Source: Chloroflexota bacterium (GTDB lineage Bacteria; Chloroflexota; Dehalococcoidia; Dehalococcoidales; UBA2162). From it: a stretch of 38,940 bases of DNA. The stretch is taken from NCBI GenBank assembly GCA_016199495.1, contig JACQGQ010000016.1:1-38940 (forward strand). Reading direction: 5' to 3'. The notes beneath the pieces are model-generated. The model searched no databases, was not told the origin of the DNA, and saw nothing but the letters and a program-made list of their open reading frames with translations. Below, piece after piece: positions 1 through 38,940 of the stretch. How positions within the stretch are numbered: the stretch's first letter is position 1; every line of letters begins with the position of its first letter. The translations under genes and the position numbers were made by a program.

Positions 1-410
1 CCGCCGCCACCGCCCCGGCCAGCGCCGATGAGACTCGCTGTGGTTACGTTGTCACCATTACCCGGCAGTGCCGAGGTGTTATCGCTGCTGTCGCCGCCGC
101 CGGGCGCGGCCGGCCGGTTACCCTGTAGCCAGCTCGATGAGAAGGCGACAAAGCCGCCCGGGCCCGGGGCCGCCGCTGGGGGCCGTGCCCCCGGTGGGGG
201 GCTGGCGGGTGGGGCTAAAGACGGTGAGTGCTCGATTACCAGGATGGTATCGGAGGGAGCGACCCTGATTTCAGCGCGCACATTCACCGCGTGGGCCGTC
301 ATCGTGCCGGTGAGTTGAAATACAGCCACGCCCAGAGCCGCCGGGAGCACCAGCCAGACTAATAGCTTCAGGGCGGGAACTTTATACAGCCAAAATGGTA
401 AGTGTATCAT
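1..410 (-). CDS. Putative secreted/membrane-anchored protein with N-terminal hydrophobic segment and Pro/Ala/Gly-rich linker (3' end beyond window)
   Basis: Not in the ORF track (open at window edge). Minus-strand reading from ATG at 410: MIHLPFWLYKVPALKLLVWLVLPAALGVAVFQLTGTMTAHAVNVRAEIRVAPSDTILVIEHSPSLAPPASPPPGARPPAAAPGPGG..., no stop to position 1; starts 25 bp after the response regulator stop. Confidence 0.6.
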   Translation of the reverse strand, partial: MIHLPFWLYKVPALKLLVWLVLPAALGVAVFQLTGTMTAHAVNVRAEIRVAPSDTILVIEHSPSLAPPASPPPGARPPAAAPGPGGFVAFSSSWLQGNRPAAPGGGDSSDNTSALPGNGDNVTTASLIGAGRGGGG

Positions 411-434
411 CTGCTCACCCCCGTTGGGTAACTC

Positions 435-1118
435 TTAAGCGCTATCGCGCTGACTCTGCCCGACCTCTTCCAGGCGGTAACCCACCCCCCGATAGCTCAG
501 GATACGGATTCCGTCAGGTAAGAAAGCCTGCAGCTTGCGGCGCAGGCGCCGTATGTAAAAATGCAGGGTATCCCGGCTGACCGGCTTGCCGGCCCAGACC
601 TCGGCGATAAGGCGCCCGTAATCAACTAACTTGCCCTGGTTAAAGAGCAGGCAAGCCGCCAGGTGAAATTCGGTGCCGGTCAGCCCGCCGGGGCGATTGC
701 CCTCTTGGTTCAGTTGATTTTCAATCTCCGACCCGGAATTGTCTCCCGGGGGATTATGCCGCAGCTTCCGGCGGAGCAATGTCTGCACCCGTGCCACCAG
801 CTCCCTAAGATTCACCGGTTTCGTCACATAGGCATCAGCGCCAAGCTCGAGTATCTCCACGGCTTCTTCGGCGGCGCCGACGGCAATAATGGGCAAATAG
901 CAGGCTTCTCGTATTCGCAAGCAGGGGTCTTCTCCGTTCACCAGCGGTAGCTCCCTAGCCATAATAATCAGGTCGGGGTAGGCTTCATACAGCTTTTTCA
1001 TCCCGTCAAGAACATCAGCCACCCTGACGACGTCGTAGCCGGCCTCTTCCAGGGCGGCGGCGGCCCTGGCGGCTAACGTTTCATCCTTCTCAATGACCAG
1101 AATACGAGCGGGTTTGAT
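435..1118 (-). CDS. OmpR/PhoB-family response regulator with degenerate receiver domain (phospho-acceptor Asp replaced by Ala)
   Basis: Receiver-like fold plus C-terminal winged helix (GTEFHLAACLLFNQGKLVDYGRLIAEVW...LHFYIRRLRRKL...RGVGYRLEE). Homology extends 32 codons upstream of the track ATG (IKPARILVIEKDETLAARAAAALEEAGYDVVR) to a likely AUC start behind GGAGGTG. Confidence 0.85.
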   Translation of the reverse strand: MKPARILVIEKDETLAARAAAALEEAGYDVVRVADVLDGMKKLYEAYPDLIIMARELPLVNGEDPCLRIREACYLPIIAVGAAEEAVEILELGADAYVTKPVNLRELVARVQTLLRRKLRHNPPGDNSGSEIENQLNQEGNRPGGLTGTEFHLAACLLFNQGKLVDYGRLIAEVWAGKPVSRDTLHFYIRRLRRKLQAFLPDGIRILSYRGVGYRLEEVGQSQRDSA

Positions 1119-1200
1119 AGTCTCACCTCCGCCGCAGAGCAGCTAACTATCAGGATACTACAGGGAGGTGAAAATTCTGGTAGACAAAGTGCCTGAAAGT

Positions 1201-1239
1201 GTGGCAATTGGTGGCAATCTGGTGGAAAATTGGTGCCCG
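1201..1239. repeat. Direct repeats GTGGCAATTG / GTGGCAATCTG / GTGGAAAATTG / GTGCCCG with 10-11 bp period
   Basis: Read directly: units begin at 1201, 1211, 1222, 1233, upstream of the response regulator at 435-1118. Confidence 0.6.
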
Positions 1240-1410
1240 TTTGACGAGAGAAACAGAAAGTCCCTGTCTCTGGCGCGGCTGTGCCTGGTAAGAAGAAACA
1301 CTGGTGAGATGAGATTAATAAGCAGTCTTTTCGAGTGTGGTTAGTCGAGGACAGGGCTTTTCCCGGGCAAGATTAGCCATAGCCTGAGAATAATAGGCTA
1401 ATGGCCGTGA

Positions 1411-2118
1411 TTAGACAGACGACCCGACAAACCTGTAGCCTATCCCTCGTTCGTTGAGAAGCATCTGCGGCTTGCCGGCATCGCACTCGAGCTTGGAACG
1501 GAGGCGATAGATATATTTCTTAATTGAGCTGTTTTCATTACCGTATTCGGCGCCCCACACCTTTTCCAATATGACGCGATGGGTAAGCACCCGGCCCTCA
1601 TTTCTTACCAGTTCTACGAGTAACTGATACTCGATAGGCGTCAGTTTGACTCGTTTGCCGGCAAGCGAAACCTCGTGTGTGTCAAAATTAATGCTTAGTT
1701 CGCCGCCAAAGGCAGCCACGTGCCCCTGTTTAAAGCCAAGCCTCTGGGTGCGACGGAGCAAGGCCTTGACCCTGGCTAGAAGCTCCATCGGACTGAACGG
1801 CGTGGTAATATACTCATCAGCTCCGGTCTCCAGGCCCCTGGCTCTGTCCATGTCAGTGTCCATCTCGCTGGAGAGGATGATTAAGGGGACATCGGAGAAG
1901 TCGCGAATCCGGCTGACCAGGTCCAGGATGGCCATATCCGGTAAAGAAGATGATGCTATAACCACATCGGGCCACTCGCTTTCTATCATCTTCAATCCCT
2001 CGGCGCCCGTATCGACGGCGACCACGCTAACATCCGGATACCTTACTACCAGGCAGAAAGAGATATCTTTGCTGACTAGCTGGTTATCATCAATTACCAG
2101 GACTTTCATCGCTTTCAC
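1411..2118 (-). CDS. OmpR/PhoB-family response regulator with degenerate receiver (phospho-acceptor Asp replaced by Ser)
   Basis: MKVLVIDDNQLVSKDI... receiver, ...LTPIEYQLLVELVRNEGRVLTHRVILEKVWGAEY...IKKYIYRLRSKLE...RGIGYRFV winged helix. Confidence 0.92.
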   Translation of the reverse strand: MKAMKVLVIDDNQLVSKDISFCLVVRYPDVSVVAVDTGAEGLKMIESEWPDVVIASSSLPDMAILDLVSRIRDFSDVPLIILSSEMDTDMDRARGLETGADEYITTPFSPMELLARVKALLRRTQRLGFKQGHVAAFGGELSINFDTHEVSLAGKRVKLTPIEYQLLVELVRNEGRVLTHRVILEKVWGAEYGNENSSIKKYIYRLRSKLECDAGKPQMLLNERGIGYRFVGSSV

Positions 2119-2245
2119 CTCCCGGCCATTGATAAGGGGTTGCGTGAAACAGCCCGAACCGACTTCGCCAAGTGGCGAATTTTCATTGTATCAAATCAGA
2201 GTCTTTAAAACAAGTATCTTAATATCACTTTAACCACCTGTTTAG

Positions 2246-2355
2246 TACTTTTGTCTCATTACCTTATTACTAGCGGAATCAGTACTTTTGGGTGATTGTC
2301 TGCTCAGGCAAGGCAAGGTAAAGTAAGTTAAAGTAATGATAGGGTAGTTAAAGTA
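2246..2355. repeat. Five AAAGTA boxes (two as TACTTT) between divergent regulators
   Basis: TACTTT at 2246-2251 and 2283-2288; AAAGTA at 2320-2325, 2330-2335, 2350-2355. Confidence 0.6.
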
Positions 2356-2370
2356 GGGAGAAGGAATAAT

Positions 2371-2595
2371 ATGACACTTGATGAGCGTGGGAGAACGATG
2401 CTGACAACCAGTGAGGTCGCCAATCTGCTCCATGTGCATATTAACACGGTCAGGCGGTGGAGCGACCGTGGACTAATAAAGGGCTACCGCATTTGCGCCC
2501 GCGGCGACCGCAGATTTGACCGGGGGGACATTATCCGCTTCCTGAATAAAATGACCACAGATAGAGGCAATCAAACCAGGGTTGACAAGCCGTAA
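2371..2595 (+). CDS. MerR/excisionase-type helix-turn-helix DNA-binding protein
   Basis: MLTTSEVANLLHVHINTVRRWSDRGLIKGYRICARGDRRFDRGDIIRFL motif; start may be 2371 or 2398. Confidence 0.85.
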   Translation: MTLDERGRTMLTTSEVANLLHVHINTVRRWSDRGLIKGYRICARGDRRFDRGDIIRFLNKMTTDRGNQTRVDKP

Positions 2596-2619
2596 GATAG
2601 GCTGAAAGAGAGTAGTCAG

Positions 2620-3135
2620 TTATTCGATGGAGATTAAGCCGTGCTTAATAGCGATTACGGTTGCTTCAGTGCGGTCGTTGGCATTCAGTTTGGTCAAGAT
2701 GCCACTAACAAAGTTCTTAATGGTTTGCTCGCTGATGCCGAGTTCGAGGGCAATCCGTTTATTTGAATAGCCCTGAGCCACATAATGCAGGGTTTCTATC
2801 TCTCTAGGGGTGAGATGTGCCACCAGGGCCGCCGACTGCTCACTGGGTTTTTGCTGCAGGTCTGACACTTCTTCGGAGTAGAAACGCTGGTATAGCCGCT
2901 TCCCCTGTCTGCGTCCTATGACCCAAACGGCAATTAACCCACAAATAGCTAACGTTGCCACAACATTAAGGCCGACACCCTGCGAGACCAAGATGATAAT
3001 AATACTCAAAATAGCGTACGAAAAAATAGCAACGTTAAGGTCCCACTTCGCCACGTTTGCCCTGCCTCTGGCTCTTTGTATCGCCAGACGCTCTATTCCC
3101 GGGCTAACCTGTTTCATGGTTTCAGTTCTATCCAT
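2620..3135 (-). CDS. Membrane-anchored LuxR-family HTH transcriptional regulator
   Basis: Two hydrophobic segments followed by LTPREIETLHYVAQGYSNKRIALELGISEQTIKNFVSGILTKLNANDRTEA (LuxR/GerE HTH). Confidence 0.85.
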   Translation of the reverse strand: MDRTETMKQVSPGIERLAIQRARGRANVAKWDLNVAIFSYAILSIIIILVSQGVGLNVVATLAICGLIAVWVIGRRQGKRLYQRFYSEEVSDLQQKPSEQSAALVAHLTPREIETLHYVAQGYSNKRIALELGISEQTIKNFVSGILTKLNANDRTEATVIAIKHGLISIE

Positions 3136-3291
3136 ATCGTTCTATTGAACCGGCTTATCTTTTTCAAGCTAAAGTTTAGTCCTCTCTTGAGAGTTTGTCA
3201 AAAACGCGCCGGGCGTATTGCCTAATTATCATTAAAGGTATAAGATAGGGAAGTGTCAGTCAGTCTTAAGTAACTTACCGAGGAGATAACA

Positions 3292-3606
3292 ATGGGTATA
3301 GAACTAGTTCACGTTGGCTTTAATAACATCATAGTAATGAATAGAGTTGTTGCCATAGCTTCGCCAAACTCAGCGCCGACCAAACGCACCATCCACGAAG
3401 GGCGGGAAAAAGGACTACTGATTGATATGACTAACGGCCGTAGAACCAAGGCGGTTATTATCGTCGACAGCGGGCATATTATTTTGGCGGCCCTTACTCC
3501 AGAAACTATTAGTGGCAGATTACAGGCGAGTCGGGCGGGAAGCGACCCGGAGCGAGCCGCTTCAGCCCCAAGACTTGATGCAAGCGATGAAGAAAGTGGT
3601 CCATAG
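3292..3606 (+). CDS. RemA/DUF370-like regulatory protein
   Basis: [68 protein letters not shown]; sits directly upstream of gmk, the usual remA-gmk arrangement. Confidence 0.8.
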
Positions 3607-4225
3607 AAATCACCCCTCGTTCCACCGGCTAACCAAACCGTTACTCATCATCCTTTCCGGTCCTTCCGGGGCAGGTAAGGATGCAGTTCTAGCCGGGATG
3701 AAGAAATCCAGTTATCCTCTTAAATATGTTATCACCCTGACCACCAGACCCCGGCGCACCAGTGAGAAAAATAATGTAGACTACCATTTCGTCTCCAGGG
3801 AGAAATTCCAGACGATGGTTGAAAATAGTGAGTTATTAGAGTGGGCTAATGTTTATGGTAACTGGTATGGCGTACCCAGGGATGCTGTCAAAAAGGCATT
3901 AGACAAAGGGGAGGATATAATAGTCAAGGTTGATATTCAGGGAGCAGCTACTATTAAGAAAATCCTGCCCCAGGCGATATTTATTTTCCTCGTGCCTCCA
4001 TCGATGGCTGAGCTTCTCATAAGACTCGAGCAGCGTCATACCGAATCACCCTCTGACTTGACCCGGCGTCTCAAGGCCGCTGAGGAAGAAATGAAACAGC
4101 TACCTCTATTTGATTATGTAGTCGTCAACGAGTGGGATGAAATTGACCGGGCAGTGTCGGAGATTAAGGCTATTATTACCGCTGAGAAATGCCGGGTAGT
4201 TCCCCGAGAAGTTGTTCTTGAATAA
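3578..4225 (+). CDS. gmk: Guanylate kinase
   Basis: [17 protein letters not shown]-loop and [20 protein letters not shown]; track start 3512 probably too far upstream, ATG at 3578 or 3587 more likely. Confidence 0.93.
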
Positions 4226-4226
4226 G

Positions 4227-5261
4227 CTAAAATATCAGTTTAAGCAGCCAAGCAAATAAATAACCCAGTGCGCCGCAAATAGGGAAGGTTATTATCCAGG
4301 CAGTCACGATGTTCCCGGCTACTCCCCAGCGCACCGCCGAAAGCCGCCTGGTAGCACCTACCCCCATAATGGCAGCGGTGATACAGTGGGTGGTGCTTAC
4401 CGGAATGCCCAGTAGTGAAGCGCTTTCAATAATCGCCGCCCCGGCCGTTTCCGCGGCAAAGCCGTGAACCGGGCGCAGGGTAGTAACCCTTAACCCCAGG
4501 GTTCTAATGACCCGCCAGCCACCAAAAGCCGTGCCTAAGCTAATGGCTAGTGATGAGATAACGACGACCCACCACAAATTACCAGAAGCAATTTCGTCCC
4601 ACACCGCAGCCGCCTGCCCGGACTGACCAATCCCCTGGTAATAGATTATCAACGCTATAGCAATAACACCAATAGGCATCTGCCCATCATTCTTGCCGTG
4701 ACTATAAGCCATAAAGGCAGCCGAGAAGATTTGTAGTTTGCCAAAAATAGCCTGCACCCTGGCTGGGGCACTCCGCCGGAAGAGCCAGAACAGCCAGACC
4801 ATTAACACAAAGCCAGCTACAAAGCCCAGGACGGGAGCCGCCACTACGGATGTTACCACCCGTGTCATGACATTCCAGACAATGGCATCACTACCGGCGA
4901 CAGCCATGCCGGCTCCGGCTAATCCAGCTATCAGGCTATGAGTTACGCTGAGAGGGAGACCGTAGTAGGTTGCCAGACTAACCCAGATAACGGCTGAGGC
5001 TAAGCCGGCAATCACTGTCAGATAGGTGAGTGTTTCCGGGGCTAGAATCCCTTTGCCAATGGTTTTGGCAACCTCCAGACCAGTAGCCGCACCGGCGAAA
5101 TTGAGAGCGGCGGCGAGTATTATGGCGTTACGGGGAGAAAGGACCCGGGTGCCAATCACAGTAGCCACGGCATTAGCGGCGTCGTTAAAACCATTGGTAA
5201 CACCAAAACCCAGAGCTAAGGCAATAATCAAGAGAAGCAGGATGAGAGATGCCTCAGGCAT
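4227..5261 (-). CDS. Inorganic phosphate transporter, PiT family
   Basis: GVTNGFNDAANAVATVIGTRVLSPRNA and AYSHGKNDGQMPIG, VSTTHCITAAIMGVG signatures. Confidence 0.93.
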   Translation of the reverse strand: MPEASLILLLLIIALALGFGVTNGFNDAANAVATVIGTRVLSPRNAIILAAALNFAGAATGLEVAKTIGKGILAPETLTYLTVIAGLASAVIWVSLATYYGLPLSVTHSLIAGLAGAGMAVAGSDAIVWNVMTRVVTSVVAAPVLGFVAGFVLMVWLFWLFRRSAPARVQAIFGKLQIFSAAFMAYSHGKNDGQMPIGVIAIALIIYYQGIGQSGQAAAVWDEIASGNLWWVVVISSLAISLGTAFGGWRVIRTLGLRVTTLRPVHGFAAETAGAAIIESASLLGIPVSTTHCITAAIMGVGATRRLSAVRWGVAGNIVTAWIITFPICGALGYLFAWLLKLIF

Positions 5262-5883
5262 GCTTGAGGGCTACCCCTTCCAGCACATTAGCCACGTCCT
5301 CACATCTATCAGTAGCGCTCTCCATGTGCTCGTAAATCTCACGCCACTTGATAACTTCAGCCAGGTCCGTGGTATCGGCAAACAGCTCACCCATAGCTGA
5401 ACGGAATACCTGGTCGGCGACATTCTCCAGCCGGTTAATCTCCACGCATAGCTCAAGAATCTTCTTGAACTCAGCATGGCGGCGTAGTTGGGGCATGGCT
5501 CTTTCTACTTCAGTGGCTGACTGGACGATGGCATCAGCTAGCTCCCTGGCACTCTGGCCGGGACGGTCTACCTTATATAAAAACATGGCATCAGCCGCGG
5601 CCTGGATAAAGTCGACAACATCATCCAGACTATGAGCCAGTTGGGCGATATCCTCCCGGTCAAAGGGGGTGACAAAGGTGCGATGTAGCTGCGCGAAAAT
5701 CTGGTGAGTAATCACGTCCCCTGCGTGCTCTAATGCGGTTATTTCGCTTACCTTTCCCCCAACATCCTCCCAGGTATAAACCAATTCCTTTAGTTTCTGG
5801 GCGGCTTTTACCATATTCTGGGCACTCCCCTCGAAAAGCTCAAAAAACTTCACTTCACGGGGCATAAAGGGGAGCTTAAACAC
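5254..5883 (-). CDS. DUF47 / PhoU-like phosphate transport regulator
   Basis: Helical PhoU-like sequence (EHAGDVITHQIFAQLHRTFVTPFDREDIAQLAHSLDDVVDFI), overlapping the PiT gene by 8 bp. Confidence 0.9.
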   Translation of the reverse strand: MFKLPFMPREVKFFELFEGSAQNMVKAAQKLKELVYTWEDVGGKVSEITALEHAGDVITHQIFAQLHRTFVTPFDREDIAQLAHSLDDVVDFIQAAADAMFLYKVDRPGQSARELADAIVQSATEVERAMPQLRRHAEFKKILELCVEINRLENVADQVFRSAMGELFADTTDLAEVIKWREIYEHMESATDRCEDVANVLEGVALKHA

Positions 5884-6082
5884 GACTAATCCTCCTTTGC
5901 CGCAAAGATATACTAAAGTAATGAGGAGCTAAAAATCGGGGAGTGAGGAGAAAAAAGCTTAACATACCACGCCCGCCACAAGTGTATACGAGATAGGGAT
6001 GGTTGTCAAGGATTAATTTTGCTGTTATTTCGGATTACATTGGCTGTCATTTTTAGCTTGAATAAAGAAAATTGCCTGGCTG

Positions 6083-6715
6083 TTACTTACCGGATGGTTG
6101 CGGTCTCTTTATCTCCTGGATATTTCGCCTTCGCTCGGCTAAAGTGCGTACTTCGGTGAAGACAGAGAGGCTTTCCTCGGGTGCTGGCGGCGACATCTTC
6201 AGAAAGATGGCCTGTCTTTCCGGGAAAACCAGGGTGGGGGTGCCAAAAACACCCAGGGTCTCCACGGCAAAGGTATGGTCCTCAGCCAGCTTAGCCAGTA
6301 TCCGGCGGTCGCTGATATCCCTTTGAAATCGAACCATCTCCAGGCCGGCACTCTCAGCTACTTCACTAAGGGTGTTTGTATCAGCGATATCCCGGCGCTG
6401 TTCGTGCCTGGCTCTAATTAAGGCGATATGAAAACGCTCAAAGGCAGCTTCACCCTGACGTCGGGCAGCCTCGGCGGCACGGAAGGCACGCAATCCGCGA
6501 CTGGGGTAGCCTTCCGGTTGTTCCCAGATTTTCCATTGCGCACCCTGCTGACTGTTAACCTGCTCCAGGCTGAAATACCTCCAGTTGATGGTTAGCTTGG
6601 TGCCGATGTCCTCTTGCACTCTTTGCAGCCAAACTGCTGCATTGTAGACATAGGGTCAAAGATAATCGAAGTAGATGTCCAGGGATATGGTAGCACTCAT
6701 TTCGCTCTTGACCAT
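6083..6715 (-). CDS. Candidate selenoprotein: DsbA/FrnE-like thioredoxin-fold protein with in-frame UGA at residue 20
   Basis: AAGGAGG-CTAAG-ATG start at 6715; MVKSEMSATISLDIYFDYL(U)PYVYNAAVWLQRVQEDIGTKLTINWRYFSLEQVN...VFGTPTLVF (cis-Pro loop). TGA at 6658-6656 occupies the CPxxY catalytic Cys position; the track starts only after it (6619). Confidence 0.75.
6624..6641 (-). promoter_or_regulatory. Bacterial SECIS-like hairpin
   Basis: Minus strand TGCAGC-AGTTTG-GCTGCA, perfect 6 bp stem, GU in the apical loop; loop G is 22 nt after the UGA. Confidence 0.6.
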
Positions 6716-6763
6716 CTTAGCCTCCTTATAGTACGGGTGAACTCTTTGTTCAGGCTGAATTAG

Positions 6764-8062
6764 CTAGTCCAGCTTACGTATTCGGGTAGCGAAGATTAGC
6801 GCCAGCAGGGATATGATGACAAGAATCACAGCAAACCCGCCAATTGCCCACTGCACCCCGATGCCCTCGGCCATCAACCCGGCAGTAAAGGTGCCCAGAC
6901 TTGATAGACCAAACTCCATCATGTAAATGCTCATTACCCTTCCCCGATACTCGTCTGCCGAATAGTACTGGAGCAGGGTGTTGCTCAGTGTCATCCGCCC
7001 GCTCTGCCCCAGTCCAACGATAGCAATCAAGCCCAGGGAAAGGTAGAGCGTGCTGGAAAAGGCGAAACCAGCCAGAGCGATGCCCAAAACGAGACAGCTA
7101 ATCAGCAACATAACGCCCCGCTTCTTGTTAGGCAGGGAGGCGAGGGTGAGAGAACCAGCGATGGCACCAGCGCCGGCGACGCTCATCAGCATCCCCATGC
7201 CCCTGGCACCAATCCTGAGAATATCATCAGCAAAGATAGGTAGCAGCATCTGGTAGGGCATAGAGAGTATGACCACGAAGATGGTAAAGACCAGGGTAAG
7301 CAGGATAGCAGTCTCACGCCGAATATAATGAAACCCCTCTTTAATGTCAGTCAGGGCGCCACTACCACGCAGTGTTATCATGCCGGTCGGCGGCATCAGA
7401 GCAATGAAGACCATGGACAGGAGATAGAATCCTACCGTAATATAGTAGATAGGGGCGAAGCCAAAAGCCTCAATGATAAAGCCGGCGGCCGCCGGTGCCA
7501 GTAGCCGGAGGCTATTCATCTGCAGTACGTTCAAGGAGACAGCGTTCATTACCTGGTCCTGACTGACGATTTCAGATATGATAGTCTGGCGTGAGGGCAT
7601 CATCAGACCCTGAACAGTTGCCTTAAGCACTGAAGCCACCATAAGAATCCACCACGAACCAGCATGTTCAGGACTGAGGTAACCCAGAGTCAGCGAGAGG
7701 GCGATACCTAAAGAGACTAAAGCTGAGCCGGCCTGCCCCGCCAGCAAAACATATTTCTTCTGCACGCGGTCGGCAATAACCCCACCGAAGAGGGAGAGAA
7801 AAAGCATGGGTATGGCAGTAACCAGTGCCATCAGTCCCAGAATGGACGCTGAGCCGGTAATGCGATAGATGAGTAATGAGCGTGCCAGCATCTCCATGTT
7901 CATCGGCGCCGTAAAACCCAGCATACCAAAGAAGAAAAGGCGGTAGACTGGGTTCCCCAGAGAGCTGAAGGTCTGCTTGCCCAGGGAGATGCCAGGCAGA
8001 CCATTCATGCCCCGGTCAGTTGCCACACCCGTGTCTTTATATACGCCGGCTTCTTTCTTCAT
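6764..8062 (-). CDS. MFS transporter (enterobactin-exporter-like/MFS_3 type)
   Basis: 12-TM-like hydrophobic profile, FGGVIADRVQKKYVLLAGQ motif. Confidence 0.88.
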   Translation of the reverse strand: MKKEAGVYKDTGVATDRGMNGLPGISLGKQTFSSLGNPVYRLFFFGMLGFTAPMNMEMLARSLLIYRITGSASILGLMALVTAIPMLFLSLFGGVIADRVQKKYVLLAGQAGSALVSLGIALSLTLGYLSPEHAGSWWILMVASVLKATVQGLMMPSRQTIISEIVSQDQVMNAVSLNVLQMNSLRLLAPAAAGFIIEAFGFAPIYYITVGFYLLSMVFIALMPPTGMITLRGSGALTDIKEGFHYIRRETAILLTLVFTIFVVILSMPYQMLLPIFADDILRIGARGMGMLMSVAGAGAIAGSLTLASLPNKKRGVMLLISCLVLGIALAGFAFSSTLYLSLGLIAIVGLGQSGRMTLSNTLLQYYSADEYRGRVMSIYMMEFGLSSLGTFTAGLMAEGIGVQWAIGGFAVILVIISLLALIFATRIRKLD

Positions 8063-8227
8063 TCACCACTACCCGCGCTTCTAAGTAAGAGGCAAAGCCG
8101 CTCCCTAAGTAGGGGTCTAAAACCCTTCCTGAAAATTGCCATTCTGCTCTATAGTTTACACTTGTCGCCCTTGAAAGACAAGCTCATATTGCCCACTTAA
8201 TAGCGCCGACCCACTTTAATCCGGCTG

Positions 8228-8256
8228 TTGCTAGATGCTGGCTGATATGCTATACT
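8228..8256 (+). promoter_or_regulatory. Sigma-70-type promoter for rpsB operon
   Basis: TTGCTA (8228-8233) N17 TATACT (8251-8256). Confidence 0.6.
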
Positions 8257-8300
8257 TCGTTATACTTTAGGCTAGTTAACAACTAGAAAGGGGTTCGAAT

Positions 8301-9092
8301 TTGCCAGATACCGCTACCATTAAACAACTTCTGGAAGCCGGTGCCCACTTCGGGCATCAGACCAGCCGCTGGAACCCGCGCATGAAGAAATACATCTTCA
8401 CCAAGCGCAACGGCATTCATATCATTGACCTGGAGCAAACTGCCAGCTTGTTGGATAAAGCCTGCCAATTTATCCGACAGGTGGCTGCCGATGGCGGCCA
8501 CATCCTTTTCGTCGGCACCAAGAAGCAGGCTCACGAGAGCATAGAAGAAGAGTCCCGGCGCTGCGGTATGTACTATGTCAAGGAGCGCTGGATAGGCGGG
8601 GTGCTGACTAATTTTGCGACTATTCAGGCACGCATAGATTATCTGGTTCGTTTAGAAGACCAGCAATCCAGGGGGGAATTTAACCGCTTACCCAAGAAGG
8701 AAGCCCTGAAACTTGAGGAGAAAATCTTGCGCCTCAATCGACAAATGGGTGGCATCAAAGAAATGACCCGGCTGCCGGAGGCTCTATTCGTAGTTGACAC
8801 GGCAAAGGAAAGGATTGCTTTAGCTGAAGCCAAACGTATCGGCATACCAGTGGTCGCCATAACAGATACTAACTGCAATCCTGATGAGATAGACTATCCT
8901 GTCCCGGCTAATGATGATGCTATTAGAGCCATCAGACTAATATGCAGTAAAATTGCCGATGCAATTATTGAAGGCAAACTCAGCCAGGCGGCGATTCCCC
9001 CGGAAGAAGGACAGGCAGAAGTTTTGGGGGAGCTTGAGGTTGCCGGAGTTGCCGAATCTCTTATTTTCGCCCCTGATGATAAACAAGGCTAG
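8301..9092 (+). CDS. rpsB: 30S ribosomal protein S2
   Basis: [41 protein letters not shown] start. Confidence 0.97.
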
Positions 9093-9101
9093 GAGGCAAG
9101 G

Positions 9102-9605
9102 TTGAAGATTCCAACAGATAGGGTAAGAGAGCTAAGAGAACAGTCTGGAGCTGGTATTATGGAGTGCCGTAATGCCCTCCTTGAAGTAGAGGGGGATATC
9201 GCCAGGGCTCTGCAACTGCTCAAGCAACGTAACCTCCTTAAGGTGGAGAAAAAAAGAGAGCGCGCCGCTTCCCAGGGACTAATTGAAGCCTATATCCATA
9301 CCGGAGGGCGCATTGGCGCCATGGTTGAAGTGAACTGCGAGACTGACTTTGTCGCCCGCACTGATGAATTCAAAGAACTGGCTCACTACCTGGCAATGCA
9401 AATAGCTGCTCAAGACCCTCGATTTATCTCACAGGAAGAAATACCTGAGGGAACTGACCTGGAAGCTCAAGCAGCTTGCCTGCTTCTTCAGCCTTACATC
9501 AAAAACCCTGATATGAGTATCCAAGCTCTTATCGACGAAACTATCGCCAAAGTAGGCGAGAATATCAAGGTAAGCCGCTTCGCCAGATTCGAAGTGGGAG
9601 CGTAG
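9102..9605 (+). CDS. tsf: Elongation factor Ts (short form)
   Basis: VRELREQSGAGIMECRNALLEVEGD..., GAMVEVNCETDFVARTDEF; TTG start. Confidence 0.95.
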   Translation: MKIPTDRVRELREQSGAGIMECRNALLEVEGDIARALQLLKQRNLLKVEKKRERAASQGLIEAYIHTGGRIGAMVEVNCETDFVARTDEFKELAHYLAMQIAAQDPRFISQEEIPEGTDLEAQAACLLLQPYIKNPDMSIQALIDETIAKVGENIKVSRFARFEVGA

Positions 9606-9619
9606 TAAATCACATTTAG

Positions 9620-10922
<1,303 letters not shown>

Positions 10923-10942
10923 CCGGGATTAGAGGCCAAAAC

Positions 10943-11659
10943 ATGGCTAAAACCCCAACCACCAAGAAATTTATTCTGCTCCCTACCCATATCGCTATGG
11001 TACCGGACGGTAACGGTCGCTGGGCAGAACGGCGTGGATTACCCCGGCTTAGTGGACATCGGGAAGGGGCAGAAAATATGCGCCGTATGATTAAATACCT
11101 CAGCAAATACCCGATAAAATATGTAACTCTTTATGGTTTCTCTACGGAAAACTGGACTCGCCCTGAAGTGGAGGTCATGGGTCTATTCGCCATATTAGAG
11201 GAGTTCATCAATAAATGTGTCCCCGAATTTAATCAGGAGGGTATCAAACTCCGTCACCTTGGGCGGCTTAATGAGCTTCCCCGGAATCTACAGGCAGCCA
11301 TAAATAGGGCGATGGAGCTAACTGAAAATAACGCCAGGATGACGCTTAATCTCGCTTTTAATTACGGGGGACGCGCTGAGATTGTAGACGCGGTGCGCCG
11401 TCTCATCGCTGAGGGCGTTAGTCCCCAAAATATAGATGAAGAGTCATTTGGCCACTATCTCTATACGGCTGGGTTACCTAATGTTGACCTGATAATTCGT
11501 ACTGGCGATGAGATGCGCTTTAGCAATTTCCTGATTTGGCAAACAGCCTACAGCGAATACCATTTCACCAAAGTCCTTTGGCCTGACTTTGGTGAAAAAG
11601 ACATTGACACGGCACTGCTATCCTACAGTCGGAGACAAAGGCGCTTCGGTGGATTATAA
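10943..11659 (+). CDS. uppS: Isoprenyl transferase (undecaprenyl diphosphate synthase family)
   Basis: HIAMVPDGNGRWAERRGLPRLSGHREGAENMR, LIIRTGDEMRFSNFLIWQTAYSEYHF. Confidence 0.95.
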   Translation: MAKTPTTKKFILLPTHIAMVPDGNGRWAERRGLPRLSGHREGAENMRRMIKYLSKYPIKYVTLYGFSTENWTRPEVEVMGLFAILEEFINKCVPEFNQEGIKLRHLGRLNELPRNLQAAINRAMELTENNARMTLNLAFNYGGRAEIVDAVRRLIAEGVSPQNIDEESFGHYLYTAGLPNVDLIIRTGDEMRFSNFLIWQTAYSEYHFTKVLWPDFGEKDIDTALLSYSRRQRRFGGL

Positions 11660-11664
11660 TCCCG

Positions 11665-12507
11665 GTGATAAGTATGCTTAGGCAAAGGGTCATCACGGCG
11701 CTGTGGATTATTCCGCCACTGCTGGCCGTTGTCTGGTTTGACCAACCATTACCCTGGTTCACTCTATTTGCGGCTATCTGGGGCATGATGGCTGTCTTTG
11801 AATTCTACCGCCTGGTAGCGGCTTCTAAGGTGCTGCCGCTCACCTACTTTGGACTGGTCTGGACCCTGCTCTTCATCCTTAGTCGCAGCTCAGATTTGTT
11901 GTCTTTGCTTAAACCTTACTTTGACCTTGACCTGCTCACCCCGTTGCTATTAACCTCGGCATTACTGCTATCCTTAATCTGGCTCATCCTGCGGGTGCGG
12001 GGGAAAACTTTTGCTGGCTGGGCATGGACGATTGCTGGCATTCTCTATGTGGGCTGGCTACTAGGTTACCTGGTAGCCATAAGAGACCTGGAAGACGGTA
12101 GAAACTGGGTATTTCTTGCCCTATTTACCACCTTTGCTTCGGATACGGCCGCTTTCTTTACCGGCAGAGCCTTGGGCAGGAATAAACTTGCCCCGGACAT
12201 CAGCCCGGCTAAGACCTGGGAGGGAGCCATCAGTGGCATCTTCGGGGCTATCCTCGTTAGCCTCTTCTTTGTTCTACCCACGCCGCTCAACCTTGACCTC
12301 AACTGGGGGCAGGCGATACTTCTGGGCTTACTGGTCAGCATCTTCGGGCAACTCGGCGACCTTGCCGAGTCTGTGTTCAAACGTAATATGGAAGTAAAAG
12401 ACTCCGGCCGGCTAATCCCGGGACATGGGGGACTCCTTGACCGAATGGACAGCATTGCCTTCGCTGGCATAGTGGTCTACTATTACGCGCTCTGGGTAAT
12501 GGCGTAA
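11665..12507 (+). CDS. cdsA: Phosphatidate cytidylyltransferase
   Basis: SPAKTWEGAISGIFGA...FGQLGDLAESVFKRNMEVKDSGRLIPGHGGLLDRMDS (CdsA signature). Confidence 0.95.
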   Translation: MISMLRQRVITALWIIPPLLAVVWFDQPLPWFTLFAAIWGMMAVFEFYRLVAASKVLPLTYFGLVWTLLFILSRSSDLLSLLKPYFDLDLLTPLLLTSALLLSLIWLILRVRGKTFAGWAWTIAGILYVGWLLGYLVAIRDLEDGRNWVFLALFTTFASDTAAFFTGRALGRNKLAPDISPAKTWEGAISGIFGAILVSLFFVLPTPLNLDLNWGQAILLGLLVSIFGQLGDLAESVFKRNMEVKDSGRLIPGHGGLLDRMDSIAFAGIVVYYYALWVMA

Positions 12508-12581
12508 AGTGATTAGTCACCCTGGGTTCAAGCGGCTCTACAGGTCAGCAACCCCTTTGACTGGCATATAATCGGGCACTA

Positions 12582-13727
12582 TTAGCTGTATCCTCGGGTA
12601 AACCAGATAAATAGGGCCGTGCCTATAATCCCTAGAACTGCTCCCAGGTAAAATACCGAGTCGATATTCAACAAATCGGCGACTCCGCCAGATATAATTG
12701 GGCCTAAAGCCATGCCCAGGCTCTGTGCCAGAAACAATATGGATATAGTTGAGCCCATACCGAACTTTCGACCCTCTTCTACCGTCAGGGCGCCAGCGGC
12801 TGGCGAGGAGACGGTGGCGCTCAGACCATGGATGAGCAATACCCCGAGTAATAGCCAGAAGCTAGTGGTCAGGGGAATAGCCGCCAGCAATATCGTAAAG
12901 AGAATGTTGCCGAGGATGATGAGGTTTCTTCTATTGAATCTATCGGCAAGCAAGCCGCCCAGAGGTGTAAATAGGGTCATTGACAGAATATTAATTGTTA
13001 ATAATATGCCTATAAGACTGGTGCTTAAGCCAATCATAGAAGCGAAGATAGGCAGGAAGGCAGTGATGCCTCCCCGGCCCAGGGCTTGTGCCACCCGGAA
13101 GCTGAAGAGGCCCTTGACCATGCTGCTGGCGCTCATCTCTTTGAAGGATAAATGAAACTCTTTAGAGGTTTGTCTACGGGTGGATTCAGGTAGAAAGACG
13201 AGGGCGACCATGGCCGCCAGTAAGTTAAGACTGGACATGCTGAGGAAGGCGGTCGTCATCCCGAAGTTTTCAGTCACTACTCCCCCCAGAAGGGGGCCAA
13301 AGCCAAAACCGCTGAAAAAGGCAGCGTCGGCGTAGCCCTGCCATCGCCCTTCTTCGCCCTCCGGGGAGAGGTCACCGAGATAAGCCATGGCGATGGGAAT
13401 AGTCACTGCTCCAGCTATACCCTGAATTAAGCGGACGAGGGCGAGATGGCTAACAGTCCCTGCCCAGACGTAACCCACGGAAATAATGGCGTAAGCTAGC
13501 AGGCCGATAACGAGAAAAAGCTTTCTGCCCCTTCGGTCAGAGAGCCGGCCAGCAATGGGGACAGCGACACTGTTAGAAATAAAATAGGAGGCAACAATAA
13601 TACCTAACCAGATGCTGGTAGCTCCCATGTCTCTAAGGTAAAGGGGTAGGAGTGGTGATACTATCCCGATGCCTAATGTGGACGAAAAAACACAGAGGGC
13701 TAAAACAGGGAAAACTTTCTTTATCAC
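12582..13727 (-). CDS. MFS transporter
   Basis: Multi-TM; AGRLSDRRGRKLFLVIGLL motif. Confidence 0.9.
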   Translation of the reverse strand: MIKKVFPVLALCVFSSTLGIGIVSPLLPLYLRDMGATSIWLGIIVASYFISNSVAVPIAGRLSDRRGRKLFLVIGLLAYAIISVGYVWAGTVSHLALVRLIQGIAGAVTIPIAMAYLGDLSPEGEEGRWQGYADAAFFSGFGFGPLLGGVVTENFGMTTAFLSMSSLNLLAAMVALVFLPESTRRQTSKEFHLSFKEMSASSMVKGLFSFRVAQALGRGGITAFLPIFASMIGLSTSLIGILLTINILSMTLFTPLGGLLADRFNRRNLIILGNILFTILLAAIPLTTSFWLLLGVLLIHGLSATVSSPAAGALTVEEGRKFGMGSTISILFLAQSLGMALGPIISGGVADLLNIDSVFYLGAVLGIIGTALFIWFTRGYS

Positions 13728-13922
13728 TGGTGTAATAACGTATTATAACCTTTAATGTTGCACTAGGCAATCAGCCCCATCCCCTGCCTGCTAAGGCTCT
13801 GGCAGGCAGGCCTGTATCCCCTTGCCAAAGGAAAGAGGACGAGATGATTTCGTGTTGACAAAAAAATAGGGAGATGAGAGGGATTTAAACAGGGACAGTC
13901 AAAGTAAAATAGTAAGGCGTTT

Positions 13923-13945
13923 AAGAGGGGCGAAGCCCCTCTTTT
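13923..13945. repeat. GAGGGG-type palindromic intergenic hairpin (repeat family member)
   Basis: AAGAGGGGC-GAA-GCCCCTCTT perfect 9 bp stem followed by T-run; lies in a divergent intergenic region. Confidence 0.65.
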
Positions 13946-14043
13946 ATTCTTCTCCCTTCCCCTTGGAAAGAGGAAGGGGGACACAGGGGGATGGGATTAT
14001 AAAATACTAAGGGGGGTGGGGGCTAATAAACGGACTCAACGAC

Positions 14044-14065
14044 GCAGCGCTACTGATTGCGCTGC
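14044..14065. repeat. Perfect inverted repeat overlapping thrS -35
   Basis: GCAGCGC-TACTGATT-GCGCTGC. Confidence 0.6.
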
Positions 14066-14085
14066 TAGCCTGTGGCTGGTATAAT
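14057..14085 (+). promoter_or_regulatory. Sigma-70-type promoter for thrS
   Basis: TTGCGC (14057-14062) N17 TATAAT (14080-14085). Confidence 0.6.
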
Positions 14086-14162
14086 AGGCTCAGTTAGATT
14101 GAAGTTAACCAGAGCATGGTTGGTGAGTGAATTCATCGATTTTATTAATCCGGAGTAATGGC

Positions 14163-14212
14163 CGGGGTGGTTGAAGCCTCTCGTCCCTGAGCTGGGTGGG
14201 AGGTTTTCGTTT
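14163..14212 (+). promoter_or_regulatory. T-box-like antiterminator/terminator leader of thrS
   Basis: GGGGTGGTT...CTCGTCCCT resembles T-box core; overlapping 10 bp hairpin CCTCTCGTCC/GGGTGGGAGG followed by TTTTCGTTT (14177-14212). Confidence 0.5.
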
Positions 14213-14235
14213 GCTGGATGGGGAGGATTTTAACG

Positions 14236-16008
14236 ATGCCTCTTGATAGAGAGCCGGAGATAGATAAAAAGGAAAGGCTGGAAGTGATGCGGCATTCAGC
14301 CGCTCATGTTATGGCTGAGGCGGTGCAGTCTATCTTTCCTGATGCCAGGTTTGGTATTGGGCCGTCTATTGAAAATGGCTTTTATTATGACTTTGAGTTA
14401 CCCCGCTCGCTGACTCCCGATGATTTGCCATCGATTGAAGCTAAGATGGGTGAAATAATCGCTTTAAATGCAGGCTTTATTCGAGAGGAGATGACCAAAG
14501 AGAAGGCGCGACGGCTATTGGCGGCTCAGCCGTATAAGCTGGAATTAATCGATGAAATTCCGGATGAGACGGTGAGCCTGTACCGTCAGGGTTCTTTTGT
14601 CGATTTGTGTCGTGGACCTCATGTCACGGCTGCCGGGGAGATAAAGGCTTTCAAGCTACTCAACATTGCCGGGGCTTACTGGCGGGGTGATGAGCACCGC
14701 CCCATGTTACAGCGCATCTATGGCGTTGCTTTTGACACAGAAGAGGCTCTGTCGGAGCATCTTCTGTGGCTGGAAGAAATCAAAAAGCGTGACCACCGTA
14801 AACTGGGCAGGGAACTGGAGATATTTATTTTCGATGATGAAGTCGGTCCTGGTTTGCCGCTGTGGCTACCCAACGGTGGTATCATTATTGAAGAGATTGA
14901 GAAGCTGGCTAAAGAGACGGAGTTGAAGCACGGTTATGTGCGCGTCAGAACCCCTCATCTGGCTAAAGAAGACCTCTTCAAACGCAGCGGGCACTTGCCG
15001 TACTATGCTGAAAGCATGTACCCGCCGATGGAGATAGAAGGCGTGCGCTACTATGTCAAGCCAATGAACTGCCCGATGCACCACAAGATATTCGCCAGCA
15101 AAACGCGCAGCTATCGCGACCTGCCGCTTCGCATTGCGGAATATGGCACCTGCTACCGCTACGAAAAGTCCGGTGAGCTTCTCGGGCTGATGCGGGTGCG
15201 CTCGATGCAGATGAATGACTCTCATATTTATTGCTCGGAGACACAGTTCGGGCAAGAGTTCGCCGCAGTGGTTTTTCTCTACCTGGAATACTTCAAAATA
15301 TTTGATATTAAAGAATATTACATGCGTCTGAGCACCCATCACCCCAGCGGGCTAGGTAAGAAATATGTTAATAACTCAGCCATGTGGCTGAAGACAGAAG
15401 ACATGGTGCGGAGAGCTATGGACAGTAATAATATTCCGTACCGTGAGGCGGTCGATGAGGCCGCCTTTTATGGCCCAAAGATTGATGTACAGGTTAAGAG
15501 TGCCATCGGTCAGGAGTATACCCTGGCAACCAATCAGGTTGACTTCGCCCAAGCGGAGAGCTTTGACCTGAAATTTGCCAATGAAAAGGGTCAGGAAGAG
15601 CGCCCGCTGATTATTCATCGTGCCCCACTCAGTACTCACGAACGTCTCGTCGGCTTCTTACTGGAGCATTATGGCGGTGCCTTCCCGGTGTGGTTGGCAC
15701 CGGTTCAGGTGACGGTGATTCCGGTGGCTGACCGCCACCTTGATTATGCCCGTAAACTGGAGGCTGGGCTGAGCAGTGAGGGCGTACGGGTGAAGGTTGA
15801 TGCTCGCTCCGAGAGAATGAGCCTTAAAATCAGGCAGGCTCAGCTTGATAAAGTGCCGTATATGCTGGTGGTCGGTGACAAAGAGGTCGCCACGGCTACC
15901 GTTTCCGTCCGCTTGCGTAGCGGTGAGCAACTACCTGCCCAGTCCCTGGCTAGCTTCGAAGAAACTGTCAGGACGGTCATAGCCGATAAAGCGAGAGACC
16001 TGAAATAG
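14236..16008 (+). CDS. thrS: Threonyl-tRNA synthetase
   Basis: MRHSAAHVMAEAVQSIFPDARFGIGPSIENGFYYDFE, YVKPMNCPMHHKIF, YGPKIDVQVKSAIGQEYTLATNQVDFA; SD GGGGAGG favours ATG at 14236 over 14218. Confidence 0.97.
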   Translation: MPLDREPEIDKKERLEVMRHSAAHVMAEAVQSIFPDARFGIGPSIENGFYYDFELPRSLTPDDLPSIEAKMGEIIALNAGFIREEMTKEKARRLLAAQPYKLELIDEIPDETVSLYRQGSFVDLCRGPHVTAAGEIKAFKLLNIAGAYWRGDEHRPMLQRIYGVAFDTEEALSEHLLWLEEIKKRDHRKLGRELEIFIFDDEVGPGLPLWLPNGGIIIEEIEKLAKETELKHGYVRVRTPHLAKEDLFKRSGHLPYYAESMYPPMEIEGVRYYVKPMNCPMHHKIFASKTRSYRDLPLRIAEYGTCYRYEKSGELLGLMRVRSMQMNDSHIYCSETQFGQEFAAVVFLYLEYFKIFDIKEYYMRLSTHHPSGLGKKYVNNSAMWLKTEDMVRRAMDSNNIPYREAVDEAAFYGPKIDVQVKSAIGQEYTLATNQVDFAQAESFDLKFANEKGQEERPLIIHRAPLSTHERLVGFLLEHYGGAFPVWLAPVQVTVIPVADRHLDYARKLEAGLSSEGVRVKVDARSERMSLKIRQAQLDKVPYMLVVGDKEVATATVSVRLRSGEQLPAQSLASFEETVRTVIADKARDLK

Positions 16009-16051
16009 GGGTTGTTTGTCAAGGGGTGGGTTGATAAGTAGTCTTGAAAAT

Positions 16052-16080
16052 TTGATTAGTCTGTCAGAATGTGCTATAGT
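16052..16080 (+). promoter_or_regulatory. Sigma-70-type promoter for infC operon
   Basis: TTGATT (16052-16057) N17 TATAGT (16075-16080). Confidence 0.6.
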
Positions 16081-16124
16081 TTCTCCTTACAAAACACCCG
16101 TGCTTAGAGGAGGTAAATCAGGAC

Positions 16125-16676
16125 ATAGTTAAGAAGCTGCGTGTTAATGAGGAAATTAGAGCTAAAGAGATTCGCCTGGTGGGGGATAAGGGGGAGCAAC
16201 TGGGGATTATGCCCTTATACCAGGCACGGGAAGTAGCCAAAACTCGTAACCTTGACCTGGTTGAGGTAGCAGCTACCGCCGAACCGCCGGTCTGTCGCCT
16301 GCTTGATTACGGGAAATACAAGTATGAGCAGGCTAAGAAAGAGCGTGAGGCTAAAAAGAGCCAGAGGGTTTCGCTTTTAAGAGAGGTTCGGCTGCGCCCC
16401 AAGATTGGCGCTCATGATTTTGAGGCTAAAGCCAGGTCGGCCAGGAAATTACTGGATGGTGGAGATAAGGTTAAGGTAACCGTGTTGTTCCGGGGACGTG
16501 AAATCACGCACCCTGAGATTGCCTGGAAACTGCTACAGAGGATGGCAGAATCGCTGAAAGATATAGCTTCGGCCGAAGGGCAACCATCGATGATGGGGAG
16601 GAGAATGAACGTGGTGCTGTCACCGATGACTACGCAAAAACCCAGGAAAATAAAAGAAGCAATAAAGGAAACATAG
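16125..16676 (+). CDS. infC: Translation initiation factor IF-3
   Basis: In-frame extension upstream of track start gives IVKKLRVNEEIRAKEIRLVGDKGEQLGIMPLYQAREVAKTRNLDLVEVAATAEPPVCRLLDYGKYKYEQ; apparent AUA start after GAGGAGG. Confidence 0.93.
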   Translation: MVKKLRVNEEIRAKEIRLVGDKGEQLGIMPLYQAREVAKTRNLDLVEVAATAEPPVCRLLDYGKYKYEQAKKEREAKKSQRVSLLREVRLRPKIGAHDFEAKARSARKLLDGGDKVKVTVLFRGREITHPEIAWKLLQRMAESLKDIASAEGQPSMMGRRMNVVLSPMTTQKPRKIKEAIKET

Positions 16677-16880
16677 ATGCCAAAACTTAAGACGCACAAA
16701 GGAGCACAGAGCCGTTTCCATATTACCGCTAGCGGTAAAATTATGCGGACTAAGGGTGGGAAGAGTCACTTGCGTCTCCGCAAAGCCAAGCGTGCCAAGC
16801 GTCTTTATGATGGCAAGCTACCGCTGAGCTCCAGTGATAGGAGTCGGATAAAACGGCTTTTACCCTATGGAGTGAAATAA
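16677..16880 (+). CDS. rpmI: 50S ribosomal protein L35
   Basis: MPKLKTHKGAQSRFHITASGKIMRTKGGKSHLRLRKAKRAKR. Confidence 0.96.
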   Translation: MPKLKTHKGAQSRFHITASGKIMRTKGGKSHLRLRKAKRAKRLYDGKLPLSSSDRSRIKRLLPYGVK

Positions 16881-16929
16881 TGCGGATAAAGCATTTTAGC
16901 CTGTGGAGCAGGCAAAGAGGAGAAATATT

Positions 16930-17289
16930 TTGTCACGAGTAAAAAGGGGCGTAACCGCTCGTCATCGACATAAGAAAGTACTGGTTCTGACCAAGGGACA
17001 TCGGGCAACCAAGCATTCCCTTTATCGCCGCGCCCATGAGTCTATGCTTCATTCCTTAAGCTATGCTTATGCTCACCGTCGCCAGCGCAAGGGTGATATG
17101 AGGCGCTTGTGGATTGCGAGAGTCAATGCGGCCAGTCGCGCTCATGGGCTGACCTACGGCCAGTTGATACACGGCTTAAAAGAGTCGGGAACTGAAATTA
17201 ACCGCAAGGTGCTGGCCGATATGGTCGTCAGCGAGCCAGCAGCTTTTGCCCATCTGGTAACCATGGCTAAAGCTCGAGTTCAGAGCTAA
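16930..17289 (+). CDS. rplT: 50S ribosomal protein L20
   Basis: SRVKRGVTARHRHKKVLVLTKGHRATKHSLYRRAHESMLHSL; TTG start at 16930 after AGGAG preferred over track 16903. Confidence 0.95.
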   Translation: MSRVKRGVTARHRHKKVLVLTKGHRATKHSLYRRAHESMLHSLSYAYAHRRQRKGDMRRLWIARVNAASRAHGLTYGQLIHGLKESGTEINRKVLADMVVSEPAAFAHLVTMAKARVQS

Positions 17290-17343
17290 AATTAGAATTG
17301 CTTAACCCCATCCCCTTTATCTATCCCCTTCCCCTAACAGGGG

Positions 17344-17469
17344 CTTTGTATCAACAGTCGTCATTCCCGTGAAAACGGGAATCGATTGGTATAATCAGGC
17401 ACGTCTCTGGATTCCCACTTGCGTGGGACTGACAAAAAGACTTAAAAACGGCACTTTTGATACAAGACT
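17344..17469 (+). mobile_element. MITE-like element, copy 1
   Basis: TTGTATCA...TGATACAA terminal inverted repeats, two internal hairpins (ATTCCCGTgaaaACGGGAAT; ATTCCCACttgcGTGGGA), flanked by CCTAACAGGGG at 17333-17343 and 17470-17480; near-identical inverted copy at 37638-37761. Confidence 0.75.
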
Positions 17470-17495
17470 CCTAACAGGGGAAGGGGAAAGTGATG

Positions 17496-17520
17496 TAGAG
17501 AGGGGTTTCGCCCCTCTCTA
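17496..17520. repeat. GAGGGG-type palindromic intergenic hairpin
   Basis: TAGAGAGGGG-TTTCG-CCCCTCTCTA perfect 10 bp stem. Confidence 0.7.
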
Positions 17521-17646
17521 ATCGACCCCCCCTCCTTCTAGGAGAGGGCCTGCCCGCCAAACTTTGGCAGGTGTGGGCTTAAGGGGGTGAGGTTAAAAGC
17601 TTTAAAATCAACATCGAGCCGAACCCACTCAGTCTTCGTGGGTATG

Positions 17647-17675
17647 TTGTCTTTTTCATTGTGATAACCTATAAT
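17647..17675 (+). promoter_or_regulatory. Sigma-70-type promoter for pheST
   Basis: TTGTCT (17647-17652) N17 TATAAT (17670-17675), only 11 bp before the pheS ATG. Confidence 0.6.
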
Positions 17676-17686
17676 TCAAAACAGAA

Positions 17687-18718
17687 ATGTTGGAGCCGCT
17701 TGAAGAACTAAGAGTTAATGCCCTAAAGGAACTGGGGGGCATTAACAATAGCAAAGAGCTAGAAACCTGGCGGGTTCGCTACCTGGGTAAGAAGAGCGGA
17801 CTTACCCAGATTCTGCGTGGCTTAGCCAGTCTGCCTCTGGAAGAGAGGAAAACGGCTGGCGCTCGGGCTAATGAGATTAAGGCTGAGTTACAGATGGGTC
17901 TGAGCGCTAGTATTGAGGTAGTACATAGGCGCGCCCCTGTCAGGGAAGAGCAAATCGATATTACTCTGCCGGGGCGTCCTTTGCCCATAGGGCATTTACA
18001 TCCCATTACCCAGACACTAGATGAAATAGGCGATATCTTCATCTCTATGGGTTTTCAGGTGGTGGAGGGGCCAGAGGTAGAGTGGGAGTACTATAATTTT
18101 GAGGCGTTAAACATGCCCGCGGAACATCCGGCCCGCGATAGCCAGTCGACCTTGTGGGTTGACTATGAGACGGAGAGGGCAGAAAGGCCGATGTTGCTGC
18201 GTACGCAGGGTACAGCTATCACCGCCAGGGTTATCGAGTCGATGGCGCCGCCGATAAGAACGATTGAGCCGGGTAGGGTCTACCGTCGTGAGGCAACCGA
18301 TGCTACCCACTTGAGTATTTATCATAATATTGACGGTCTGGCGGTAGATAAAGGTATTACCATGGTTGACCTGAAGGGAACGCTTTATGAGTTTGCCCGT
18401 CGTTACTTCGGTGAGGAGAGGAAGGTACGGTTTCGGTGTGATTATTTCCCCTTTGTCGAGCCAGGTGTGGAGATGGCTATCGATTGCCTCGTTTGTAACG
18501 GCGCCGGTTGTCGTTTGTGTGGTAACAGCGGCTGGATTGAGGTACTGGGAGCGGGTATGACTCATCCCGAAGTATTGAGACGCGGTGGTATCGACCCGGA
18601 GGTTTACACCAGTTTTGCCTTCGGCATGGGAGTCGAGCGTATGCCGATGCTGCGCTACGGGATTGATGATATCCGGTTATTCTACGGCAGTGACCTCAGA
18701 TTTTTGAGGCAGTTCTAG
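17687..18718 (+). CDS. pheS: Phenylalanyl-tRNA synthetase alpha subunit
   Basis: GHLHPITQTLDEIGDIFISMGFQVVEGPEVEWEYYNFEALNMPAEHPARD...GFAFGMGVERMPMLRYGIDDIRLFY (read FAFGMGVERM). Confidence 0.97.
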   Translation: MLEPLEELRVNALKELGGINNSKELETWRVRYLGKKSGLTQILRGLASLPLEERKTAGARANEIKAELQMGLSASIEVVHRRAPVREEQIDITLPGRPLPIGHLHPITQTLDEIGDIFISMGFQVVEGPEVEWEYYNFEALNMPAEHPARDSQSTLWVDYETERAERPMLLRTQGTAITARVIESMAPPIRTIEPGRVYRREATDATHLSIYHNIDGLAVDKGITMVDLKGTLYEFARRYFGEERKVRFRCDYFPFVEPGVEMAIDCLVCNGAGCRLCGNSGWIEVLGAGMTHPEVLRRGGIDPEVYTSFAFGMGVERMPMLRYGIDDIRLFYGSDLRFLRQF

Positions 18719-18720
18719 GA

Positions 18721-21141
18721 ATGAAAGTTTCAGTCAACTGGCTAAAGGAATATGTAGACATTACCCTGCCCCGGGCTGAGATAGCCGAAAAGTTGACCAT
18801 GGCTGGTCTCGAGGCCGAGGTGGTCGAGGTTATCGGTGAGCGCTGGGATAATATCGTTGTCGGTCAAATAACGGCGATTAACCCCCACCCTAATGCCGAC
18901 CGCCTTCGTCTGGCTACTGTCAATCTGGGCACGGGAGAAGAAACGGTTGTCTGCGGGGCACCGAATCTGACGTCCGGGGATAAGATAGCCTTTGCTCGTG
19001 TCGGTGCTCAACTTATCGATGGGCACAGCGGGCAGGTAGCTACTTTGAAATCAGCCAGGATTCGCGGTGTCGTCTCCAGTGGTATGGTCTGCTCGGAAAA
19101 GGAGCTGGGCATCTCGGATGAGCATGAGGGAATTATGGTTTTGCCCGATGAAGCCCCGCTTGGCGCACCTCTCGCTGATTACCTGGGTGACGCTATTCTT
19201 AATCTGGAAGTAACGCCGAATCGGCCCGATTGCCTGTCGGTGATTGGTATCGCCAGAGAGGTGGCGGCCCTCACCGGGCAAAGCCTGCACCTTCCCGAGG
19301 TAGCCACCGATTTAATCGGTGGTGAGGAAGTGGCATCCCTGATAGAGCAGCAGATAGCCGTGGCAATCTCGGCTCCCGACTTATGTTCCAGGTATTGTGC
19401 CAGCCTGATTACCGGGGTAAAGGTGGCGGAGTCGCCGCGCTGGATGCAACAGCGACTTCTGGCTGGCGGCATGCGCCCGATAAATAACATCGTCGATGTG
19501 ACCAACTATGTTATGCTGGAATACGGGCAACCGCTGCACGCCTTTGATTACGACCGAATCAGGGGTAAGCGAATTATCGTGCGCCGGGCTACCAGGGGTG
19601 AAAGCCTGGTTAGCCTGGATGGGGTAGAACGGGTACTTTCCGGCGATATGCTGGTTATTGCTGATGGAGAGCGGCCAGTGGCGATTGCCGGGGTGATGGG
19701 TGGTGCCAATAGCGAAGTAACTGGAGAGACGACCTCGATAGTGCTGGAATCAGCCAGTTTTAACCCGTCAAGCATTCATTACACCGGCCGGACATTACGA
19801 TTGCCCAGTGAGGCCTGTATGCGCTTTGAGAGGGGTATTCGTGCCGAGATGACCTTGCCGGCACTTGAGCGGGCTACTCAACTGATGGCACAGCTAGCCG
19901 GTGGCGAAGTTGCCCGGGGGGTGGTTGATGTCTATCCCGGCAGGGTGGAGACAGAGCCTATCTTGCTATCAACCGCTGAGGTAAAGCGGCTCCTGGGTGT
20001 TGACTTCAGTCTTGACCGGATAGTTAGCGCCTTGAGTTCCTTGGGCTTTGATTGTCAGCCGGCCGGTTCGGCTTCGGCGGTTCTGGTGACGGCGCCTTAC
20101 TGGCGGAGCGATATACATCTGGCGGTCGACCTTATCGAGGAGGTCGCCCGCATTATCGGCTATGATAGGCTGCCAACGACGATGCTCAGTCAACCGATAC
20201 CCAGGCAGAACCCTGAGCCTGTTATCGGCTTGAAGCGTGAAGTGAGGCACCGCCTGGCCGCTTATGGCTTCCAGGAGGTCATTACATACTCACTAACCAG
20301 TCTGGAAATACTGAATAAGCTATCACCTGAATCTCATCCCCTTGAGCCTGTACTGCTTCGTCTGGCGAATCCGATGACAGTTGAGCAAGAGTATCTTCGC
20401 CCTAACCTGCGGGCTAACCTTTTAGCTACCCTTGCCGCCAACAGGCGGCACGAAGATGGCACTATCACACTTTTTGAGCTGGGCCGGATATATCGGCCAC
20501 GAACCCACGACCTACCGGATGAGCGTGAGGTGGTCTGCGGCCTGCTCAGCGGGTCCGGGCTTGAAAAATCGTGGCAGGGCAGGGACGAATCACTTGATTT
20601 CTTTGCGGCAAAGGGAGTTGTCGAAGGTTTACTCAGCCAGTTGGGTGTGGCCGCCAGCTTTGAGCCAGGCTTAGACGAGGGTTTACACTCAAGCAAACAG
20701 GCAGCCATCGTTATCGGCGGTCAGAGACCGGGTGTTGTCGGTGAGTTACACCCCAGAGTACTGGCGAACTTTGAAATTGTCGGGGCCGTCTATCTTTTTG
20801 AAATCGACCTGGTGGCGCTCCTGCCCTTTACCACCGCTCATAAAATGTTCCAGCCAGTGCCGCGCTTTCCGGCTGTAGTCAGGGATATAGCCCTGGTAAT
20901 TGATGCCGGCATAGCTCACCAGCAAGTCCTCGATATTATTAAGGGCTTTCCCCTGGTCGAGCAAGTTGTCATATTTGATGTTTATTCTGGTGAGCAAGTC
21001 CCGGCAGGTAAGAAATCTCTTGCCTACCGGATTACCTTCCAATCACCGGCTCATACCCTGACCGATGACGAGGTCAACCAGGTCCAGGAGCAAATCCTGG
21101 ATGAGCTGTCCCGTGAGCTTGGCGCGGTTCGGCGCGGCTGA
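18721..21141 (+). CDS. pheT: Phenylalanyl-tRNA synthetase beta subunit
   Basis: MKVSVNWLKEYVDITLP, CGAPN, RPINNIVDVTNYVMLEYGQPLHAFDYDRI, ferredoxin-fold anticodon-binding C-terminus. Confidence 0.97.
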   Translation: MKVSVNWLKEYVDITLPRAEIAEKLTMAGLEAEVVEVIGERWDNIVVGQITAINPHPNADRLRLATVNLGTGEETVVCGAPNLTSGDKIAFARVGAQLIDGHSGQVATLKSARIRGVVSSGMVCSEKELGISDEHEGIMVLPDEAPLGAPLADYLGDAILNLEVTPNRPDCLSVIGIAREVAALTGQSLHLPEVATDLIGGEEVASLIEQQIAVAISAPDLCSRYCASLITGVKVAESPRWMQQRLLAGGMRPINNIVDVTNYVMLEYGQPLHAFDYDRIRGKRIIVRRATRGESLVSLDGVERVLSGDMLVIADGERPVAIAGVMGGANSEVTGETTSIVLESASFNPSSIHYTGRTLRLPSEACMRFERGIRAEMTLPALERATQLMAQLAGGEVARGVVDVYPGRVETEPILLSTAEVKRLLGVDFSLDRIVSALSSLGFDCQPAGSASAVLVTAPYWRSDIHLAVDLIEEVARIIGYDRLPTTMLSQPIPRQNPEPVIGLKREVRHRLAAYGFQEVITYSLTSLEILNKLSPESHPLEPVLLRLANPMTVEQEYLRPNLRANLLATLAANRRHEDGTITLFELGRIYRPRTHDLPDEREVVCGLLSGSGLEKSWQGRDESLDFFAAKGVVEGLLSQLGVAASFEPGLDEGLHSSKQAAIVIGGQRPGVVGELHPRVLANFEIVGAVYLFEIDLVALLPFTTAHKMFQPVPRFPAVVRDIALVIDAGIAHQQVLDIIKGFPLVEQVVIFDVYSGEQVPAGKKSLAYRITFQSPAHTLTDDEVNQVQEQILDELSRELGAVRRG

Positions 21142-21213
21142 TTTCAACGGCGCATTAAAAACCGCCGCAAGACCCTTCAGCCCAATATGTCTTGGACCCC
21201 GCGCAACACTTGC

Positions 21214-21242
21214 TTGACACCTGCGTTAGCTTACGATATAAT
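21214..21242 (+). promoter_or_regulatory. Consensus sigma-70 promoter
   Basis: TTGACA (21214-21219) N17 TATAAT (21237-21242). Confidence 0.75.
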
Positions 21243-21275
21243 GCTAGCCAAAACCACGCTGAGAGAGGAGGTAAC

Positions 21276-22238
21276 ATGATTCCAATAACAGAGGTAGCCG
21301 ATGGTATCTTCAAGATAGGTCCGCTGGACACTAGAAATAATGGCGCGACTCCGTGGACGGCGCCCTTTCTGGTGGTAGGCAAGGAGCGGGCCGCCATTCT
21401 GGAGCCGGGGGAGAAAGGACAAGCAGATGAGCTCCTGCAGGCGATTGGGGGGCGGGGTGACCCTGAGTTGAAAATAGACCTGAACCGTATCGCCTACCTT
21501 ATCCCCACCCATATCCACCTGCACCATATTGCCGGGGCGAATATACTGCTGGAAAGATGCCCCAACGCCAAGGTGGCCTGTCATCAGCGTGGTGCTCCAC
21601 ACTTGGCTGAGCCCACTCGACTCAACGAAAGTACCTTGCAAGTGTGGGGGCAGGACTCAGGATGCCCACAAATAGCTCCCATACCCGAGAACAGGATAAT
21701 AGCTCTAGCCGGTGGTGAGGTCCTTGACCTGGGCGGGCGAGAACTTGAAATTATCGAGACTGTTGGCCATGCCCCCCATCACATCGCCGTTTTTGACCGC
21801 CTCACCAAAACCCTATTCACCGGCGATTCGGCCGGCGCCTTTCATTTAGGGCCGGGCGGGCGGCGGGCCCGACCCGACATTTTACCCCCACTATTCGATG
21901 TGGATAGAGCGGTGGACAGCGTGCGCCGTATGCGGGCTTTGAAGGCCAGGCGCATCTTTGTCTTCGGTTGGAACGCAGCCAGCTACACGCCTAACCAGAC
22001 TCTGAGATGGGCTGAGAAAGACTACCGTGCCGTCGAGAAGATTTGCCTGGAGGGCATGCAGAAGAAGCTACCTGCCGTAAAAATAGCCCAAAAGGTAGAG
22101 GAGTATTATGACTCGGTAGGGCGCATCCAGGGACACGGGGAAGATGAAAGTGTCCCGCGAGAACAGCGGTCACGGGGGCCAATCGGCATGTACGCCTATA
22201 TCAAGAGGAAGTACCCCGACCTGGAGTTGCCCAAATAA
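21276..22238 (+). CDS. Metallo-beta-lactamase-fold hydrolase
   Basis: LIPTHIHLHHIAGANIL, VGHAPHHIAVFD, LFTGDSAG metal-binding motifs; SD GAGGAGG before ATG 21276. Confidence 0.9.
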   Translation: MIPITEVADGIFKIGPLDTRNNGATPWTAPFLVVGKERAAILEPGEKGQADELLQAIGGRGDPELKIDLNRIAYLIPTHIHLHHIAGANILLERCPNAKVACHQRGAPHLAEPTRLNESTLQVWGQDSGCPQIAPIPENRIIALAGGEVLDLGGRELEIIETVGHAPHHIAVFDRLTKTLFTGDSAGAFHLGPGGRRARPDILPPLFDVDRAVDSVRRMRALKARRIFVFGWNAASYTPNQTLRWAEKDYRAVEKICLEGMQKKLPAVKIAQKVEEYYDSVGRIQGHGEDESVPREQRSRGPIGMYAYIKRKYPDLELPK

Positions 22239-22328
22239 AGGGCGAAGTGGCTGACCTAATGAGGTCGCTTAGCCACGGGCACCTTTGCCCCCCGTCTTTG
22301 GGGTAAGGGGCGAGGTAGATTGCTTGTC

Positions 22329-22961
22329 TCAAGAGTCCTGGCGGAGGTCAACTGCCCTGAAGCGGCCGGCTTTGAGTTCAGCGATTAGCTGCTCCACATT
22401 GCTGATTTTTCTTTCGAAGAAGGTGGCGCAGGAAGGTATGTTTGAGGTGGAGTGAGCATCGCTGCCACCAACGCCATTCAGGTTTAGCCGGCGGCATAGC
22501 TCCTGGGAGAATTTGTTTTCCCTCTCTGAGGCTCTACCGTTAAACACTTCGACTGTGTCTACGAGGCGAAAGAATGGTTTCTGGCAGTACTGTTCAACTG
22601 CGCCAAAGACATCGGCGTCGCTATGAAAATTTCTTCGGTAGGGGTGAGCCAGTATCATCGCTCCGCCGGCATCGTCGACGACCTGCTTGAGGTATTCGGT
22701 ACGGTGCATGCCAAAATGGTATTTGTCGACCCCGAATACTAAAAAGTGACCATCTTCGGTGTTCAATTCAACTCCGGGTAGAATCAAAAAATCATGCTCC
22801 TGGCTCAACCCGGCTAAAGTATCCTTATCCCGGAACCATTCGTGCTCCGTAAGGCAAATAGCGTTAAGTCCGGCTTGCTTCGCCAGACGAACCAGTTCCG
22901 GGATTTCAAGATTACTATCGTCAGACCAGGGCAAGGTATGCGTATGGAGGTCAATAAACAA
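22329..22961 (-). CDS. PHP-domain metal-dependent phosphoesterase
   Basis: MFIDLHTHTLPWSDDS, CLTEHEW, LPGVELNTEDGHFLVFG, GGSDAHS. Confidence 0.92.
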   Translation of the reverse strand: MFIDLHTHTLPWSDDSNLEIPELVRLAKQAGLNAICLTEHEWFRDKDTLAGLSQEHDFLILPGVELNTEDGHFLVFGVDKYHFGMHRTEYLKQVVDDAGGAMILAHPYRRNFHSDADVFGAVEQYCQKPFFRLVDTVEVFNGRASERENKFSQELCRRLNLNGVGGSDAHSTSNIPSCATFFERKISNVEQLIAELKAGRFRAVDLRQDS

Positions 22962-24668
22962 CTAGTTTTCCCTTCCAGTAATAAGCTCCTTGAGCCGGAG
23001 AACGGCTTCCTCCAGCGGCAGGAGCTGAGGCTCTTTCTCGGAGCGCCATTTTACCTCAACGCTATTTTTCTCCAGGGTGCGGGGGCTAATGGTAACCCGG
23101 ACTGGTATCCCCAGCAGGTCAGCATCGTTGAACTTCACCCCCGGGGATTCTTTGCGGTCGTCAAAGAGCACCTCCAGGTGCTGCCCTTCTAAATCAGTAT
23201 ACAGCTTTTCCGCCGTAATTGCCACCTGAGGGTTTTCCAGGTAGAGGGGACAAAGATAGATGTGATAAGGGGCGATAGCCAGCGGCCAGATAATACCCTT
23301 ATCATCGTGATTTTGCTCTATGCCGGCAGCCAGTAATCGGCCCAGTCCGATGCCATAACACCCCATGACAATAGGCCGTGATAGGTCGCCCTGGTCGATA
23401 AAATGGGCACCCATTTTTTGGCTGATGAAGGTGCCAAGTTTGAAGGTGTGCCCGACCTCGATGCCATGGCTGGATGATAATTCACCGCCGCACTTGGGGC
23501 ATCTATCCCCGGCACGAGCCCGGGCGATATCGGTGATGAGGTCGACCTTGAAGTCCCTGGGGTAGTTGACATTCCTGAGGTGTGTCTCGGGCTTGTTGGC
23601 GCCGGCAATAAAGTTTGTTCCGGTGGTTATCGAGTCATCGGCAATAACTTTGATGCCGCTGATACCTATCGGGGAAGCGGCGCCGGCGACGATACCGGCT
23701 TCAGTCACCTCGGCTTCGGTAGCCATGCGGAGTTCGCTGCACTTCAAGACGTTTTTCAGCTTTACCTCGTTCACCTCAAGGTCACCCCTGATAACGACGA
23801 AGATTAGCCTGCCATCGGCGCTGTAGAATACCGCTTTGAGGGTGTGACTCCGGGGTATTTTCAGGAAGTTGGCTACCTCTTCAATAGTAGCTATCCCCGG
23901 CGTGCTGACATCTTCCAGAGGTAGCGGCTCATCACCGGCTACCTTTTCTTTAGTGCTCTGAGCCTTCTCAACATTGGCGCTATATTTACAGTTAGCGCAG
24001 GAGATAACCTCGTCTTCACCACTTTCAGCAATAACTATGAATTCGTGGGAATCCTTGCCCCCGATGGCACCGCTATCAGCTTCAACCAGCCGGGCAGGTA
24101 AGCCGCAACGGGCGTAGATATTCTGGTAGGCCTGGAGCATTTTGTTATAACTCCGGCTCAGCCCTTCTTCATCGGTATCAAAGCTATAGAGGTCCTTCAT
24201 GATGAACTCGCGGACTCTAATCAACCCGGCCCTGGGGCGAGGCTCATCGCGGAACTTGGTCTGGATTTGATACAACAGGAGAGGCAGGTCACGGTAGCTC
24301 TGCACATTAGAGTTGACCAGTTCCGTGATAACCTCTTCGTGGGTCGGTCCCAGGACGAGCCTGCGCTCCCGGCGGTCGGAGAGGGTAAACAGTCCCTGTC
24401 CAAAAGCCAGGTCTCGCCCGGTTGCCTGCCATAGCTCTAGAGGCTGGAGAGCCGGCAGCATTAGCTCCTGTCCGCCGGCTTTATCCATCTCCTCGCGGAT
24501 GATGTTCTCTATTTTCCTGAGCGCCCTCCAGGCTAAGGGCAGGTAGGAATAGACTCCGGCGGCTATCTGGTGTATCATGCCGGCTCTCAGTAGTAGCTGG
24601 TGGCTGATGGTGTCCGCTTCGGCGGGGAGCTCTCTTTGCGTCTTACCGAATAGCTTTGATATACGCAT
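22962..24668 (-). CDS. proS: Prolyl-tRNA synthetase
   Basis: MIHQIAAGVYSYLPLAWRALRKIENIIREEMDKAGGQELMLPALQP, RPRAGLIRVREFIMKDLYSFD, MGCYGIGLGRLLAAGIEQNHDDKGIIWP. Confidence 0.97.
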   Translation of the reverse strand: MRISKLFGKTQRELPAEADTISHQLLLRAGMIHQIAAGVYSYLPLAWRALRKIENIIREEMDKAGGQELMLPALQPLELWQATGRDLAFGQGLFTLSDRRERRLVLGPTHEEVITELVNSNVQSYRDLPLLLYQIQTKFRDEPRPRAGLIRVREFIMKDLYSFDTDEEGLSRSYNKMLQAYQNIYARCGLPARLVEADSGAIGGKDSHEFIVIAESGEDEVISCANCKYSANVEKAQSTKEKVAGDEPLPLEDVSTPGIATIEEVANFLKIPRSHTLKAVFYSADGRLIFVVIRGDLEVNEVKLKNVLKCSELRMATEAEVTEAGIVAGAASPIGISGIKVIADDSITTGTNFIAGANKPETHLRNVNYPRDFKVDLITDIARARAGDRCPKCGGELSSSHGIEVGHTFKLGTFISQKMGAHFIDQGDLSRPIVMGCYGIGLGRLLAAGIEQNHDDKGIIWPLAIAPYHIYLCPLYLENPQVAITAEKLYTDLEGQHLEVLFDDRKESPGVKFNDADLLGIPVRVTISPRTLEKNSVEVKWRSEKEPQLLPLEEAVLRLKELITGREN

Positions 24669-24846
24669 TCTTTATCTATCTTCGTCTCAATTACCGTGAA
24701 TCACCCGGCACAATACATCATTCCTGAAAATGCCGTCTCTGTCAATGGTGGGCGGCACTGGCGAGCTGTCGCCGAGACAGTCCGGTTGGATGGCTTCCGG
24801 GCAATCTCATAACCCGCTTCCAGGGCTTTAGATGCGGTTTTTTCTT

Positions 24847-25464
24847 TCAGTTTTGAGCTTTCCTCTTTGCTTCCATCTCCCTGAAGGAAAATTTGTCAGC
24901 AATATCAGACATACCAGCATTGGTGTACCATTGCTTCAGCCGCCGATAGGTATCGGCGGCCAGGCTGAAGGAGTCTGTTTTCTCCTCTCCCAGAATAAAG
25001 TTTCCCCAGTCCGTTTCCTCTAACCTGGTTTCCGGTGAGAATTCAGCATTCACTAAATCAGCCCCTTCGAGGTGGGCGCGCCATAGATTAGCCCCTTCAA
25101 GGTGGGCGTCCCATAAATAAGCCTTCTCAAGGTGGGCGCGTGATAAATTAGCCCCTTTAAGGTGGGCGTCCATTAAATCAGCCCCTTCGAGGTGGGCGTC
25201 TATTAAATTAGCTTCCTCGAGGTGGGCGCGTGATAAAAAAGCTTTCTCCAGGTGGGACTCTGTTAAATTAACCCTCTCAAAATGGGCGTCCCATAAATAA
25301 GCCGCCTTGAAAATAACCCCGGTGAGGTCAGGCCCCCGCAGGTCGATACCGGTCTCAAATGTCTTTCCGGAAAGGTTAAGACCTTCGGCTATGCCTCCAT
25401 GTTCCTTTATCAATTTAAGCACGTCTTCACGGGTATAGGGATTGTCTTTTGTTCCGTCTCCCAT
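24847..25464 (-). CDS. Pentapeptide-repeat protein
   Basis: AHLEGADLMD/AHLKGANLSR/AHLEKAYLWD/AHLEGANLWR/AHLEGADLVN repeats; start more likely at internal ATG (MGDGTKDNPYTRED) than track 25593. Confidence 0.88.
   Translation of the reverse strand: MGDGTKDNPYTREDVLKLIKEHGGIAEGLNLSGKTFETGIDLRGPDLTGVIFKAAYLWDAHFERVNLTESHLEKAFLSRAHLEEANLIDAHLEGADLMDAHLKGANLSRAHLEKAYLWDAHLEGANLWRAHLEGADLVNAEFSPETRLEETDWGNFILGEEKTDSFSLAADTYRRLKQWYTNAGMSDIADKFSFREMEAKRKAQN
25068..25307 (-). repeat. About eight 30 bp tandem units encoding the pentapeptide pairs
   Basis: Plus-strand units of the form AGGTGGGCGnnn..TAAATnAGCCnCTTCn every 30 bp. Confidence 0.8.
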
Positions 25465-25517
25465 ATTTCGAATCTCTCCACCTCCCCTATCAATACCCTG
25501 ATAAAATCCTTTTCCGG

Positions 25518-25838
25518 CTAGACCAGGAGGCTCACCCCATCTATCTTGATAGTTATGGCATCGTAAGAGCAAGCTCTGATACAAGCGCCGCATCCGTTGC
25601 AGTAGTCCTCCCAGGGGGTTAGTAATACCCAGATGGTGGGGTCTACTCGCTGCTCCTTCGGAATAGAAAAGTCTCTTTTCTCAACCGGTCTGGTGGCGAA
25701 GACGGCTGCCCCACATACCTGAAGACACTTCTTGCAGCCCAGAGGGTCATACATGGAGTAGCGGCACCTATCATGGTCTATAATTATCTCGACAGCCTGG
25801 TTGTCTTCCGTCATTATCGTATTCCTGGCCTTCACCAC
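25518..25838 (-). CDS. 4Fe-4S ferredoxin-type protein
   Basis: DHDRCRYSMYDPLGCKKCLQVCGAAVF and DYCNGCGACIRACSYDAI. Confidence 0.85.
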   Translation of the reverse strand: MVKARNTIMTEDNQAVEIIIDHDRCRYSMYDPLGCKKCLQVCGAAVFATRPVEKRDFSIPKEQRVDPTIWVLLTPWEDYCNGCGACIRACSYDAITIKIDGVSLLV

Positions 25839-26719
25839 AGATTTCTGGCTACAGGGATTTGCTCTCGGGGCACCATCTCGATGGCACTGCGTTTACAGAC
25901 GGCACGGCAAATACCGCACCCGAAACACCCGGTGGGGTCGATGTGGGTGATGTCTTCCCACACCGAGGTATGAATTGCTCCGAACTGACATTGCTCCGTA
26001 CAGGCTCCGCAGGAGTTGCACCTGTGGGGGTCTATTCTAGCGACAAAGTGGCCCTTAAGGCAGTATTCCTTTACTCCAGAAACCTGGCGGTTTCTCCAGT
26101 AAGTACAGTAGGGTCTCTCACAATTACAGATGGCTTCTATTAGCGGCATCCTGCCCCGCCCCATTATCAAGTGCCAACGACCTTTCTTTTCCCACTCTTC
26201 GATAAGCTCCCTGGCTTCTACCAGGTGCAGTGGTACCTTAGCACCCTTCCTTAGCTCGTTTCTCAATTCACGCCATTCGGCACCCCCGAACTCAGTTAAA
26301 CCCTCTCGGGGCAAACGACCATAGCCAATCTCCATGGACATCGCCACCGGCATGCCGAAGCCAATACAGCAATACTCCCTGGTGCCGTGATAAACCAGGT
26401 TGCAGGGGCAATGTCCCAGAACAACCATGCTGTCCTCTCTTTTGGTCGCCTCCTCAGCCAGCTCCAGCACCTTTATCATCTCCTCTTTGATAATAATCTG
26501 AGCCGCAAAGCCGTGAGAGGCACGTTCTTTTAAGAAGTCTATATTCCGGATAAATTCTGGTTCTGAGTATCGCCATTCCGTCTCGGCGAAGGTGGCTATC
26601 ATTTTCCTTTTGGCTTCCTCTTGCTCTGCCGGGGTGGGCAGGATTTTATTGAAGAGGTAGTTGTCAAAGTTCTCATACCAAACCTGCCCACGACCATGGT
26701 CCGTACACCAATGACACAT
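25832..26719 (-). CDS. 4Fe-4S dicluster-containing protein with additional Cys motifs
   Basis: DPHRCNSCGACTEQCQFGAI...DPTGCFGCGICRAVCKRSAI plus MCHWCTDHG, GHCPCNLVYHGTREYCC, CNCERPYCTYW. Confidence 0.85.
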   Translation of the reverse strand: MCHWCTDHGRGQVWYENFDNYLFNKILPTPAEQEEAKRKMIATFAETEWRYSEPEFIRNIDFLKERASHGFAAQIIIKEEMIKVLELAEEATKREDSMVVLGHCPCNLVYHGTREYCCIGFGMPVAMSMEIGYGRLPREGLTEFGGAEWRELRNELRKGAKVPLHLVEARELIEEWEKKGRWHLIMGRGRMPLIEAICNCERPYCTYWRNRQVSGVKEYCLKGHFVARIDPHRCNSCGACTEQCQFGAIHTSVWEDITHIDPTGCFGCGICRAVCKRSAIEMVPREQIPVARNLW

Positions 26720-27097
26720 TAGCTTTACTCCTTTCCTACGGGTTAATTGCTCCTGGGTGGCGATTGACCAGCCGCACTGCCTTGCCTTTCCCTGGTAAAG
26801 TATTCAAACTATGTTAAAGCTATATCACACTGCCTGTCAATACTCGGCTAATTTTTACGATAAAAGTCGTATCCACCAGAGCAATGGGATGATAAAGTGA
26901 GAGTTTAATAGCCGGATTACCGCCAGGGAAAGGGGCAATAATCAGGAAATTATATTCAGTTTCCCGCCAGGAGCTTAACTTTTGAAGCTAACCGCTGATT
27001 CAGGCAGGGCTATCTTGGCTTGACCCCGCTCTAATTTAGCGTTAATATATAAAAAAATAGGGAAGCAAAAATAAAGCACCTGAGGAGGAGAAAACTA

Positions 27098-27724
27098 ATG
27101 GAAGGACTGGAAGGAAAAATAGTTTATTTTGAAAAGGTTGGCCGGGAGAATACGGAGACAACGCTAAGTATTGCCAAAGCGCGGGCCGAGGAGCTGGGTA
27201 TCCAGACTATCGTGGTGGCGTCCACTTATGGTGATACCGCCGCCAGGGCAGTCGAGGTCTTTGAGGGATTCAGGGTGATTGTCGTCAGCCATGTTACCGG
27301 TCACCGCGACCCCGATACCCATGAATTTACCGCCGAAAACAGGCAGAAAGTTGAAAGTAAAGGGGTGCCGATACTTAGTGCTGCCCATGCCTTTACCGGC
27401 GGGGTAAACGTGGCGATGCGCCGGAAATTTAATATGTATCTCCTGGGAGATGTCATCGCTAGTGTCTTGCGTATTTTTGGTCAGGGGATGAAGGTAGTCT
27501 GTGAAGTCGCCCTGATGGCGGCTGACGCCGGTCTGGTACGTACTGACGAAAATGTCATCGTTATCAGCGGCAGTGGCCGGGGAGCCGATACGGCGGTGGT
27601 GCTCAAGCCGGTCAATTCGATAAATTTCTTCGACCTTAAAATTCAGGAAATTCTCTGTAAGCCCCACCTGGCTGTTACCCGGGAGAGACAAGAGGTGGCG
27701 GCTACGGGGCATCATCACCCCTAA
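27098..27724 (+). CDS. Pyruvate-kinase C-terminal (alpha/beta) domain-like protein
   Basis: IVYFEKVGRENTETTLSIAKARAEELGIQTIVVASTYGDTAARAVEVFEGFRVIVVSHVTGHRDPD...VIVISGSGRGADTAVVLKP. Confidence 0.8.
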   Translation: MEGLEGKIVYFEKVGRENTETTLSIAKARAEELGIQTIVVASTYGDTAARAVEVFEGFRVIVVSHVTGHRDPDTHEFTAENRQKVESKGVPILSAAHAFTGGVNVAMRRKFNMYLLGDVIASVLRIFGQGMKVVCEVALMAADAGLVRTDENVIVISGSGRGADTAVVLKPVNSINFFDLKIQEILCKPHLAVTRERQEVAATGHHHP

Positions 27725-27777
27725 TTGTCAGAATAAGTTTTAGTAGTGCCGGATATTTTCAGGTAGGTGACAGAGCC

Positions 27778-28281
27778 ATCAGCTATCAGGAACATAAACG
27801 CCAGGCACCACAGAGTGTCAGTTGTGCCGTGCTCACCATCTCTGATTCCCGAACGGAAGAGGATGATGAGTCGGGCAGGCTCATCAGGCAGAGACTCGAG
27901 GAAAACGGGCACCGGGTACTGTTTTACTCTATTGTGAAAAACGATGCCGGGGCTATCAGGCAGAAAATAGATGAACTGCTGAGACAGGAGGCGCTTCAGG
28001 TCATCATTACCAGTGGTGGCACCGGAATAAGCCACCGCGACGTTACCGTAGAAACAGTGTCTCCGATTCTGGAGAAAAAACTGGATGGCTTTGGCGAGCT
28101 TTTTCGATTTTTGACTTACCAGGAGCTCGGCACGGGTAGTATTATGAGTCGGGCTATCGCCGGTGCCGTCGGGGGAAAGGTTATTCTTTGTTTTCCCGGC
28201 TCTGTGGGAGCGGCTAATCTGGTGATGGACAAGATAATTTTACCCGAAATCGGGCACCTGGTCAGGGAGGCAACGAGGTGA
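27778..28281 (+). CDS. moaB: MoaB/MogA-family molybdenum cofactor biosynthesis protein
   Basis: ISYQEHKRQAPQSVSCAVLTISDSRTEEDDESGRLIRQRLEENGH...IITSGGTGISHRDVTVE; homology extends 17 codons upstream of the track start to a likely AUC codon. Confidence 0.9.
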   Translation: MSYQEHKRQAPQSVSCAVLTISDSRTEEDDESGRLIRQRLEENGHRVLFYSIVKNDAGAIRQKIDELLRQEALQVIITSGGTGISHRDVTVETVSPILEKKLDGFGELFRFLTYQELGTGSIMSRAIAGAVGGKVILCFPGSVGAANLVMDKIILPEIGHLVREATR

Positions 28282-29483
28282 AACCTTTTGGCGCACTGCT
28301 TTCCTTTGAGGAAGCCAAAAAAGTTGTCGCGGCTAACATAGAGCCACTCAGCCGGGTGGAGACAATCAATATTGATGAGGCGGTGGGTAGAGTTCTGGCT
28401 GAAGACATTGTGGCTACCTTGAGCATACCCTCCTTTAATCGAGCCGCTATGGATGGCTATGCCGTCAAAGCCAAAGATACCTTTAATTCAGGCCAGTTGA
28501 ATCCCAAGGTACTTAATCTGGTGGGTGAATTGCACGCTGGGGAAACACCCCGGGAGAGGGTAGGTGGCGGGCAGTGTCTTCAAATTGCTACCGGGGCGAT
28601 GATGCCCCAAGGTGCCGATGCCGTGGTTATGGTTGAGGACACCGAGGCGGAAAACGGCCGGGTGAAGGTGTTTAAGTCAATCTACCCGGGCGCCAATGTG
28701 GGTAAGAAGGGAGAGGATATCAGGGAAGGGGCACTGGTGCTAAGAGAGGGCTTTGTTTTGGAGCCGGGGAGAGTGGGGGTGCTTGCTTCTCAAGGGCTCA
28801 ACCAAATCAGAGTCTATGAAAAGCCAAGGGTGGCGATACTGCCGACCGGAGAAGAAGTGGTTGAGGTTGGCAAGAAGCTAAGGCAGGGGCAGCTTTACGA
28901 TATTAACTCCCACACCATCGCTTCGGTGGTGAAGGCAAATGGCGGTATGCCATACCGGGTCGGAATCGCCGGTGATAATCTAGATGAGCTCAGGGCAACG
29001 ATTGCCGAAGCTCTGAAAAGCGACCTGGTGGTTCTCTCGGGAGGCTCCTCGGTAGGCGAGAGAGACCTGCTGGTCGATGTCCTTCAGGACTGGGGAGAGA
29101 TTCTGTTTCATGGCATTCAGGTAAAGCCCGGGAAACCGACCATTTTTGCCAGGCTCCAGGGTAAGCCGCTCTTTGGTATGCCCGGCTACCCGACCTCCTG
29201 TCTGATTAACACCTATCTGTTCCTTCTGCCGGTGATTAGGCAGATGGCTCACCTGCCACCGAGACGAGGGGAGACCGTGGAGGCTAAGCTTTCCCGGCGG
29301 GTTCCGGGCAGCGTGGGCCGGAGGCAATTTTTGACCGTCAAAATCGAGAATGGTGAGGCGGTGCCGGTGTTTAAGGAATCGGGGGCGATAACCACCGTGG
29401 CTGAGGCCGATGGCTACATCGAGATCGCCGAGAACATCGATTTGCTGGAGAAGGGCGAGCCAGTGACGGTAACGCTGTTTTAG
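28278..29483 (+). CDS. moeA: Molybdopterin molybdenumtransferase
   Basis: SFNRAAMDGYAVKAKDT, GAMMPQGADAVVMVEDTE, LPTGEEVVEVG, LSGGSSVGERDLL, FGMPGYPTSCLIN. Confidence 0.96.
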   Translation: MKPFGALLSFEEAKKVVAANIEPLSRVETINIDEAVGRVLAEDIVATLSIPSFNRAAMDGYAVKAKDTFNSGQLNPKVLNLVGELHAGETPRERVGGGQCLQIATGAMMPQGADAVVMVEDTEAENGRVKVFKSIYPGANVGKKGEDIREGALVLREGFVLEPGRVGVLASQGLNQIRVYEKPRVAILPTGEEVVEVGKKLRQGQLYDINSHTIASVVKANGGMPYRVGIAGDNLDELRATIAEALKSDLVVLSGGSSVGERDLLVDVLQDWGEILFHGIQVKPGKPTIFARLQGKPLFGMPGYPTSCLINTYLFLLPVIRQMAHLPPRRGETVEAKLSRRVPGSVGRRQFLTVKIENGEAVPVFKESGAITTVAEADGYIEIAENIDLLEKGEPVTVTLF

Positions 29484-29759
29484 TCGCTTCTTCTGACAGT
29501 TAAGTTACAATACACTCTATTTATCATCAATAGGGTTCGTGGGGACTTACTACGTAATCACGATTTATTCACCAGTTTTACTGTATGGTGATGCTCTAGC
29601 CGTCAGCTTGTCAACTTAACAATAACCCCATAACCCGTTTCCCTGCCCAAGCCCACTTCCCTCCTAATATTACAAAGCCCCGTGATTAATAATTTACAAC
29701 ATTTTCCGCACGTGCGATAATACGAGCAGCTAACTACTTGGAACGCAGTATAGAGGTAA

Positions 29760-30401
29760 TTGTATATGGGAAGCTTTGTTGATGCCTTAGGTAGTGGTTT
29801 TGAACGGTTACTGAGATGGCTCTACCCAGGCGCATTATTCTTGGTTCTGCTGTTCCTGAGCAACCCAACTGTTCTGCCCAACATCTCAAAGCCTCTGTTC
29901 GTGCTTAGCAAGGCTAACGAAGTAGTGGGAATATGGCAGGTAGGGATTGTTGCCATTGTTGCTGGTATGACAACATATCTCATCCACGCTTATATCTTCA
30001 ATCAGATTATCTCGTGGTGGTTTTGCTCTGTGGGGCTGTTGCATAGGAAGAGCGAAGACTTAAGTAGGATAGCAAGGAATCTGGCAGAGTTCGCAGACCA
30101 TTGGACAGAGCCTGCGTGGCGTAGATGGGGAGTGAGCAGCAATGACCAACATGCACTTGAGCGTTTTAATAATTGGCTGACTTACTCATGGAGCACTTAT
30201 CATGCTGGATGCATCACCCTTTGGCTTACAGCTTCGTTTTTCTTCATTAATGAGGATGGCAGCGCTCTGGACACATTTGCTAAGTCGGGCGGCTTGTTGC
30301 TTCCCATAGGAGCCTGCCTTCTCTTCCTTGCTTTCCTTTTGTCTTTGCTTTGGCAGTACTTGATATTGACTAGGCTGACACTTCGTCTTGCTAGAATATG
30401 A
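29760..30401 (+). CDS. Hypothetical membrane protein
   Basis: 213 aa with several hydrophobic segments; SD GAGG upstream; preceded by palindrome CGCACGTGCG at 29707-29716. Confidence 0.65.
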   Translation: MYMGSFVDALGSGFERLLRWLYPGALFLVLLFLSNPTVLPNISKPLFVLSKANEVVGIWQVGIVAIVAGMTTYLIHAYIFNQIISWWFCSVGLLHRKSEDLSRIARNLAEFADHWTEPAWRRWGVSSNDQHALERFNNWLTYSWSTYHAGCITLWLTASFFFINEDGSALDTFAKSGGLLLPIGACLLFLAFLLSLLWQYLILTRLTLRLARI

Positions 30402-30459
30402 CCATTTCCTTGCCCAGATTCTGTTCCCCTACTCATGACCATTGATACTTTTTACTCAT

Positions 30460-30855
30460 TTATCTGCTTCGGCGCTCAAGAATATCCTGCTCAATAGCCC
30501 CCAGAACTGTAGCCGCCCGCCATGCCTTCCTAATTTTTGACGGGAACTCCCTGACAAAAAAGACTAAGCTAGCGATGGCAAGTGCCCAGTAGACTACATT
30601 CTCAGGTGTTGTGTGACCAAAACCCCAAACAACAGAAAATAAGTATTGTCCAAGATACAAGAGACCTGACCACAATAGGCACAGGGCTAAAGAGAATCCA
30701 AACCCCATGAAGTTGAGTCGCCTATCTACTTTCCCCGTTACTAGTCCAAACACGTGAATTCCAGTGTTGATGAGGGCTAACCAACTTTGGAGGAAGAGGC
30801 GAGTTGACAAGATTCCCCAAATAGGCGCAACGATGACAATGCCAATTAAGTTCAC
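30460..30855 (-). CDS. Hypothetical membrane protein
   Basis: 131 aa with about 3-4 hydrophobic segments. Confidence 0.6.
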   Translation of the reverse strand: MNLIGIVIVAPIWGILSTRLFLQSWLALINTGIHVFGLVTGKVDRRLNFMGFGFSLALCLLWSGLLYLGQYLFSVVWGFGHTTPENVVYWALAIASLVFFVREFPSKIRKAWRAATVLGAIEQDILERRSR

Positions 30856-30999
30856 AATAGCTCCTTTTCAATCGTCATCACATTCAGTCAGAGCTACATT
30901 ATAATAGCACGAAAAACTGTCACATAACCCAAGGTAAATACACTATGATAGTGGTGCCTTATAGAACTTCAAGCTATCCTGGGATACTTATTTCCTCCG

Positions 31000-31058
31000 G
31001 TAGACTCGCTCTTCCCGCCTTTTCTACTTTCCAGACGTATTTCAGCAATGGTCATATC
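31000..31058 (-). pseudogene. Remnant of moaC 3' end
   Basis: Minus strand DRDMTIAEIRLESRKGGKSESTGG matches DRGMTIAEISLESKQGGKSGIYRR of the intact moaC C-terminus at 31514-31600. Confidence 0.75.
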
Positions 31059-31062
31059 TCGG

Positions 31063-31506
31063 TCAGGCCTCATCCTTGATAACCTTTATTTCGTCCCCGG
31101 TCTTAACCAGTCCACCTTTAATTACCCGGGCGAATATCCCCTCGGTGGGCATGATACAGTAGCCTACCTGGCGGCGGATGGCGCAGGCGGTGTGGCATTC
31201 TTTACCAATCTGGGTTACTTCCAGGATGACACCCTGTTCTATAGCCAGTCGGGTGCCGATGGGTAAAGAAATCAGCTCCAGTCCCGCCACGGTAAGATTT
31301 TCCGCCAGCCCCCCACAGTCTAGCTCTATGCCCAGACTCTGCATCTTTTCAATGCTGGCTAAAGCCAGCAGGCTTACCTGGCGATGGGTGCCAGAATCGG
31401 CGTGGGCATCGTCTACCAGTCCATAATTTTCCCGAAAGAGTCCTTCACCTATGGGTTGTTTACTTATTCCCTTCTTGTTACTGCGACAAACGGCTAATAT
31501 CCTGGC
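31063..31506 (-). CDS. MOSC-domain protein
   Basis: MARILAVCRSNKKGISKQPIGEGLFRENYGLVDDAHADSGTHRQVSLLALASIEKM...CHTACAIRRQVGYCIMPTEGIFARVIKGG; start at 31506, because the track start 31584 lies inside moaC. Confidence 0.9.
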   Translation of the reverse strand, partial: ARILAVCRSNKKGISKQPIGEGLFRENYGLVDDAHADSGTHRQVSLLALASIEKMQSLGIELDCGGLAENLTVAGLELISLPIGTRLAIEQGVILEVTQIGKECHTACAIRRQVGYCIMPTEGIFARVIKGGLVKTGDEIKVIKDEA

Positions 31507-31513
31507 CATCTCT

Positions 31514-31996
31514 TCAATTCTCCCTTTTTCGGCGGTAGATTCCGCTTTTCCCGCCCTGTTTACTTTCCAGAGATATTTCGGCAATGGTCATCCCCCGGTC
31601 GACAGACTTAGCCATATCGTAGATGGTCAAAGCGGCCACCGACACGGCCACCAACGCCTCCATCTCCACCCCGGTTTTGCCCGTGCTCTTCACCCTGGCG
31701 GTGATGCCGATGAAGTCATCCCCGGATAGGTCGAACTCAATGGCGCTGTCGCTAATCAAGATGGGATGACACAGGGGTATCAGGTCGGGCGTCTTTTTGG
31801 CGGCCATGATACCAGCCACCCTGGCTACAGCCAGGACATCTCCCTTTTTAAGCCCGGCCGTCCTGATTTGCTCCAGGGTGGTTGGCTTCATCACTATTTT
31901 GCCTTTGGCGATAGCCTCACGTTCGGTATCACCCTTTTGTCCGATATCCACCATTCGGGCTTCACCACTTGAGCTTAGATGGGTTAGCTCTGTCAT
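31514..31996 (-). CDS. moaC: Cyclic pyranopterin monophosphate synthase
   Basis: LTHLSSSGEARMVDIGQKGDTEREAIAKG, KKTPDLIPLCHPI, GVEMEALVAVSVAALTIYDMAKSVDR. Confidence 0.97.
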   Translation of the reverse strand: MTELTHLSSSGEARMVDIGQKGDTEREAIAKGKIVMKPTTLEQIRTAGLKKGDVLAVARVAGIMAAKKTPDLIPLCHPILISDSAIEFDLSGDDFIGITARVKSTGKTGVEMEALVAVSVAALTIYDMAKSVDRGMTIAEISLESKQGGKSGIYRRKREN

Positions 31997-32050
31997 ACCT
32001 CACCCCCTCGGTCCCCCTCTCCTTCAAAGGAGAGGGGGAAGTATTGGTTT

Positions 32051-32074
32051 TTGAAGGGGCTAACGCCCCTTCAA
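32051..32074. repeat. GAGGGG-type palindromic intergenic hairpin
   Basis: TTGAAGGGGC-TAAC-GCCCCTTCAA perfect 10 bp stem. Confidence 0.7.
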
Positions 32075-32201
32075 ACTTCCCCAAACAGTCAGCCTTCTTT
32101 ATATCACTTCTCCATTCGCTTTATCAAGAAGAGGATATAGAGATTCTCTAGCAACCCCATCCCCCTTGTATCCCCCTTCCCCTATAATTTAATTGGCTAC
32201 C

Positions 32202-33197
32202 CTAACCTCCTATCTGGTACATCGGTCGCCTGCCTGGGGTAACCCCCTCATTGAGGTGATGCTGCTCCCTCTTGATGATAACTGCCTGCAGGATAAGCCG
32301 TTTTAGCTCATCCGTATCGGCGCCATTACGCAGCGCCGCTTTTAAGTTGACTTCGTCATCGTCGAGAAGGCAGGGGCGCAACTGCCCATCGGCGGTAAGA
32401 CGAAGACGGTTGCAGGTGTGGCAAAAGTGTTCGGTCATGGCGCTGATGAAACCGATAGTACCGTTGGCCCCGGGCAATCGGTAATACTTGGCAGGGCCAT
32501 TGCCGGTTTGCCCGCTATCAGGCTCCAGACTACCCAGAGATTGAAGGCGCTGGTACATTTCCTGGGTAGGTACCGTCTCAAAGGCTTGGGCCTCCGCTGT
32601 CCCGAAAGGCATGAATTCGATAAACCTGACATGCCACCCCTGGTCGATGCTCAATCGGGCGAAATCGATAGTTTCATCGTCGTTTATGCCCCGCAGCACC
32701 ACCATGTTTATCTTGACCGGCTCCAGTCCAGCCAGATGAGCGGCCTCGATGCCGGCGAAGACATCTCCCAATTTATCTCCGCCGGTAATACGTTTGAACC
32801 GGTCCTCTTTGAGTGTATCCAGACTGACATTGACCCGTTTTAACCCGGCCTCCTTAAGCTCAGTAGCATACTTACTCAATAGTATTCCGTTGGTGGTAAG
32901 CGAGATATCATCGATACCCTCCACTTGAGAAAGTGCCCGCACTAATTTACTCAGGTCCGACTTCAGTAAAGGCTCGCCACCGGTAAGGCGCACCTTGTTG
33001 ATACCCATACTGGCGGCTACCTGAACCAGGCGCTGGATTTCTTCATTGGAGAGGATTTCGCTGCGGGGCAGGTTGATTCTCGAGCTTTCTGAACAGTAGA
33101 CGCAGTTCAGGTTGCAATGGTCACAAACAGATATTCGCAGGTAATTAATCTGGCGCTGCCATGAGTCAAAAAGACCGGTCATTTTTCTCTCCTTCAT
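32202..33197 (-). CDS. moaA: GTP 3',8-cyclase
   Basis: YLRISVCDHCNLNCVYCSES radical SAM motif, VRLTGGEPLLKSDL, CHTCNRLRLTADGQLRPCL. Confidence 0.97.
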   Translation of the reverse strand: MKERKMTGLFDSWQRQINYLRISVCDHCNLNCVYCSESSRINLPRSEILSNEEIQRLVQVAASMGINKVRLTGGEPLLKSDLSKLVRALSQVEGIDDISLTTNGILLSKYATELKEAGLKRVNVSLDTLKEDRFKRITGGDKLGDVFAGIEAAHLAGLEPVKINMVVLRGINDDETIDFARLSIDQGWHVRFIEFMPFGTAEAQAFETVPTQEMYQRLQSLGSLEPDSGQTGNGPAKYYRLPGANGTIGFISAMTEHFCHTCNRLRLTADGQLRPCLLDDDEVNLKAALRNGADTDELKRLILQAVIIKREQHHLNEGVTPGRRPMYQIGG

Positions 33198-33266
33198 TCC
33201 AGATTGCCGGTTACGTCCCGGCTATCTCTTTTCAAGAGCCTAGTTTCTGAGCGGCGGTAGTGCCTG

Positions 33267-34352
33267 TCAATCACTTTTCCTCTTAATCACATGCACGCCG
33301 GTCGCTTTAAAGATAGCGTAAACTTCCCTGGTCGCCGCTAAATTCAACTCCTCAGTTGACCTTTTAGTGATGAGAGCCACCAGGGGGAAGCCACAGTCCA
33401 TCTCGATACGGCTGAGTTGTCCCCTTGATACTACCCTGGTTATTTTGGCAGAGAACGAGTTTCGGGCACTGCTTGAGATTCGGGACAAGGCTAGTGTGAC
33501 ATCTTCCGGGCGAATACAAGCGTAAACTTTTTCCCCGACGGCGTAATCTGAAATCGCTGCGATGACGTTATCACCAATATCTATCGTAACTACCTTATCA
33601 TCATTCGATGCTATCACCCCGTCGATAATATTTTCGACGCCAACGAAATCGGCGACCTCTCTACTTCCGGGAGCAGTGAATATATCTTGAAAACCTCCCG
33701 TTTGCCGGATTTCACCATCGAGGAGCACGCCCACTCTATCAGCCAGCCGTTGCCCCTGGGACATATCGTGGGTAGCCATGATAATGGTAGTGTCATCACG
33801 GCGGATAATATCTGTTATCAATTGCTCGATTTTTGCTGTCGAAACCGGGTCGAGGTTAGCGGTGGGTTCATCCAGTAGCAATACATCAGGTTCACTGACG
33901 ATGGCTCTGGCGATGGCCACCCTCTGCACTTCTCCCCCCGATAGAGTACGGGCGTTTCTGTTTTGATAGGTTGAGAGACCAACCATTTCTAGAATTCGGC
34001 CAACTTTTTGGCGAATGCTTCCTTTATCAACTCTTCTCAATTTCAGACCATAGGCGATATTATCATAGACACTCATATTAAACACTACCGGCTTCTGCAG
34101 TACGAACGCCATCCTTCTCCGCGCTTCTAATTTCCTTTTTCCCGATTCGAAAACATCGCTACCGTCAAAATATATTTTCCCCGAGGTAGGCAGGTCAAGA
34201 AGGTCAATCAGTCGAAGGAGGGTCGTTTTACCGGCGCCGGTCGGACCAATCAGAGCAAAGACTTCCCCCCGGTCAACCTTCAGGCTGACATTTTTCAGGA
34301 TGTCTCGCCCATCAGAGTTTTGGCATAAATTCACCGTTTCGATTAAAGGCAT
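33267..34352 (-). CDS. tupC: Tungstate/molybdate-type ABC transporter ATP-binding protein with C-terminal TOBE-like domain
   Basis: LIGPTGAGKTTLLRLIDLLD, LSGGEVQRVAIARAIVSEPDVLLLDEPTANLDP. Confidence 0.9.
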   Translation of the reverse strand: MPLIETVNLCQNSDGRDILKNVSLKVDRGEVFALIGPTGAGKTTLLRLIDLLDLPTSGKIYFDGSDVFESGKRKLEARRRMAFVLQKPVVFNMSVYDNIAYGLKLRRVDKGSIRQKVGRILEMVGLSTYQNRNARTLSGGEVQRVAIARAIVSEPDVLLLDEPTANLDPVSTAKIEQLITDIIRRDDTTIIMATHDMSQGQRLADRVGVLLDGEIRQTGGFQDIFTAPGSREVADFVGVENIIDGVIASNDDKVVTIDIGDNVIAAISDYAVGEKVYACIRPEDVTLALSRISSSARNSFSAKITRVVSRGQLSRIEMDCGFPLVALITKRSTEELNLAATREVYAIFKATGVHVIKRKSD

Positions 34353-34354
34353 TG

Positions 34355-35041
34355 TTACCTCGGCTGCAGCCTGTTTAAGAGTATATTGACGATAAGGGCA
34401 ATAAATATAAGGATTATCCCCAGTGCCAGTGATAGCTCCAGGTCACCTTTGGCTGTCTCCAGTGATATTGCCGTGGTGATGACCCGGGTAAAACCCCTGA
34501 TATTGCCACCAACGATAAGAGCTATTCCCACCTCGGAGATTGCCCGCCCGAATCCCATGATAACTGTCGCCATAACGGCGAACCTGGCTTCCCTGAGAAC
34601 GATAATTGTCATCTGAAAGCCGCTGGCACCGAGTGAACGAGCCGTATCCGGTATCACCTTATCCACTCCACTGAGAGCCGCAATGGTCAGACCAAGAAGT
34701 AACGGCGTGATTAGTATCATTTGCCCCAGCACCATAACCGCGGGAGTAAAAAGTAGATTAAGTCCACCCAGCGGTCCAGCCCGGGAAAAGAGGATGAAAA
34801 CAAACAGACCGATGGCGACCGTAGGTATACCGAAAAATGTCTGAATTAGACTTATCACCAGCCTTTTGCCCGGGAACTGCTTAAAGTGGATGAGGCTACC
34901 CAGCGGCAGGCAAATCAGAGAGGTGAGGAGAGTGGAGGTTAGCGAAATCATCAGCGACCGCCCGGCTATCTCCGTTACCTCCGGGTCAAGAGAGATTATC
35001 AGCCCTATTGCTTTAGTCAGGCCGTGCCATATCTCAGTCAA
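34355..35041 (-). CDS. tupB: Tungstate-type ABC transporter permease
   Basis: Multi-TM permease, ARSLGASGFQMTIIVLREARFAVMATVIMGFGRAISEVGIALIVGGNI. Confidence 0.9.
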   Translation of the reverse strand: MTEIWHGLTKAIGLIISLDPEVTEIAGRSLMISLTSTLLTSLICLPLGSLIHFKQFPGKRLVISLIQTFFGIPTVAIGLFVFILFSRAGPLGGLNLLFTPAVMVLGQMILITPLLLGLTIAALSGVDKVIPDTARSLGASGFQMTIIVLREARFAVMATVIMGFGRAISEVGIALIVGGNIRGFTRVITTAISLETAKGDLELSLALGIILIFIALIVNILLNRLQPR

Positions 35042-35102
35042 TTAACTTCAGCCCTGTCGACAAAATTCTTTTTCATGGTAGCCGGCGGTCGCAATGCTGA
35101 CT

Positions 35103-35984
35103 CTACTCGGGTTCTGAGCCGACGTAAGGAGTGAATAGCTGCGTTCCGTACTCCTCAATACCGTAATTGCCGATAAACTCTTGTATCTCGGGTGAGATAA
35201 GGAATTCTATCAGGTTGTTAGCCATATCGATTTTAGCTTGAGGCATCTTCTCCGGGTTTAGGGCAATGGCGGAGTAAACATTGAGCAGCAGACTACCCTT
35301 ATCGACCACCGGCACCAGTGCCAGCTTACCCTTATAAGTAAGATAAGTGCCTATATCGGTCAGTGTATAGGCTTGTTTTTCGCTGGCCATCATCAGTGTC
35401 GGCCCCATGCCGGTGCCGGCCTCAATATACCACCGGCCGGCATTTCTGACCGCTTCATAATCATAGCCGGCTTCTGCCCAGATATCTTTCTCCTTGGCGT
35501 GCGTCCCGGAGTCGTCTCCTCGGGAAACAAAGCTCGCCTTGCCCGTCTCCATCAGCTTTTTGAAGGCGGCCTCAGGCGTCAACCCTTTGATACCGGCCGG
35601 GTCAACTGACGGCCCCACGATGAGGAAATAGTTATAGGCGAAGGGGACCCGCCGCACGCCGTAGCCATCGGCGATAAATTGCTCCTCACGGATTTGGTCA
35701 TGGATGGTAACAATGTCCACGTCACCCCTCCGGCCGTATTCCAGGGCTTTGCCGCTGCCGGCATACATGATATCCAGCTCGACATTATATTTTCTCTCAA
35801 ACATAGGTTCTAGGTAGCCCCAGAGACCGCTATCATACAGGCTGGTGGTGGTGGCTACCCTCAACCTCAACTGTGGCGGTAGTGGTGATGATGATTCGGC
35901 TCTGGGTGAACTACAGCCGCTAGTAGCCAGCAATAGACTCATCAGGATAAATATGCCTGACAAGCAAACGGCCGTTTTTTTCAA
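35103..35984 (-). CDS. tupA: Tungstate-binding lipoprotein of ABC transporter
   Basis: TTG start at 35984 after GAGGTG: MKKTAVCLSGIFILMSLLLATSGCSS (lipobox); RLRVATTTSLYDSGLWGYLEPMFERKYNVELD, SRGDDSGTHAKEKDIW. Track start at 36101 overlaps the leader terminator. Confidence 0.92.
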   Translation of the reverse strand: MKKTAVCLSGIFILMSLLLATSGCSSPRAESSSPLPPQLRLRVATTTSLYDSGLWGYLEPMFERKYNVELDIMYAGSGKALEYGRRGDVDIVTIHDQIREEQFIADGYGVRRVPFAYNYFLIVGPSVDPAGIKGLTPEAAFKKLMETGKASFVSRGDDSGTHAKEKDIWAEAGYDYEAVRNAGRWYIEAGTGMGPTLMMASEKQAYTLTDIGTYLTYKGKLALVPVVDKGSLLLNVYSAIALNPEKMPQAKIDMANNLIEFLISPEIQEFIGNYGIEEYGTQLFTPYVGSEPE

Positions 35985-36025
35985 TACTGGCACCTCTTCA
36001 GTCAGAAAGAAAACCACCGACAAAC

Positions 36026-36182
36026 GAAAAATGCCTCCGCAAGGAGGCACTTGGGTCAAAGGGCACAAACTACCCTTCAGGGTTGCCTCCTTTCCAAACA
36101 CGGGTGGCGTGAGCGTTTCCCCTCACACCTTACTGGTTACCGCCCATAGGTAAGATACCCTTAGCAACAGTAACTCGGAGGA
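36026..36182 (-). promoter_or_regulatory. Attenuator/riboswitch-like leader of tup operon (possible Moco/Tuco-type)
   Basis: Minus: terminator TGCCTCC-TTGC-GGAGGCA-TTTTT (36026-36049) and upstream AAGGAGGCA (36084-36092) that can pair with TGCCTCCTT to form an antiterminator. Confidence 0.65.
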
Positions 36183-36222
36183 CCATATTCAATTCACTAA
36201 GGTCTTTTCAGCACCTTAATCA

Positions 36223-36252
36223 AATATACCATACTGACTGTTCGCAAGTCAA
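36223..36252 (-). promoter_or_regulatory. Sigma-70-type promoter for tup leader
   Basis: Minus: TTGACT N18 TATATT. Confidence 0.5.
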
Positions 36253-36400
36253 CAAGGTGCTGTGCGGTGTGCCGAGCACTATTGGCAACCGCTCGCCATT
36301 GCGCTATTATCTAGGCAGCTTCAGTACCACCCCGCAAAGGTGTAAAATATATTATGGACGTTGACACGAGATTGAAGATATACTAAAGATATGGTATACT

Positions 36401-36562
36401 TTGGCATCTCAGGCTTTAGTTATAATAATTGGGGGCTGCCCCGCCGGTATGCCTGAGCAGGAGTAGTTTACCTACTATGCCTGTGAATTCAATGCCCGCG
36501 AGGTGAAATCAATCTTACTAATCATTAACTGCGGGTGATGCTGGACTGGTTCGCCTCATTTA
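36401..36562 (+). ncRNA. Candidate structured RNA upstream of the dksA-like gene
   Basis: CTCAGGC (36408-36414)/GCCTGAG (36451-36457), AGTAG-TTTAC-CTACT hairpin, CCCGC/GCGGG pairing; possible promoter TTGAAG N17 TATACT (36372-36400). Confidence 0.3.
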
Positions 36563-36565
36563 CTA

Positions 36566-36594
36566 TTGCTCTCTAAGTATAGCTTAGGTATAAT
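36566..36594 (+). promoter_or_regulatory. Sigma-70-type promoter
   Basis: TTGCTC (36566-36571) N17 TATAAT (36589-36594). Confidence 0.55.
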
Positions 36595-36674
36595 AACTTA
36601 CCTGTCATCGTCTCAACCGGGGAAATCTGAAACAGCCTATCTCAAACTTGACAGGTGGGTGGGAGGAAGAAGAA

Positions 36675-37046
36675 GTGCCGATTAAATTTAAGCAACTTCG
36701 CTCTCGTTTAGAAAGTGAACAAAAGCGCTTACTTGGGGAATTGGAGCAACTACAAGCTAACCTCCCTCCCATAGAGGTGAGGCGAGAGGGTAGCCCTTTT
36801 GGCAAAAGAGAGGAAGAGGCTACAGAAAGCTTTGAATTGGAAAAACGGCTGGCTCTGGAGAAACAGATAAGAGACCAGCTAGTTGGGGTGGAACATGCTT
36901 TACATAAGTTTGAAAAAGAAACCTATGGCTTATGTGATAATTGTGGCCAACCTATCGACCCAGCCCGATTAGAGGCACTTCCCCAAGCCAGCTTGTGCAT
37001 GGATTGTAAGGCAAAGAATGAAAAGGGCCGAACCTCTTCAGGCTAA
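36675..37046 (+). CDS. DksA/TraR-family zinc-finger protein
   Basis: YGLCDNCGQPIDPARLEALPQASLCMDCKAKNE; GTG start 36675 after GGGAGG preferred. Confidence 0.9.
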   Translation: MPIKFKQLRSRLESEQKRLLGELEQLQANLPPIEVRREGSPFGKREEEATESFELEKRLALEKQIRDQLVGVEHALHKFEKETYGLCDNCGQPIDPARLEALPQASLCMDCKAKNEKGRTSSG

Positions 37047-37533
37047 ATGGTGGAACGTGGTCTTCTTCCTTACTGCCTTGCTGGTGGTGGTCGCTGACCA
37101 GTTCAGTAAGATAGGGATAAGGTCTTATCCCGTAGGCTATACGGTTTTTGAGGTAGGATTCTTCCGGATAATGCGTGTTCCGCCTAATACGGGGGCCGCC
37201 TTTGGTTCATTTCAAGGGCAATCATTCGCCCTGACCATAGTCGCCCTGGTCGGTATCATCACCATCTTAGCCTATACCCTCTTTTTTTCTCGCTGGTTTC
37301 CCTCTTTAGAGAGCCGGTTAGGTAAGTCAGCCCTGGGCTTAGTTCTTGGCGGGATAACAGGTAACCTGATTGACCGCTTGAATCCCAGCCTTGGCGGTGT
37401 TACCGATTTCATCAATATCAGCATCTGGCCGACGTTTAACATTGCTGATTCGGCGATAACGGTTGGTCTTATTTTGTTTGCTTATTCCCTTCGTTTTTTA
37501 TCCAGAGCTAAAAACTTGGATTTAGCAGATTAA
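37018..37533 (+). CDS. lspA: Lipoprotein signal peptidase (signal peptidase II)
   Basis: VVADQFSK, PNTGAAFG, GGITGNLIDRL...GVTDFINI, FNIADSAITVG. Confidence 0.95.
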   Translation: MKRAEPLQAKWWNVVFFLTALLVVVADQFSKIGIRSYPVGYTVFEVGFFRIMRVPPNTGAAFGSFQGQSFALTIVALVGIITILAYTLFFSRWFPSLESRLGKSALGLVLGGITGNLIDRLNPSLGGVTDFINISIWPTFNIADSAITVGLILFAYSLRFLSRAKNLDLAD

Positions 37534-37637
37534 AGCACAAAAAATAAGAAATCTGTACTTCCTCCGTCCCTTAATGAAAGAGAGGCGAAGCCTTCATGGT
37601 ATAATCTATCCTTCTAACCCCCTTCCTTTACCAAGGG

Positions 37638-37761
37638 CTTTGTATCATAAGTGCCGTTTTTAAGTCTTTTTGTCATTCCCACGCAAGTGGGAATCTAGAG
37701 ACGTGCCTGATTATACCAATGGATTCCCGTTTTCACGGGAATGACGACTTTTGATACAAGA
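37638..37761 (-). mobile_element. MITE-like element, copy 2 (inverted relative to copy 1)
   Basis: Reverse complement nearly identical to 17344-17469; flanked by CCTTTACCAAGGG at 37625-37637 and 37762-37774. Confidence 0.75.
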
Positions 37762-37799
37762 CCTTTACCAAGGGAAGGGGGAGTAAAGAAAGAGAGGGG

Positions 37800-38717
37800 G
37801 TGAGGTTGGTAAACAATATCAAGGTAACTAGCTTGCTGGTTGATAAATCGGGTAGTCGCCTTGATAAGTATGTTAGTCAGCACTACCCGGAACTATCTCG
37901 AACGCAAGTCCAAAAGTTTATCGGTGATGGCTATATTAAGGTCAATGACCAGGACGCCAGGGCAGGACTTAAACTTAATGCTGGCGATAGGCTAACTATC
38001 AACCTACCGCCCCCCACACCCAGTTCTTTGCTGCCCGAGGCTATTCCATTAGCTATTATTTATGAGGACGATGACCTTCTGGTTGTCGATAAGCCGGCGG
38101 GAGTGGTCGTTCATCCGGCCGCGGGACACCCAGGTCATACCCTGGTCAATGCTCTTCTGTCTCACTTATCCAGCTTGCCTGATACTGGCGACTCACTACG
38201 GCCGGGGATTGTGCATCGGTTAGATAAGGATACCTCGGGGTTGATGCTGGTCGCTAAGAATAGTGGCGCTCACCAAAATCTGGCGGGTCAGTTTAAGGCT
38301 CGTGCTGTGGTCAAGGACTATCTGGCATTGGTCAAGGGGCAACTCACTCCGCAAGACGGAGTTATCGAGGCGCCTATCGGTCGTGACCGCCGTCACCGCC
38401 AGCGCATGGCCGTGGTAACTGAGGACAAAGGACGGCAAGCTCGGACTCAATACCATGTCGTTAACTATACCGGTAACTATAGCCTGCTTGAGGTCAGACC
38501 GGAGACCGGGCGCACCCACCAGATACGGGTTCACCTGGCGGCGATCGGCTATCCGGTGGTGGGGGACAAGGTGTACGGCGTGGCATCGCCTTACCTGTCG
38601 CGGCAATTTCTCCATGCCTCCCGCCTCGGCTTTCACCTGCCCTCCAGCGACGAGTATGTCGAGCTCACCTCCCCCCTCCCCCCGGACTTAGCCCAGGCAC
38701 TAAGGGATATTGCCTAG
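37800..38717 (+). CDS. RluD-family 23S rRNA pseudouridine synthase
   Basis: S4-like N-terminus (SGSRLDKYVSQHYPELSRTQVQKFIGDGYIKVN), GIVHRLDKDTSGLMLVAKN, PETGRTHQIRVHLAAIGYPVVGDKVYG. Confidence 0.95.
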   Translation: MRLVNNIKVTSLLVDKSGSRLDKYVSQHYPELSRTQVQKFIGDGYIKVNDQDARAGLKLNAGDRLTINLPPPTPSSLLPEAIPLAIIYEDDDLLVVDKPAGVVVHPAAGHPGHTLVNALLSHLSSLPDTGDSLRPGIVHRLDKDTSGLMLVAKNSGAHQNLAGQFKARAVVKDYLALVKGQLTPQDGVIEAPIGRDRRHRQRMAVVTEDKGRQARTQYHVVNYTGNYSLLEVRPETGRTHQIRVHLAAIGYPVVGDKVYGVASPYLSRQFLHASRLGFHLPSSDEYVELTSPLPPDLAQALRDIA

Positions 38718-38872
38718 AAACTTGGTGAGTGGGGTGGTAGAATAAATGAAAGGCTTTGCTATGAGTAGAACTTATTCTAAATCTGAATAGGATGCCTTAT
38801 GGGTATGTTCGAGCATCTTGGCATATATGTGCTATAATGTATATGGATTTATTAGTATCGAGGGAGAGACCA

Positions 38873-38940
38873 ATGAAAAGAACCATGATTTATCTACCGG
38901 AGCAAACCCATCAAGGGCTGAGAAAGCTGGCTTTTGAGGC
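38873..38940 (+). CDS. Partial ORF, probable ribbon-helix-helix/CopG-like protein
   Basis: MKRTMIYLPEQTHQGLRKLAFEA..., open at window end; extended -10 TGCTATAAT at 38830-38838 upstream. Confidence 0.5.
   Translation, partial: MKRTMIYLPEQTHQGLRKLAFE

Follow-up and report, generated by a model that had tools for sequence, protein, structure and literature searches.

A gene on the minus strand of a Chloroflexota genome (GenBank assembly GCA_016199495.1) appears to encode a DsbA-fold selenoprotein in which the catalytic position is specified by UGA. We infer that in vivo this codon (6658-6656) is almost certainly decoded as selenocysteine (Sec). The same proposal had been made in an initial annotation of the DNA, and it is now supported by the Sec machinery of the genome, by Sec/Cys exchange among homologs, and by a conserved hairpin. 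That Sec20 is inserted and also has a redox role, whatever its substrate, is very probable. Judged from its sequence, the protein is a member of a separate DsbA branch that has one chalcogen (U/C-P-x-V/A) and no resolving Cys. Coordinates in Table 1 and below refer to the window, meaning the whole 38,940-nucleotide stretch analyzed.

Table 1. Features of the predicted selenoprotein gene, in window coordinates
Feature	Position	Strand	Details
Selenoprotein gene read through TGA	6083..6715	-	210 aa; DsbA-like thioredoxin fold, PF01323
Shine-Dalgarno sequence AAGGAGG	6721..6727	-	5 nt (CTAAG) ahead of ATG 6715
In-frame TGA, predicted Sec20	6656..6658	-	Codon 20; N-terminal chalcogen of the U-P-Y-V active-site motif
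Candidate bacterial SECIS hairpin TGCAGC-AGTTTG-GCTGCA	6624..6641	-	Stem TGCAGC/GCTGCA, loop AGTTTG, G at 6634
cis-Pro loop F157-G-T-P-T161 (FGTPT)	6233..6247	-	F157, G158, P160, and T161 invariant in a 28-sequence alignment
E201-I-K203 near the C terminus	6107..6115	-	E201 and K203 unchanged across the same 28 sequences

An open frame interrupted by a single UGA

From the ATG at 6715, the reading frame is open to a TAA at 6085-6083, and the TGA is its only interruption. Mechanical ORF calling starts the gene at a GTG at 6619, yielding a product of 178 aa that lacks both beta-1 and the active site; no Shine-Dalgarno sequence precedes this GTG (the preceding sequence is GCAGCAGTTTGGCTGCAAAGA). 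The initial annotation had set the ATG, with AAGGAGG at 5 nt, against the ORF start at 6619, and all of its coordinates proved to be correct. The cis-Pro loop and the Cys-free remainder that it described were both present when the frame was read: the read-through protein has no Cys codons, which leaves residue 20 as the sole chalcogen besides Met.

Homologs exchange Sec for Cys at a single position

About 40 homologs were found in 393 genomes of the class (34 to 73% identity), and almost every one has a single TGA. The protein is conserved both before and after the TGA, and the conserved part includes beta-1 upstream of it. At 63 loci, a set that includes the window and in which two members (L022 and L051) apparently represent one contig, the aligned codon was TGA in 46, Cys in 17, and nothing else, which bears out the earlier placement of the UGA at the catalytic first Cys. 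Besides the residues given in Table 1, D17, U/C20, P21, L50, and A84 are invariant in the 28-sequence alignment.

In a tree of 59 proteins, a UPxV/CPxV branch that holds the window protein is set apart from a UPWCY/CPWCY branch of FrnE/Rv2466c-like proteins, its sister clade. Counted over both branches, at least 7 Sec-Cys changes fall on well-supported forks. The closest Cys homolog, L052 (Dehalococcoidales), is 69% identical and clusters with the window protein and two further Sec forms (support 96/82), in an internal order that is not settled. L052 has no hairpin of bacterial SECIS (bSECIS) geometry, and its genome has neither a SelA match nor a strong tRNA-Sec. Within the sister clade, FrnE-like members combining Sec with a resolving Cys (UPWCY or UPYCY; L074-L077 and L079) also have an in-frame TGA, and Cys versions (CPWCY) occur at L053, L054, L056, and L084-L087.

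Sampling of the phylum gave a match at E <= 1e-20 in 87 of 399 genomes. Among hand-picked loci, Sec forms outside the class were found at L096, L098, L100, L113, L114, and L115, and the remaining loci with a readable site have Cys, for the most part within CPxV, CPxA, or similar motifs. We also observed a Sec-type homolog in a Chloroflexia bacterium (L055) that reads FDYR*PYV, with the stop at the Sec position and an apparent frameshift afterwards.

Comparative evidence for a SECIS hairpin

Published limits for bSECIS elements are a loop of 3 to 9 nt, a stem of 4 to 16 bp, a spacing of 16 to 37 nt, a G among the first two loop positions, and a minimum free energy of <= -7.5 (PMC13188914). The perfect 6-bp hairpin proposed earlier was recovered exactly, starting at the 15th nt past the UGA with the loop G as the 22nd, and it lies inside these limits (loop of 6 nt, 6 bp, G second, spacing of 20 nt), with a folding energy of -8.6 kcal/mol by itself; the 42-nt region folds at -10.3 kcal/mol. 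Taken singly, the hairpin does not stand out, either from dinucleotide shuffles (z = -1.04) or from synonymous recodings (p = 0.14), because the peptide AAVWL itself favors pairing. The bSECIS geometry is by itself not specific either, since 8 of 10 single-Cys rows have a fitting hairpin, as do all 41 Sec rows of the single-chalcogen form.

The significance of the hairpin comes from comparison across homologs. Hairpins are stronger in Sec forms than in Cys forms (mean z, 1.53 [n = 46] versus 0.45 [n = 17]; Mann-Whitney p = 0.001), and in one fixed register Sec forms make 4.33 of 6 pairs, versus 2.5 of 6 for Cys forms. The clearest signal comes from a wobble base. Where residues 26 and 27 are both Ala, 19 of 21 Sec forms use GCA as the first of the two codons (2.3 expected), as do 2 of 6 Cys forms (0.9 expected), with expectations drawn from codon use in the same genes and kinship among the proteins ignored. 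The wobble base in the hairpin stem thus looks selected; these proteins are mostly only 40 to 50% identical, so that unselected wobble sites should be saturated. A tree-aware test of Sec form against wobble base had too little power. In a UPWVR subgroup, the apical loop of the preferred fold lacks G as its first base, and an Rfam scan of the UGA region returned nothing relevant.

Selenocysteine machinery

The genome assembly (1.38 Mb, 91 contigs, 80.8% complete) contains all four genes, selA, selB, selC, and selD, for which the initial annotation had proposed a search. The tRNA-Sec scores 72.4 bits and has the anticodon TCA, and SelB (346.5 bits), SelA (448.7 bits), and SelD (385.5 bits) are encoded on one contig. 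The selD gene also carries an in-frame TGA (RAAGUASKLG; G000:C75:3832-4755; L017 1501-2424), making SelD another selenoprotein of this genome.

For the single-chalcogen form, 39 of 40 Sec genomes had SelA, versus 5 of 10 Cys genomes (Fisher p = 0.0006), in a tally made by hand from tables that scores matches at E ~1e-8 as absent and ignores relatedness. In the sole Sec genome without SelA, G029 (71% complete), a strong tRNA-Sec was found at 75.5 bits. Where a Cys genome lacked SelA (five cases), the tRNA-Sec search score was <=52.8 bits, close to that of a tRNA-Ser in the window's own genome (51.1 bits). Tree-aware pairing of Sec form with SelA yielded 6 pairs only, too few to reach significance. 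Several Cys forms sit in SelA-bearing genomes, so loss of SelA is not necessary for the exchange of Sec and Cys.

Other readings of the UGA

The TGA could have arisen as an error of sequencing or assembly, or the gene could be decaying through a nonsense mutation, with translation restarting at 6619. The assembly is a draft of metagenome type, and the ORF without its N terminus is open from the GTG, as this explanation would have it. However, 45 other rows, drawn from many genera, have TGA at this codon, and its recurrence in independent assemblies makes sequencing error very unlikely. The strong Shine-Dalgarno sequence lies ahead of the ATG rather than the GTG, the conserved beta-1 before the TGA belongs to the predicted fold, and the Sec machinery is at hand; taken as a whole, error or decay is highly improbable. 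UGA is the leakiest stop codon in many bacteria, and it might also be read by a route that does not involve Sec, either near-cognate suppression or a code in which TGA means Trp. Against this, TGA is an ordinary stop in 7 of the 32 window genes sampled and Trp is TGG, so the genetic code is standard and TGA is not generally reassigned; homologs without TGA always have Cys at residue 20 and never Trp. We consider the chance of such a route negligible and retain decoding as Sec.

Fold and family placement

Read through the TGA, the product scores 61.2 bits against PF01323 (DSBA), for which the cutoff is 25.6. An AlphaFold2 model built from a six-sequence alignment (pLDDT 78, pTM 0.74) places beta-1 at residues 10 to 15 and residue 20 immediately ahead of a helix at 21 to 40. 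The top fold matches in the PDB are the native and C24S structures of DR2335 of Deinococcus radiodurans, with TM-scores of only ~0.6, and DR2335 also ranks first by profile (2.1e-28). DR2335 (PDB 7dk9 and 7dka) resembles the window protein in its DsbA fold, in its lone conserved Cys (C24, in CPYA), which lies where Sec20 does, and in a C-terminal RRP motif, but it has Cys for Sec and is only ~30% identical. The published description gives it one conserved Cys and reports no functional data (PMC8945050).

The initial annotation had labeled the protein DsbA/FrnE/HCCA-like, and of this label the DsbA fold stands. FrnE and the DsbA-Mrx1-type proteins Rv2466c and NCgl2478 have the same fold with the nucleophile at the same position, but they carry CPW/FC with a resolving Cys where the window protein has UPYV. 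We reject an identity as FrnE proper, which requires CXXC; FrnE is a much better match to the sister clade (A2), at 2.9e-27 versus 7e-10. HCCA isomerase and GST kappa have Ser at the active-site position, and all 63 loci have Sec or Cys there; these families are more distant fold relatives only. The Rv2466c-like nitroreductase model (PF22234), which has CPWC instead of UPYV, scores 26.1 bits, under the Pfam cutoff of 27, and the Rcas_1661 (seleno)lipoprotein model (NF041057) scores 21.8 bits, far under the NCBIfam cutoff of 190. A periplasmic DsbA was also rejected, as the protein has UPYV in place of the CxxC oxidase motif and no evident export signal. Its N terminus runs directly into beta-1 (residue 10 of the predicted structure), so export is unlikely and the product is probably cytoplasmic. 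TsoY, whose motif is also UxxV (PMC13188914), gave no match to the window protein (NF047643), and no NCBIfam model covering the protein was found.

By its motifs, the window gene is a further member of a widespread kind already known from marine selenoprotein surveys, fitting both UxxV and DxxUP. The 2008 GOS selenoproteome (PMC2398784, Table 2) lists, without a function, a family "DsbA 3" from marine samples (PF01323, UxxV, 5 selenoproteins, and 72 Cys homologs), which we liken to the window protein by family and motif alone: PF01323, Sec-x-x-Val, and Cys homologs occur in both. A 2026 review (PMC13188914, citing PMC5029168) lists a "DsbA-like protein form 2" with PF01323 and a DxxUP motif, likened here by description alone (the window protein reads DYLUP); that entry is labeled a crotonase/enoyl-CoA hydratase family protein, with MDP6049977.1 as the example. 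DsbA-like selenoproteins were among the top families in a 2016 census (PMC5029168).

A possible mono-selenol reductase

We postulate that SelB and tRNA-Sec decode the UGA with the aid of the hairpin at 6641-6624, placing Sec20 just ahead of helix 1, where by homology it would face the cis-Pro loop. Sec20 would attack a mixed disulfide or an oxidized adduct to form a Se-S adduct, from which thioredoxin or a low-molecular-weight external thiol would free Sec20; without a resolving Cys in the protein, Sec20 would have to be regenerated by an outside thiol. A precedent is the two-Cys DsbA-Mrx1 protein NCgl2478, which reduces mixed disulfides preferably by a monothiol mechanism through its N-terminal Cys and needs both Cys residues to reduce protein disulfides (PMC8280269). 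Together with the absence of a resolving Cys, this precedent leads us to expect a mono-selenol reductase acting on mixed disulfides or small oxidized adducts, an assignment by analogy to which we give slightly less than an even chance.

The Sec-containing product could also have another chemistry, as a peroxidase, as a binder of metals or metalloids, or as a GST kappa/HCCA-type transferase or isomerase, rather than as a disulfide reductase. Peroxidases occur among other single-Sec proteins, the fold is common to GST kappa and HCCA isomerase, and the missing resolving Cys fits such roles as well. The Ser expected of HCCA isomerase or GST kappa is found in none of the aligned homologs, and the closest characterized proteins, of the DsbA-Mrx1 type, are thiol-dependent disulfide reductases (PMC8280269). 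We regard peroxidase or other selenol chemistry as the main alternative and a serious possibility, if one that falls short of even.

The gene neighborhood gave no pointer to the substrate of the proposed reductase. None of the window neighbors (MFS, PhoU, and PiT) recurred in a search of 69 homologous loci, the majority of them with short flanks only. In ~19 other loci of the class (L025-L050), an RNase III-like gene follows the selenoprotein gene, in some cases with ftsY; the window lacks this arrangement, and the RNase III-like neighbor is a housekeeping gene that offers no functional hint. Elsewhere in the window, we observed a Moco (molybdenum/tungsten cofactor) riboswitch (36072-36192, minus strand, 62.3 bits) just upstream of genes resembling a tungstate/molybdate ABC transporter (33267-36101).

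Implications

Mechanical reading of this gene yields a 178-aa protein minus its active site, and the same is expected in many related genomes. L052 is a natural experiment, a Cys form amid Sec forms with no SECIS-like hairpin and an assembly without a SelA match. We tentatively suggest that the single-chalcogen UPxV/CPxV branch could be a biochemically undescribed class of mono-selenol oxidoreductases, in which Chloroflexota may repeatedly have swapped one of Sec and Cys for the other, in some cases losing the Sec machinery as well. Its proteins combine the DsbA fold and a single chalcogen with no partner to resolve it, and DR2335 provides a Cys homolog whose structure is already solved.
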